49,673 bases of DNA from Hyphomicrobiales bacterium (GTDB lineage Bacteria; Pseudomonadota; Alphaproteobacteria; Rhizobiales; Xanthobacteraceae). Below, one piece after another: positions 1-49,673 of the stretch. The position numbers were made by a program, and so were the translations under genes. The stretch is taken from the NCBI GenBank assembly GCA_017305455.1, contig JAFKKO010000129.1:1-49673 (forward strand), given 5' to 3'. The notes under the pieces were generated by a model. It saw only the letters and a program-made list of their open reading frames with translations. It had not been told where the DNA came from and ran no database searches. Position 1 is the stretch's first letter; each line of letters opens with the position of its first letter.

Positions 1-295
1 GCATCAACAGATAGCCGATGCCGCCCTGGCTGTGCGCCACGCAGATGTCCATGTCCATCGGCGGGATGCGGTTCATCGTCAGCATCTGACGCATCATGAT
101 CTTGCCCACCACAGGACCATTGCCGTGCGTGATGATCAGTTCGTTGTCGAGCTGCGCGAGTTCGATCAACGCATCCGCGGTCTGGCGCGCAACCTTGCGC
201 TGTTCCTCGGACGTGCCGGCGATGTCTTCAGGATGCACGGCATTGCCGCCAATGGCGATGACGAGACGACGGGGAGCTTCACTTGTTTTTCTCAT
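1..295 (-). CDS. arcC: Carbamate kinase, N-terminal 98 codons (cut by window edge)
   Basis: Carbamate kinase interconverts carbamoyl phosphate plus ADP and ATP plus carbamate, normally in the catabolic direction. The visible N-terminus reads MRKTSEAPRRLVIAIGGNAV, followed by ITHGNGPVVG and CVAHSQGGIGY. These are the family's nucleotide/carbamate-binding blocks (AIGGNA, THGNGP, SQG). The ATG at 295-293 has a GAGGAAA ribosome-binding site 7 bases upstream. It lies 70 bases downstream of the Ntn-hydrolase gene on the same strand, so it is probably co-transcribed. Next to the DUF2877 gene it recalls the E. coli allantoin locus, where a carbamate kinase accompanies FdrA/YlbE/YlbF (AllF/G/H). The C-terminal two thirds lie outside the window, so the lysine and aspartate residues of the active site cannot be checked. 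Confidence 0.9.
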   Translation of the reverse strand, partial: MRKTSEAPRRLVIAIGGNAVHPEDIAGTSEEQRKVARQTADALIELAQLDNELIITHGNGPVVGKIMMRQMLTMNRIPPMDMDICVAHSQGGIGYLLM

Positions 296-365
296 GGCGT
301 TTCCTCGAATAGCAACGGCAGGATGATTTGAACTTCTGACTTCACTAAATGACGTACGCTTGCCG

Positions 366-1958
366 CTAACGCGCGGCGACCGTGCCGTCGCTGCGGGGGT
401 CACTCGCTCCTTCGAGCAATCCATCGGGATGCCGGACGATGGCGCCGGCATGTCCCATGAATTCCTCGAAGGCGCCGACGGATTGAACGTCATGACCGAG
501 GCGGCGCAGGCCTTCGATCACCGGAACGTCGAAACGGGATTCGATCTTCAGATTGGTGCTCTCCTCGCCCCAGGTGCGGCCGAGCAGCCAGCGCGGCGCA
601 GTCACCGCGTTCTGCAGATCGCCGCCATGCAGGGCATAGCGCGAGAAGATCGCGGCCTGGGTCTGCGGCTGTCCCTCGCCGCCCATGGTGCCGTATGACA
701 TCAGCCGCCCATCGCTGAGCTGCGCCATCGCCGGCTGGATGGTGTGAAACGGCAGACGGCCGGGATCGAGCCGGTTGGGATCGTTGTCGTTGAGGCTGTA
801 GCTGGTGCCGCGATTCTGCCAGGTGATGCCGGTGCCGGGCAGCACGACGCCCGAGCCGTATTCCCAGAAGATGCTCTGGATAAAGCTGACGCTGAGACCA
901 CTGCGGTCGGCGGCGGCGAGCCACACCGTATCGCCCTGCTTCGGCGGCTCCGGCCACGGATCGGCGCGATCATGCGAGATGGTCTTGTCGAGCGCCGCAA
1001 TCTGCTCCTCGGCAAGAAAATCGGCTGCCGCCTGCGTCATGTAATCCGGATCGGTGACATGGCGGTTGCGGATCCGGAACGCCGCCTTGGTGCATTCGAC
1101 CAGGCGGTGCAGGTGATCGACGCCGTCGGCTTCATTGGCGAGGCGGCGCGCGTAAAGCGCGAGGATCAAGAGCGAGGCGAGACCCTGGGTCGGCGGCGGC
1201 AGGTTGAACAGCGTATGGCCGGCGACGTCGAGCGACAGCGGCGTGACCGTGGTGGCGCGATAGCGCTCGAAATCGGCAAGACGAAGCGGGCTGCCGAGCT
1301 TTTCCAGATCGGCAGCCATCGAGCGGGCGAGATCGCCGCGATAGAAATCGGACAGACCGGCCTGCGACAGCCGCGCCAGCGTGTCGGCGACGCGCGGCTG
1401 ACGCAGCTTCGCGCCGACCGCAAGCGGCTTGCCCTCCGGCAGATAGACATCGGCAAAGCCCGGCACGTTCTCAAGCTCGGCGCGCTTGACGTTGGCGCTG
1501 TGGTGGATGGTCCGCGGCACCGGCACGCCTTCCCAGGCATAGCGGATCGCATCCTGCAACAGCCGCGACATCGGCAGCCTGCCGCCATATTGCTGACGGC
1601 TGATGTTCTGCGCCCTTTGCCAGCCATCGACGGTGCCCGCGACGGTCAAGGCCGACAGCGGACCGCGACAGGGAATCGTGGCGCAGCCGCGCTCGCGATA
1701 CCAGTTGCGGTCGGCGCCGAGCGCCGAACGGCCGCAGGCCTGGATGCCGATCGGCGGCGCGCCGGGCCGGCCGATCAGCCAGAAGCCGTCACCACCAAGT
1801 CCGTTCATGTGAGGATAGACCACCGCGATGGTCGCGGCGGCGGCGATCATCGCCTCGATCGCGTTGCCGCCTTCGGAAAGCACGGACAGCCCAGCCTGCG
1901 CCGCGAGGTGGTGTGGTGCTGTGACCATCCCCCGATAGCTTCGCGTCGTCTGCAGCAT
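366..1958 (-). CDS. Gamma-glutamyltransferase-family Ntn-hydrolase (possible oxamate amidohydrolase, HpxW-like)
   Basis: This 530-residue protein has the complete gamma-glutamyltransferase/cephalosporin acylase fold: an N-terminal large-subunit region (EGGNAIEA, NGLGGDGFW), and a self-cleavage site where GD-T344 supplies the nucleophilic threonine of the small subunit. SYSLNDNDPNRLDPGRLPFH and YGTMGGEGQPQ follow in the small subunit. No signal peptide is visible, unlike periplasmic glutathione-degrading enzymes. The family includes HpxW, an oxamate amidohydrolase of purine catabolism. The neighbouring carbamate kinase and DUF2877 genes make that activity attractive, but this is inference from context. 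The ATG at 1958 has GGGAGA 9 bases upstream and sits just inside a promoter that carries the shared AT-rich palindrome. A classical GGT role cannot be excluded. Confidence 0.85.
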   Translation of the reverse strand: MLQTTRSYRGMVTAPHHLAAQAGLSVLSEGGNAIEAMIAAAATIAVVYPHMNGLGGDGFWLIGRPGAPPIGIQACGRSALGADRNWYRERGCATIPCRGPLSALTVAGTVDGWQRAQNISRQQYGGRLPMSRLLQDAIRYAWEGVPVPRTIHHSANVKRAELENVPGFADVYLPEGKPLAVGAKLRQPRVADTLARLSQAGLSDFYRGDLARSMAADLEKLGSPLRLADFERYRATTVTPLSLDVAGHTLFNLPPPTQGLASLLILALYARRLANEADGVDHLHRLVECTKAAFRIRNRHVTDPDYMTQAAADFLAEEQIAALDKTISHDRADPWPEPPKQGDTVWLAAADRSGLSVSFIQSIFWEYGSGVVLPGTGITWQNRGTSYSLNDNDPNRLDPGRLPFHTIQPAMAQLSDGRLMSYGTMGGEGQPQTQAAIFSRYALHGGDLQNAVTAPRWLLGRTWGEESTNLKIESRFDVPVIEGLRRLGHDVQSVGAFEEFMGHAGAIVRHPDGLLEGASDPRSDGTVAAR

Positions 1959-1977
1959 GGCGCGTCTCCCGCTAAAG

Positions 1978-2011
1978 TTATGTAATAATATTTTTACTTA
2001 TAGATCGTCAA
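1978..2011 (-). promoter_or_regulatory. Promoter with AT-rich palindrome (candidate TetR operator) for the Ntn-hydrolase/carbamate kinase genes
   Basis: On the minus strand a TTGAC -35-like element (2011-2007) is followed by ATAAGTAA-N8-TTACATAA (2001-1978). The same arrangement recurs before the DUF2877 gene and, more weakly, before the amidohydrolase gene. It is strikingly AT-rich for this genome. The palindrome would overlap the -10 region, as expected for a repressor site. Assigning it to the TetR protein encoded at 3334-4092 is inference. Confidence 0.6.
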
Positions 2012-2184
2012 GCGCTTTCGCGCGCATCCGGCGAAGATCGCAGCGCAAACGCAAACCGTGCTGCGCGGAAAGCGCATGACGGTGCGGCGGCGACACCCGC
2101 TTCCAGAAAGAAGAACTGCCCCGGGCGAAAGCCCGGAGCAGCCAAGTTTGGGAGGTTACTTCATCAAAAGTCAGAGTCGAAAAG

Positions 2185-3156
2185 TCAGAGCAGCCCGCTC
2201 ACCGACGCGCTCCGTCTGCCGGCGGCAAGATGCCGTTTCACCGCCCGCAACACCATCAACGCTCCGGCGAACGCATCGCGCCCGGAGCTGTGACCGATCG
2301 ACGACACCGCGCCAATCGCCGTTTCGATCCGATCGCCAGCGCCGATCATGACCGCGCCGATCGCGACATGCAGCGCGGCGGCGCCGTAGCCCTGCGCGGC
2401 GGAGCGCAGATGCGCCCGGCTGATATCGTTGGTGCGGGCAAGATGATCGGCGCAGACACGCCACAGCACATCACGCACATCGAGCAGATCGAGCGAGGCC
2501 AGCACGATCAGCGCGCCGCTGAGCAGATCATCGCCTGATGGCGTGAGGCCCGGTCCGAGGCCGACCAATTCCCCGATCGTCGCGGCATCGGTCGCGGACG
2601 GCGCGCGCTCGGCCAGCAGATCGCCGACGACGCGATTGAGCGCATCGAGACCGGGCGTCGCCGCTCTCATGATCAGCGACGGCGGCTGCGCTGCTTCGGA
2701 CAGACCGGCCGCGGCCAGGCTTTGATCCTGCGCATCGACCCGCCAGACCCGATCCACTTCATCGAGACCCGCGCCCAGACTATGCAGCGTCCATGGCTGA
2801 ACCGTTTTTGGCAGCCAGATCTCGGCGTCGTCAAATTTCGCAAAAGGCCGGTCGGCGATGTGAAGGAACGCACCCGTCACCGCGACCGCGTCGCCTACTT
2901 TCGGCCAGCACAGCGGCCGGCGCTCGCACAGCACATGCAATGGACCGGAACCAAGATCTTGCGTGCCGACGCAAATCCAACGATGGCGCAGCACGGCGTA
3001 GAACGAGCGGTCGAAGACGGCAACGACGGAGCCGGCATTGGCGTAGCGCAGCGCCTCGCGCGCCAGCCCGCCGACTTCGACGACGGCAGGCACGGCAAGC
3101 CCGGCGCGATGCTGCGCGGAAGGCATAAAGGCCGGAATAACGCCCGCAACACTCAT
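2185..3156 (-). CDS. DUF2877 family protein (AllH/YlbF-like, oxamate carbamoyltransferase component candidate)
   Basis: About 323 residues, soluble, with the family's hallmark GLGPGLTPSGDD block in the C-terminal half, followed by TNDISRAHLRSAAQGYG. In E. coli the DUF2877 protein YlbF (AllH) belongs to the FdrA/YlbE/YlbF set assigned to oxamate carbamoyl transfer in allantoin degradation, next to a carbamate kinase. Here it is followed on the same strand by the Ntn-hydrolase and carbamate kinase, but no FdrA or YlbE (DUF1116) gene is visible; they may lie left of the window. An in-frame ATG exists at 3189, but the promoter elements (-35 at 3229-3224) put the transcription start almost on it. 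The ATG at 3156, with GGTGGA upstream, is therefore preferred. Confidence 0.75.
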   Translation of the reverse strand: MSVAGVIPAFMPSAQHRAGLAVPAVVEVGGLAREALRYANAGSVVAVFDRSFYAVLRHRWICVGTQDLGSGPLHVLCERRPLCWPKVGDAVAVTGAFLHIADRPFAKFDDAEIWLPKTVQPWTLHSLGAGLDEVDRVWRVDAQDQSLAAAGLSEAAQPPSLIMRAATPGLDALNRVVGDLLAERAPSATDAATIGELVGLGPGLTPSGDDLLSGALIVLASLDLLDVRDVLWRVCADHLARTNDISRAHLRSAAQGYGAAALHVAIGAVMIGAGDRIETAIGAVSSIGHSSGRDAFAGALMVLRAVKRHLAAGRRSASVSGLL

Positions 3157-3198
3157 GCTCGATTCCACCAAGACAGCCCACTCGGGCATTACAGAGAA

Positions 3199-3229
3199 AT
3201 AAGTAATAATACTCTTACTTATCTGTCAA
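3199..3229 (-). promoter_or_regulatory. Promoter with perfect palindrome ATAAGTAA-N8-TTACTTAT (candidate TetR operator)
   Basis: The best copy of the cluster's palindrome: two perfect 8-base arms (3199-3206 and 3215-3222) with an 8-base spacer, immediately downstream of TTGACA (3229-3224 on the minus strand). It should control the DUF2877 gene. The arms match those before the Ntn-hydrolase gene, differing only in the distal arm there. Confidence 0.65.
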
Positions 3230-3333
3230 GCGGTGTCGTGAGAAGAGTGGCGCTCCCGCCCCTTGCAAATCAACGAAGTGCGATGAGAACGGCAGCCGAA
3301 TAACTAAATCGTGATGTCATTCAAGCCGATGGA

Positions 3334-4092
3334 TCAGACGGCGCCGACCGTCTTTCGCGTTGCCGCCCGCTTCGGCCCGGAACGATGGGGCAATTCGCCG
3401 CAAACCGATTCAGGCACCGTCAGCCACGTCACGATCATGTCCTGAGCGTGCCGGCGACGCGTATCGAGCCACTTCGAATTTCCAAGATCCTCGTCGAACA
3501 CCGCCGACAGCGTGTAGCGATTGGATACGTGGAAATAGCTCAACGCCGTGATCGAGACATACAAATGCACCGGATCGACGTTGCTGCGCATCACGCCGGC
3601 GGCCACACCGCGACGCAGGATGCTCTTGATGCTGGCAACAAGCGGAAGCGTCAGGCTGGAGACCTTGCGCGATTTGCGCAAATGCTTGCCGCGCTGCAGA
3701 TTCTCGTTGTTGATCAGCGCGACATAATCCTGATGCTTCTGAAAGAACGTAAAGGTGAAATCGACCAGCTGCGCCATCGCTTCGATCGGATCGAGGTTGT
3801 CGAGATTGAGTTGCTGCTCTGCGACACGGATTTCCGAATACACGTGTTCGAGCACCGCCAGGAACAGCCCGTCCTTGTCGCCGAAATAATGATAAAGCAG
3901 GCGCATATTGGCCTTGGCGCGCTGCGCAATGGCCTCGACGCGCGCTCCGCCAAGACCGTTGCGGCAGAACTCGATCGTGGCTGCCTGGAGAATCGAGTCC
4001 TTGGTAAGAGCGGGATCGCGCTTGCGCCTGCCGCTTGTCTTCTTGCCGCGGCTGACACCGGCAGCGGCTTTCGTCACTAGCGTCTCGTTCAT
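3334..4092 (-). CDS. TetR/AcrR family transcriptional regulator
   Basis: About 252 residues with an N-terminal TetR helix-turn-helix: TKDSILQAATIEFCRNGLGG, then VEAIAQRA and the recognition-helix block LLYHYFGDKDGLFLAVLE. A helical ligand-binding region follows. The basic leader (RGKKTSGRRKR) and overall layout resemble the RutR-like subgroup that senses pyrimidine or nitrogen metabolites, but the ligand is unknown. It lies between the amidohydrolase and DUF2877 genes on the same strand and is the obvious candidate to bind the AT-rich palindromes at three promoters of the cluster. No such palindrome is seen before its own gene. A GTG start at 4131 would add 13 residues; the ATG at 4092 is preferred because it places the basic leader normally. 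Confidence 0.88.
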   Translation of the reverse strand: MNETLVTKAAAGVSRGKKTSGRRKRDPALTKDSILQAATIEFCRNGLGGARVEAIAQRAKANMRLLYHYFGDKDGLFLAVLEHVYSEIRVAEQQLNLDNLDPIEAMAQLVDFTFTFFQKHQDYVALINNENLQRGKHLRKSRKVSSLTLPLVASIKSILRRGVAAGVMRSNVDPVHLYVSITALSYFHVSNRYTLSAVFDEDLGNSKWLDTRRRHAQDMIVTWLTVPESVCGELPHRSGPKRAATRKTVGAV

Positions 4093-4340
4093 TTGGCCAA
4101 CACACCTGGGAGTATCTGGCGACCTGAGCACAGCGCACCCCGGCCGAACAGCCTATTCTAAAGGCTACCCAGCCAGAGTCGACGATCTGGTTCCAAATTT
4201 ATTCTGCGGGCAATATCGGCAGCTTGCTATCACATCGATATGACGATGAGCAAATAGCGCCCGGTGTCCAGGCGAGGAAAGTCAGGCCGCAACGAAACTG
4301 TCCCGCAGCCCAACCAATATCATTCAAATTATTTGGCTAA

Positions 4341-5537
4341 TCAGGCGCTGGCGACGATTGTCCCGTTTCGGGCCACCAGACGTCCGGCCTTGTAGACATC
4401 GCGCGGCTTTGGCCGGGCCACCACGGCTTCCTGCACATGCTGCGCATCCAGCACCAGGAAATCCGCCGCGCCGCCCTCGACCAGACCGTAGTTCTTGAGG
4501 CCCAGCGCCTTTGCGCCATGCGAGGTCACCATCTCGAAAGCCAGCGCCAATTCCGCGTCGGTGTAAAAACCGGAACGATAGCCAATGATCATCGCGCGTT
4601 CGAGCAGATCGCCATCCCCGAACGGCCACCAGGAATCGCGGATATTGTCGTTGCCCGAGAACACATTGACCCCGGCATCATGCAGGATCTGCACCGGCGG
4701 AAATGTGTAGGCTCCAGGCGCGTTGGTCATGATCGCGACCCCGGCCTCGGCCAGCGTGTCGGCGACGCGCTGAACCACGTCGCGCGGCACCGCGCCGAGC
4801 GCATAAGCGTGACTGACCGCGACCTTGCCGCCAAGGCCGAGCGCCTTGGTGCGCCTGGCGATGTCCTCGATCTCGAACACGCCCAGCAAGTCACCGTCAT
4901 GCAAATGGATATCGACGCCGACGCCGTGACGCTCGGCGATATCGAACACCGCATCGAGGTGGCCCGCGATGTCGCCATCGAAACCGGCCGGGTCGAGACC
5001 GCCGATCAGGTCGGCGCCGCTGCGCACCGCCTCGTCCAGCAACTCGCGAGTTCCAGGCGAGGTGACGATGCCGCTCTGCGGAAACGCCACGATCTGGATC
5101 GAAACCTTGTGCTTGTGCGCGTCGCGGGCCGCCGCGACATGCTCCAGGTTGCTGAGACCGGCCTGCGGGTCGATATCGACATGGCTGCGCATCGACGTGG
5201 TGCCTTGCGCAACGCATAAATCGATCATTGCTGCAGCGCGCTCGGGCACCGAGCGGGCCTTGGCAAGCGCCTGTTTCTCAAATTCGACGCGCTCGCGGAC
5301 ATTGAAGCCCGCAGTGCAGGGACGATGCGGCTTCCACGGCTCGCCGATGAAACCCTTGTCGAGATGGATGTGACCTTCGACCAGTCCCGGCAGGACCAGG
5401 CGCTTGCCGAGATCGACGGTTTCCTTTGCTGCGGTGCCACCTTTCAGCGAGGCGATCTGTCCGCCCTTGACGGCGATGTCGACAACCCGCCCGTCCGCGA
5501 GCCGCGCATTCCGGAACATCGTATCGATCTCAGACAA
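4341..5537 (-). CDS. Cytosine-deaminase-like amidohydrolase (metal-dependent hydrolase)
   Basis: About 398 residues of the amidohydrolase superfamily, closest in pattern to CodA/AtzC-type deaminases. The metal-ligand motif GHIHLDKG lies near residue 60, with VDIHLHDGD, SHAYALG and the catalytic-Asp region FSGNDNIRDSWWPFGDGD further on. The C-terminal composite domain ends LVARNGTIVASA. The family hydrolyses ring amidines and amides of pyrimidines, triazines and hydantoin-like compounds. The exact substrate is unknown; the nitrogen-rich neighbourhood suits a pyrimidine or purine breakdown product. An ATG at 5576 lies inside the promoter palindrome. A TTG at 5537 with GGAGT six bases upstream, or an ATG at 5519, is a better start. 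It is divergent from the binding-protein gene at 5695. Confidence 0.8.
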   Translation of the reverse strand: MSEIDTMFRNARLADGRVVDIAVKGGQIASLKGGTAAKETVDLGKRLVLPGLVEGHIHLDKGFIGEPWKPHRPCTAGFNVRERVEFEKQALAKARSVPERAAAMIDLCVAQGTTSMRSHVDIDPQAGLSNLEHVAAARDAHKHKVSIQIVAFPQSGIVTSPGTRELLDEAVRSGADLIGGLDPAGFDGDIAGHLDAVFDIAERHGVGVDIHLHDGDLLGVFEIEDIARRTKALGLGGKVAVSHAYALGAVPRDVVQRVADTLAEAGVAIMTNAPGAYTFPPVQILHDAGVNVFSGNDNIRDSWWPFGDGDLLERAMIIGYRSGFYTDAELALAFEMVTSHGAKALGLKNYGLVEGGAADFLVLDAQHVQEAVVARPKPRDVYKAGRLVARNGTIVASA

Positions 5538-5575
5538 TTGACGACTCCGCTCGATATCCGCTTGACCTGCATCCA

Positions 5576-5604
5576 TTATTGAAGAAAATTTTTACTTCGG
5601 TCAA
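5576..5604 (-). promoter_or_regulatory. Weaker copy of the AT-rich palindrome in the divergent amidohydrolase / binding-protein region
   Basis: TTGAC (5604-5600, minus strand) is followed directly by CGAAGTAA-N8-TTCAATAA (5599-5576), the same layout as at 3199 and 1978 but with more mismatches. It lies between the amidohydrolase gene and the binding-protein gene, so it could serve either. Confidence 0.4.
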
Positions 5605-5694
5605 GCTCGCGGCACGGTGCGGGCTCAGCAGACCGCAACGATCGGGCGCAACGCATATTCATGGCTGCACCGAATTGAGCAATGAGGAAACGCT

Positions 5695-6912
5695 ATGAGC
5701 GATATGATGAGCGATATGGGAATGCCATCGATCTTTCATCCGCACCGCCGCGAGTTCTTCCGCGGACTCGCCGTAGGCGCCGCACTGTTGCTGGTATCAA
5801 CCACCGCGCACGCCGCCGAGCCGATCAAGATCGGCCTCGTCACCGCTCTGTCGGGACAGTCCGCGCGCGCCGGCGAGGCGCTGACCCGCGGCGCGACCAT
5901 CGCCATCGAGGAGATCAACAAGCAGGGCGGCGTGCTCGGCCGTCCGCTCGAACTGGTTCGCCGCGACGATGAAAGCAATCCGGCCAAAGGCCTGATCGCG
6001 GCGCGCGAACTGATCCAGCGCGAGAAGGTGGCGGCCGTGATCGGCGGCCTCGACACGCCGGTCGCGCTCGCGATCGTGCCGTTCATCAACAACGCCAAGG
6101 TGCCGTTCGTCGATCCCTGGGCCGCCGGCACGCCCATCACCAAAAACGGCGCCGCCGACAATTATGTTTTCCGCGTCTCGGCCATGGATGACGAGGTCGA
6201 CAAGGCGATCGTGCAATACGCCAGCAAGACATTCGGCGCGAAGAAGCCCGGCCTGATCCTCGTGAACAATCCGTGGGGCGAATCCAACGAGCACGGACTT
6301 CGGGCCGCGCTCAAGGCCGCGGGAATCACGCCGGCCGGAATCGAGAAGTTCGAAGGCAACGATGTCGACGTGGTGCCGCAACTCACCCGTCTGAAGGAAG
6401 CCGGCGCCGACGCGCTGTTCCTGGTCGGCAATGTCGGGCCGTCCTCGCAGGTGGTGAAGTCGCTCGACCGCATGGGCTGGATGCCGCCGATCGTCTCGCA
6501 CTGGGGACCTGCCGGCGGCCGCTTCACCGAGCTTGCCGGGCCCAGCGCCAAGAACGTGATCTTCGTGCAGACCTACAGCTTCTATGGCGACCTGTCGCCG
6601 GTGGGCCAGAAGGTGATGGCCGAGCTCAAGGCCAAATATCCGGACATCAAGGGGCCTGAAGACATCACTCCCGCGGTCGGCGTCGCCAATGCCTATGACA
6701 GCGTGCGGGTCATCGCCGCCGCGATCGCCAATGCGGGCAAGACCGACGGGCCGGCGGTGCGCGACGGCTTCTATGCCATCGACAAGCTCGAGGGCCTGAT
6801 CAAGACCTATGACAAACCGTTCTCCAAGACGCAGCACGACGCGTTGACGGAGAAGGACTACATCTGGACCCGGTTCGAGGGGAATCACATCCTGCCGGTG
6901 GCGAATAAGTAA
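5695..6912 (+). CDS. ABC transporter substrate-binding protein, LivK/amide-binding type (type I periplasmic binding fold)
   Basis: 405 residues with a twin-arginine-like export signal (RREFFRGLAVGAALLL, cleavage near AHAAEP) and then a typical branched-chain amino acid/amide-binding protein: IKIGLVTALSGQSARAGEAL, REAL-type strand segments such as LELVRRDDESNPAKG, and VIGGLDTPVALAIVPFINN. It is exported and should capture a small amino acid, amide or urea-like compound. GAGGAAA lies 6-11 bases before the ATG. No LivH/LivM permease or LivF/LivG ATPase gene is in the window. It must therefore work with a transporter encoded elsewhere, or act as a sensor. Its position divergent from the amidohydrolase suggests that it recognises the cluster's substrate. 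Confidence 0.88.
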   Translation: MSDMMSDMGMPSIFHPHRREFFRGLAVGAALLLVSTTAHAAEPIKIGLVTALSGQSARAGEALTRGATIAIEEINKQGGVLGRPLELVRRDDESNPAKGLIAARELIQREKVAAVIGGLDTPVALAIVPFINNAKVPFVDPWAAGTPITKNGAADNYVFRVSAMDDEVDKAIVQYASKTFGAKKPGLILVNNPWGESNEHGLRAALKAAGITPAGIEKFEGNDVDVVPQLTRLKEAGADALFLVGNVGPSSQVVKSLDRMGWMPPIVSHWGPAGGRFTELAGPSAKNVIFVQTYSFYGDLSPVGQKVMAELKAKYPDIKGPEDITPAVGVANAYDSVRVIAAAIANAGKTDGPAVRDGFYAIDKLEGLIKTYDKPFSKTQHDALTEKDYIWTRFEGNHILPVANK

Positions 6913-6936
6913 CAGCCGCAAGCCGGCCTTGATAAA

Positions 6937-6961
6937 GGATGCCGGCCACGCTCCGGCATCC
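6937..6961 (+). terminator. Hairpin downstream of the binding-protein gene
   Basis: GGATGCCGG (6937-6945) and CCGGCATCC (6953-6961) form a perfect 9-base stem with a 7-base loop, 24 bases after the stop codon. The following tract is only moderately T-rich, so termination efficiency is uncertain. Confidence 0.45.
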
Positions 6962-7086
6962 ACCCTCCTCTGTGTTATTCATTATTCCCCGCCGCCTCCG
7001 ACGGTACGAAAGCGCCGGTTTCCGCTCCGGCGATGCGCCGGACGCATCCCTGCATAGGCCCAATCCGAATTTGCATCTGCTCGCGC

Positions 7087-7122
7087 CCGCGATTGTCCTT
7101 TAAGTCCGACAGTCAATCGCGG
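7087..7122. repeat. Perfect 9-base inverted repeat before the MFS gene
   Basis: CCGCGATTG (7087-7095) and CAATCGCGG (7114-7122) are exact reverse complements separated by 18 bases, ending 16 bases before the ATG of the MFS gene. It could be an operator or an mRNA stem that limits access to the weak ribosome-binding site. Confidence 0.4.
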
Positions 7123-7138
7123 AGCAGACCACCCACCC

Positions 7139-8350
7139 ATGCGCACCACCAAGGCTTCGGCCACGGCGCTATTCGTTCTGGCGCTATGCTTTGTGCTCTC
7201 CGTAATCGGCCGCGGCATGGGGGAAAGCTTCACGGTTTTCCTGCTGCCGATCTCGCAGCATTTCGGCTGGGACCGCAGCCAGGTCATCTCGATCTATTCC
7301 ATTGCCGCGCTCGCCGGCGGCTTCGCCTCGCCCTTTGTCGGCCGGCTGTTCGACAAATCGGGGCCACGCATCGTCTATTGCTTCGGCCTGTCGATGCTGG
7401 GCTGCGCGTTCTTCACCGCGGCCTTCGCCAGCAAGCTCTGGCAGTTCCAGATCAGCCTTGGACTATGCGTCGGGCTTGGCATGTCGTGCATCGGCATCGT
7501 GCCGAACTCGATCATGCTCAGCCGCTGGTTCAGCCGGAAGCTGCCGACCGCGATGGCGATCGTCTATTCGGCGATCGGCGGCGGCGTGCTGGTTCTGGTG
7601 CCGGCCTCGCAACTCCTGATCGATCGTTTCGGCTGGCAGAAATCCTACGAGATCTTTGGCTATGGTGCAGTGCTGCTGATCGCTGGGTTGTTGCTGCTGC
7701 CGTGGCGCACCCTCGCCGGCGGCTCTCCCGCGATCAACAAGGCAAGACACGATCCGATGGAAGACGGCTGGACGCTGCTCGCGGCGATGCGCCATCATGC
7801 ATTCTGGGCGCTGTTCTCGGCCTTCTTCTTCACCGCGCTCGGCATGTACGCGGTCTCGGCGCAGGTCGTCGCCTATCTGGTCGATGTCGGCTTTCCGCCG
7901 CTGCAGGCCGCCACCGCCTGGGGCTTCAGCGGCGTCCTGATGGTGATCGGCATGCTGTCGATCTCCTGGCTCGACGGTCTGTTCGGCAGACTGCGCTCGA
8001 TCATCCTGAGCTATGCGCTGTCGATCATCGGCATCGTTATGCTGTGGCTGCTGCAGACCACGCCGAGCATCTGGCTGCTGGCGGGCTTCATCGCCTCGTT
8101 CGGCAGCACCATGGGTTCGCGCGGTCCGCTGATCACGGCCACCGCGCTCAGGATCTTTCGCGGCAAGCGCGTCGGAACGATTTTCGGCACCATCTCGATC
8201 GGCAGCGGTCTCGGCGCCGCGCTCGGCGCCTGGAGCGGCGGCTTCCTGCACGATCTCACCGGCAGCTACGACGCACTGCTGCTTTTCGCGCTGGCGAGCG
8301 TGGTGCTGGGCATGATCCCGTTCCTGACGGTGCGTCTCTTGCAGGAGTAA
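7139..8350 (+). CDS. MFS transporter (monocarboxylate / oxalate-formate-type carrier)
   Basis: 403 residues with about 12 hydrophobic segments. A motif-A-like loop, GRLFDKSGPR, lies between segments 2 and 3. MGESFTVFLLPISQHFGWDR in the first loop and GMSCIGIVPNSIMLSRWFSR in the fourth segment are typical of the monocarboxylate/oxalate-formate antiporter branch of the MFS. It is an inner-membrane carrier, probably for a small organic anion. If the neighbouring cluster makes oxamate or oxalate, such a carrier would fit, but the substrate cannot be read from the sequence. It is convergent with the NnrS gene and preceded by a perfect inverted repeat at 7087-7122. GGAG lies about 14 bases before the ATG, a weak ribosome-binding site. 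Confidence 0.82.
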   Translation: MRTTKASATALFVLALCFVLSVIGRGMGESFTVFLLPISQHFGWDRSQVISIYSIAALAGGFASPFVGRLFDKSGPRIVYCFGLSMLGCAFFTAAFASKLWQFQISLGLCVGLGMSCIGIVPNSIMLSRWFSRKLPTAMAIVYSAIGGGVLVLVPASQLLIDRFGWQKSYEIFGYGAVLLIAGLLLLPWRTLAGGSPAINKARHDPMEDGWTLLAAMRHHAFWALFSAFFFTALGMYAVSAQVVAYLVDVGFPPLQAATAWGFSGVLMVIGMLSISWLDGLFGRLRSIILSYALSIIGIVMLWLLQTTPSIWLLAGFIASFGSTMGSRGPLITATALRIFRGKRVGTIFGTISIGSGLGAALGAWSGGFLHDLTGSYDALLLFALASVVLGMIPFLTVRLLQE

Positions 8351-8364
8351 AGTGAGGGTGCGGG

Positions 8365-9558
8365 CTAGCGGTGCTTGGTCTTCCACAGCAGCAGGGAGCC
8401 GAAGACCGCGGCGAAGCCGAAGAACGCAAGGCACCACGCCAACGCGGCGAGATAAAGCAGCGCATTCTGCCAGTCCGGCACCAGCGCAGCCTCAACGCGA
8501 AACAGCGACGCCGCCACCACGGCCATGTAGATTCCTCGGGTCGCAGCCGATGCAACCAGACGCTGGCCGGTATGGCTGAGGCTGGCGCGCGTCATCACCG
8601 CCAGCGTCATGATGCCGGCGGCGCCCGTCATCCAGGCGTGCATGCCGGCGCTCGCCGGCGCCAGGTCGAGCGCCGACGCAGCCGCGAGCAGAAATCCGAG
8701 CGGAATGAAAACGTAGCCGATATGCAGGATCAGCAACAAGGGATCGCGGCTTGTCCGATCGCCGGCCCAGCGCCCGAGCCGCGCGGCATGCAGCATCGCG
8801 GCGATCACACATGCGGCGCCGGTGGCGGCACCGAAGGGACGCGCGCTCCACCACGCCAGCACCAGCGCGCTCGCGGTCACCACCACGATGTCGAAGCGGC
8901 CGAACGGAATCGGCAGGCGACCCGGATTCTCGCGCACCAGCCAGTTGCGGGTGAAGCTTGGAATGATACGCCCGCCGATCAGCGACACCAGCACGATCAC
9001 AGCGGCGATGCCGGCGCGGAGGGAAATATCCGCCGCGCCGTCGACATGCGCCTCGATGTGAAAGGCGACATTGCACAGCAGCAGGAGCAGCACCAGCGCC
9101 ACTACCTTGAGATTGCGCCAGTTGCGTCCCGCCACCACCTCGCGACCCGCGGCGGCGGCGATCAGGGCCAGAAACGACGCATCGATCAGCATGGCGAGGC
9201 TCCAGCCGATCGCGTCCGAGAACGTCACCGCCACGCGCCCGAGCGCCCAGATCATCACCAGAACGAGAAGCGGCCGGCCGCGATAGGGCAGATGCCCGGT
9301 CCAGTTCGGAATCGCCGTGAACAGAAAACCGGCGATGACTGCGGCGAGATAGCCGTACAGCATCTCGTGCACATGCCAGTCGCGCGGCGCGAAAACCGTG
9401 CGCAGCGACAGATCGCCCATGAACACCGGCAACCAGATCGCGATGGCGAGGCCGGCGTAGAGCGCGCCGAACAGAAAGAACGGCCGGAAGCCGTAGGACA
9501 GAAACGCCGAGCCATAATAGTTGCCCAGACGCGAGATGGGTGTGTGATTCAAGACCAT
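8365..9558 (-). CDS. nnrS: NnrS family membrane protein (first copy)
   Basis: 397 residues with about 12 membrane segments. The family start is clear: SYGFRPFFLFGALYAGLAIA, then DWHVHEMLYGYLAAVIAGFL and AIPNWTGHLPYRG. NnrS is a haem- and copper-containing inner-membrane protein of unknown reaction, linked to nitric oxide tolerance and denitrification in alphaproteobacteria and Vibrio. The conserved HxHEM histidines and further His residues in later segments (FHIEAH) are visible. It lies 96 bases downstream of the alternative-oxidase-like gene on the same strand, with no clear promoter between, so the two probably form an operon. A second NnrS copy lies at 16372-17580, translationally coupled to an ABC transporter. 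Confidence 0.9.
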   Translation of the reverse strand: MVLNHTPISRLGNYYGSAFLSYGFRPFFLFGALYAGLAIAIWLPVFMGDLSLRTVFAPRDWHVHEMLYGYLAAVIAGFLFTAIPNWTGHLPYRGRPLLVLVMIWALGRVAVTFSDAIGWSLAMLIDASFLALIAAAAGREVVAGRNWRNLKVVALVLLLLLCNVAFHIEAHVDGAADISLRAGIAAVIVLVSLIGGRIIPSFTRNWLVRENPGRLPIPFGRFDIVVVTASALVLAWWSARPFGAATGAACVIAAMLHAARLGRWAGDRTSRDPLLLILHIGYVFIPLGFLLAAASALDLAPASAGMHAWMTGAAGIMTLAVMTRASLSHTGQRLVASAATRGIYMAVVAASLFRVEAALVPDWQNALLYLAALAWCLAFFGFAAVFGSLLLWKTKHR

Positions 9559-9654
9559 GATGCCGGTTCGCCAGGACCAGCATACCCCGCGCCCGGCGAC
9601 TTGCCAGCGTCACCTTTGCCAGCATGGCCGTCCTTCGCAGGCGGCGGATCGACG

Positions 9655-10314
9655 CTACGCCGGAGCGCCCGGCGGTTCCGGCAGAACCTTGCCGGCCATC
9701 CGCGCGTCGGCGAAGGCGTGGTGGATGTCGCGATGGATCGCTTCATCCTCCCGCATCGCCTTGATCATGTCGCTGAGCGTCGCGCCGGAGCGGAGATTCC
9801 AGTAATCGCGCGCCGCGAGCGGCGCCGGCCAGTCGGTCTGTTCGCCGGCCTCGATCCGCGTCAGCAATTCGGAATAGCCCGCGATGGAGCGTTCGGCGAG
9901 ATAGCCGGCGAGACGATGCGCGGTGCGCGCCGAGACCAGATAGAGTAGGAAGTTGGCGTTGTAGAACAGGCTCTGCGCGATCGCGATCAGCAATCGTTCC
10001 GAGGAGCTCGGCTGCACGATGGCGACGAACGCCATCAGATGGAAACGCTGGTTGTCGGCCTCGTCCATGAAGGCGCGCACCCAGCCGCGATCGTCGATCA
10101 TCCGGCGCAGACAGCGCAAATGCAAAAAGGTGGCCGCCACCATCGCCGGCACCGCCGCGATGGTCTCGAGCACGATCACCCGGTCGCCGTAGCGGCGGCC
10201 GAACAGCCTGTCGGCCACCGACAGCATCGCGCGTACCGAGAGATCTGCCACCCGGTCCGAGAATGTCGTCGGGACGTGATGACGGACGTGATCGACTTTG
10301 TTGATGTTCAGCAT
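9655..10314 (-). CDS. Alternative-oxidase-family protein with two canonical iron ligands replaced
   Basis: 219 residues that align through their whole length with alternative oxidase (AOX), the diiron ubiquinol oxidase that reduces O2 without pumping protons. Family blocks are LETIAAVPAMV (E50), LRCLRRM, GWVRAFMDEADNQRFHLMAF, AHRLAGYL, YWNLRSGATL and DEAIHRDIHH (E191, H194). Two expected Glu ligands are missing. The canonical NERMH block reads NQRFH (Q89, H92 kept), and the canonical LEEEA block reads LAERS (A140 at the ligand position). The tyrosine that follows (Y147) is kept. The protein may therefore bind iron differently or do something other than oxidase chemistry. The ATG at 10314 gives the usual short bacterial N-terminus. 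It is divergent from a Crp/Fnr gene, with an exact FixK2-type box between them, and followed by nnrS. Confidence 0.85.
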   Translation of the reverse strand: MLNINKVDHVRHHVPTTFSDRVADLSVRAMLSVADRLFGRRYGDRVIVLETIAAVPAMVAATFLHLRCLRRMIDDRGWVRAFMDEADNQRFHLMAFVAIVQPSSSERLLIAIAQSLFYNANFLLYLVSARTAHRLAGYLAERSIAGYSELLTRIEAGEQTDWPAPLAARDYWNLRSGATLSDMIKAMREDEAIHRDIHHAFADARMAGKVLPEPPGAPA

Positions 10315-10455
10315 GGATGCCCCATCGGACAATGCTCGCGCAGGACAGAGCGGCCGGCCGCCGCTCCACTGCGACATAACGGGGACAGTATGGTCACAAT
10401 GAAGGCCCGGACATTGCTCCGGCACAACGACTGCCACACCGACCCCCGTTCCGGC

Positions 10456-10469
10456 TTGCGCCAAATCAA
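10456..10469. promoter_or_regulatory. FixK2/FNR-type box between the AOX-like and Crp/Fnr genes
   Basis: TTGCGCCAAATCAA matches the FixK2 consensus TTG[A/C]-N6-[T/G]CAA exactly, and also the NnrR-type TTG-N8-CAA. It is centred about 150 bases before the AOX-like start and about 70 bases before the regulator start, so it could act in both directions. Confidence 0.6.
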
Positions 10470-10533
10470 TCACAAGCAGGGCCGTTGCAACTAGATTGAT
10501 CTAGGACAGATTTCGGCGGTTTTGGTACGCCCA

Positions 10534-11238
10534 ATGTGGCATGGAGCAGCATCAGACTGCGGACTTCTGGAAAAGGCCGAGCTTTTTCGCGGTGTTCCGA
10601 GCGGCGCACTTGCCGAAATCCAGGCTTCCTCGTTCCGCAGGCATCTTTCGGCCGACGAAGCCCTGGTTCGCCAGGGCGACCCGGCGGAGACCCTGCATAT
10701 CGTGCTGTCGGGGCGGCTGCGTGTCACGCAAACCACGCCAGAAGGCCACCAGATCATCCTCCGTTACCTCGGGCCTGACGAAACCGTCGGCTGTACGGCG
10801 TTGTCCGGCGGCGCCCATTACCCCGGAACGGTGACGGCCGTCGATGACGGCAAGCTGCTCGGCTGGAGCGTGACTGCGATCCGGCAGGTCATGGTGACCT
10901 ATCCGCAGGTTGCGATGAACGCGGTCGCGATCCTGGGCGCGCGCTATGTGGAGATGCAGACGCGGCTGCGCGAACGCGCCACCCAGAATGTCGAGCGGCG
11001 GATCGCGCATACGGTGCTGCGGCTGACGCGGCAGGCCGGCCGCCGCACCACGCGCGGCATCGAGATTGCTTTTCCGCTCTCGCGCCAGGATCTCGCGGAA
11101 ATGGCAGGGACCACCCTGCACACGGTCAGCCGGACTCTCAGCGGCTGGGAAAGCCGGGGGATCGTCGACAGCGGCCGCCGCCTCGTGGTGGTCTGCAAGC
11201 TCGACGTGCTGTCATCGATCGCCAACACGCCGTCCTGA
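10534..11238 (+). CDS. Crp/Fnr family transcriptional regulator (Dnr/NnrR-like)
   Basis: About 234 residues: an N-terminal cyclic-nucleotide-binding-type beta-roll (LFRGVPSGALAEIQ, VRQGDPAETLHIVLSGRLRV, GPDETVGCTALSGGAHYPGT), a dimer helix and a C-terminal winged helix with FPLSRQDLAEMAGTTLHTVS then RTLSGWESRGIV. The four-cysteine cluster of true FNR is absent, with only one N-terminal Cys, so direct O2 sensing by a 4Fe-4S cluster is unlikely. The pattern fits the Dnr/NnrR branch that responds to nitric oxide through haem. It is divergent from the AOX-like/nnrS operon and upstream of an iron-related operon containing a second nnrS, which makes it the probable local regulator. A TTG at 10522 is an alternative start. 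Confidence 0.88.
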   Translation: MWHGAASDCGLLEKAELFRGVPSGALAEIQASSFRRHLSADEALVRQGDPAETLHIVLSGRLRVTQTTPEGHQIILRYLGPDETVGCTALSGGAHYPGTVTAVDDGKLLGWSVTAIRQVMVTYPQVAMNAVAILGARYVEMQTRLRERATQNVERRIAHTVLRLTRQAGRRTTRGIEIAFPLSRQDLAEMAGTTLHTVSRTLSGWESRGIVDSGRRLVVVCKLDVLSSIANTPS

Positions 11239-11299
11239 CGCTCGCCCCTGAATGATTTTCGCTCCTTAGAATGATTCACGTTCCGACGGTGCCATGCAC

Positions 11300-11313
11300 T
11301 TGATTTGGCGCAA
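11300..11313. promoter_or_regulatory. FixK2/FNR-type box in the leader of the TonB receptor operon
   Basis: TTGATTTGGCGCAA matches TTG[A/C]-N6-[T/G]CAA exactly and has a perfect TTGAT half-site. It lies in the 302-base gap between the Crp/Fnr gene and the receptor gene, about 240 bases before the receptor ATG. The rest of this gap holds the Irr-type box at 11486 and no gene that I can support. Confidence 0.55.
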
Positions 11314-11485
11314 ACACATCGCCTGCGGTTTCTCATACACGAGAAGGCGATCAAGACAGCCCGATTGCCATCCAGATCGATCCTTGGCGTTCACGCAACG
11401 CCGCAGCTGAAGCAGCATCCATGCCACATTGACAAATCTCGGTGTGGTGTGGATGCCTGCAAAAAGATACATTTATAAATCATCT

Positions 11486-11502
11486 TTTAGAATCGATCTA
11501 AA
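11486..11502. promoter_or_regulatory. Irr-type iron control element (ICE) before the TonB receptor gene
   Basis: TTTAGAATCGATCTAAA fits the alphaproteobacterial ICE pattern TTTAGAA-N3-TTCTAAA with a single mismatch and the correct 17-base length. It lies 38 bases before the receptor ATG. Irr is the haem-responsive iron regulator of this group, so the operon is predicted to respond to iron status. Confidence 0.7.
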
Positions 11503-11540
11503 CAGCAAGCCTTCCTTGAGGGCTTCGGGGACAACAGGGC

Positions 11541-13787
11541 ATGACGATGGGGATGAAGTCGAACCGCGAAACCGGGATCAGCGCGCGCGCGGCCGCGCCG
11601 AAGGCCGCCAGCAGGACGGACATCGTTTCCCCGCTCGCGGTCGCGCTGGTGCTCTGCACGGGTGCGAGCAACACGAGTTTCGCGCAATCGGCGGTGCCCG
11701 GCGTTCAGATGTCGCTGGAGCCGATCATCGTCGAAGGCACCGCACAAAATCCGACGGAGAAACTGCGCGATCAGATCAACGCGCTGCCGGGCGGCGCGAC
11801 GCTGGTGACGTCGGATCAGTTTCCCGACACCGCCAATCTCACGCTGTCGAGGGCTCTGAGCACCGTGCCGGGTGTCGTGGTGCAGGACTTCTTCGGCGGC
11901 AATGACCAGCCGCGGGTGCAGATCCGCGGCTCAGGCCTGCAGCAGAACCCGGTCGAGCGCGGCATTCTGGTGCTGCAGAACGGCCTGCCGATCAACCGCG
12001 CCGATGGCTCCTACATCGTCGGCTTCGCCAATCCGCAGCAGGCGGATTCGATGGAAATCTACCGCGGCTACCTCGCCAACCGGCTCGGCGCCACGGTGCT
12101 GGGCGGCGCCATCAACTTCGCATCGCCCACCGGTTCGTTCTCACCGGGCTCGCAGGTGAGCGTGAGCGGCGGCAGTTTCGGACAGGCGAATGTCGCGGCG
12201 CAGACCGGCTTCAAGAAAGACAATGTCGACGGCATGCTGCAGGCCGACATCAGCCGCCGCGACGGCTACCGCACCTACAACGGTTCGCAGCGCACCAGCG
12301 CCAGCGTCAATGTCGGCGCGGAGCTCTCCGAAAACGTCACCACCCGCTTCTTCGCCGGCTACACCGAACTTGGCTTCGATGTCGCGGGACCGCTGTCCAA
12401 GTCACAGTTGCAATCAAATCCGCGGCAGGTCGGCACCGGCCCCGGTGCCGGCGGCATCAATTCCGGCCCGAACGTCGTTCGCGACAGGCCGCGCCGCGAA
12501 GCCGATCAATTCCTGATCGGATCGCGCACCACCGCGACCTTCGGCCCCCATGTGTTCGACGTCGCGCTTGGCTACACCTACACCAACGACATGTTCCGCT
12601 TCCCGATCACCTCAGGCGTGCGCACCACCAATGGCGGCGACTTCACCGGTCTTGTCCGCTATGCTTACAAGCCGAACGAAGCAGCATTGCTGCCGCTGCT
12701 CGAGAGCACCGCGCAATACACCGTGGGCTCGGCCGATCGCGGCTATTATCTCAATCAGGGCGGCCAGACCGGCGCCATGGTCGGCGCCAATGACCTCAAG
12801 GCGTCGACGCTGTCGCTCTATTCCGGGCTCAACGTGCCGGTGTGGCAGGCCTTCTATGTTTCGCCTTCGATCTCGTACTCCCATGCGACGCGCGAAAATC
12901 AGGATCTCTACGGCCTCCCGACGCGCCCCACCGCGGTCTACAATCCGCCGAATACGTTGCAGCCCAATGGGTCGTTCGCAACGGTTAATAACAGCTACAA
13001 CCGGACCTATAGCGGCTGGAATCCCAGCCTCGCTCTGAGTTATCGGCCCGACAACAACACCACGCTCTACACCGCCGTGAGCCACAGCTTCGAGCCGCCG
13101 ACCCATGACGATCTTATCGCGCTCGTCGGCGGCACGCCCAACACCAGCGGCAACTCGTTCAAGACGCCCGACCTGAAAGCCCAGACCGCGACCACCGCGG
13201 AGGCCGGATGGCGCGGCCGCTTCGACAGGTTCTCGTGGGATGCCGTAGTTTACTATTCGTGGGTCAACAACGAACTGCTCAGCCTGCGCGACGCCACCGG
13301 CGCGCAACTCGGCGCCATCAACGCCGACAAAACCACGCATTTCGGCGTGGAGCTTGGCGCCGGCGCACGGCTCACCGACCAGATCAGCGCGCGGGTCGCC
13401 TATACCTATCAGGACTTCCGCTTCAGCCACGATCCGGTCCGCGGCAACAACCGTCTTGCCGGCGCGCCGCAGCACCTGATCAACGCCCTGCTGCAATATC
13501 AGGCCACCGATGCGTGGAGACTGCAGGGCGCAGTGCGCTGGAGCCCGAGCAAGACACCGGTCGACAACATGAACACGCTGTATGCCGATCCGTATGTGGT
13601 CGTCGATCTGCGCACCGAATACAAGCTCGACCAGACCTTCACGCTGTTCGCCGAAGTCACCAACGTCTTCAACGAGAACTATGCCGCCTCGACGCTGATC
13701 CTTGACACCATGCAGCGTGCCGATCAGGCTGCGTTCATGCCTGGTGATGGGCGCGGCTACTTCGGAGGCATCAAGGCAAGATTCTGA
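11541..13787 (+). CDS. TonB-dependent outer-membrane receptor
   Basis: 748 residues: an extended N-terminus with a signal region ending near TSFAQS, a TonB-box-like stretch (LEPIIVEG) at about residue 60, a plug domain (PGGATLVTSDQFPDTANLTL, VPGVVVQDFFGGNDQPRVQI then RGSG) and a 22-strand barrel ending in the usual aromatic residue (GGIKARF). Such receptors import scarce ligands, typically ferric siderophores, haem, cobalamin or copper complexes, using energy from TonB. The Irr-type box upstream points to an iron-linked ligand. It starts an operon with a periplasmic binding protein, permease, ATPase and NnrS, whose genes overlap by four bases at each later junction. The ligand cannot be read from the sequence. 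Confidence 0.92.
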   Translation: MTMGMKSNRETGISARAAAPKAASRTDIVSPLAVALVLCTGASNTSFAQSAVPGVQMSLEPIIVEGTAQNPTEKLRDQINALPGGATLVTSDQFPDTANLTLSRALSTVPGVVVQDFFGGNDQPRVQIRGSGLQQNPVERGILVLQNGLPINRADGSYIVGFANPQQADSMEIYRGYLANRLGATVLGGAINFASPTGSFSPGSQVSVSGGSFGQANVAAQTGFKKDNVDGMLQADISRRDGYRTYNGSQRTSASVNVGAELSENVTTRFFAGYTELGFDVAGPLSKSQLQSNPRQVGTGPGAGGINSGPNVVRDRPRREADQFLIGSRTTATFGPHVFDVALGYTYTNDMFRFPITSGVRTTNGGDFTGLVRYAYKPNEAALLPLLESTAQYTVGSADRGYYLNQGGQTGAMVGANDLKASTLSLYSGLNVPVWQAFYVSPSISYSHATRENQDLYGLPTRPTAVYNPPNTLQPNGSFATVNNSYNRTYSGWNPSLALSYRPDNNTTLYTAVSHSFEPPTHDDLIALVGGTPNTSGNSFKTPDLKAQTATTAEAGWRGRFDRFSWDAVVYYSWVNNELLSLRDATGAQLGAINADKTTHFGVELGAGARLTDQISARVAYTYQDFRFSHDPVRGNNRLAGAPQHLINALLQYQATDAWRLQGAVRWSPSKTPVDNMNTLYADPYVVVDLRTEYKLDQTFTLFAEVTNVFNENYAASTLILDTMQRADQAAFMPGDGRGYFGGIKARF

Positions 13788-13851
13788 TCCCCTTGCCCGC
13801 GCGGGTGGCGTTCTTGCGATGCCGTTCGCTTTCGTTCGACAGGAGTATGTC

Positions 13852-14823
13852 ATGTTGAATCGCCGCACTTTCGTCACCGCGCTCTCCACGGCGATTCTCG
13901 CGCGTCCTGCCACCCTGCGCGCCGCGGAGCCGCTGACGCTGTGGGGGCCGCCCGCCGCGCCGTCGATCGTGCTGACGCAGGCCATTGCATCCGGCGCGCT
14001 CAAGGACATCGCGCCGGGCGCGACCTTCAAAAGCTGGCGCACCCCCGACGAGATGCGCGCCGGCCTCAGCTCCGGCAACATGACCGCCGTGATTGTGCCG
14101 ACCTATGTCGCGGCCAATCTCTACAATCGCGGGCTTGGCGTGCGGCTGGCCAATGTCATGACCAAGGGCCTGCTTTATGTCGTCGCGCCCACCGGCACCG
14201 TCACCGATATCGCCAGCCTGAAAGGCAAGCGCCTCGCCGTTCCGTTCCGCAACGACATGCCGGATTTCATTTTCCGCCGTCTGCTGGTGACGGCAAAGCT
14301 GCAGCCGTCGGATATTGTGATCGACTATTCGGGCACGCCGCCCGAGGCGATCCAGATGCTGGTCGCCGGCCGTGTCGATGCGGCGCTGCTTGCCGAACCG
14401 GCCAGCAGCGCCGCGATTCTGCGCGCGATGCTGGCGGCAGGCCAGACGCTGGAACGGGCGATCGATTGCCAGAAGGCATGGGCCGCCGCGACTGGCTACA
14501 CCACGATCCCGCAGGCCGGCCTCGCCATCACCGACAAGCTCGCAAGCCAGATCGGCGCCGATGGCGCCGCGGCGCTGCAAGCCGCGCTGGAGAATGCGGT
14601 CCAGAGCGTCAATCAGAATCCGGGCGCGGCCGCCGCGATCGCCGCTCCGGCGCTGGAACTGCCCGCGCCGGTGATCGAACGCTCGATCGCCTTCAGCAAT
14701 CTGGTTGCTGAACGCGCCACGCGCGTCCGCAACGACCTGACAGCGCTGTTCGAGACCCTCGCCAAGGACGATCTGCGCATTATCGGCGGCAAATTGCCGG
14801 ACGATCGGTTCTACGCCTTGTGA
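13852..14823 (+). CDS. ABC transporter substrate-binding protein, NitT/TauT type
   Basis: 323 residues with an N-terminal export signal of twin-arginine character (NRRTFVTAL, cleavage near LRAAEP). A type II periplasmic-binding fold of the nitrate/sulfonate/taurine family follows: LTLWGPPAAPSIVLTQAIAS, DIASLKGKRLAVPFRNDMPD, PPEAIQMLVAGRVDAALLAE and PASSAAIL. AGGAG lies 7 bases before the ATG. It should deliver the ligand taken up by the TonB receptor, 64 bases upstream, to the permease whose GTG start overlaps its stop codon. NitT/TauT-type systems paired with TonB receptors suggest an organic metal chelate or cofactor precursor rather than nitrate itself. Confidence 0.88.
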   Translation: MLNRRTFVTALSTAILARPATLRAAEPLTLWGPPAAPSIVLTQAIASGALKDIAPGATFKSWRTPDEMRAGLSSGNMTAVIVPTYVAANLYNRGLGVRLANVMTKGLLYVVAPTGTVTDIASLKGKRLAVPFRNDMPDFIFRRLLVTAKLQPSDIVIDYSGTPPEAIQMLVAGRVDAALLAEPASSAAILRAMLAAGQTLERAIDCQKAWAAATGYTTIPQAGLAITDKLASQIGADGAAALQAALENAVQSVNQNPGAAAAIAAPALELPAPVIERSIAFSNLVAERATRVRNDLTALFETLAKDDLRIIGGKLPDDRFYAL

Positions 14824-15638
14824 AGCCGCTCACGCACCTTCTCGCATGGACCGGCTGGGCCGGCCGCTATGTCTGGTCGGCATGGGCGGGCGCCGCCGGC
14901 CTGTTCTGCCTCGCCGCCGCGTGGCAGGCCGGGCATGAAATCTACGGCTCGTTCGTGCTGCCCTCGCCGTGGGAGACGGTGCTCGCCGTCGGGAGCATCG
15001 TTCATGAGGCGAGCTTCGCCCGCGCCGCCGGCGAGACGGCAAGCCGCTCGCTGGCCGGCTTCGCGCTCGCGGTCTCGATCGGCAGCATCGCCGGAATCAT
15101 CGCCGGTTATTCCTTCGCCACCATGCGGCTGACGCGGCCGATCGTCACCGTGATCCTCGGCGTACCGCCGATCGCATGGATCGTGCTGGCGCTGATCTGG
15201 TTCGGCTCCAATGGCGGATCGGCGGTGCTGACGGTCGTGGTCGCCGCGCTGCCGATCTCGTTCGCGGGCGGACTTCAGGGCGTCGCCACCCGCGACCGCG
15301 CGCTCGACCAGATGGCACGCTCCTTCGGCGCCGGCGCATGGATGCGCTTCCGCACCATCACGCTGCCGCATCTTGTCTCGTATCTGTTTCCGGCATGGAC
15401 CACCACGGCCGGCAGCGCCTGGAAAATCACCGTGATGGCGGAGCTGCTGTCGAACACCGGCGGAATCGGCGGCGACCTTGCCACCGCCCGCGCCCTGTTC
15501 GACATTCCGCGGGTGATGGCGCTGATCGTCATCACCGTGGTGTTTGCGCTGTTTACCGAATATGCGCTGCTCGATCCGATCCGCGACCGTCTGGAGAAAT
15601 GGCGCGAGGCCGGCGTGCCGTGGGGGGTGAAGCGATGA
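14820..15638 (+). CDS. ABC transporter permease, NitT/TauT (SsuC) type
   Basis: 272 residues with about six membrane segments. The permease-ATPase contact loop (EAA motif) reads LDQMARSFGAGAWMRFRTIT, followed by LPHLVSYLFPAWTTTAGSAW. FVLPSPWETV and GVPPIAWIVLALIWFG are typical of SsuC/TauC proteins. The start is GTG at 14820, overlapping the binding-protein stop (GTGA). The end overlaps the ATPase start (ATGA). Translational coupling implies a stoichiometric complex in the inner membrane. Confidence 0.9.
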   Translation: MKPLTHLLAWTGWAGRYVWSAWAGAAGLFCLAAAWQAGHEIYGSFVLPSPWETVLAVGSIVHEASFARAAGETASRSLAGFALAVSIGSIAGIIAGYSFATMRLTRPIVTVILGVPPIAWIVLALIWFGSNGGSAVLTVVVAALPISFAGGLQGVATRDRALDQMARSFGAGAWMRFRTITLPHLVSYLFPAWTTTAGSAWKITVMAELLSNTGGIGGDLATARALFDIPRVMALIVITVVFALFTEYALLDPIRDRLEKWREAGVPWGVKR

Positions 15639-16375
15639 AGCTCGCTCTCGATGGCGTCGGTCACGCCTTTTTCGGCCGCGAGGTGTTCGAAGACATCCAT
15701 CTGTCGCTGGCGCCGGGCGAGATCGTCGCGCTGCTCGGCCCCTCCGGCTGCGGCAAGACCACGCTGCTGCAGATCGCGGCAGGTCTGGTCGATCCGCTGC
15801 GCGGGCGGGTGCGGCGCGCCTATCGCCGCCATGCCGTGGTGTTTCAGGAGCCGCGGCTGCTGCCCTGGATGACCGCGCGCGACAACATCGCCTATGGCCT
15901 GCGCGCCAGCGGCGCGACAAGGCCGTCCGCCGACATCATCGAGCGGCGCGGCCGCGAGGTTGGGCTTCTGACGCACGACCTCGACAAATATCCGGCGGAA
16001 TTGTCCGGCGGCATGCGCCAGCGCGCGGCGGTGGCGCGGGCGCTGGCGGTCGATCCGGACGTGATCTTTTTCGACGAGCCGTTCACCGCTGTCGATGTCG
16101 GCCTCAAGCGGGCCTTGCAGGATCTGGTGATCGGCGCGGCGGCGCGCGAGCACTTCTCGGCGCTGTTCGTCACCCACGATCTCGCCGAGGCGGTGCGCAT
16201 CGCCGACCGCCTCGCCGTGCTGTCCGAAGGTCATAGCGGATTCGTCACCGAGCGCCGCATCGAAGGCCGACCCGGCGAGCGCAACGATCGCTTCATTTTT
16301 GATCTGGTCGAAACCTGGTCGCACGATCCGGCTTTCGCCGAACTGTTCGACAGCGCGCGGAAAGGCCTGTCGTGA
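15635..16375 (+). CDS. ABC transporter ATP-binding protein, NitT/TauT (SsuB) type
   Basis: 246 residues with Walker A GPSGCGKTT near residue 38, Q-loop VVFQEPRLLPWMTARDNIAY, signature LSGGMRQR, Walker B VIFFDEPFTAVD and H-loop VTHDLAEAV. It powers the permease encoded just upstream. The start ATG overlaps the permease stop, and the stop overlaps the GTG start of the NnrS gene. It is slightly compact (nucleotide-binding domain plus a short C-terminal extension), as usual for this subfamily. Confidence 0.93.
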   Translation: MKLALDGVGHAFFGREVFEDIHLSLAPGEIVALLGPSGCGKTTLLQIAAGLVDPLRGRVRRAYRRHAVVFQEPRLLPWMTARDNIAYGLRASGATRPSADIIERRGREVGLLTHDLDKYPAELSGGMRQRAAVARALAVDPDVIFFDEPFTAVDVGLKRALQDLVIGAAAREHFSALFVTHDLAEAVRIADRLAVLSEGHSGFVTERRIEGRPGERNDRFIFDLVETWSHDPAFAELFDSARKGLS

Positions 16376-17580
16376 CCATCGCGTTGAAAGCAGACATCCG
16401 GCGCGACCATCCGCTGCTCGCGGAAGGCCTGATGCTGTTCTTTCCGGCTGCCGCGCTTCACGCCATGCTCTCGCCGCTGGCCTGGGTGACGTTGTTCGGT
16501 TTCTCGCTGCCGTTCACGCAGGCCATCCCGTCCACGCAATGGCATGCGCATGAGATGATCTTCGGCACCTATGGCGCGGCACTGGCGGGCTTTCTCACCT
16601 CCGCCGTCGCGGAATGGACCGACACGCCGCCGCGCAAGGGCCGCATGCTGGTCCTGCTGCTGTCGTTCTGGCTGCCGGGACGCATCATCGGCCTGCTCGG
16701 AATCGAGCCGCTGGTGGCGCTCGCCGGTCTCACCGACTTCGCCTTCCTGTCGATGCTGTTCTGGTTCGTGCTGACACCCCTGCTCGAGCGGCGCAACACA
16801 CGCCATGCATCCTTCGCGGTCTGGGCCTTCCTGTTCGCGCTGGCCGAGGCCGGGATCCGCATCGCCTGGCTGACCGGGCAGTTCGATCTCGCCGGACGAC
16901 TGCTGCAGGCATCGCTCAACGTCTTCCTGATCTTCTTCGCGCTCGCGGTCGCGCGCATCAATGTCGTGGTCATCAATCTCGCGCTCGACCCCAGCGGCAA
17001 CACCACGCCCTACCGGCCGCATCCCGGACGGCAGAACCTCGCCGCCGGCATGGTTGCCCTCTACGCCATGACGGCGCTGGCGTTTCCGCACTCGCAGGTC
17101 CCGGCCTATCTGGCGCTGGCCGCCGCGGCGGCGTTCTTCGACCGCCTCGCCGAATGGTTCATCGGCGCCGCCGTGCTGCGCACGCAGGTGCTGGCGCTCG
17201 CGGGCGCCAACGCTTTCGCCGGCGGCGGCTTCCTGCTGATCGGCCTGTCCGGGCTCGGTGCTCCGATCGCTATCGGCAGCGGCATCCACATGCTTGCTGT
17301 CGGCAGTCTCGGCCTCGCGGTGATGGCGGTCCTCGTGATCGCCGGATTGCGCCACACCGGCCGGCCGCTGGTGTTGCCGCGCGCGGCGCATGCGGCGATC
17401 GTTCTGATGGCCTGCGCCGGCCTTGTCCGCGTGCTGCCGGAACTTGGCATCGGCGGCGCGGTGACAGGTCTGCACTACGCGGCCAGCGCGCTGTTGTGGT
17501 CCGCGGCCTTCGCCGTCTGGTTCGCCGGGTTCCTGCCTTTGTTCCTGCATCCCGTACGGACCGCGGAAGGCTGCCAATAG
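16372..17580 (+). CDS. nnrS: NnrS family membrane protein (second copy), coupled to an ABC transporter
   Basis: 402 residues with about 12 membrane segments. NnrS blocks are TQWHAHEMIFGTYGAALAGF, LTSAVAEWTDTPPRKGRMLV and INVVVINLAL. The WHAHEM histidines, candidate haem/copper ligands, are present. It starts with GTG overlapping the ATPase stop codon, so its synthesis is tied to that of the transporter. It differs markedly from the copy at 8365-9558, for example in lacking the SYGFRPFF start, so these are old paralogues rather than a recent duplication. The family's reaction is unknown. Co-expression with a TonB/ABC uptake route suggests that it handles the imported metal or cofactor, or protects it from nitric oxide. 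Confidence 0.88.
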   Translation: MTIALKADIRRDHPLLAEGLMLFFPAAALHAMLSPLAWVTLFGFSLPFTQAIPSTQWHAHEMIFGTYGAALAGFLTSAVAEWTDTPPRKGRMLVLLLSFWLPGRIIGLLGIEPLVALAGLTDFAFLSMLFWFVLTPLLERRNTRHASFAVWAFLFALAEAGIRIAWLTGQFDLAGRLLQASLNVFLIFFALAVARINVVVINLALDPSGNTTPYRPHPGRQNLAAGMVALYAMTALAFPHSQVPAYLALAAAAAFFDRLAEWFIGAAVLRTQVLALAGANAFAGGGFLLIGLSGLGAPIAIGSGIHMLAVGSLGLAVMAVLVIAGLRHTGRPLVLPRAAHAAIVLMACAGLVRVLPELGIGGAVTGLHYAASALLWSAAFAVWFAGFLPLFLHPVRTAEGCQ

Positions 17581-17597
17581 CTGTCAATTCGGCCGCT

Positions 17598-17611
17598 TTG
17601 CGCTAGCGCAA
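17598..17611. promoter_or_regulatory. FixK2/FNR-type box before hemN
   Basis: TTGCGCTAGCGCAA is a perfect palindrome and an exact match to TTG[A/C]-N6-[T/G]CAA, 78 bases before the hemN ATG. FixK2 control of hemN genes is established in Bradyrhizobium, which supports the reading. Confidence 0.75.
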
Positions 17612-17689
17612 ACGGCGCCAGACCCGGACAGGCTAAGCATTTGAGTGCAGCCGCGGCTCCGCCGATGGCGTTCCGATGTTGAAAGCGCC

Positions 17690-19075
17690 ATGTCCGTAAC
17701 TCTTGACGACAAGCCGTCCCTTCTCCGCAGCGATCTCAGCGCACGCTATGGCGACGAGCGCCTGCCGCGCTACACCAGCTATCCCACCGCGCCGCATTTC
17801 TCCGATGCGGTTTCCGCGCAAACCTATCGTCAGTGGCTGCAGTCGATTGCCGAGGACCAGATCGGATCGATCTATCTGCACATGCCGTTCTGCCGCTCGA
17901 TGTGCTGGTATTGCGGTTGCCACACCACCATCACAAAAAAGGACGAGCCGATCGCCGCCTATCTCGAGGCGCTGCGCCGCGAGATCGACCTCGTGGCCGA
18001 ATGCATCGGACGTCCCCTGCCGGTCAATCACATCCATTTCGGCGGCGGCACCCCCACCATCATCTCGCCCGAGCAGTTCAGCGGCCTCATTCATCTGCTG
18101 GAGCGGCGTTTCGTGTTGCAGCCCGGCGCCGAGATTGCCGTCGAGATCGACCCGCGCACGCTGACGGCGGAAATGATCCGCGAGCTCGGCGCCAGCGGCG
18201 TAACCCGCGCCAGCCTCGGCGTGCAGAGCTTCGATCCGGTGGTGCAGCGCGCGATCAACCGCATCCAGAGCTTCGAGGAGACCGCCGCCGCGACGGACGG
18301 ACTGCGCGCCGCCGGCATCAGTGGCGTCAATTTCGACCTGATCTACGGCCTGCCGCATCAGACCGCGCAATCCTGCGTCGAGACGGTGAAGCAAGCCCTC
18401 CGGCTCGCGCCCGACCGGTTCTCGGTGTTCGGCTATGCCCATGTGCCGGCGTTCAAGAAGCATCAGCGCAAGATCGACGAGGAGGTGCTGCCCGACGGCT
18501 CCGGCCGGCATCAGCAGGTCGAGGCGATCAATCGCGCGTTGATCGATGCCGGCTATCGACAGATCGGACTCGATCATTTCGCCCGTGCCGACGACAGCCT
18601 CGCCAAAGCGCAAGCCGACGGCAAATTGCATCGCAATTTTCAGGGCTACACCACCGATGCCAGCGATACGCTGATCGGCGTCGGCGCCAGCGCGATCGGC
18701 CGCCTCAACCAGGGCTATGTCCAGAACGAGATCGCGATCCGGTCCTACTGCACCCAGATCGGCGACAACGAGCTTGCGACGCGCAAGGGCTATATCCTCA
18801 CTGCCGACGACCGCCTGCGGGCCGATATCATCGAGCGGCTGATGTGCGATCTTGGTGTCGATCTGGCTACGGTCGGCGCGCTCCACCGGGCCTCGCCGGA
18901 GCAATTGCTGGGGCAGGCCGCGCGGCTGCGGCCACTGATCGACGACGGGATTGTTAGCGTCACAGGGTCACGGATCGCCATCGCTGACAATGCCCGGCAT
19001 CTGGTGCGCAGCGTCGCCGCTGCATTCGACGCCTATATCGGCACTTCAGGCCGCACGCACAGCCGCGCCGTCTAG
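17690..19075 (+). CDS. hemN: Oxygen-independent coproporphyrinogen III dehydrogenase
   Basis: 461 residues of the radical-SAM enzyme that converts coproporphyrinogen III to protoporphyrinogen IX without O2, in the cytoplasm. The SAM-cluster motif is C68-x3-C72-x2-C75 in HMPFCRSMCWYCGC. The HemN-type extra elements PRYTSYPTAPHF, HFGGGTPTIISP, LGVQSFDP and IYGLPHQT follow, and the length matches HemN rather than the shorter HemW (about 380). The ATG at 17690 precedes the conserved N-terminus by the usual distance. An exact FixK2-type box lies upstream, so it should be induced when oxygen is low. It fits with the neighbouring ubiTUV genes, which do for ubiquinone what HemN does for haem. Confidence 0.95.
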   Translation: MSVTLDDKPSLLRSDLSARYGDERLPRYTSYPTAPHFSDAVSAQTYRQWLQSIAEDQIGSIYLHMPFCRSMCWYCGCHTTITKKDEPIAAYLEALRREIDLVAECIGRPLPVNHIHFGGGTPTIISPEQFSGLIHLLERRFVLQPGAEIAVEIDPRTLTAEMIRELGASGVTRASLGVQSFDPVVQRAINRIQSFEETAAATDGLRAAGISGVNFDLIYGLPHQTAQSCVETVKQALRLAPDRFSVFGYAHVPAFKKHQRKIDEEVLPDGSGRHQQVEAINRALIDAGYRQIGLDHFARADDSLAKAQADGKLHRNFQGYTTDASDTLIGVGASAIGRLNQGYVQNEIAIRSYCTQIGDNELATRKGYILTADDRLRADIIERLMCDLGVDLATVGALHRASPEQLLGQAARLRPLIDDGIVSVTGSRIAIADNARHLVRSVAAAFDAYIGTSGRTHSRAV

Positions 19076-19077
19076 AG

Positions 19078-19171
19078 TCCCGCTTTGATGGAATCAAAGT
19101 GCGACTCCAGCTTGTTGTTTCGGCGCGTTTTCTTCACGCGAACCGGTTTCCACTTCGCTTGAAAACGCTCT
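19078..19171. repeat. Dispersed intergenic palindromic repeat of the Nitrobacteraceae type
   Basis: The stretch contains CGCGTTTTCTTCACGCG (with small self-complementary arms), then AACCGGTTTCCACTTCGC and GAAAACGCTCTAG. I recognise this combination as a widely scattered intergenic element in Bradyrhizobium and its relatives. It lies between the convergent ends of hemN and the gene at 19170 and may also serve as a terminator. Confidence 0.55.
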
Positions 19172-19580
19172 AGGCGCGGCGGCCAAGCTCTACCGGCGGA
19201 TTCTCGAGCGGCGCGGCGCTGGCAGCGCTCGCCGGCTTCGGCGGATCAAGCTCGCGCAGCGCCGCCGCGGCGATCTGCGCCGAATGTCCGATTTCGTCGA
19301 ACAGCAGCGACATCTCGACGAACACTGAGCGGTCGCGTTCGTTTTCCGTGATCTGGTTGAGTTCGGAGAGCAGCATCAGAATGGCGGCGATGCGCTCCTT
19401 GTGATCGCGCGCCATGGTCAGGGATCGCCGCGACAACCGCTTTTCTTCCAGATCGGAGAACCGATCCAGCGCGTTGCTCAAGAGATCGCGGCAGCGGCAA
19501 TCGAGATCGGCCCGCGTCAGCACCGCCTCAAGGCGGGCAATCAGATCGAGCGTTTCACTGGTTCTGGTCTGTTCGGACAT
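19170..19580 (-). CDS. Conserved-looking hypothetical protein, last gene of the ubiTUV operon
   Basis: 136 residues, mostly helical, with no signal peptide or membrane segment. Visible features are a CRC motif (DLDCRCRDLL) near residue 28, a charged helix (RFSDLEEKRLSRRSLTMARD) and a Pro/Ala-rich tail. I do not recognise the family. A GAGGAAA ribosome-binding site lies just before the ATG, and it follows ubiV by 42 bases on the same strand, so it is probably transcribed with ubiT-ubiU-ubiV under the FixK2-type box at 22168. A role in anaerobic respiration or quinone synthesis is only inferred from this position. Confidence 0.65.
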   Translation of the reverse strand: MSEQTRTSETLDLIARLEAVLTRADLDCRCRDLLSNALDRFSDLEEKRLSRRSLTMARDHKERIAAILMLLSELNQITENERDRSVFVEMSLLFDEIGHSAQIAAAALRELDPPKPASAASAAPLENPPVELGRRA

Positions 19581-19622
19581 GACCGTTTCCTCTCGCAGAA
19601 GAATGACGTCTTTCAGATTGCA

Positions 19623-20597
19623 CTACTGCGTCTTCTCGATATCCGGCCGGAAGGCGCGGCCCGCTACATAGGCGGCGCCCGGCTCCCCGTGCACGAAGCC
19701 GTTTGCGAACGGGACATCCGGATAGATTCGGGCCAGGCGGTGGGTCGCCTCGTCAGGCTCCAGCCTGCCATCCAGCACCTCGCGGAACAAATTCGCGACG
19801 GCGACCATGTCGCATTGCTGTGGCGACAGGCGCAGCGCGCCGACGCCCGCCGCCACAAGATCGGATGCATCGGTCAGCAGGTTGGCACAGGCATGCGACA
19901 TGGTCTGCACGCCGTTCATCGCCAGAAACGCCTCGCCGTCGAGCGTGCGCACCGGCAGCCCGTCGGGGTCTTTCTCGCAGACGAAGCGGCAATTGTCCTT
20001 CGACAGCTTGTGCAAGCGGGCGTGATAGCAGCGCGCGGAAATCGCCAACGGCATCCGGCCGAACGCGAACACCTCGGTCACGATGTCGGGCAGCGCCGAG
20101 GCGATGGTCTTGATCGAGGCCAGCGGCAATTCCGGCGGCAGGCAGATGCGCTGCGCGCCGCGATCGGCGAAATAGGCCGCTGTGGTCTCGTTATAGATGT
20201 TCACGAACGGGCCGATCGCATGCGGCCGCCCAAGCAGCGCGCTCATGCAGGACAGATCATTCGCCTCCATCAGAAAATCGGTGTTGTCCGCCAGCTCCGC
20301 CATCTGGCGGCGCTCGCGCCGCAACGACACCAGAATGAGCGAGCCGAGCAGGACCTGCTTGCCGCCAGCGGCGAGGCGCTCGATCACGTCGGGAATATAT
20401 TTCTCGAAGAACGGCGTGCGCTTCGAGCACACCACCTCGCCGACCACGACCACGTCGAGCGGCGCTTCATCGGCGATACGGAAATAGAAGTCCCGCCATT
20501 CTTCCGGCTGCCAGTTGTAGAGCACCGGCCCGAGCGTAAGTTGGGTCCGTGGCCGCCGCGCGTCAAAGGACTGATCGATGGAAAGCGTCATGGTCAT
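19623..20597 (-). CDS. ubiV: Ubiquinone biosynthesis protein UbiV (O2-independent hydroxylation)
   Basis: 324 residues of peptidase family U32. UbiV forms a heterodimer with UbiU that hydroxylates the ubiquinone ring without O2. The four 4Fe-4S cysteines are present: C57 (EVVCSKR), C190 (ARCYHA), C203 and C207 (KDNCRFVCEKDPDG). The last three have the same spacing as in E. coli UbiV (13 and 4 residues). The start ATG overlaps the ubiU stop codon (ATGA), so the two are translationally coupled. It belongs to the ubiT-ubiU-ubiV operon controlled from the FixK2-type box at 22168-22181. Confidence 0.95.
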   Translation of the reverse strand: MTMTLSIDQSFDARRPRTQLTLGPVLYNWQPEEWRDFYFRIADEAPLDVVVVGEVVCSKRTPFFEKYIPDVIERLAAGGKQVLLGSLILVSLRRERRQMAELADNTDFLMEANDLSCMSALLGRPHAIGPFVNIYNETTAAYFADRGAQRICLPPELPLASIKTIASALPDIVTEVFAFGRMPLAISARCYHARLHKLSKDNCRFVCEKDPDGLPVRTLDGEAFLAMNGVQTMSHACANLLTDASDLVAAGVGALRLSPQQCDMVAVANLFREVLDGRLEPDEATHRLARIYPDVPFANGFVHGEPGAAYVAGRAFRPDIEKTQ

Positions 20598-21583
20598 CGC
20601 CAGGTCTTTCGATAGGCTCCGACCGTGCTGGCCTGCCCCTCGGTGAGAGTAGCGAGTTCCGCGGCCGGAGCGGGGCTATTGCTGTTGCTGTTGCTGTCCA
20701 GCGCAGACAGGGTCTGGCGGAAACTGCGCACCACGCGCTCGATATAGGCGCGGCCGCGCTGCCGTCCCTCGATCTTCAAGGCGGTGACGCCGGCCTTGCG
20801 CAGATCGGGCAGCATCGTGGTGGCATCGAGACTGACCGGATCCTCGAACAAATAGCCCGCGCCATGGTCGGTCTGAAACCGGCCCTTGCACAAGGTCGGA
20901 TAACCGGCCGGTTCGCCGCGCGCGAATTTGTTGATGGTGAAATCGCCAAGCCGCGAGATCATCTCGCCGCCTTTTTCGACATAACGCACGTCGCTCGCCG
21001 GCGAGCAGACGCCCTGCATATTGGGTGATTTGCCGGTGGCATAAGAAGACAGTGAACAGCGCCCCTCTTCCATCACGCAGAGCCCGCCGAACACGAACAC
21101 CTCGGTCTCGCAATCGACCTCGCGGATGATCGCGGCGATCTCCGGCACGCTCAGCACGCGCGGCAGAACCACGCGCCGGGCGCCGAACGCCCTGACATAG
21201 AAATTGATCGCATCGGGATTGGCCGCCCCCGCCTGCACCGAGACATGCAGCCGCTGATCGGGATGGCGCTGCGCCGCATAGTCGAGCACGCCGGCATCGG
21301 CGATGATCAGCGCGTCGGCGCCCGCCGCCGCCGCGTCGTCCACGCCGCGCTGCCAGACCTCGAACGCGCCGGCCCTCGCAAAAGTATTGAGCGCGACCAG
21401 CACCTTGACGCCACGTTTGTGGGCGTAGGCGATGCCGGCGGCAAGCTCCTCGCGACTGAAATTCAGCCCCGGAAAATTGCGCGCGTTGGTCTCGTCGCGG
21501 AAGCCGCAGTAAACCGCATCGGCGCCGGCATCGACGGCGGCCTGCAACGCAGCCGGCGTGCCGGCGGGGCAAATCAGTTCCAT
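20594..21583 (-). CDS. ubiU: Ubiquinone biosynthesis protein UbiU (O2-independent hydroxylation)
   Basis: 329 residues of family U32, partner of UbiV. It begins MELICPAGTPAALQAAVDAG with ADAVYCGF, the U32 signature. The four iron-sulfur cysteines fall at C169, C176, C193 and C232 (GGLCVMEEGRCSLSS, GVCSP, TLCKG), the same positions as in E. coli UbiU. The start at 21583 overlaps the end of ubiT by 10 bases. Near the C-terminus a six-base unit repeated three times encodes alternating Ser-Asn; length changes there would stay in frame. Its function is to make ubiquinone when O2 is unavailable for UbiI/UbiH/UbiF-type monooxygenases. Confidence 0.95.
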   Translation of the reverse strand: MELICPAGTPAALQAAVDAGADAVYCGFRDETNARNFPGLNFSREELAAGIAYAHKRGVKVLVALNTFARAGAFEVWQRGVDDAAAAGADALIIADAGVLDYAAQRHPDQRLHVSVQAGAANPDAINFYVRAFGARRVVLPRVLSVPEIAAIIREVDCETEVFVFGGLCVMEEGRCSLSSYATGKSPNMQGVCSPASDVRYVEKGGEMISRLGDFTINKFARGEPAGYPTLCKGRFQTDHGAGYLFEDPVSLDATTMLPDLRKAGVTALKIEGRQRGRAYIERVVRSFRQTLSALDSNSNSNSPAPAAELATLTEGQASTVGAYRKTWR

Positions 21584-22122
21584 GATCCACGCTCCCGCGC
21601 AGGATCGGGCGAGGGTCGCGCCGATCCGTGGATGAGATCGCGCAGAACGCGCTGCGCCATTGGCGACAGCGGGCCGAGCCAGGCCGCCGCTTCGGCGATG
21701 ATGTCGATGCGGCTGTCGTCGATGGCGTTGCGCAGCGCCAGAGCCGCCTCCATGTCGCCTTCGATCTGGATCTCGCGCGAGAAGAACAGCGCGTCGCCAT
21801 CGCTCGTGCCGTCGGCGAGGCTGATCAACGCCGCGAACGGCCCCGCGATCCGCACATCGGTGTCCGGCAGCGAGCGCACGGCAAACACGCGCGGATTGAG
21901 CCGGCGCGGTTCCAGCACGAAGGCAAACGGCAGATCGGTCGGCACCAGAGCGAAGGTCTTGTCGCAATAGCTGCCGAGCCGGTCGAAAATCTGCGGATGC
22001 CGGTTGCGGATCTCGCGCAGGCAGATCGCGAGCAGGATCTGCAGCGGCAATAGCGGCAGCACGCGGCCCGCCACGGCGAGCGCGATCGGCATCTTCGATA
22101 CGGTCGCACCGGACACGGACAT
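21574..22122 (-). CDS. ubiT: Ubiquinone biosynthesis accessory factor UbiT (SCP2 domain)
   Basis: 182 residues with an SCP2 sterol-carrier-type lipid-binding domain. An N-terminal hydrophobic stretch (PIALAVAGRVLPLLPLQILL) precedes it, and the domain body includes GSYCDKTFALVPTDLPFAFV and GDALFFSREIQIEGDMEAAL. UbiT is the lipid-binding factor of the O2-independent ubiquinone route. The ATG at 22122 has GAGGG 8 bases upstream. It is the first gene of ubiT-ubiU-ubiV and diverges from ubiD, with an exact FixK2-type box in the 105-base gap. Confidence 0.93.
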   Translation of the reverse strand: MSVSGATVSKMPIALAVAGRVLPLLPLQILLAICLREIRNRHPQIFDRLGSYCDKTFALVPTDLPFAFVLEPRRLNPRVFAVRSLPDTDVRIAGPFAALISLADGTSDGDALFFSREIQIEGDMEAALALRNAIDDSRIDIIAEAAAWLGPLSPMAQRVLRDLIHGSARPSPDPARERGSWN

Positions 22123-22167
22123 CAAAACCCTCGTCCGGCGTTGATAGCACCCTACCCGCTTGCCTGT

Positions 22168-22181
22168 TTGCTCCGGAGCAA
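22168..22181. promoter_or_regulatory. FixK2/FNR-type box between ubiT and ubiD
   Basis: TTGCTCCGGAGCAA is a perfect palindrome and exact match to TTG[A/C]-N6-[T/G]CAA, centred about 53 bases before ubiT and about 53 bases before ubiD. It could activate both. Anaerobic control of ubiT/ubiUV by FNR is established in E. coli. Confidence 0.75.
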
Positions 22182-22227
22182 AGAAGGCACCGCTCCGTTC
22201 TCCATGATGCAGTGTAAGGAGTTTGCC

Positions 22228-23766
22228 GTGCTGCGTCGCGATCGACCGTCTTTTGCCGATTTGCGCGGCTTCCTGGCTTATCTGGAACGCGAGGGCCGCC
22301 TCGTCCGCATCCATGAGCCGGTCTCGGTCGTCCATGAAATAACCGAAATTCACCACCGCGTGCTGCAGGCGGAAGGCCCCGCACTGCTGTTCGAGAATCC
22401 GATCAAGGCTGACGGCCAGCGGGCGGACATACCGATGCTGGTCAACCTGTTCGGCACCAGCGAGCGGGTGGCCTGGGGCTTCGGGGTCGATCCGGAACGG
22501 CTGCCGATGCTGGGCGAGGCGCTCGCGGAACTGAGCGAGCCGCGGCCGCCGCGCGGCTTCAGCGAGGCGGTGACCAAGCTGCCGCTGGCCCGCGCCGTAC
22601 TGGCGATGCGCCCGCGGCAGGTCAGCCGGCCGCCGGTTCAGGACATCATATGGCAGGACGACGCGATCGATCTGGCGCGGCTGCCGGTGCAGGTCTGCTG
22701 GCCAGGCGAGCCGGGACCGCTGATCACCTGGCCGATGGTGATCACCAAAGGGCCGGATGATGTCGATGGCAATGACGTCAATGTCGGCATCTACCGCATG
22801 CAGGTGCTCGGCCGCGATCGCGCCATCATGCGCTGGCTGGCTCATCGCGGTGGCGCGCGGCATCATCATCAATGGCGCGAGCGCGGGCTCGATATGCCGG
22901 TGGCCATCGCCATCGGCGCCGATCCGGCCACCACGCTTGCCGCGGTGCTGCCGCTGCCGGAGACCATCTCGGAATTTCGTTTCGCCGGCCTGTTGCGTGG
23001 CGCGCGGCTGCCGCTCGCCCCTTGCGTCAGCGTGCCACTGGCCGTTCCCGCCGAGGCGGAGATCGTGATCGAGGGCATGGTCTCGGCGCGGGAGGTCGCG
23101 CCGGAAGGACCGTTCGGCGATCACACCGGCTATTATAATGCCGTGGACGATTTTCCAGTGATGCGCGTCACCGCGATCACGATGCGCCGGCAGCCGATCT
23201 ATCTGTCCACCTTCACCGGACGGCCACCGGACGAGCCGTCGCGGATCGGCGAGGCCCTCAACGAATTGTTCGTGCCGCTCCTCAAGAAAAGAGTGCCGGA
23301 AATCGTCGATGTCTGGCTGCCGCCGGAAGCGTGTTCCTACCGCATCGCGGTCGCATCCATCTCCAAGCGTTATCCGGGACAGGCGCGGCGCGTCATGCTG
23401 GCGCTGTGGTCGCTGCTGCCGCAACTGACCTACACAAAATTCCTGATCATCGTCGATCCGGACATCGATATCCGCAACTGGGCCGACGTGATGTGGGCGG
23501 TCTCGACCCGCGCCGATCCCTCGCGCGATCTGGTCACGCTGAACGACACCCCGATCGACTATCTCGACTTCGCTTCGCCCAAGCCCGGGCTTGGCGGCAA
23601 GCTCGGCATCGACGCCACCACCAAGGTCGGCGCGGAGACGGAGCGCGAATGGGGCCGGGTGCTGGCGATGGACGAGGCCGTGATCGCCCGCGTCAATCAA
23701 TTATGGGACAAGCTCGGGCTTTCGCGCGACGAGACGGTCGCCCCGGCAAGGCGCGCCTCACGCTGA
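22228..23766 (+). CDS. ubiD: 4-hydroxy-3-polyprenylbenzoate decarboxylase (prenylated-FMN dependent)
   Basis: 512 residues closely following UbiD, which removes the carboxyl group of 4-hydroxy-3-polyprenylbenzoate using prenylated FMN. Blocks are FADLRGFLAYLEREGRLVRI, GPALLFENP, NLFGTSERVAWGFG, LITWPMVITKGP, NVGIYRMQVLG, RWLAHRGGA, the catalytic EGPFGDHTGYYN and TPIDYLDFASP. The GTG at 22228 is chosen because TAAGGAG lies 6 bases upstream and the family N-terminus begins there; ATGs at 22204 and 22207 are in frame but have no ribosome-binding site. It overlaps the end of thiO by nine bases tail to tail. Pairing with ubiTUV supports ubiquinone rather than aromatic-acid metabolism. Confidence 0.94.
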   Translation: MLRRDRPSFADLRGFLAYLEREGRLVRIHEPVSVVHEITEIHHRVLQAEGPALLFENPIKADGQRADIPMLVNLFGTSERVAWGFGVDPERLPMLGEALAELSEPRPPRGFSEAVTKLPLARAVLAMRPRQVSRPPVQDIIWQDDAIDLARLPVQVCWPGEPGPLITWPMVITKGPDDVDGNDVNVGIYRMQVLGRDRAIMRWLAHRGGARHHHQWRERGLDMPVAIAIGADPATTLAAVLPLPETISEFRFAGLLRGARLPLAPCVSVPLAVPAEAEIVIEGMVSAREVAPEGPFGDHTGYYNAVDDFPVMRVTAITMRRQPIYLSTFTGRPPDEPSRIGEALNELFVPLLKKRVPEIVDVWLPPEACSYRIAVASISKRYPGQARRVMLALWSLLPQLTYTKFLIIVDPDIDIRNWADVMWAVSTRADPSRDLVTLNDTPIDYLDFASPKPGLGGKLGIDATTKVGAETEREWGRVLAMDEAVIARVNQLWDKLGLSRDETVAPARRASR

Positions 23767-24786
23767 GCGCATCACCTCGTTATGCATGAAGCCGCGCTGG
23801 GCATAGGCCAGCGTCATTTCGGCCAGCGCCGGGGCGAGCAGGAAGCCGTGGCGATAAAGCCCGTTGATCGAGATCTTCTGCCGGCTGACCACGATCCGCG
23901 GCAGATTGTCGGGAAACGCCGGGCGCAGTCCCGCGCCGATCTCGACGATCCGCGCCTCGCCGAATGCCGGATGCACCGTATACGCCGCGCTCAACAATTC
24001 CAGCGCCGAGCGGACGCTGACGCCGGTGTCCTCGCTTTCGATGCTGGTCGCGCCGATCATGAACAGGTTGTCCTCGCGCGGGATCACATAGATCGGCCAG
24101 CGTGGATGGATCAGCCGCACCGGACGCGCAAACTCCACCTCCGCCGTCTCGACGATCACCATCTCGCCCTTGACACCGCGCAGTTCGGGATGCTGGTCGC
24201 GCGCGCCAAGCCCGCGGCAATCGATCACGATCCGGTCCGGCTGTTGCGCCAGAATCTCCAGATCGCATTCGGATTCAAACCGGATGATGCCGCCCGCGGC
24301 GCGCAGCTGCTCATGGAGCAGCGGCAGCACCCGACGCGGCTCGACATGCCCCTCGCCGGCGAAGAACAGTCCTTCGCGGAATTGCCCCTCCAGCGCGGGC
24401 TCGAGTTCGGCAATGCCTTGCGCATCGAGCCGCCGATGGTCGGTCGTCATGCGGGCAAAGCGCTCGAAATCGGCGCGGTCGCGGGCATGCGCCACCACCA
24501 GCGAGCCGTTGAACGGCGTTTCGGGCAGATAGGTCCGCCACAAATCGAGCGCGCGATGGCCGAGATGGGTGATCAGCGGTTCGGCGGCTTCGGCTTCGCA
24601 CCACGGCGCCAGCATACCGCCGGCCCAGTGGCTGGTCGCCTGCGTCATCTCCGCGGTGTCGCGCTCCAGCAAAGTGACCCGGTAGCCGGCACGCGCGAAC
24701 AGCAACGCTTGCCAGCTACCGGCCACCCCTGCCCCGATGACCACAACGGACGTCTCTCCCCTCGGGGCAATCGACTCCTGATACAT
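23758..24786 (-). CDS. thiO: Glycine oxidase ThiO (FAD-dependent), thiamine thiazole synthesis
   Basis: 342 residues of the D-amino-acid-oxidase superfamily. The FAD-binding GxGxxG reads VVVIGAGVAGSWQALLFARA near residue 14. WAGGMLAPWCEAE, a ThiO hallmark, follows, with IPREDNLFMIGATS and GLRPAFPDNLP towards the C-terminus. ThiO oxidises glycine to the imine needed for the thiazole ring of thiamine, using O2. A TPP riboswitch directly before the gene confirms the pathway. The ATG at 24786 abuts the riboswitch, whose conserved GAAGGGA also forms the ribosome-binding site. A GTG 14 codons inside is an alternative start. thiS, thiG, thiE and thiC are not beside it, which is unusual. Confidence 0.9.
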   Translation of the reverse strand: MYQESIAPRGETSVVVIGAGVAGSWQALLFARAGYRVTLLERDTAEMTQATSHWAGGMLAPWCEAEAAEPLITHLGHRALDLWRTYLPETPFNGSLVVAHARDRADFERFARMTTDHRRLDAQGIAELEPALEGQFREGLFFAGEGHVEPRRVLPLLHEQLRAAGGIIRFESECDLEILAQQPDRIVIDCRGLGARDQHPELRGVKGEMVIVETAEVEFARPVRLIHPRWPIYVIPREDNLFMIGATSIESEDTGVSVRSALELLSAAYTVHPAFGEARIVEIGAGLRPAFPDNLPRIVVSRQKISINGLYRHGFLLAPALAEMTLAYAQRGFMHNEVMRSA

Positions 24787-24884
24787 CCCAGTCCCTTCGC
24801 CGGCACAACCCGGATCAGGTTCAAAGGGTCACCGCAGCACGATCCAGCGGTTTCTCAGCTCCTTGACGAAGCTCCCCTCGGAAC
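24787..24884 (-). promoter_or_regulatory. TPP riboswitch (THI element)
   Basis: On the minus strand the aptamer shows AGGGGAGC (P1/P2 region), GCTGAGA at 24859-24853, ACCCTTTGAACCTGATC at 24829-24813 and GCGAAGGGA ending at 24792, in the conserved order of thiamine pyrophosphate riboswitches. The 3' strand of P1 (CTGGGA) ends on the A of the start codon. TPP binding should therefore hide the ribosome-binding site directly, without a separate expression platform. Confidence 0.93.
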
Positions 24885-24921
24885 AACCCTCGCAGATAAT
24901 CTGAAATCGAGCCGAAGCGCG

Positions 24922-24935
24922 TTGATTCACGTCAA
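24922..24935 (-). promoter_or_regulatory. FixK2/FNR-type box before the thiO riboswitch
   Basis: TTGATTCACGTCAA matches TTG[A/C]-N6-[T/G]CAA and nine of ten defined bases of TTGAT-N4-ATCAA. Its centre (24928.5) lies 41-45 bases before the riboswitch 5' end, the usual activating position (-41.5) if transcription starts at the aptamer. Confidence 0.55.
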
Positions 24936-24957
24936 GCCAGCAATCGCCAGCCCAGCA

Positions 24958-25785
24958 CTAGCGCGACAGCAGAACGCACCGGGTCGATTGCGTCATCAGA
25001 TGGCGCGTCACACCGCCCATGATCCACTCGCGGAATCGCGAATGACCATAAGCGCCGGCAACGATAAGCGTCGCGCCGACATCGGCCGCGACGTTCTCCA
25101 GTTGCGAGCCGACATCCGCTTTCCTGTCGGCGACGATCACCTCGGCGGGGATGCCATGCGCATCCAGCCAGGATGCCACGTCCTTCACGGACGGCAATGC
25201 GTTGGCGCGTCGGTCGCCATCTTCGATGATTTCGACAACGGTGACATCCTTCGCCCGCGCCAGCAGCGGCAGCGCATCGAACACCGCCCGCCGCGCTTCC
25301 CGCGTGTTTTTCCATGCCACCAGCACCCTGCGCAGATCGAGCAGCCGCGCAGCCGGCGGAACGACCAGTACAGGGCGTCCGGCCTGCATCACGATGTCGT
25401 TCGGATCGGCGAAGGAATAGGAGTCGAAATTCGGCGCGGCGGGCCGGGCGCAAACCACAAGATCCGTGGCACGCGCTTCATCGACGATGTAGGTGGTGGG
25501 AAATTGCAGACTGGAACGCCACGCCAGCGCCTTCGCCCGCTTGTCCAGCGAAGCGCGAAACAGGCCTTCGAGCTCGCTGAGGCGGGCTTCGATCACCGCC
25601 CGCTCGTCTGCGAGCAGCTTTTCGGCGTACCCGCCTTCGGTGAAATAAAGCGGTGGTCGCACATCCGAGGCTGCGATGCCTATCACTTGCGCCTCGAAGC
25701 GCTCAGCGATGTCGCCCGCCACGGCGAGGCAGGCGTCGTTCGACTGGTCGAGCGCAAGACTCGCCATGACTGTCCTGATCTGCAT
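24958..25785 (-). CDS. Universal stress protein, tandem UspA domains
   Basis: About 275 residues made of two UspA-like domains. The second has the ATP-binding pattern G-x2-G-x9-G-S/T-like in AGAYGHSRFREWIMGGVTRH. The first is more degenerate (VVCARPAAPNF). Such proteins are cytoplasmic stress and starvation factors, often induced at low oxygen through FNR/FixK regulators. The ATG at 25785 has GGGAGC seven bases upstream and places the MQIRTVMASLALDQS start correctly; an upstream extension to 25857 is unlikely. Two imperfect FixK2-type boxes lie 50-91 bases before it. It is divergent from the iron permease gene and upstream of thiO. Confidence 0.88.
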   Translation of the reverse strand: MQIRTVMASLALDQSNDACLAVAGDIAERFEAQVIGIAASDVRPPLYFTEGGYAEKLLADERAVIEARLSELEGLFRASLDKRAKALAWRSSLQFPTTYIVDEARATDLVVCARPAAPNFDSYSFADPNDIVMQAGRPVLVVPPAARLLDLRRVLVAWKNTREARRAVFDALPLLARAKDVTVVEIIEDGDRRANALPSVKDVASWLDAHGIPAEVIVADRKADVGSQLENVAADVGATLIVAGAYGHSRFREWIMGGVTRHLMTQSTRCVLLSR

Positions 25786-25834
25786 GTCCAGCTCCCGATC
25801 GCGGCTTGCCCCGGCTGATCCGGGGCGCGCCTTC

Positions 25835-25876
25835 TTGTTTAAGGTCAAATGACGCACGGCCGCTGAGATAGATCAA
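25835..25876. promoter_or_regulatory. Two imperfect FixK2/FNR-type boxes before the universal stress protein gene
   Basis: TTGTTTAAGGTCAA (25835-25848) deviates from TTG[A/C]-N6-[T/G]CAA at one base. On the minus strand TTGATCTATCTCAG (25876-25863) deviates at the last base but keeps a perfect TTGAT half-site. Either may be functional; neither is an exact match. Confidence 0.35.
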
Positions 25877-26003
25877 GCCGGCATGGCGGCTCGATGTACC
25901 GGCATCCCGACGGATTGAGCCGGCCCCCATGAAACCAAACGGTCGCAGCGCAATTGGGATGTTGATGCCGGGATGCCGCCGACCGGCGAAAGGACCAGAG
26001 GCC

Positions 26004-26453
26004 ATGAGCAGCACACCCGCCAGAAGGAAGCGCGGCCGCGTCGGCGCGGCATTCGCCGAGGTCGCTAACTGGTCGTCTCGGATGGCGGGCCGGGCCGGGA
26101 CGTTTCTGCTCGCCGTTGGCCTGATCGCGGTGTGGGCGATCAGCGGTCCGATTTTCGGCTATTCCGACACATGGCAACTGGTCATCAACACCGGCACCAC
26201 CATCATCACCTTCCTGATGGTGTTCCTGATCCAGAATTCGCAGAACCGCGACAGCGCCGCGATCCAGGTCAAGCTCGACGAATTGATCCGGGTCAGCGAG
26301 GTGCACAATTCCATCATCGGCATCGAACATCTGACCGAAGAAGAGCTCGAACATCTGCGCACAACCTGCGAACAGCGGGCGCGATCCAGCGCGAGGCGAA
26401 TCGAGGCGATTCAGCACAAGGCGGCAAGCGCCGCCGAGAAAGCGACGCAATAA
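26004..26453 (+). CDS. Low-affinity iron permease family protein
   Basis: About 149 residues. The family core is unmistakable: GPIFGYSDTWQLVINTGTTI, then ITFLMVFLIQNSQNRDSAAI and QVKLDELI. Two membrane segments are visible, AGTFLLAVGLIAVWAIS and the TIITFLMVFLI segment, followed by a charged helical tail. The family is named after yeast Fet4, but iron transport by the short bacterial members is unproven. The ATG at 26004 has GAGG upstream; an in-frame ATG at 25929 would add 25 less typical residues. It is divergent from the stress-protein gene. No Irr-type box is seen before it. Confidence 0.85.
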   Translation: MSSTPARRKRGRVGAAFAEVANWSSRMAGRAGTFLLAVGLIAVWAISGPIFGYSDTWQLVINTGTTIITFLMVFLIQNSQNRDSAAIQVKLDELIRVSEVHNSIIGIEHLTEEELEHLRTTCEQRARSSARRIEAIQHKAASAAEKATQ

Positions 26454-26655
26454 GCCGTGGCCCTCTCGGATCGGTTGCGCTGCCGCAATTGTCCATGTTT
26501 CGTTTGGGCTGATCCCCGGCCACAACTCTGGTGCGGGGAGCAAAACGAAACTGCCGCGAGCGAGATACCTGCGCTGCGGTGCAGCTTCGGGAGATGACCC
26601 TACGCCCAAACCACGTTTTCGGACGGCCCGCCCACAAAGCCCAAAGGCCGTAGGG

Positions 26656-26667
26656 TGGCGGAGAGGG
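26656..26667. repeat. Putative attachment site (copy of tRNA-Ser 3' end)
   Basis: TGGCGGAGAGGG is identical to the first 12 bases of the complement of the tRNA-Ser(CGA) 3' end at 36108-36119, in the same orientation as the longer copy at 31476. It would mark the outer end of the left element. At 12 bases, coincidence is possible. Confidence 0.4.
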
Positions 26668-26673
26668 CATCCT

Positions 26674-26817
26674 GTATGGGACGGTTTTACTCGTCCGGCT
26701 TAGGTCGCCCGCTTGGATCAACGCCCATTTTTCCAGGATTACAGTTCGGCCCTGTTCGATCGAATGTGCCGAAAATCGCCTCAAGGCGCCGCGCGTGTAT
26801 GGGCAGGAGTATGGGAC
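26674..26817. repeat. Short direct repeats GTATGGGAC (candidate integrase arm sites)
   Basis: GTATGGGAC occurs at 26674-26682 and 26809-26817, with a partial copy GTATGGGCA at 26797-26805. Small direct repeats next to an attachment core are typical arm-type binding sites of tyrosine integrases. The assignment is inference. Confidence 0.35.
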
Positions 26818-27050
26818 AAAAGGTTGGACGGAAGCCCGCCTGTTATCCGAGCAGTCGATCCTATCTCAGCCTTAGAGATTCGACACTTCCAGTGTTGCCG
26901 CACCGTCGAGCCCCTCCGCGGCAAGCCGCGGCGCATCACAGGTATCCAGACCAACCCGGCCGAATTAACTGCGAAGGCAAACGTTCAACCGCCTCTTTTC
27001 GATAAACCGGCGTCAGCCAATCGAGCATAGATGAGTATATCGGCAGGGAG

Positions 27051-27079
27051 CTGCGGGGGATCCAACGATACCCCCGCAG
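27051..27079 (-). terminator. Strong hairpin after the MHS transporter gene
   Basis: CTGCGGGGG (27051-27059) and CCCCCGCAG (27071-27079) form a perfect nine-base GC stem, nine bases beyond the stop codon of the transporter gene. There is no long U tract on the minus strand. Confidence 0.6.
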
Positions 27080-27087
27080 CGTTTCTG

Positions 27088-28701
27088 TTAAAGGTTTATG
27101 TCGTTTTGCCGCGTATCGCGAATGAACAGCGACCCAATGACAAAGGTCACGGCGGCAACAATCACCGTGTACATAAGCCCTCTGAAGATATCGCCGGAGC
27201 TCACGACCAGCATTGTCGCAAAGAACGGCGCGAAGCCGCCGATCCAGCCATTGCCGATCTGCAATGCCACCGAAACACCGCTATAGCGAACCTTGGTGGG
27301 AAACAGTTCGACAAGAAAAGCACCGATCGGCCCGTAAACCATCGTTGCCAGGAACACCAGCGCGAACAGCATCAAGACAACCATCGGCCCGTTGATCCGT
27401 GCGGGATCGGCAGCCTTCGGCAAGCCGAGTTTGTCGAGCGCGGCACGCACCGTCTTCTCGTCGTAGCCGTTCAACGTCTGGCCGCCGATCACAAGCTTCA
27501 GATCCTGGCCGCCGGCCCGGGTTTCGTACGGGACCGCTTGCGAAGATAGGAAGGCCTTGGCGCGCGTACAGTCCTTGGTTGCCTTCGGCTGGAAGAGCTG
27601 GCCGATGAAGGTCTGCTGCTCACGGCAGTCGCCACCGTCGATGACGATGGTATTCTTGGCGCGGAATTCATACAGCGCCGGATTGCCGTAGAAAGTCAGC
27701 CCCTGGAAGATCGGGATGAACAGGATCGCCGAGGCGACCATGCCGATCATCATGATCCACTTGCGGCCGATGCGATCCGACAGCCAGCCGAATAACACGA
27801 AGAACGGCGTGCCGAGTACGAGCGCGATCGTCAGGTAGATATAAGCTGACTGGTAGCCGATCTTCAGGGTCGAGGTCATGAAGTAGAGGCTGTAGAAGTG
27901 GCCCGTGTACCAGATGACCGCCTGCCCCGCCACGGCGCCAAAGATCGCAAGCATAACAATCTTCAACGACGCAGCGTTGCCAAGCGTATCCTTGATCGGG
28001 CTCTTTGAGGTCCGGCCTTCAGCCTTTATGCGCTGGAAAACCGGCGACTCCTCAAGCTTCAGGCGAATGTAGAGCGAGATCGCAAGCAGCAGGATCGACA
28101 GCACGAACGGGATACGCCAGCCCCAACTCGCAAAGGCTTCCGCCGACATCGTCTGGCGGCAGACCAGGATGACGATCAACGAGAGGAACAGGCCCAGCGT
28201 TGCCGTGATCTGCATCCAGCTCGTCGTGAGGCCACGGCGATCGGCGGCCGAATGCTCGGCGACATAGGTCACCGCGCCTCCGTATTCACCACCGACGGCA
28301 AGGCCCTGAAGAAGCCGGAGACTCACCAGAATCGCCGGCGCGAACCAGCCGATAGTTTCGAAGGTCGGCAGAAACCCGACCGCCGCCGTGGCAAGGCCCA
28401 TCACCAGCATGGTGATCAGGAACGTATATTTCCGGCCGATCATATCGCCGAGCCGACCAAAGAAGATGGCTCCGAACGGGCGCAGCACGAAGCCGGCACC
28501 GAAAGTAGCAAGCGCCGCGAGCAGCGCCGCCGTTTCGTTTCCTTTCGGGAAGAACATCGCTCCAAAGACGACTGCGAGGCTCCCGTACACGAAAAAGTCG
28601 TACCATTCGAAAACCGTGCCGAGCGCCGCGGCGAGCACGACCTTGCGCGTGTCCTTCGCTGTAGCTGTGATCGCTCCGCCTTGATATGTCGTCGTCGTCA
28701 T
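27088..28701 (-). CDS. MHS-family MFS transporter (metabolite:H+ symporter) with periplasmic insert
   Basis: 537 residues, longer than the usual 430-450 of the MHS family. The hallmark first segment is AALGTVFEWYDFFVYGSLAV, and motif A reads RPFGAIFFGRLGDMIGRKYT. GLAVGGEYGGAVTYVAEH and a second RKWIMM loop follow. The extra length is an insert of roughly 90 residues between late membrane segments (about residues 350-440), with two cysteines (GGDCREQQ, TKDCTRA). The family imports organic acids, betaines and aromatics with protons. It lies 21 bases downstream of the hydrolase gene and is probably co-transcribed from the sigma-54 promoter at 29597. Confidence 0.9.
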   Translation of the reverse strand: MTTTTYQGGAITATAKDTRKVVLAAALGTVFEWYDFFVYGSLAVVFGAMFFPKGNETAALLAALATFGAGFVLRPFGAIFFGRLGDMIGRKYTFLITMLVMGLATAAVGFLPTFETIGWFAPAILVSLRLLQGLAVGGEYGGAVTYVAEHSAADRRGLTTSWMQITATLGLFLSLIVILVCRQTMSAEAFASWGWRIPFVLSILLLAISLYIRLKLEESPVFQRIKAEGRTSKSPIKDTLGNAASLKIVMLAIFGAVAGQAVIWYTGHFYSLYFMTSTLKIGYQSAYIYLTIALVLGTPFFVLFGWLSDRIGRKWIMMIGMVASAILFIPIFQGLTFYGNPALYEFRAKNTIVIDGGDCREQQTFIGQLFQPKATKDCTRAKAFLSSQAVPYETRAGGQDLKLVIGGQTLNGYDEKTVRAALDKLGLPKAADPARINGPMVVLMLFALVFLATMVYGPIGAFLVELFPTKVRYSGVSVALQIGNGWIGGFAPFFATMLVVSSGDIFRGLMYTVIVAAVTFVIGSLFIRDTRQNDINL

Positions 28702-28722
28702 GACTCCCCTCCCCGTTTTATC

Positions 28723-29553
28723 TTATGCAAGATTGCGCTGTAGCGCCGACTGCTCACGCCGCAGCTTCGAGAGAAAACCGCGCAGCGCCGGATTGAAGAC
28801 GGCGGGTTGCTCGAGCATCGGGAAGTGCCCGGCCCGTTCGACGATGCAGAGTTCGGCTGATGGAATCCCGCTCGCGAGTTGTCTCGATTCGGCAGGTGGC
28901 GTGATAATATCGTTCTCGCCGACGACAACGAGCGTCGGCACGTCGATCGACGCGAGCCAGGGCCGCGAATCGGCGGCGTTCAGCGACTGAATGGCGGCAC
29001 GTGCCACGAAATCAGGCGTCTGAATAACCTCTTGCTTGGCGAATTCGACCAGCGCGCGCGGCGAAACCGAAGCGAACGAGCGCTCGATCACATCCTGGCT
29101 CGATTGCGCGATGCCGACCTTATCGATTGCACGCAGCACGTTGTCGGCGTTGACATCCGGCCCGAGGCCATGGGGCGTTGCGCCAACCAGCACGAGGCCG
29201 TCGAGCGCGCCGGGATTATCCAGCGTAAACCGCTGCGCAATTGTGCCGCCCATCGAGAGGCCGACCAGAACCGCGCGATCAATGCGGAAGTGCCGAAACA
29301 CTTTTTCGATGTCGCGTGCGAAAGCTTCGATGGTGTAATCGCGGTCTTGCGGATGCGTCGAAACGCCATGCCCCGGCAGGTTGGGACGGATCAGCATGTG
29401 ATCTTGCGAAAACTCCTCGACCTGCTCCCTCCAGAACTCGCTCGTCGTCGTGAAGCCGTGAACGCAGATGAGGGCCGGCCCTTCGCCGGACACCTGCACC
29501 ACCATGTCGCCAACCGAAACCGAACGCACTTCAACCGGACGTAGCGTGGCCAT
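28723..29553 (-). CDS. Alpha/beta-fold hydrolase
   Basis: 276 residues. The nucleophile elbow is GLSMGG, the acid lies in VVGENDIITPP and the histidine in ERAGHFPMLEQP. The oxyanion-hole region reads ALICVHGFTTTSEFW. This is the fold of enol-lactonases, haloperoxidase-like esterases and C-C hydrolases; the substrate is unknown. The ATG at 29553 has GAGGGAGA upstream; an ATG at 29571 lies six codons earlier. With the MHS transporter it forms a two-gene operon behind a sigma-54 promoter, so it should act on the compound that the transporter imports. No ring-cleavage or CoA-ligase gene accompanies it. Confidence 0.88.
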   Translation of the reverse strand: MATLRPVEVRSVSVGDMVVQVSGEGPALICVHGFTTTSEFWREQVEEFSQDHMLIRPNLPGHGVSTHPQDRDYTIEAFARDIEKVFRHFRIDRAVLVGLSMGGTIAQRFTLDNPGALDGLVLVGATPHGLGPDVNADNVLRAIDKVGIAQSSQDVIERSFASVSPRALVEFAKQEVIQTPDFVARAAIQSLNAADSRPWLASIDVPTLVVVGENDIITPPAESRQLASGIPSAELCIVERAGHFPMLEQPAVFNPALRGFLSKLRREQSALQRNLA

Positions 29554-29596
29554 CAATTCTGTCTCCCTCATCGAGTTTGTTTTCTCGAATAGGTCA

Positions 29597-29611
29597 GCAA
29601 CGAGCGTGCCA
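29597..29611 (-). promoter_or_regulatory. Sigma-54 (RpoN) promoter of the hydrolase/MHS operon
   Basis: On the minus strand TGGCAC-GCTCG-TTGC matches the -24/-12 consensus TGGCAC-N5-TTGC exactly. Transcription would start near 29586, about 33 bases before the hydrolase ATG. Confidence 0.85.
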
Positions 29612-29730
29612 ACTGCCTCGAGAGCAGTCCGCAAAATCGTTATCCATTTGAGAGTGTTTGATTTTCGTCGAAAGCGGTGAGTTGACGCGGCAGCGTGCGG
29701 CAGCGCGCAGCTTGACAATTATCTTAGAGT

Positions 29731-29770
29731 TGAGACGATCAGTCTCACCGATGAGACGGATAGGTGAGAC
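29731..29770. promoter_or_regulatory. Enhancer-like palindromes TGAGAC / GTCTCA for the sigma-54 activator
   Basis: TGAGAC (29731), GTCTCA (29742), TGAGAC (29752) and TGAGAC (29765) form overlapping inverted repeats (TGAGAC-N5-GTCTCA and GTCTCA-N4-TGAGAC) plus a further direct copy. They lie 120-170 bases upstream of the sigma-54 promoter and just before the activator gene, the usual place for activator binding. A TTGACA at 29712 may belong to the activator's own promoter. Confidence 0.65.
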
Positions 29771-29776
29771 GTAACA

Positions 29777-31183
29777 ATGCCATTTCCGACCTGGCAAAGC
29801 TCGACCGCCGAGGAGGCTCGCTTCCTGCGCACCGTGCTCGATCACGTCTCAGATTGCCTGGTCGCGGTCGATACCGAAGGCCGCGTCGTCCTGATCAACC
29901 GCCCCTATTGCAAGCTGCTCGGCGGCAAGGAGGAGGACTTCATTGGCCGCAAGATCACGGATGTGGTCTCGCACGAAACGCGACTTCACCTCGTTGCACG
30001 CGGCGAGAGCGCCGTCGTCGGCTTTCCGCTCAATGTCTGTGGCCAACGGCTGATTACAAAACAGGTGCCCGTGCTGCAGGACGACGAGATCATCGGCGCG
30101 CTCGGCCTTGCACTCTTCTCCGATTTCGAAGCGCTTCGCCGAACCTATAGCAAGCTTTCGAACAATGAGCTTGCGATCAACAATACGAAGACCCCATGGG
30201 TTGCGCATTACTCAATCGATGACATTATCGGCAGCGGCGCCCTCATGGACGAACTGCGCGAAGACATCCGCGCTGCGGCGCGAACGAATCTTCCGGTTCT
30301 GATCGAAGGCGAGACCGGGACCGGCAAGGAGCTCGCGGCCCAAGCGATCCACCGCTTATCCGACCGCGCGCATGGCCCGTTCGTCTGGATGAACTGCGCT
30401 TCCATTCCGCAGGAACTGATCGAGGCTGAATTGTTCGGCTACGAAGGTGGAGCTTTCACCGGCGCTCGCGCGCGCGGCAAGCCCGGAAAATTTGAACTCG
30501 CAAAGGGAGGGACTCTGTTCCTCGATGAGATTGGCGATATGCCGCTCTCGTTGCAATCGAATTTGTTGCGGTCGCTGCAGGAAAGCGAAATCGTACGCGT
30601 CGGCGGCATCTCGCCGATCCAGATCGATACTCGCATCATCTGCGCCACCAACCGTTCACTGCAAACGATGGTCGTAGAACGGCAATTCCGCAAAGACTTG
30701 TTCTACAGGCTCGACGTATTGCGGATCACGACGCCGCCGCTGCGGGAACGGACCGACAAGACCGAACTGATCGAACGCCTCCTGCCAAAACTCGCAGCCA
30801 GAAACGGATTGGTCCCACACAAACCTCAACCGCAAGAAATGCAGGCACTTCTTGCGCACAATTGGCCGGGCAACGTGCGCGAGCTTGAAAGTGCACTGTC
30901 CCGCTTTCTGGTTGGCGGCTCGATCAAACTCGCAACGCAAGGCGTGGAGAATATGTTGCGCGACACTGCCAGCAGCCAAACGATTAAACTTAAAGATCGT
31001 TTGCGCTCGGAAAAATCACAGACGATCCGGGACGCGCTCGTCGAGGCAGGGTTCGATAAGACGCGCGCTGCGGAGATGCTCGGCATCAGCCGGGCTCAGC
31101 TTTACCGAGAGCTGACGCGCCACAATATATCCACTGACGATACAGTCCCTAAACGAACAAAGCGCATTAGGAAATTGCGATAA
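29777..31183 (+). CDS. Sigma-54-dependent transcriptional activator with PAS sensor domain
   Basis: 468 residues: an N-terminal PAS domain (about 16-115, DHVSDCLVAVDTEGRVVLIN), an AAA+ domain with Walker A GETGTGKE (178-185), the sigma-54 contact loop GAFTGA (225-230), Walker B TLFLDEIGDM and an arginine-finger region, then a Fis-type helix-turn-helix at the C-terminus (DKTRAAEMLGISRAQLYREL). There is no receiver domain, so it likely responds to a ligand sensed by the PAS domain. It is divergent from the hydrolase/MHS operon, whose promoter is of the sigma-54 type, and enhancer-like palindromes lie between. It is almost certainly the local activator; the effector is unknown. Confidence 0.93.
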   Translation: MPFPTWQSSTAEEARFLRTVLDHVSDCLVAVDTEGRVVLINRPYCKLLGGKEEDFIGRKITDVVSHETRLHLVARGESAVVGFPLNVCGQRLITKQVPVLQDDEIIGALGLALFSDFEALRRTYSKLSNNELAINNTKTPWVAHYSIDDIIGSGALMDELREDIRAAARTNLPVLIEGETGTGKELAAQAIHRLSDRAHGPFVWMNCASIPQELIEAELFGYEGGAFTGARARGKPGKFELAKGGTLFLDEIGDMPLSLQSNLLRSLQESEIVRVGGISPIQIDTRIICATNRSLQTMVVERQFRKDLFYRLDVLRITTPPLRERTDKTELIERLLPKLAARNGLVPHKPQPQEMQALLAHNWPGNVRELESALSRFLVGGSIKLATQGVENMLRDTASSQTIKLKDRLRSEKSQTIRDALVEAGFDKTRAAEMLGISRAQLYRELTRHNISTDDTVPKRTKRIRKLR

Positions 31184-31247
31184 GCGCACAAAGTCGCGCT
31201 TAATCAACGATCGTCCGGATCAACAAGAAGAAGCAAGACAAGTCTCG

Positions 31248-31361
31248 GTCGCCACGGTTTACGGGTCGATGGCCCTCGCTCACACGATCTCCAAGAAGGT
31301 CGAGGCTGCCTACCGGCACGGAGATCTATTCGAGAAGCGCCGCAATCTTGCGCAGGCCTGG
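31248..31361 (+). pseudogene. C-terminal remnant of a tyrosine integrase
   Basis: Thirty-eight codons starting at 31248 read VATVYGSMALAHTISKKVEA followed by AYRHGDLFEKRRNLAQAW. This is the characteristic C-terminal tail of P4-type phage/island integrases (AHxxxxKVEAAYRRGDLFEKRRxLMxAW). The catalytic domain upstream is gone, so the gene is dead. It ends 114 bases before the 20-base copy of the tRNA-Ser 3' end at 31476, the position expected for an integrase at the tRNA-side end of an island. Confidence 0.75.
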
Positions 31362-31437
31362 GTCAGTCTCAGGGAAATCGAGGGCGCTCGCGGCAAAGCC
31401 GCCGGGTTCGCCTCCCTCAAGAGCTCTTTGCCATAGG

Positions 31438-31471
31438 TGGCAAAAACCCTTCCTAAAAGAGATTTTTGCCA
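31438..31471. repeat. Perfect inverted repeat TGGCAAAAA / TTTTTGCCA beside the attachment site
   Basis: Nine-base arms at 31438-31446 and 31463-31471 with a 16-base loop end four bases before the attachment-site copy. A further TTTGCCA at 31427-31433 pairs with the first arm. It may be an integrase/excisionase site or a terminator. Confidence 0.45.
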
Positions 31472-31475
31472 AGGC

Positions 31476-31495
31476 TGGCGGAGAGGGAGGGATTC
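31476..31495. repeat. Attachment-site copy: 20 bases identical to tRNA-Ser(CGA) 3' end
   Basis: TGGCGGAGAGGGAGGGATTC is identical to 36108-36127, the complement of the tRNA-Ser 3' end, in the same orientation. A 20-base exact direct repeat of a tRNA 3' end next to an integrase remnant is the classical signature of site-specific integration. Confidence 0.8.
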
Positions 31496-32021
31496 CGTCA
31501 ACAAGCCTCGCAGGCAATGGAAAAATAAAGACTTCTTAAATCGCAGAGTTGGCTTTGTGCACCAATGCGATGCACCTAAATCCTGCTCAGCAGCCCTCTC
31601 AACGGCCTGCCTTTGGGCCGCAAGGGGTTTCACCCTGCCAAGGCACGAGCGCCTGATCGGCGGCAGCGCCTGGAACCCCTGCTCGGCCCTTGTTGCCTAG
31701 CACCGCGTTTTCGCGCGCATCCAGCACCCTCGCGGGAGGTTGAGGTCAGTGGGCAGCCTGGGCCGCCAGAACCGCGCCCGATAAGACTCTTTGGCGAGTA
31801 CTTATTTTTGGGGAGACCGCAAACCTTGTTGCGAAAATCAAGAACACGAGAGATTGTTGTGATCGCTCGCGGCGCCCGTCGTTGAACGAGCAAGATAAAA
31901 TTGATGACCATCTCATGGGGTTCATTCTTGTGGTGCTTGCGCCACCATGCAATCAACCCAGTGCTGTTTATTTCAGCGAGGTCCAAGCCGATATCCGGCA
32001 TTATGGACAGGAGACGTCAAC
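31496..32021. other. Gene-free stretch inside the accessory region
   Basis: About 525 bases with no coding region that I can support; open frames on both strands show no recognisable domain and codon use unlike the neighbours. The final bases carry AGGAG (32010-32014), the ribosome-binding site of the next gene. The segment may be decayed mobile DNA. Confidence 0.4.
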
Positions 32022-33167
32022 ATGATCTCCGCCCAAGCATTATCCGATACGATTGGCGCGATTTATGACTGCGCGCTCGATCCACAACAGTGGCCGGACA
32101 CCTGCCGAACGATTGCCTCCCTGTGTGAAAGCACAGCGGGCGGAATATGCGTCCATGATCTGCGGCATGTGCAAAACGACCAGCTATTCGTGTTCGGATA
32201 CCAGTCAGAGTTCCTGGAAAAGCTGGGAGCGCACTATGCACAAAGCCCGATGGCAGCAGCAGATATCGTCTCGAATATCGGCGACGTCAGCGCCCTCGCC
32301 CTCTGTATGGAGCGTCAGGAACTATTGGAAAGCCGCTTCTTTCGAGAAGTGCTAGAGCCATTCGGCCTTCTGGATATCATCTGGTTTCCGGCGTTGCGGA
32401 CCGGTGGGCGCATGGCCTCGATGCACGCCTCCCGGAACGAGAAGGCGAGGCCTTATCAGCCGCGCGAGATCAGCTTATTCAAGCTGCTCTCGCCGCATGT
32501 CTGTCGGGCCCTCGCCATTTCCGATGCACTCGATATCAGAACGGTGAGATCGGAGATGCTGGAAAGGACGCTTGATGGGCTTGCCGCCGGCGTTTTCCTC
32601 ACGGCGCGTGACGCCCGCGTCGTTTACATGAACGCCGCCGCCGAACGCCAAATCAAAACCGGGAATTCCATTCGAGTCGTCAACAATCGGATTTTTCCTG
32701 TCGATCCCACCGCACGCACGGCGCTTTCGAAGGCTATTGACGAGGCGTCGCGCGACGACGGCGATGATTCCGTGAGCGGACATTCCCTCGCGATCCCGGA
32801 TTTGAACGGAGCCGGCTATGTAGCAACTATCCTCCCGGTCGACCGGGGCCAGCGTCGCGGCATTGTCGCGCCGTTTGCAGCATCGGTGGCTGTGTTCACG
32901 AAGGATCCGTCTCAAACGACGCTGATGCCGGGCGAGGCCTTTGCCAGACTTTACAAGCTGACCGGCAGCGAACTGCGCGTCCTGCTGGCGCTTGCCCAAG
33001 GGCTGGGCGGCAAAGAAGCAGCCGACATGCTTGGAATCAGCGAACCGACGGTGCGCACTCACTTGCAGCACATCTTCTCCAAGACCGACACGCTCCGGCA
33101 GGCCGATCTTCTACGCCTGTTCCAGAATTCGACGCCGCCGATCCGCGCCCCGGAGCTGGCTACCTAG
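32022..33167 (+). CDS. LuxR-type helix-turn-helix transcriptional regulator
   Basis: 381 residues. The C-terminus carries a LuxR/FixJ-type helix-turn-helix (KLTGSELRVLLALAQGLGGK, EAADMLGISEPTVRTHLQHI then FSKTDTLRQADLL). The N-terminal 200 residues look like a sensor of unknown ligand, followed by a PAS-like stretch (LDGLAAGVFLTARDARVVYM then NAAAERQ). No receiver domain or autoinducer-binding signature is visible. The ATG at 32022 has AGGAG eight bases upstream. It lies in the right-hand putative element; its targets are unknown and nothing nearby is obviously its operon. Confidence 0.87.
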   Translation: MISAQALSDTIGAIYDCALDPQQWPDTCRTIASLCESTAGGICVHDLRHVQNDQLFVFGYQSEFLEKLGAHYAQSPMAAADIVSNIGDVSALALCMERQELLESRFFREVLEPFGLLDIIWFPALRTGGRMASMHASRNEKARPYQPREISLFKLLSPHVCRALAISDALDIRTVRSEMLERTLDGLAAGVFLTARDARVVYMNAAAERQIKTGNSIRVVNNRIFPVDPTARTALSKAIDEASRDDGDDSVSGHSLAIPDLNGAGYVATILPVDRGQRRGIVAPFAASVAVFTKDPSQTTLMPGEAFARLYKLTGSELRVLLALAQGLGGKEAADMLGISEPTVRTHLQHIFSKTDTLRQADLLRLFQNSTPPIRAPELAT

Positions 33168-33486
33168 CTAGATGCCATGCAACTCCCGATTTCCGCCGTG
33201 TCGCGACTGGGCCTGCGCAGGTTCGATCGCTGGGCTCGTCTTTAGCCATCCGATCGCATCCTCATCGTCCGCAATATCGCCGACATAGCTAACGAGGCGC
33301 CGGGCGCGACTACGGTAGCCCGCTGATCATGTGCGACGGACCGCACGACCGGCAAGCGGAGTCGCAATACATCCTCAACGTCCTCATTGGTTCCGATGAC
33401 GCGGCGCCGCGATCGGTTAGCCATGTTCCCTGTTCATCCAGGCGGCAACTAACCCAATGCCATCTCGAATGAAGCGGGAGGTTGCA
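33168..33486. other. Gene-free stretch after the LuxR-type gene
   Basis: I see no supportable gene here. A 60-codon frame on the minus strand (33424-33242) resembles decayed coding sequence but has no domain I can name. Confidence 0.35.
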
Positions 33487-33768
33487 GTGAGCGTCATATC
33501 GCAAGCGCTGTTGCGCGCGGAAAAGGAAGATCGAATTGCCAGGAGATGGCGATTTAAGTCGATCATGTTTTACGGCTCGCTCCTGGCCGAACTGATCCTA
33601 TTCGCTGTACTAAGCCAGCCCTCCCCGATCCCTTTGCCATCGTCATTCAATGGCGGCGAGCGGGTTCTCGGCGATGTTTCGCATGTGTCTGAAGCGGGCA
33701 GCCCGTCGCGTGGCACGCCATCTCGTGAAAAGCCGAAACATCCCGGCCATCATTCCTCACAGCAATGA
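33487..33768 (+). CDS. Small predicted membrane protein, unknown function
   Basis: About 93 residues: a charged amphipathic N-terminus (ALLRAEKEDRIARRWRFK), one membrane segment (IMFYGSLLAELILFAVL) and a Pro/Ser-rich polar tail. GGGAGG lies seven bases before the GTG at 33487; an ATG at 33457 is in frame. It overlaps the end of the SemiSWEET-like gene tail to tail by 12 bases. I do not recognise the family, and the reading frame may not be used. Confidence 0.4.
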   Translation: MSVISQALLRAEKEDRIARRWRFKSIMFYGSLLAELILFAVLSQPSPIPLPSSFNGGERVLGDVSHVSEAGSPSRGTPSREKPKHPGHHSSQQ

Positions 33769-34128
33769 GTTGGCGTGGGAGACGCGCGGAGCTGAATGGT
33801 AGCCCGGCTCAGGAATCAGTCCCTCGCCGTTATTCTTCCGGACCGGCGGGCGGTGATGGCGTCGCTTGTATATCGTAAGCAAGACGATGGTGGCGCAGCC
33901 TATTGCGTTCACCGCGAATACCGTCGCCACGATGAGATCCTCGAGCCCCGCAACAGCGTGAGCCACCGTGGTGACGTTGGCCGCGGTGAATATCATCCAT
34001 GTCGAGACTGATACCGCACTCGCGCGACCTGGATCGCGGTAAATACTCATGATCTGCGGCCAGTAGGCGATCGTCCGGGCGACATTCAAGCCGACGAAGA
34101 GTATGAGCGAGTAGTGTGCGACCGACAA
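33757..34128 (-). CDS. SemiSWEET-like (PQ-loop/MtN3) small membrane transporter
   Basis: 123 residues with three membrane segments, the size of one triple-helix bundle. The PQ motif lies in segment 1 (ARTIAYWPQIMSIYRDPGRA), followed by VSVSTWMIFTAANVTTVAHA with the conserved S-x2-W and Asn pattern, then AVNAIGCATIVLLTIY. Bacterial SemiSWEETs dimerise to move sugars; substrate and activity are inferred from the fold only. The polar tail of about 35 residues is longer than usual. The gene stands alone in accessory DNA. Confidence 0.6.
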   Translation of the reverse strand: MSVAHYSLILFVGLNVARTIAYWPQIMSIYRDPGRASAVSVSTWMIFTAANVTTVAHAVAGLEDLIVATVFAVNAIGCATIVLLTIYKRRHHRPPVRKNNGEGLIPEPGYHSAPRVSHANSLL

Positions 34129-34804
34129 AGCTTTGGCCCCTCATTATGTGCCCGGCCGTCCGGACAGGATAAGGGTTTTGACAAAGGCCAGACGTAGCCG
34201 CGTCATCGGAACTGATGATTCCTTACGAATTAAAGATGTTGCTGCTGTTGTCCTCGCGACAGCCCTTTTCAGGGGCTGTCTGCGAATCGGGGCTGATTTT
34301 AGCTGGCGGGCCGAAGCCGAAGAAACGGAGAACGACGTCTACGCCATAGCCCTCTAAATTGAGGCAAGAGCGAATGGCTACAAGGGGGTTGGAAGCGGAC
34401 CAGCAGGTTTCGGGTGGCGCTGCCTTTGCCGGGGTTGACAGCTTTCTTTCATTTCAACATGTCGCAGAACCGGGGCGCGCAGCAGCGGCTGGTAATCGAT
34501 GAAGCGCGGCAGCAATTCAAAGGGCTCGTTGCGTTTGCTATCTACTTAAAAACGATACCCGTGGCGCAGGTCATCAAGCGCTCTCAGATTGGGCTTGGCA
34601 AGTTTATCCAGGAGACATTGGTACAGATGCAGGAGCTTGGTCTGCCAGGCTCAACTTGCCAGAAGTCTTGCCGGTATCGGGTTGGCGTGATCAACTAACC
34701 ACGCAGATGCGTCGTCACAACAACGCTGCTGATTCTTTTGACAGAGTTTTTACCAGGTCGGCCGCTATTTCGCGTGCTGCTTTTAGGATTTTCGAGGAGG
34801 CGGC
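34129..34804. other. Gene-free stretch before the antiporter gene
   Basis: No gene that I can support; short open frames show no domain. A hairpin ACAGCCC / GGGCTGT (34259-34265 and 34273-34279) is the only clear structure. GAGGAGG just before 34805 is the ribosome-binding site of the antiporter gene. Confidence 0.4.
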
Positions 34805-35872
34805 ATGACCTTCAATCCGCTCTGGACATGGGCGGCACCGGCCGCGGCCTGCGGCATTATCGGTGTCTGGCTGCTGGCACCGGCCCTGCCGTTTCTGCCC
34901 CTGCTTCTTGTCGGTGGCCTGCTCGGCGGTGTGCTTGCGGCCGTGCATCACGCCGAAGTCATCGCATTGAAGGTGGGTGAGCCGTTCGGAACTCTCGTCC
35001 TCGCACTTTCGATCACCACGATTGAAATTGCTCTGATCGTGTCGATGATGTTGCAAGGCGGTAAGGACGTTATGGCGCTGCCGCGCGACACGCTTTTCGC
35101 GGCCGTAATGATCATCCTGAACGGCATCGTCGGATTGAGCCTGCTGATGGGTGGGCGCAAGAACAAGGTGCAGAAATTTAATCTCGAAGGCACCACGGAC
35201 GCGCTTTGTACAATCAGCTTGATCGTGGTTGTCAGCATGGTGCTGCCGAATTTTACCGGTGGCGCAAACGGAATTTATACGCCGATGCAGCTCGGCTTCG
35301 TCGCTTTGCTGACGTTAGGTGTCTTTATCGCCTTTACTCGGTTTCAGACGGTTCTGCACCGCGACTACTTTATCATGGAAGGACCCGGTTCAAACGACAG
35401 CCATGAGGTTCCCGATTTGCGGACCTGCCTTATCAGTCTTGCGCTTCTGCTGGCTTCGCTTTGTGCGGTGGTGGTGAGCGCCAAGAGTATCTCGCCCCAG
35501 CTTGAGGCGCTTCTGGACCGATCAAGTGCGCCGCCTGCCATGCTGGGCATCATCATCGCGGCCATCGTGTTGCTGCCCGAATTCGGGGCATCGGTGCGGG
35601 CTGCGCGCGCTGACAGGCTGCAAACCAGCTTGAATCTGGCGCTCGGTTCGGCAATCGCCAGCATCGGCTTGACGGTCCCGGTGGTTGCGGCTCTGGCACT
35701 GTGGATGGAATGGCCGCTTCAGTGGGGTCTCGATGGCGTATCGACGATCCTTCTGACGCTGACGCTGTTCCTTGTTGCACTATCCCTGCGCACAGGAAAC
35801 ACGACGCGCCAGCCGGGAGCTTTGCATCTGGCTTTATTTGCGGTCTTCCTCTTTTTCAATCTGATCCCCTGA
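34805..35872 (+). CDS. chaA: ChaA-type Ca2+/Na+(K+):H+ antiporter
   Basis: 355 residues with about 11 membrane segments and the two inverted alpha-repeats of the cation/Ca2+ exchanger superfamily. The first is VGEPFGTLVLALSITTIEIA (acidic residue in GEP and IE) and the second LLPEFGASVRAARADRLQTS then LNLALGSAIASIGLTVP. ChaA extrudes Ca2+, Na+ or K+ in exchange for protons at alkaline pH. The ATG at 34805 has a strong GAGGAGG. It lies between the SemiSWEET-like gene and the tRNA-Ser end of the accessory region. Confidence 0.9.
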   Translation: MTFNPLWTWAAPAAACGIIGVWLLAPALPFLPLLLVGGLLGGVLAAVHHAEVIALKVGEPFGTLVLALSITTIEIALIVSMMLQGGKDVMALPRDTLFAAVMIILNGIVGLSLLMGGRKNKVQKFNLEGTTDALCTISLIVVVSMVLPNFTGGANGIYTPMQLGFVALLTLGVFIAFTRFQTVLHRDYFIMEGPGSNDSHEVPDLRTCLISLALLLASLCAVVVSAKSISPQLEALLDRSSAPPAMLGIIIAAIVLLPEFGASVRAARADRLQTSLNLALGSAIASIGLTVPVVAALALWMEWPLQWGLDGVSTILLTLTLFLVALSLRTGNTTRQPGALHLALFAVFLFFNLIP

Positions 35873-36027
35873 TTCAGGGCCAGAACAAAGATAGACAAAC
35901 TGCCGTTGGAGCTCCGGCGACACGGGCCTCGAAAGCGGCAGCATTCGGCAAGCCGCCGGTGACCTCGGAACGGCCGAGGGGCGGAAGTTGCCGTTGCGGC
36001 TTCAAGATAGATCGGGCTGTAGCGGAG

Positions 36028-36104
36028 AATCGGCGGTTTTGCATGCCGATTGGTGGGTGTGCGGTAATCGGCGGCAATATCGCACTATAGAGGGCAATCG
36101 GCGG
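36028..36104. repeat. Three direct repeats AATCGGCGG beside tRNA-Ser
   Basis: AATCGGCGG occurs at 36028, 36066 and 36096, with an inverted CCGATT at 36046. The first and third extend to AATCGGCGGTT[T/C]TG. They end four bases before the tRNA 3' end and may be integrase arm sites of the right-hand element. Confidence 0.4.
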
Positions 36105-36107
36105 TTC

Positions 36108-36197
36108 TGGCGGAGAGGGAGGGATTCGAACCCCCGATAGGCTTGCACCTATGCCGCATTTCGAGTGCGGTGCATTCAACCACTCTGCCACCTCTCC
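36108..36197 (-). tRNA. tRNA-Ser (anticodon CGA)
   Basis: A 90-base serine tRNA with acceptor stem GGAGAGG / CCTCTCC, discriminator G and encoded CCA. The anticodon stem-loop is CCGCA-CTCGAAA-TGCGG with anticodon CGA, followed by a long variable arm and the T loop TTCGAAT. Its 3' end is the putative attachment site, repeated at 31476 and, in shorter form, at 26656. Confidence 0.97.
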
Positions 36198-36474
36198 AAG
36201 GCGCCAAATCAGCGGAAGACCGCCGGGTCGCGGGACTTTTAGGCGAGGTTGCCGCGCGCCGCAAGGCGTCCGGCGCGCATATCCCTGCCGCGCGGCCGGA
36301 TTTTGCAACCCTCTGTCGGATCAGCCGTTTTTGTTGCCGCTTGCCGGTCCCGGCGGATTTCTCCTCGCCAGGACCGCGGCGGTGGACCGCGCGTTGCGAG
36401 AGCCCAGGCCCATGATCGGGCACGGCCTCAAGCATTCGCCGTCCTCCCCGAACAGGACGCCGCGCTTCACCTTG

Positions 36475-37512
36475 TCACTGATAGGTGGTCCGTCTCGCCT
36501 GATCGCGAAACGCGCGCGGCGAGTTGCCGGTCCAGCGCTTGAACGCCCCCGAAAAAGGAGAGATCGACGAATAATCGAGCAGACCGGCGATGCGCGAAAT
36601 CGGCGCATCGGATTCCAACAGCATCTCGATCGCAGTCTCGCGGCGGATACCATCCAGAATCTGCGAAAACGTGGTTTTCTCGCGAGACAGCAATCGCTGC
36701 ATCTTCTTGTGGCTCATGCCCAGCGAATTGGCGACGAATTCGGACGAACACAGTCCCGCGCCGAGCATGCTGCGGATCGCCGAGGCGACCATCGTTGTCA
36801 TGGTCTGATCGTAGATCGACATGCCGCGAATGCGGCCGCGGATATAGCGATCGAGCAGCCACTTGAAATGCTTGAGGCTACCGTTGGTCCGATAGCTGAG
36901 AAGCCGGCGCTCGAACAGAAATTCGTTATGAGGCGCGTCGAATTCGATGGGACACCGGAAAATCATGTCGTGGAGCGAGGTGTCGGAAGGGCGCGAATGC
37001 TGAAATCGCACGAGCGAGGGATTCTCGTCGGGAGCGGACAGAACGACCCGCGCCATCCGCACATTGTTGCCGAACGCATGTTCCACCTGCTGCCTCGAAG
37101 GCAGCGCGTCGGAATCCATCTCATAGCGAAACATGACCAAATCGCTCTCGCCGTCATCGAAAAAATGCAGCGCGAACGCATTGGTATGACAGCGCCAATA
37201 ACGGATGCTGCTCTCGATCCAGGCGCGAAAATCACCGACGAACTGGGCCATAAGAATCGTCGGCCCCACATTCGGAAAATGATCCGGAATGCTGAGCGCC
37301 CATTCGAGCCCGAATGACGGCCGGTTCAGCCGTTCCGCGGATAATTCCATCAAATAACAAAAGTCCCGCCATGGGATCAGCCTGTCCGGAGAGGACAGTA
37401 CTTTTTCGGCAAACCCCGCGGATTTCAGCAAGGCGGCGGCGTCTCCGCCCTGTGCCTCGACAAACTCGGTGAAGCCCATGAGCGAATAGGCGCGGACGTA
37501 CAGGGACCGCAT
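36475..37512 (-). CDS. AraC family transcriptional regulator
   Basis: 345 residues: an N-terminal arabinose-binding-type region common in OruR/ArgR-like activators (FVEAQGGDAAALLKSAG, FGLEWALSIPDHFPNVGP) and a C-terminal AraC double helix-turn-helix (VANSLGMSHKKMQRLLSREK, then ISRIAGLLDYSSISPFSGAF and KRWTGNSPRAFR). The ligand is unknown. It is divergent from the DUF2336 gene, with 191 bases between, and may regulate it, although no operator was recognised. Confidence 0.9.
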   Translation of the reverse strand: MRSLYVRAYSLMGFTEFVEAQGGDAAALLKSAGFAEKVLSSPDRLIPWRDFCYLMELSAERLNRPSFGLEWALSIPDHFPNVGPTILMAQFVGDFRAWIESSIRYWRCHTNAFALHFFDDGESDLVMFRYEMDSDALPSRQQVEHAFGNNVRMARVVLSAPDENPSLVRFQHSRPSDTSLHDMIFRCPIEFDAPHNEFLFERRLLSYRTNGSLKHFKWLLDRYIRGRIRGMSIYDQTMTTMVASAIRSMLGAGLCSSEFVANSLGMSHKKMQRLLSREKTTFSQILDGIRRETAIEMLLESDAPISRIAGLLDYSSISPFSGAFKRWTGNSPRAFRDQARRTTYQ

Positions 37513-37703
37513 GAGTTATGTCCTGAAATATGAAATTTTGCGCCCTCAAATACCAACAATCAGGATTACCAAATGAAACAAAAGCGAACCCCCGAAACTC
37601 GGACCTTTTCATTCATGGTTCAATAACAGGTCCGTGCGCATTGATACAAAGCAGAGCCGTAGCGGGAATTTTACGTATAGCTTTGCTGGAAATTGGTAAC
37701 GTG

Positions 37704-38777
37704 ATGAGTGCACAATTTTCATTGATTGATGAATTGCAGGAGGCCATCGAGGGCAGCTCGGAGGCCAAGCGTGTCGAGACTCTGCGACAGGTTACCGATC
37801 TCTTTCTCAGTGCCAACAAGAAGCTCTCGGAAAAGCAGGTCGCCGTATTCGATAACGTTCTCGTACACTTAGTCGAAAACGTCGCGAATAGCGGACTGGC
37901 CGAGCTGAGCGAGCGCCTCCAGGAGATCAATAACGCGCCGATCAATACGATCCGGCGGCTGGCAAATGACGACTCGATCACCGTCGCCGGTCCGGTCCTC
38001 ACCCGCTCGACCCGGCTGACCAGCACCGACCTCATCGATATCGTGCGCCGCAAAAGCGAGGCGCATCGCTATGCGATCTCCGAGCGCGTCGAACTGGATG
38101 AAAAACTGACCAGCGCGCTGATCGAATACGGCGAAGCGCGGGTTCTGCACCGGCTGTCCAGCAATGCCGGCGCACGGTTTTCCGAGGAAGGGTTTGCCGC
38201 CCTGTTGCGCAAAACCGAGGGGCACGACGAGATTCTCGAGGCGCTCGGCCTGCGGACGGATTTGCCACACGCAATTCTTCGCGACGTACTCTCCAGGGCG
38301 AACGAAACCTTGCGGGAAAGGCTGATCGCCGATGCGCCGGCCGTGCTCCGGGAGTCGATCGAGGAAATTCTGCTCCTGCTGTCCGCCACCGTGGAGAACA
38401 GCGAGCGGCGACAAAAGACGGCTCGCCAGACCGTTCAGGAGGTCAACCGGGCGGGATTCCTCAACGAGTCGACGGTGCTGAATTACGCGGGTCAGCAGCA
38501 GAAAGACGAATTAGCGGCCGCGCTTGAGATGATGACCGGCTCCAAATTCGACTTCATCCAACGCGCGCTGGCATCGGAAATGCGCGAATCGACCCTGATC
38601 GTCTGCAAGGCCGCCGGATTGGGGTGGCCCGTCGCTCATGCGGTCCTGAAGCTTAATCCCGCCAGGCTGTCGGCCTCCGATCTGGCCGCACTGGAGCATT
38701 CCTATTCGAAGCTGACCGTCGCCGCCGCGCAACGCACCCTGCGCTTCTGGCAGGTCAAGAATTCCCTCGCCAGTTGA
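37704..38777 (+). CDS. DUF2336 domain-containing protein
   Basis: 357 residues, all-helical and soluble. The alphaproteobacterial DUF2336 pattern is visible in VETLRQVTDLFLSANKKLSE, RLANDDSITVAGPVLTRSTR and LTSTDLIDIVRRKSEAHRYA. HEAT-like helical repeats probably make a protein-interaction scaffold; the family has no known enzyme activity. The ATG at 37704 is chosen because the conserved region begins there (MSAQFSLIDELQEA). It is followed directly by a broken PilZ-domain gene, which hints at an old link with cyclic-di-GMP signalling. Confidence 0.85.
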   Translation: MSAQFSLIDELQEAIEGSSEAKRVETLRQVTDLFLSANKKLSEKQVAVFDNVLVHLVENVANSGLAELSERLQEINNAPINTIRRLANDDSITVAGPVLTRSTRLTSTDLIDIVRRKSEAHRYAISERVELDEKLTSALIEYGEARVLHRLSSNAGARFSEEGFAALLRKTEGHDEILEALGLRTDLPHAILRDVLSRANETLRERLIADAPAVLRESIEEILLLLSATVENSERRQKTARQTVQEVNRAGFLNESTVLNYAGQQQKDELAAALEMMTGSKFDFIQRALASEMRESTLIVCKAAGLGWPVAHAVLKLNPARLSASDLAALEHSYSKLTVAAAQRTLRFWQVKNSLAS

Positions 38778-38819
38778 TCGCACAGCTCCGCGACATGGGA
38801 CAGCAGTGGCTTTTGGACG

Positions 38820-39059
38820 TAGCGCGCCGGCATCGACGATAACGGGCGGGCGCCATGCCGCGTTCGCGACATCTCACCGAGCGGGGCAAAGATCGTGCTA
38901 TGGGGAATCTGGCCCGAGAATATCGATCTGACGGAATTCAGTCTGCGACTGCGCTCATCCGCTGGACAGCGCTGCCGCCTCGTATGTTTTGACGGCGACA
39001 CCATCAGCGTGGTGTTGGTGTACACGCCCGCCAGCCGGTCCAGTGTCAAAAGCTCCTGA
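38820..39059 (+). pseudogene. Broken PilZ-domain gene (C-terminal part only)
   Basis: After a TAG at 38820 an open frame of 78 codons reads RAGIDDNGRAPCRVRDISPS then GAKIVLWG and CRLVCFDGDTISVVLV, which matches the beta-barrel of alphaproteobacterial PilZ domains (D-x-S-x-x-G-A). There is no start codon at the expected place, and the RxxxR c-di-GMP-binding arm that should precede it is lost or frame-disrupted. It lies 42 bases beyond the DUF2336 stop codon on the same strand. Confidence 0.5.
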
Positions 39060-39271
39060 TTGTCATGGGTCGGAAATGCGACGTTCCGCCACCATCGCGG
39101 CGATCTATCTCCATCATCGAAACATGGCAGATCAGAAATCCCGCACCGTGGGCGGGATGTTTCTCCGGCCGCGCGTTTTCACCACTGGGAAATACAAGAT
39201 CCGGAAATGGCGTATTGAGATCGTGGATATTCCACTACTTGCTATCAAGAACTTCTTGCTCGATACGCGAT

Positions 39272-40372
39272 CTAGGAAGCCTTCTTTTTCTTTTCTTTGG
39301 CTTCGGGCTTGTCCGATTTCTTTCGGTTGGTGAAGCGGGCATTGCCGAGGCCAGTGCCGATGGTCAGGATGCCCCAGCGTTTGTAATCCTGCATGAAGGG
39401 AATCTCGCTGAGGCCCTGCACCACGCCATCATTATGCATGAGCACAACGGTGTCATGCTTGCCGATGGTCGGGATTGATTCCATCAGGCTGGCCGGCAGG
39501 TTGAATTTGCTGCTCTCCCAATTGCCGGGCAGGTTCTGCGCGCCCTTCTCGATGGCGCCGCCCTCCTCGATCACACCGGGACACGACACGCCGATGAAAG
39601 GCGCCAGCTTGATGCCCTCTTTCTCGGCCTCGCTGATGAAATCCTTCAGCATGCCGGAGAGACGTTTCACAGCTCCCTCGCGCGTCGGCTCGTCCTCGGC
39701 ATGGCGCCAGAGTTTGGATTTCCAAACGCCTGCCTTGGATAGATCCGCCGCCTTTTTCTGCCGGGTTTCGACCACGCCGCAGCGGATATTGCTGCCGCCG
39801 ATATCGACCGCGAGAATGCTGTCATGCGCGGCGAAAATCCATGACGGCGCAAGATGCGCGCAACCGATCAGCCCCGCTTCGTCGGGGTCAAAGCGGATCG
39901 GCACCATCTCGATCTTGAAGCCTTCGGATTTCAGGATGATGTCGGCGCGCGCGATCGCAAGTTCACCGATCCGGCTCTGCCGGAAACCGCCGCCGACCAC
40001 GATCGCCTCGGTCTTGTCCCAGGATTTGGTCTTGAGGAAGCGCCGCGTGACGAACGCAAGCTCCTGCGCGAAATCCTCCACCGCGCTGTGCACGATGGCG
40101 GATGCTTCGACGTCGTCGCCGATCAGCATGTCGTCGAGCTGTTTCTTGCCGATCTCCTCGGTGGCCTTGCCGCCGAACGGGTCCTCGCCGCTTTTCTTCA
40201 GCGGCTTGCGCCAGCCGTCGAGGATGGCCTGAAACGCGCCTTTGCTGGCGCGGTCGCCGAGGAATCCCTCCTCATCCTTTAATTCGATGTTGTAGCTGTC
40301 GATATCGACCGACGGCAGGCGCAAGGCTCCATGCTTGCCGATGCCGGCGGTGGTCGGCGCGTCCTCAGCCAT
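39272..40372 (-). CDS. ROK-type sugar-kinase-like protein with circularly permuted motif order
   Basis: 366 residues carrying every landmark of a ROK kinase but starting in the middle. The C-terminal-lobe motifs come first: AIVVGGG (123-129) and DPDEAGLIGCAHLA (162-174). They are followed by phosphate-1 VDIGGSN (189-195), GVSCPG (261-266), NLPGNW (280-285), the catalytic Asp in MHNDG (312-316) and phosphate-2 IGTGLGNA (338-345), then a Lys-rich tail. In normal ROK kinases the DIGG motif is near residue 10 and the GGG/GLIG motifs near the C-terminus. The zinc motif (CxCGxxGC) is absent. It probably phosphorylates a sugar or derivative, but activity is unproven. The ATG at 40372 is preceded by GAGGGCG. 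Confidence 0.82.
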   Translation of the reverse strand: MAEDAPTTAGIGKHGALRLPSVDIDSYNIELKDEEGFLGDRASKGAFQAILDGWRKPLKKSGEDPFGGKATEEIGKKQLDDMLIGDDVEASAIVHSAVEDFAQELAFVTRRFLKTKSWDKTEAIVVGGGFRQSRIGELAIARADIILKSEGFKIEMVPIRFDPDEAGLIGCAHLAPSWIFAAHDSILAVDIGGSNIRCGVVETRQKKAADLSKAGVWKSKLWRHAEDEPTREGAVKRLSGMLKDFISEAEKEGIKLAPFIGVSCPGVIEEGGAIEKGAQNLPGNWESSKFNLPASLMESIPTIGKHDTVVLMHNDGVVQGLSEIPFMQDYKRWGILTIGTGLGNARFTNRKKSDKPEAKEKKKKAS

Positions 40373-40545
40373 GTCGTGATCGCCCTCGCCCGGTAGGATT
40401 CATTTGCCCGCCATCGGGCCATGCCGATGACAACGGCCGGGGAACCGGATGGTTGCATGGCAAAATACGCCCTCGCCCGAACCGGAAAATCCGGCCAAAT
40501 GCCCGAATTTCCTTCGATTTTGGCCGATTTCGCCGAGCGTTTGGG

Positions 40546-40573
40546 TTGACTCCGAGGTGTCAGCGGCTATAAG
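40546..40573 (+). promoter_or_regulatory. Sigma-70-type promoter of rplU-rpmA
   Basis: TTGACT (40546-40551), a 16-base spacer and TATAAG (40568-40573) precede the ribosomal genes. They imply a leader of about 175 bases before rplU, which contains GC-rich inverted segments (CCCGGCACCCGGCGCGGG) that might serve autoregulation. Confidence 0.65.
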
Positions 40574-40755
40574 TCCCGGCACCCGGCGCGGGACGTTCTC
40601 GCGCCGTTCGTTTTTGCGTGGCTCCGTGCCGCCAAAACTCACCGAGCGCAGATGGGTGCCCGACGTGGCGACCGATGGCGCTTACCATAACGACTGAACA
40701 AAAAGCCGGCCCGGGTTCGCCCGAGCGCCGGGATTGAACACGAAGGATAATAACG

Positions 40756-41244
40756 ATGTTCGCAGTCATCAAAACCGGCGGCCGGCAGTTCCGCGTCGTT
40801 CCGGATGATGTTCTTGAAATTGGCAAGATCGCCGGCGATGTCGGCTCGATCGTGCAGCTCGGCGAAGTGCTGGTGGTCGGTGGCGACACGCCGGTTCTCG
40901 GTGCCCCGTTCGTTGCGGGCGCGTCGGTCGCCGCCGAAGTGCTGGACCACAAGCGCGGCCCGAAGGTCATCGCCTTCAAGAAGCGCCGCCGCAAGAATTC
41001 GAAGCGCAAGCGCGGCTATCGCGATGAGATCACGGTGATCCGCGTCACCGAGATCCTGACCGACGGCAAGGCCCCGAGCGTGGGTCCGCGCGCGAAGAAG
41101 GAAAAGCCGGTGGCCGCTGCGCCGGAAGCCGGCGACGAAGCCCCGAAGGCGAAGAAGGCACCGGCCAAGAAGGCCGCGCCCAAGGCCGCCAAGCCTGCAG
41201 CGGCAAAAAAGCCGGCCGCGAAGGCGAAAACTGAAGAAAAGTGA
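40756..41244 (+). CDS. rplU: 50S ribosomal protein L21, with long Ala/Lys-rich tail
   Basis: 162 residues. The first ~105 are canonical L21 (MFAVIKTGGRQFRVVPDDVL, GAPFVAGASVAAEVLDHKRG, and the basic rRNA-binding FKKRRRKNSKRKRGYRDE). The remaining ~55 residues are a low-complexity tail rich in Ala, Lys and Pro ending AAKKPAAKAKTEEK, absent from E. coli L21 (103 residues) but common in this bacterial group. It is followed by rpmA 56 bases on, as in most bacteria, and then by obgE, whose GTPase acts in 50S assembly. Confidence 0.97.
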   Translation: MFAVIKTGGRQFRVVPDDVLEIGKIAGDVGSIVQLGEVLVVGGDTPVLGAPFVAGASVAAEVLDHKRGPKVIAFKKRRRKNSKRKRGYRDEITVIRVTEILTDGKAPSVGPRAKKEKPVAAAPEAGDEAPKAKKAPAKKAAPKAAKPAAAKKPAAKAKTEEK

Positions 41245-41300
41245 GATGATTCCGTCACGGAATCGATCTATAGAGACACAAGAAGTTTTGGAGACGAGCC

Positions 41301-41570
41301 ATGGCTCATAAGAAAGCAGGCGGTTCATCGCGCAACGGACGCGACTCGGCTGGCAAGCGCCTTGGAATCAAGGCGTTTGGCGGCGAGCACGTGATTCCGG
41401 GCAACATCATTGCGCGTCAGCGCGGCACCACCTGGCACCCCGGCCTTAACGTCGGCATGGGCACGGACCACACGTTGTTCGCCAAGATCGAAGGTCGTGT
41501 TGAATTCCGCGCCAAAGCCAACGGCCGCACGTTCGTATCGGTTGTTCCGATGGCGGCCGCGGCCGAATAA
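41301..41570 (+). CDS. rpmA: 50S ribosomal protein L27
   Basis: 89 residues starting [20 protein letters not shown], with RLGIKAFGG, the IIARQRGT motif and [11 protein letters not shown]. The N-terminal tail reaches the peptidyl-transferase centre; no Firmicutes-type cleaved prepeptide is present. GGAGACG precedes the ATG, and a strong hairpin lies 60 bases after the stop. Confidence 0.98.
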
Positions 41571-41630
41571 ACGGTAGACACATCAGCGTCTGCCGGTCAT
41601 GTTGATCCGGCGGAGCGCGTCAAGGCTCGC

Positions 41631-41661
41631 AAAGGGGAGACGGGAAACCGGCCTCCCCTTT
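41631..41661 (+). terminator. Terminator-like hairpin after rpmA
   Basis: AAAGGGGAG (41631-41639) and CTCCCCTTT (41653-41661) form a perfect nine-base stem. It lies between rpmA and the acetyltransferase gene and ends the ribosomal transcript at least partially. Confidence 0.6.
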
Positions 41662-41706
41662 CACGTTTCCGGGGTCTCGCCAATGAGCCCCAGCAAGGAG
41701 CCTTCG

Positions 41707-42300
41707 ATGTTGCAGGAACTGCCCACCACCGGGATCTGCCGGGACACAAGTACCATCGTCCTCGAGACCGAGCGGCTGGTGTTGCGCCAGCCGACGCTCG
41801 CGGACGTAAAAGGCATTGCCCGCATCGTCGGTGACAAGCGCGTCGCCATCAACCTGCGCCGCGTGCCACATCCCTATTCGACCTACGATGCCGTCAACTT
41901 CGTTTCCGCCGTGGCCAATGCCGGCGGCACGATTACGTTTCTGATCGAGCGCAAGAACCAGCCGATCGGCCTTGCCAGCCTGACCTGGGAGAGCGAAGGC
42001 GCGCCCGAGCTCGGCTATTGCCTGGGCGTCGAGCATTGGGGCCAGGGTTTCGGCACCGAAGCGGCGCGCGCCGTGATCGACTACGCCTTCGAAGAATTCA
42101 CCATCACCCGCATCCTGTCCGGCGCGCGGGTGCTCAACCCGGCCTCGCGCCATGTGCTGGAAAAATGCGGCTTCCAGTGGACCGGCGTCGAGCTGCACCG
42201 CTTCCTGGCGCTCGGCTCGTCCACCCCGGTCGATCGTTTCCGGCTGGAACGCACGGTCTGGGCCTCGCTCAAAGGCTGGGGCGAAACCAGCCGCCGTTAA
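41707..42300 (+). CDS. GNAT-family N-acetyltransferase (RimJ/RimL-like)
   Basis: 197 residues. The GNAT fold is visible: IVLETERLVLRQPTLADVKG at the start, GLASLTWESEGAPELGYCLG and the acetyl-CoA pyrophosphate-binding region HWGQGFGTEAARAVIDYAFE, then GARVLNPASRHVLEKCGFQ. RimJ/RimL-type enzymes acetylate protein N-termini, ribosomal proteins or small amines; its place between rpmA and obgE in this group hints at a ribosomal substrate, unproven. AAGGAG lies six bases before the ATG at 41707, which decides the start over the in-frame ATG at 41683. Confidence 0.9.
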   Translation: MLQELPTTGICRDTSTIVLETERLVLRQPTLADVKGIARIVGDKRVAINLRRVPHPYSTYDAVNFVSAVANAGGTITFLIERKNQPIGLASLTWESEGAPELGYCLGVEHWGQGFGTEAARAVIDYAFEEFTITRILSGARVLNPASRHVLEKCGFQWTGVELHRFLALGSSTPVDRFRLERTVWASLKGWGETSRR

Positions 42301-43449
<1,149 letters not shown>

Positions 43450-43486
43450 TCGCTCGCGCGCTGTTTTCCTCTTATCGCATTGTCTC

Positions 43487-44632
43487 ATGTCTCATCCCAA
43501 GCTGAAAAATTTTCGCCGCATCGTGGTCAAGGTCGGCTCCTCGCTGCTGATCGATGCGGCCGCGGGCGAAGTCAAAACAGCGTGGCTGGAAGCGCTGGTC
43601 GCCGACATCGCGAGCCTGCACAAGGAAGGCCGCGATATTCTGATCGTCTCGTCGGGCTCGATCGCGCTTGGCCGCAGCAAACTGAAGCTGTCGAGCGGCA
43701 CGCTCAAGCTTGAGGAAAGCCAGGCCGCCGCGGCGGTCGGCCAGATCGCGCTGGCGCGAATCTGGGCCAAGACCCTCGAGCAGCACGGCATCGGCACTGG
43801 CCAGATTCTAGTGACGCTGCAGGACACCGAAGAGCGGCGCCGCTATCTCAACGCGCGCTCCACCATTTCCAAGCTGCTGGAATGGCGCGCGGTGCCGGTG
43901 ATCAACGAGAACGACACCGTGGCGACCAACGAAATCCGCTACGGCGACAACGACCGTCTCGCCGCGCGCGTCGCCACCATGACCAGCGCCGATCTTTTGA
44001 TCCTGCTCTCGGACATCGACGGCCTTTACACCGCGCCGCCTGGCGCCAATCCGAACGCAAAACTCATTCCCGTGGTCGATGCGGTGACCGCCGACATCGA
44101 GGCGATGGCGGGCGCGGCGGAATCCGAATTGTCGCGCGGCGGCATGCGCACCAAGATCGAGGCGGCGAAGATCGCAACCTCCGCCGGCACGCATATGCTG
44201 ATCGCTTCCGGCAAGATCGAGCATCCGCTGAAGGCGATCGCCGATGGCGGGCGCTGCACCTGGTTTCTGACCCCGGCCAATCCGGTCACCGCGCGCAAGC
44301 GCTGGATCGCGGGCTCGCTGGAGCCGAAGGGCACGCTGATCATCGATGCCGGCGCGGTTGCAGCGCTCTACGCCGGCAAGAGTCTTCTGCCGGCCGGCAT
44401 CGTGCGGATCGACGGCGATTTCGCGCGCGGCGATGCGGTGATCGTGCGCGGGCCCGATGGTCACGAGATCGGCCGCGGCCTTGTCGCGTATGACGTGGAG
44501 AATGCCGAGCTCATCAAGGGCCGTTCGTCGTCGGACGCCGCGCGGATTCTCGGCGTCAGCGGCCGCACCGAAATGATCCATCGTGACGACCTCGTGGTGG
44601 CCGGGCCACGCGGGCTCGAAACCGGCAAATGA
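43487..44632 (+). CDS. proB: Glutamate 5-kinase, with PUA domain
   Basis: 381 residues. An amino-acid-kinase domain ([77 protein letters not shown]) is followed by a PUA domain ([20 protein letters not shown]). It makes glutamyl-5-phosphate, the first step of proline synthesis, and is normally inhibited by proline. It precedes proA by 93 bases, so the two steps are made together. Confidence 0.97.
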
Positions 44633-44725
44633 CCCCCCGGCGCGCCAGCCGATCGCCGTCTCGCGAGACCGCCGTTTCTGTGCTAACGGCTACATAAACT
44701 CAATATTAAACCCATATGACCTGTC

Positions 44726-46018
44726 ATGAACGCTCCCCTCAAAGCCGCTTCCGCTGACGCCGACCTGCCGGCCCTGATGGCGGGCCTCGCCCAAGGCGCA
44801 CGGCGCGCCGCGCGGGTGCTCGCACTGGCTCCGACCGCGCAGAAGAACGCCGCCCTCGGCGCGATGGCGAGCGCGATCCGCGCGAGCGCGCCGCAGATCC
44901 TCGCCGCCAATGCGGAGGACGTCGCCGAGGCGCGCACGGGTGGCGCGACCGATGCCTTCATCGACCGCCTCACGCTGACCAACGCTCGGATCGAGGGCAT
45001 GGCGAGCGGCATCGAGATCGTGCGCGGCATCAACGATCCGGTCGGCACCGTCACCGAGCGCTGGACGCGGCCGAACGGCATGACCATCGAGCGCGTGCGG
45101 GTGCCGCTCGGCGTCGCCGCGGTGATCTTCGAGAGCCGTCCCAACGTGCTGGCCGATGCCGGCGCGCTGTGCCTGAAATCCGGCAACGCCGTAATCCTGC
45201 GCGGCGGCTCCGACAGTTTCCGTTCCTGCCACGCCATCCATCAATGCCTGGTGCAGGGATTGCGCGAGGCCAAGCTGCCGGAAGAAGCCATCACGCTGGT
45301 GCCGACGCGCGACCGCGCCGCGGTCGGCCTGCTGCTGACCGGCCTCAATGGCGGCATCGACGTGATCGTGCCGCGCGGCGGCAAGAGCCTGGTCGCGCGC
45401 GTCGAGGCCGAGGCGCGCGTGCCGGTGTTCGCGCATCTCGAAGGCGTCAACCACGTCTATGTCGACAAGGCCGCGAAGCTCGACATGGCCAAGACCATCG
45501 TGCTCAATGCCAAGATGCGCCGCCCCGGCGTCTGCGGCGCGGCGGAAACGCTGCTGGTCGACAAGGCCGCCGCATCAACGCAGCTCAAGCCGCTGGTCGA
45601 GATGCTGATCGAAGCCGGCTGCGAAGTGCGCGGCGATGATCAGGTGCAGCGCGCCGATGCGCGCGTGAAGCCTGCAACGGAAGAAGACTGGGCCACCGAA
45701 TATGAGGACGCCATCATCGCGGCGCGCGTGGTGGACGGCCTTGATGACGCGCTCGCGCATATCGCGACCTACGGCTCGCACCACACCGACGCCATCGTTA
45801 CCGAGGACGCGGCGGCGGCCTCGCGTTTCCTCGACGAGGTCGACTCCGCCATCGTGCTGCATAATGCTTCGACGCAATTCGCCGATGGCGGCGAATTCGG
45901 CTTCGGCGCGGAGATCGGCATCGCCACCGGCAAATTCCACGCTCGCGGCCCGGTCGGCGTCGATCAACTGACCAGCTTCAAATACCGGGTGCACGGCACC
46001 GGACAGACCCGGCCGTGA
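44726..46018 (+). CDS. proA: Glutamate-5-semialdehyde dehydrogenase (gamma-glutamyl phosphate reductase)
   Basis: 430 residues. Hallmarks are the cofactor region [33 protein letters not shown], and the catalytic cysteine block [36 protein letters not shown] and KFHARGPVG near the C-terminus are also typical. It reduces glutamyl phosphate to the semialdehyde for proline. Its stop codon overlaps the GTG start of nadD. Confidence 0.97.
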
Positions 46019-46641
46019 TCTCCGCGCCTGCGCCGGGCGACGCCCTGCCGCCGCATGCCGACGGCATGCGCATCGGGCTGCTCGGCGGCTCGTTCAATCC
46101 GCCGCACGAGGCGCACCGCGCCATCAGCCTCTATGCGATGAAGCGCCTCAAGCTCGACCGCATCTGGTGGCTGGTGACGCCGGGCAATCCGCTGAAGGAC
46201 ACCGGCGCGCTGCGCGATGCCGAGGCGCGCCGGCTGGCGGCGATCGCGCTGGCGCGGCATCCGCGCATCGATGTGAGCTGTCTCGAATCCGTCATCGGCA
46301 CGCGCTACACTGCGGATACGCTGGAGTACCTGCGGCGGCGCTGTTCCGGCGTGCGCTTTGTCTGGATCATGGGCGCCGACAATCTCGCGCAATTCCATCG
46401 CTGGCAGCACTGGCAGGGCATCGCGGCCACGGTGCCGATCGCGGTGATCGACCGGCCGCCCGAGAGTTTCCGCGCGCTGTCGGCGCCGGCCGCGCAGGCG
46501 CTGGCGCGCTATCGCATCGACGAGCGCGCCGCGGGCGATCTTGCCACCCGCGCGCCGCCGGCCTGGACCTTCCTCACCGGCATGAAGTCATCGCTGTCCT
46601 CCACCGGGTTGCGGAACCCGGACGGAAGCTGGAAGACCTGA
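46015..46641 (+). CDS. nadD: Nicotinate-nucleotide adenylyltransferase
   Basis: 208 residues. The nucleotidyl-transferase motif [18 protein letters not shown] near residue 20, [26 protein letters not shown] and the C-terminal SSTGLR fit NadD. It converts nicotinate mononucleotide to deamido-NAD in the last shared steps of NAD synthesis. It starts with GTG in a four-base overlap with the proA stop (GTGA), so translation is coupled; the ATG at 46066 (MRIGLLGG) is a possible alternative. Confidence 0.95.
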
Positions 46642-46768
46642 TTGCCACACCTCACGCTGCTTGCATCGGAACCGAGACTGGCGGATTGAAACCATTAACC
46701 CCACATGCGTATGATCAACAGCGGGCGCTTCGGATTCGGCGCCCGCGATACAGTGAAAGGAGTGGTCC

Positions 46769-47179
46769 CTGACCGCATCTGTATTGTCCCGGGCAGGACA
46801 AGCATCCTCGCCCATCGCTGTCGTGAAGGCGCGCCCTGACGCCGAGACGACGCTGCACCTGATCCTCTCCCGCCTCGACGACATGAAGGCGGAAGACACG
46901 GTCACCATCGACCTGCGCGGCAAATCCTCTCTTACCGATTACATGGTCGTCACCACCGGACGGGTGAACCGTCATGTCGGCGCGATCGCGGAAGATGTCG
47001 CCAAGGGCCTGAAGGAGATCGGGATCCAAGCCCCTCACATCGAAGGCCTGCCGAATTGCGATTGGGTCCTGATCGATTCCGGCGATGTAATCGTGCACGT
47101 CTTCAGACCTGAAGTCCGGGAGTTCTACAATCTCGAAAAGATGTGGACCTCGGAAAAGCCGGCGGTGAAGGCGCGCTGA
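46769..47179 (+). CDS. rsfS: Ribosomal silencing factor RsfS, possible CTG start
   Basis: About 136 residues of the RsfS/Iojap family: LHLILSRLDDMKAEDTVTID, LRGKSSLTDYMVVTTGRVNR, DWVLIDSGDVIVHVFRPEVR, EFYNLEKMW. It binds L14 and blocks subunit joining during starvation. The start is unusual. AAAGGAG (46756-46762) is a strong ribosome-binding site, and six bases later comes CTG (46769) in frame; the next usable start, TTG at 46784, is 21 bases from that site. No ATG is available before residue 39. nadD-rsfS-rlmH is the standard order. Confidence 0.93.
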   Translation: MTASVLSRAGQASSPIAVVKARPDAETTLHLILSRLDDMKAEDTVTIDLRGKSSLTDYMVVTTGRVNRHVGAIAEDVAKGLKEIGIQAPHIEGLPNCDWVLIDSGDVIVHVFRPEVREFYNLEKMWTSEKPAVKAR

Positions 47180-47272
47180 AGGCGTCTTCTCCGGAAGCAT
47201 GCGGACCCGCATGACGCGGAGCGTGGACCGTTGTGTCCGCCGCGTCATGGTGAAGCCGGCCGGGATTGCTTT

Positions 47273-47361
47273 CGTCATTGCGAGCGAAGCGAAGCAATTC
47301 AGCCTAACCCGGTCGTGCAAAGGACTGGATTGCTTCGGAGCTTCCGCCCCTCGCGATGACG
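47273..47361. repeat. Dispersed palindromic repeat of Bradyrhizobium relatives
   Basis: CGTCATTGCGAGCGAAGCGA at the left and CTCGCGATGACG at the right form a long imperfect inverted repeat with an inner AAGCAATTCAG / CTGGATTGCTT pair. This is a well-known scattered intergenic element in this family. It sits between rsfS and rlmH. Confidence 0.65.
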
Positions 47362-47423
47362 GGGTGCGTGCAACAAAGGCAACCGCCGTAGGAAAGCGCG
47401 CGAGCGCGTGATAAGCCCCAGCC

Positions 47424-47906
47424 ATGCGCGTCATCGTCATCGCCATCGGCCGTCTCAAGCAGGGTCCCGAGCGGGAGCTGGCCGAACGCTATCGCGCGCG
47501 GTTCGACGATATCGGCCGCAAGCTCGGCTTTCGCGCCCTTGAGATTCACGAGATCGCCGAAAGCCGCAGCGGCGAGACCCGCACCCGCATCGCCGACGAA
47601 GGCGCCGCCATCGCCGCTCATATTCCCGAGCGCGCCATTGTGGCGGCGCTCGACGAGCGCGGCGACAATCTCGACAGCGCGGCGCTGGCGCGTCATGTCG
47701 GTCGCTGGCGCGACGAGGCGATGCCCGCGCTGGTTTTCGTCATCGGCGGCGCCGACGGACTTGCGCCGGAGTTGCGCGGCAAGGCGAAGCTCAGCCTCGC
47801 TTTCGGCAAGGCGACCTGGCCGCATCAGATGGTGCGCATCATGCTGCTGGAACAGATCTACCGCGCCGCGACCATTTTGTCCGGCCATCCCTATCATCGG
47901 GCCTGA
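47424..47906 (+). CDS. rlmH: 23S rRNA (pseudouridine1915-N3) methyltransferase
   Basis: 160 residues of the SPOUT fold: MRVIVIAIGRLKQGPERELA, VAALDERGDNLDSAALARHV, the knot VFVIGGADGLAPELRGKAKL, and the diagnostic C-terminus HQMVRIMLLEQIYRAATILS then HPYHR. It methylates pseudouridine 1915 in helix 69 of the 70S ribosome. The next gene starts two bases after its stop codon. Confidence 0.97.
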   Translation: MRVIVIAIGRLKQGPERELAERYRARFDDIGRKLGFRALEIHEIAESRSGETRTRIADEGAAIAAHIPERAIVAALDERGDNLDSAALARHVGRWRDEAMPALVFVIGGADGLAPELRGKAKLSLAFGKATWPHQMVRIMLLEQIYRAATILSGHPYHRA

Positions 47907-47908
47907 CA

Positions 47909-49222
47909 ATGCGAGATGTCCTGCCGCAGGCAACGATACTCTGCATCGCCGCGTTGATGCTGGCAGGCCCAGTGCGGGCGCAGAGCGTCGCGCTGCCGCC
48001 GGCAAGCTCCACCTCCGCGCCGGACGCCGACGCCATCAAGCAGCGCAGCGAAGAGCTGGAGGCGATGCGCGCGCGGCAGAAAGCCGCCGACGAGGCCGCG
48101 CAGAAACTCAAGGCGGAGATCGCCGCGCTCGGCCAGGACCGCGTCCGGCTCAACCAGCAACTGATCGAGATCGCAGCCAGGGTGCGCGGCATCGAAGCCA
48201 GCGTCGCCGACACCGAAAATCGCCTGCGTCCGCTCGATGCGCGCGAACAGCAGATGCGCGCCTCGCTGGAGTCGCGGCGCGACGAAATCGCCGAAGTGCT
48301 GGCGGCCCTGCAGCGCGCCGGACGCCGCGCGCCGCCGGCGTTGTTCGTGCGTCCGGAAGACGCGCTGCAATCGCTGCGCACCGCGATCCTGCTCGGCGCG
48401 GCGGTGCCGGAAATGCGCGCGCGCGCAAAAAAACTTGCCGGCGAACTCGGCGATCTCATCGCCGTGCGCAAGACCATCGGCGAAGAACGCGAGCGCCTGA
48501 AGACCGACCGCGACCGGCTCGATGCCGAGCAGCCGCGCCTTGCCGCTCTGGTGCAGGAACGCCAGACCCGCGAGGCCGAGGCGACGCGCGACATGGATGC
48601 CGAGCGCCAGCGCGCCGCCAGCCTCGCCAAACAGGCCGACAGCCTGCAGAGCCTGATCGCCAGGATGGAGCAGGACCTGAAAAGCGCCGCCGAGGCCGCG
48701 GCCGCCGCCGAGCTGAAGGGCGTTCCCCCGAAACCCGACCCCAAGGCCTTGAAGAATCCGGCCCGGCTGTCCCCGGCCATCGCCTTCGCCTCAGCCAAGA
48801 AACTGCTGCCGCTGCCGGTCAACGGCACCCGGATTCGCAATTTCGGCGGTTCCGACGGCAATGGCGGCCAGGAACGGGGTATTTCGATCGCCACCAAGCC
48901 GGGGGCGCAGGTCACAACCCCGTGTGATTGCTGGGTTGTCTATGCCGGACCGTTCCGCAGCTACGGACAACTCTTGATCCTCAATGCGGGCGGCGGATAT
49001 CATGTCCTGCTTGCCGGGGTGGAACGTATTTCGGTCAACATTGGCCAGTTTGTATTGACCGGTGAGCCAGTGGCGACGATGGGGTCTCAGTCCCAGATCG
49101 CCTCGATACTGGCGGCTCCCTCAAGCCAGCCCGTGCTTTACATCGAGTTCCGCAAGGACGGCACTCCAATCGACCCAGGTCCATGGTGGGCCAAAAGTGA
49201 AGGCGAAAAGGTTCGCGGATGA
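47909..49222 (+). CDS. EnvC-like murein hydrolase activator (degenerate LytM domain)
   Basis: 437 residues: a signal peptide ending near VRAQS, a long coiled coil (about 45-270) and a C-terminal LytM/M23-like domain (VNGTRIRNFGGSDGNGGQER, DCWVVYAGPFRSYGQLLIL, NAGGGYHVLLAGVERI). The zinc-binding residues of active M23 enzymes are not intact: the usual H-x3-D block reads ERGISIATKPG, and the HxH near the end is incomplete. It should therefore activate an amidase at the division septum rather than cut peptidoglycan, as EnvC does. It overlaps the ctpA start (ATGA) and follows rlmH by two bases, an arrangement conserved in alphaproteobacteria. Confidence 0.92.
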   Translation: MRDVLPQATILCIAALMLAGPVRAQSVALPPASSTSAPDADAIKQRSEELEAMRARQKAADEAAQKLKAEIAALGQDRVRLNQQLIEIAARVRGIEASVADTENRLRPLDAREQQMRASLESRRDEIAEVLAALQRAGRRAPPALFVRPEDALQSLRTAILLGAAVPEMRARAKKLAGELGDLIAVRKTIGEERERLKTDRDRLDAEQPRLAALVQERQTREAEATRDMDAERQRAASLAKQADSLQSLIARMEQDLKSAAEAAAAAELKGVPPKPDPKALKNPARLSPAIAFASAKKLLPLPVNGTRIRNFGGSDGNGGQERGISIATKPGAQVTTPCDCWVVYAGPFRSYGQLLILNAGGGYHVLLAGVERISVNIGQFVLTGEPVATMGSQSQIASILAAPSSQPVLYIEFRKDGTPIDPGPWWAKSEGEKVRG

Positions 49223-49673
49223 TGCGCAAGACTTCTCTGATTCTTCTGAGCGCCGCGGCCGGCGCGGCCGCGACCCTTTTCCTCACCCAGCCGCGCGCCT
49301 CGCTGATGGGCACCACCGCGCGCGCCGCCGCCGCGGACACCTACCGCCAGCTCAATCTGTTCGGCGACGTGTTCGACCGCGTCCGCAGCGACTATGTCGA
49401 GAAGCCCGACGACAGCAAGCTGATCGAATCGGCGATCAGCGGCATGCTGACCGGGCTTGATCCGCATTCGAGCTACATGGATGCGAAAAGCTTCAAGGAC
49501 ATGCAGGTGCAGACCCGCGGCGAGTTCGGCGGTCTCGGCATCGAGGTCACGATGGAGGACGGCCTGATCAAGGTGGTGTCGCCGATCGACGACACGCCGG
49601 CCTCGAAGGCCGGCATCATGGCCAACGACATCATCACCAATCTCGACGACGAAGCGGTGCAGGGCCTCACCCT
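49219..49673 (+). CDS. ctpA: Carboxy-terminal processing protease, S41 family (N-terminal part; cut by window edge)
   Basis: The first ~151 residues: a signal peptide (KTSLILLSAAAGAAATLFLT), the N-terminal helical region (FGDVFDRVRSDYVEKPDDSK, MLTGLDPHSSYMD) and the start of the PDZ domain (GEFGGLGIEVTMEDGLIKVV, DTPASKAGIMANDIITNLDD). The catalytic Ser-Lys domain lies beyond the window. Periplasmic Ctp proteases trim exported proteins and peptidoglycan enzymes, in keeping with the coupled EnvC-like gene. Two ATGs (49219 and 49222) are possible starts. Confidence 0.95.
   Translation, partial: MMRKTSLILLSAAAGAAATLFLTQPRASLMGTTARAAAADTYRQLNLFGDVFDRVRSDYVEKPDDSKLIESAISGMLTGLDPHSSYMDAKSFKDMQVQTRGEFGGLGIEVTMEDGLIKVVSPIDDTPASKAGIMANDIITNLDDEAVQGLT

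Follow-up and report, generated by a model that had tools for sequence, protein, structure and literature searches.

A conserved operon that joins a NitT/TauT-type ABC importer, and in many genomes also a TonB receptor, to a dedicated NnrS

NnrS proteins are widespread among bacteria that produce or encounter NO, and their biochemical role is unsettled. Two copper receptors, OprC and NosA, have been linked to the reduction of nitrous oxide, and the copper site of OprC is made of Cys and Met residues. Here we describe a branch of NnrS that is tied to one importer, which makes the role of NnrS accessible to experiment: what the importer carries should indicate the job of NnrS. The same compact gene set is present in many nitrate- or nitrite-respiring bacteria, and its cargo could reveal the role of NnrS. 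No described system of this composition was met in the literature searches made.

Gene order and control of the locus

The window (the whole stretch of 49,673 nucleotides that was analysed) carries genes for a TonB receptor, an NMT1-type binding protein, a permease, an ATPase and NnrS2 at 11541-17580, as established by open reading frames and Pfam profiles. The features of the locus are the following.

8365-9558, minus strand: nnrS1, canonical NnrS, 397 aa (Pfam PF05940, 351.8 bits; groups with unlinked NnrS in the tree)
9655-10473, minus strand: AOX-like protein, ORF of 272 aa (Pfam PF01786, 212.8 bits)
10456-10469, minus strand: Fnr/NnrR-type box TTGATTTGGCGCAA, between the AOX-nnrS1 arm and the regulator gene (exact repeat of the 11300 box)
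10522-11238, plus strand: Crp/Fnr-family regulator (Pfam cNMP_binding and HTH_Crp_2)
11300-11313, plus strand: Fnr/NnrR-type box TTGATTTGGCGCAA, 5' of the TonB operon (pattern match)
11541-13787, plus strand: TonB-dependent receptor, 748 aa (Pfam Plug and TonB barrel)
13852-14823, plus strand: ABC substrate-binding protein (SBP), NMT1/SsuA type, 323 aa (Pfam NMT1_2)
14820-15638, plus strand: ABC permease, 272 aa (Pfam BPD_transp_1; GTGA overlap with the SBP gene)
15635-16375, plus strand: ABC ATPase, 246 aa (Pfam ABC_tran; ATGA overlap with the permease gene)
16372-17580, plus strand: nnrS2, ABC-linked NnrS, 402 aa (Pfam PF05940, 244.2 bits; GTGA overlap with the ATPase gene)
17598-17611, plus strand: NnrR-type box TTGCGCTAGCGCAA, 5' of hemN (general-pattern match)
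17645-19075, plus strand: hemN, oxygen-independent coproporphyrinogen III oxidase (NCBIfam TIGR00538, 432.4 bits, cut-off 324.95)

The initial annotation had described two diverged nnrS genes about 7 kb apart, one of them behind an AOX-like gene, with a Crp/Fnr regulator between the arms. This description holds: the distance is 6.8 kb, NnrS1 and NnrS2 are 28% identical, nnrS1 follows the AOX-like ORF on the minus strand and the regulator lies between. The coupling of nnrS2 to the ABC genes holds as well: GTGA, ATGA and GTGA overlaps, read in the sequence, join SBP, permease, ATPase and nnrS2 in this order. The TonB gene has no such overlap and is separated from the SBP start by a 64-base gap. 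A third nnrS of the same genome lies on a separate contig (G000:C136), and hemN, the downstream neighbour of nnrS2, has an NnrR-type box of its own.

The AOX-like protein probably starts at an internal ATG near 10314, judging from the comparison with its counterpart in a close relative (L041). Alternative oxidases hold their diiron centre with four Glu and two His residues. In the window protein and in L041, Gln stands where trypanosome AOX has the Glu of its NERMH motif, which leaves the diiron set incomplete despite the PF01786 score of 212.8 bits.

The regulator, with the recognition helix GTTLHTVSR, appears to be NnrR-like. The 14-base box TTGATTTGGCGCAA is identical on both arms (10456, minus; 11300, plus), against a mean of 0.00 in 100 shuffles, and a general box pattern has five matches in the window, the one at 17598 among them, with 1.2 expected. 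Two of these five, at 22168 and 26475, fall outside the locus. In PMC1274295, the NnrR consensus is of the TTGcg-N4-cgCAA type; judged by box pattern, the hybrid box at 11300 and the NnrR-type box at 17598 would place the locus in a predicted NnrR-type regulon. Fnr/NnrR-type boxes were found 5' of 24 of 79 operons (region searched: from 20 to 450 bases 5' of the first domain with a match; L105, with no recognised SBP, left out), with 0.4 expected from a single-base shuffle control. The search gave no strict box 5' of 55 of the 79, nor 5' of the Paracoccus denitrificans operon. Control by a vitamin riboswitch was rejected, as none of seven loci tested has an Rfam match at gathering score, and the only Rfam matches of the window, a TPP element (24774-24888) and one tRNA, are away from the operon.

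Spread of the unit and link to denitrification

The SBP led to 80 loci, and 74 of them contain the full set of SBP, permease, ATPase and NnrS. The gene arrangement is therefore far beyond chance, the linkage in this sample being partly due to the selection of loci by their SBP; genes in relatives were assigned by profile matches over all ORFs. SBP, permease, ATPase and a dedicated NnrS2, accompanied in many genomes by a TonB receptor of one family, thus form a conserved operon. The neighbourhood survey of the 80 loci bears out the proposal that NitT/TauT-type ABC genes and NnrS are kept as a unit, usually with a TonB receptor, and the concern that they might co-occur in very close relatives only is answered by the presence of the unit in alpha-, beta- and gammaproteobacteria and in Campylobacterota. 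The unit appears to transfer between lineages. Three relatives have the ABC genes with no recognised NnrS, two of them actinobacterial and the third, on a contig of 4.4 kb, unplaced. A less biased sample consisted of 190 class genomes, in which the DNA of 29 further top-scoring NnrS loci and of six low-scoring regions was read; linked-side NnrS in the DNA read were two only, those of the window and of L163, both ABC-linked, and 189 class genomes may hold further cassettes. In Agrobacterium, U32 proteins, UbiD and UbiX adjoin the operon, and in L115 and L113 a methyltransferase gene lies downstream of it.

Within the genus, NosZ is present in all eight cassette genomes and in three of 21 without the cassette (the Fisher tests on genome counts disregard kinship); cassette genomes are NosZ-enriched. 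Since boxes precede 24 of 79 operons, the same box stands on both arms and NosZ is distributed 8/8 versus 3/21, control and context point to denitrification. NosZ is not a strict partner, as it is missing from 20 of 49 cassette genomes, and nine of the 49 have none of NosZ, NirK, NirS and NapA (NapA was searched only in the 11 genomes without the other three, and NarG was outside the search). NirK was rejected as a partner: in the genus it exceeds the cut-off in 3/8 cassette genomes versus 5/21 others, with no clear link. The P. denitrificans SBP would be Pden_4169, solely from its position about 28 kb from znuB-znuC-zur; Pden_4169 was unchanged in Zn-chelated medium.

Fold of NnrS2, candidate cargo and proposed function

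Both proteins belong to the NnrS family (NnrS2 244.2 and NnrS1 351.8 bits versus a Pfam cut-off of 28), NnrS2 covering positions 1-370 of the 371 of the profile. A tree was used because an iterated profile took in both NnrS1 and NnrS2 and scores could not separate them. In this quick, midpoint-rooted tree, which carries a long-branch warning and from which pieces of <300 residues or <100 bits were removed beforehand, ABC-linked NnrS form a branch of their own and NnrS1 stands among unlinked NnrS. In the alignment (window NnrS2 positions), His 58, 306 and 328 are kept at 0.97-1.0 and His 60 at 0.73, and a His occupies position 277 in a fraction of 0.93 of the unlinked rows versus 0.0 of the linked ones. 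NnrS2 is therefore not a member of the canonical subfamily, His 277 of the five common His columns (58, 60, 277, 306, 328) being missing.

The structural model of NnrS2 has 12 predicted helices, the number found in subunit I of heme-copper oxidases and NO reductases, and its predicted fold is that of this subunit; structure matches were judged by titles, and none of the Foldseek matches of the model reached E 0.001. In the oxidases, the His ligands of CuB or FeB sit in helices 6 and 7. No His is conserved at ≥85% in the corresponding NnrS2 helices (171-205 and 218-237), where the helices are those of the model and the ligand rule was applied without residue-level superposition. H58/H60, in predicted helix 54-82, and H306, in predicted helix 301-328, may match the low-spin haem His helices 2 and 10, by order only. 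The fold shared with the oxidases shows no function by itself; the modelled fold leads to specific haem-ligand predictions.

The window receptor shares 204 positions, common at ≥95%, with 46 receptors of its TonB family, itself included. Its single Cys, residue 39, is probably in the signal peptide, and no Cys is conserved in the 46. The solved sequences nearest to the SBP carry names of nitrate, sulfonate, taurine and THI5-type proteins. Among the polar and aromatic residues that are conserved in the SBP are W62, D66, R69, N89, N92, N101, N134, D135, E165, E182, R202, W210 and Q221, and no His, Met or Cys is conserved at 85% in 67 sequences. With none of these three residues conserved in the SBP and only Cys 39 in the window receptor, a bare metal ion would be an unlikely cargo. 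The Neisseria receptor TdfF was considered as a possible relative, and no tie to the operon was established.

No ligand has been identified for any operon member. It is possible that the ligand is handed to NnrS, as the initial annotation had suggested, and that it is a metal complex. We tentatively propose that the operon encodes an importer unit that takes in a specific ligand by TonB and ABC, most likely a metal chelate or carrier, NnrS2 acting on the cargo. When oxygen falls or NO appears, the unit would take up a single specific ligand, with TonB as the first energised step and ABC as the second. NnrS2, whose gene overlaps the ATPase gene, would be an inner-membrane haem protein acting on the ligand or on the load that it delivers, and the cargo, most likely a small chelate or carrier, would supply metal to the Cu- and Fe-rich denitrification enzymes. 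The haem of NnrS2 might reduce or denitrosylate the metal centre, freeing the metal where NO would trap it. Should the cargo be a metal carrier, the operon would connect the supply of metal with the reduction of nitrous oxide in soils and sediments. The wider idea that NnrS is an oxidase-fold protein minus the oxygen-reducing metal pair, one branch of which was harnessed to a TonB-ABC importer for the haem-powered unloading of a metal carrier, with an electron or NO group moved on or off, so that denitrifiers take up metal amid NO, is speculative and rather unlikely in this full form.

A metal-free organic cargo (a vitamin, a quinone or tetrapyrrole precursor, or an N or S compound), with NnrS2 keeping import working under NO or using the compound, is a somewhat less likely alternative. 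The names of the solved sequences nearest to the SBP, its conserved polar and aromatic residues, which fit a polar organic ligand, the U32, UbiD and UbiX neighbours in Agrobacterium and the methyltransferase gene in L115 and L113 agree with such a cargo; however, simple small organics seldom need a TonB receptor, the seven loci tested are without a riboswitch, and the NosZ enrichment also speaks against it.

That the ABC genes form a conventional importer of nitrate, sulfonate or taurine, with NnrS2 as merely co-transcribed NO protection, is improbable. Among the NCBIfam matches listed, SBP (40.4 versus 163.5 bits, SsuA family), permease (48.8 versus 209.05, NtrB) and ATPase (143.8 versus 291.8, NtrCD) all fall far under the curated cut-offs, on which ground a plain importer of this kind was rejected. 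Nitrate uptake needs no TonB receptor, and ABC-linked NnrS is a separate branch that occurs with ABC genes in two phyla. In favour of such an importer, the SBP is annotated as a nitrate ABC transporter protein in one plasmid record (H17), and pden4169 is labelled a putative nitrate transporter (PMC5387054).

Least probable is that AOX-NnrS1 and TonB-ABC-NnrS2 make one module around the regulator, as first annotated: an identical box faces each arm and one close relative (G009; L033 and L041, same contig) retains the layout, but the AOX-NnrS1 arm is present in this one of eight orthologous regions and absent from the other seven (L039 being just 11.8 kb and ending at contig ends), NnrS1 is placed among ordinary NnrS, and a conserved two-arm module was rejected.

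Comparison with known systems

By sequence, the solved receptor nearest to the window TonB receptor is PqqU/YncD (E 2.2e-24 and 7.5e-24); identity with PqqU was rejected at 114.6 bits versus the NF041535 cut-off of 1200. Like OprC and NosA, the receptor is of the TonB type and belongs to organisms with NosZ, but it differs in its Cys content (one at residue 39, none conserved in the 46 receptors), and an OprC-type copper receptor was rejected since the Cys/Met site is missing. With the NitT/TauT importers of nitrate, taurine and aliphatic sulfonate the operon shares the three-gene architecture and the Pfam families; it differs in the added TonB receptor and NnrS and in scores below the specific NCBIfam cut-offs listed. 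CcoN and NorB, subunit I of heme-copper oxidase and NO reductase, resemble NnrS2 in the predicted 12-helix fold at about 10% identity, whereas NnrS2 has no conserved helix 6-7 His for CuB/FeB and its operon in the window has no oxidase partner subunit by Pfam. Canonical NnrS of the NsrR, DNR and NnrR regulons shares with NnrS2 PF05940 and His 58, 306 and 328, and a nitrogen-oxide-regulator-type box (PMC1274295) also precedes part of the NnrS2 operons. NnrS2 differs from it by its own branch, by the overlap of its gene with an ABC importer gene and by the lack of the common His 277, Met 316 and Arg 323; it has the loop N202...DP...RPH217PGR and E81.

Composition and spread of the TonB-ABC-NnrS2 cassette

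The window is a complete contig (C119) of the 3.7 Mb genome of an Afipia-like alphaproteobacterium, whose nearest named relatives, when named genomes were scanned with the alignment of the substrate-binding protein (SBP), are Afipia. A third nnrS lies elsewhere in this genome. The locus comprises:

within 8365-17580, minus strand: NnrS1 and AOX-like protein
within 8365-17580, plus strand: Crp/Fnr regulator, TonB receptor, SBP, permease, ATPase and NnrS2, in this order
17598-17611: box TTGCGCTAGCGCAA, a pattern match upstream of hemN

Between the TonB gene and the SBP gene lie 64 bases, and hemN is located downstream of nnrS2. The four-base overlaps by which the initial annotation coupled the ABC genes to nnrS2 are present in the sequence (GTGA, SBP/permease; ATGA, permease/ATPase; GTGA, ATPase/NnrS2). 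The window also carries a TPP riboswitch (24774-24888, minus strand, 74.3 bits) and a tRNA gene by Rfam (36111-36197, minus strand).

Full-length SBP orthologues occur in nine of 61 genomes (relatives plus the window's own, itself included), eight of the nine being in the genus. All eight regions fetched from the other genomes hold SBP, permease, ATPase and NnrS2 together, and seven a receptor of the window's family; nnrS2 is split over two frames in L033 and truncated by the contig end in L039. In region L041, from the same contig of the close relative as L033, nnrS2 (11473-12689) lies in two overlapping frames, by frameshift or sequencing error. The AOX-NnrS1 pair was found in only one of the eight orthologous regions (close relative G009), so that the initial annotation's two-arm locus is not supported as one conserved unit. 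In the AOX-like protein (9655-10473, minus strand) Gln replaces the Glu of trypanosome AOX NERMH, a diiron ligand in AOX; the same Gln is found in the AOX-like protein of L041 (4777-5586, minus strand), so the two retain a predicted change of the metal site.

The scan, in which loci were chosen via the SBP, retained 80 of 84 loci, hosted by Rhizobiales, Rhodobacterales, Azospirillum, Thalassospira, beta- and gammaproteobacteria, Campylobacteraceae and three actinobacterial or unplaced bacteria. In 74 of the 80, the genes for SBP, permease, ATPase and NnrS2 share one strand; the exceptions are a contig end (L064), one unrecognised part (L096, L105) and, in the actinobacterial or unplaced hosts, no recognised NnrS (L115, L118, L119). 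Co-occurrence of NitT/TauT ABC genes with NnrS, the check that the initial annotation had proposed, thus extends over several classes, well beyond close relatives. Four-base overlaps join ATPase and NnrS2 in 67/75 pairs, permease and ATPase in 57/62 adjacent pairs (15 further pairs are not adjacent), and SBP and permease in 32/76 (three further pairs not adjacent). The window-family receptor is present in 46 loci; a TonB-type barrel of a different branch stands directly upstream of the SBP in L066, L080, L109 and L113, and at that position, where the receptor was sought, L063 and L114 have no Pfam match. The existence and unity of the TonB-ABC-NnrS2 system are close to certain.

The cassette is found on Agrobacterium and Shinella plasmids, on a Sulfurimonas plasmid with the SBP gene inverted, and, complete with receptor, on a large replicon of Paracoccus denitrificans. 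In Neisseria gonorrhoeae (L170, a 2.17 Mb record filed as plasmid), matches to SBP, permease, ATPase and NnrS follow one another in that order along a single strand, with no recognised receptor. Neighbouring families seldom recur, the most frequent in 9/80 loci, as would be expected if the unit moved between genomes. Methyltransferase genes lie downstream of the ABC genes in L115; a family from among these is seen again in L113 (Campylobacteraceae, there following NnrS2) and in L119.

The NnrS2 branch and the cargo

In a maximum likelihood tree of 133 NnrS sequences (quick method, midpoint root) one branch (SH-aLRT 95) sets all 74 ABC-linked proteins apart, along with one extra row, L124, "unlinked" by the distance rule, yet with permease, ATPase and SBP genes directly upstream. 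The remaining 58 rows, NnrS1 among them, are unlinked. In this tree, ABC-linked NnrS2 is a separate branch of NnrS. Compared with unlinked NnrS, it retains His 58, 306 and 328 (His 60 in a fraction of 0.73 of rows) and is without His 277, Met 316 and Arg 323, common in the unlinked proteins; residues of its own side are E81, N202, D206-P207, R215-P-H217-P-G-R220, D257 and E261. Sequence search of solved structures returned no NnrS relative up to E 0.1.

With 204 positions kept at ≥95% among 46 receptors of the window's family, the receptor is highly conserved, but no Cys is conserved across them. The conserved polar and aromatic residues of the SBP are R, W, D, N, F, E and Q; its alignment has no conserved His, Met or Cys. 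These residues would fit a polar organic ligand, or an organically carried metal, better than a bare ion. Metal as cargo is hinted at by the link of the cassette to NosZ, by the haem and copper of NnrS (as stated in PMC10256816), by the upstream gene in L102 for a siderophore-interacting protein, and by the three TonB receptor genes found with cobN in Diaphorobacter. The latter plasmid stretch (L171:6579-18759) reads TonB receptor, SBP, cupin, TonB receptor, cobN, TonB receptor, and it contains no recognised permease, ATPase or NnrS. Since the evidence for metal consists of hints, we favour, but only tentatively, a mechanism in which the importer would bring a small chelate or carrier with its metal, which NnrS2 would free by means of its haem. 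A possible haem uptake set adjoins the Stutzerimonas cassette (L120:12800-18903): a Crp/Fnr gene, a gene of the Slam type for surface lipoprotein assembly, an ORF of 345 aa and a long ORF resembling a receptor.

Denitrification context and regulation

Within the genus NosZ is present in 8/8 genomes with the cassette vs 3/21 without (p = 4e-5, Fisher, kinship ignored); NarG above the cut-off in 7/8 vs 9/21, and NirK in 3/8 vs 5/21. The narG match of the window's own genome (C45:11337-14579) has an internal TAG and covers positions 1-1083 of 1235. Among the 49 cassette genomes behind 50 chosen loci of the 80, NosZ occurs in 29, NirK in 17, NirS in 13 and any of the three in 38, NapA being found in two of the other 11; among 190 genomes of the class NosZ is present in 17, including the window's own (16/189 others). 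The cassette therefore marks denitrifiers and nitrate respirers and is not tied to one enzyme. Its direct neighbours fit this context: napEFDABC, NnrU and U32 proteins in Agrobacterium, a plastocyanin/azurin-family protein in Martelella, NarG in Martelella radicis, and elsewhere Rrf2, NnrU, MoeA, hemerythrin and MFS proteins.

A 14-base Fnr/NnrR-type box, TTGATTTGGCGCAA, stands identical before both arms (10456-10469, minus strand; 11300-11313, plus strand), the chance expectation for such a pair averaging 0.00 over 100 shuffles. Five sites in the window fit the general pattern TTGMKNNNNMKCAA, vs 1.2 expected: both arm boxes, the hemN box and two elsewhere. The NnrR consensus was taken from PMC1274295, and a box of this kind, in hybrid form, precedes nosR in Bradyrhizobium (PMC6710368). 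Among 79 upstream regions of relatives a box of this type occurs in 24 vs 0.4 expected (single-base shuffling) and is lacking in 55. A Crp/Fnr gene (>150 bits) lies inside 19 of the 80 loci, and adjoins the SBP or receptor gene in two plasmid records.

No strict box was found upstream of the P. denitrificans cassette operon. The znu-zur genes lie some 28 kb away, and from this we infer that the SBP of this operon is probably Pden_4169. In the accessible part of PMC5387054, Zn depletion raises Pden_4169 6.9-fold (RNA-seq) and 11-fold (qPCR), norC and nirS likewise being up; Pden_4169 is not among the changes listed there for Zn-chelated medium.

Comparison with known systems

In the NnrS literature, among the titles and abstract openings of the matches listed and mostly outside subscription journals, we found no published description of a TonB-ABC-NnrS operon, and the initial annotation's statement that no system of this composition had been described is uncontradicted within that scope. 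The component families of the cassette are all already known; as far as could be seen, what is new is the constancy of their combination, the distinct branch formed by the ABC-linked NnrS, and the model of NnrS2 with an oxidase fold.
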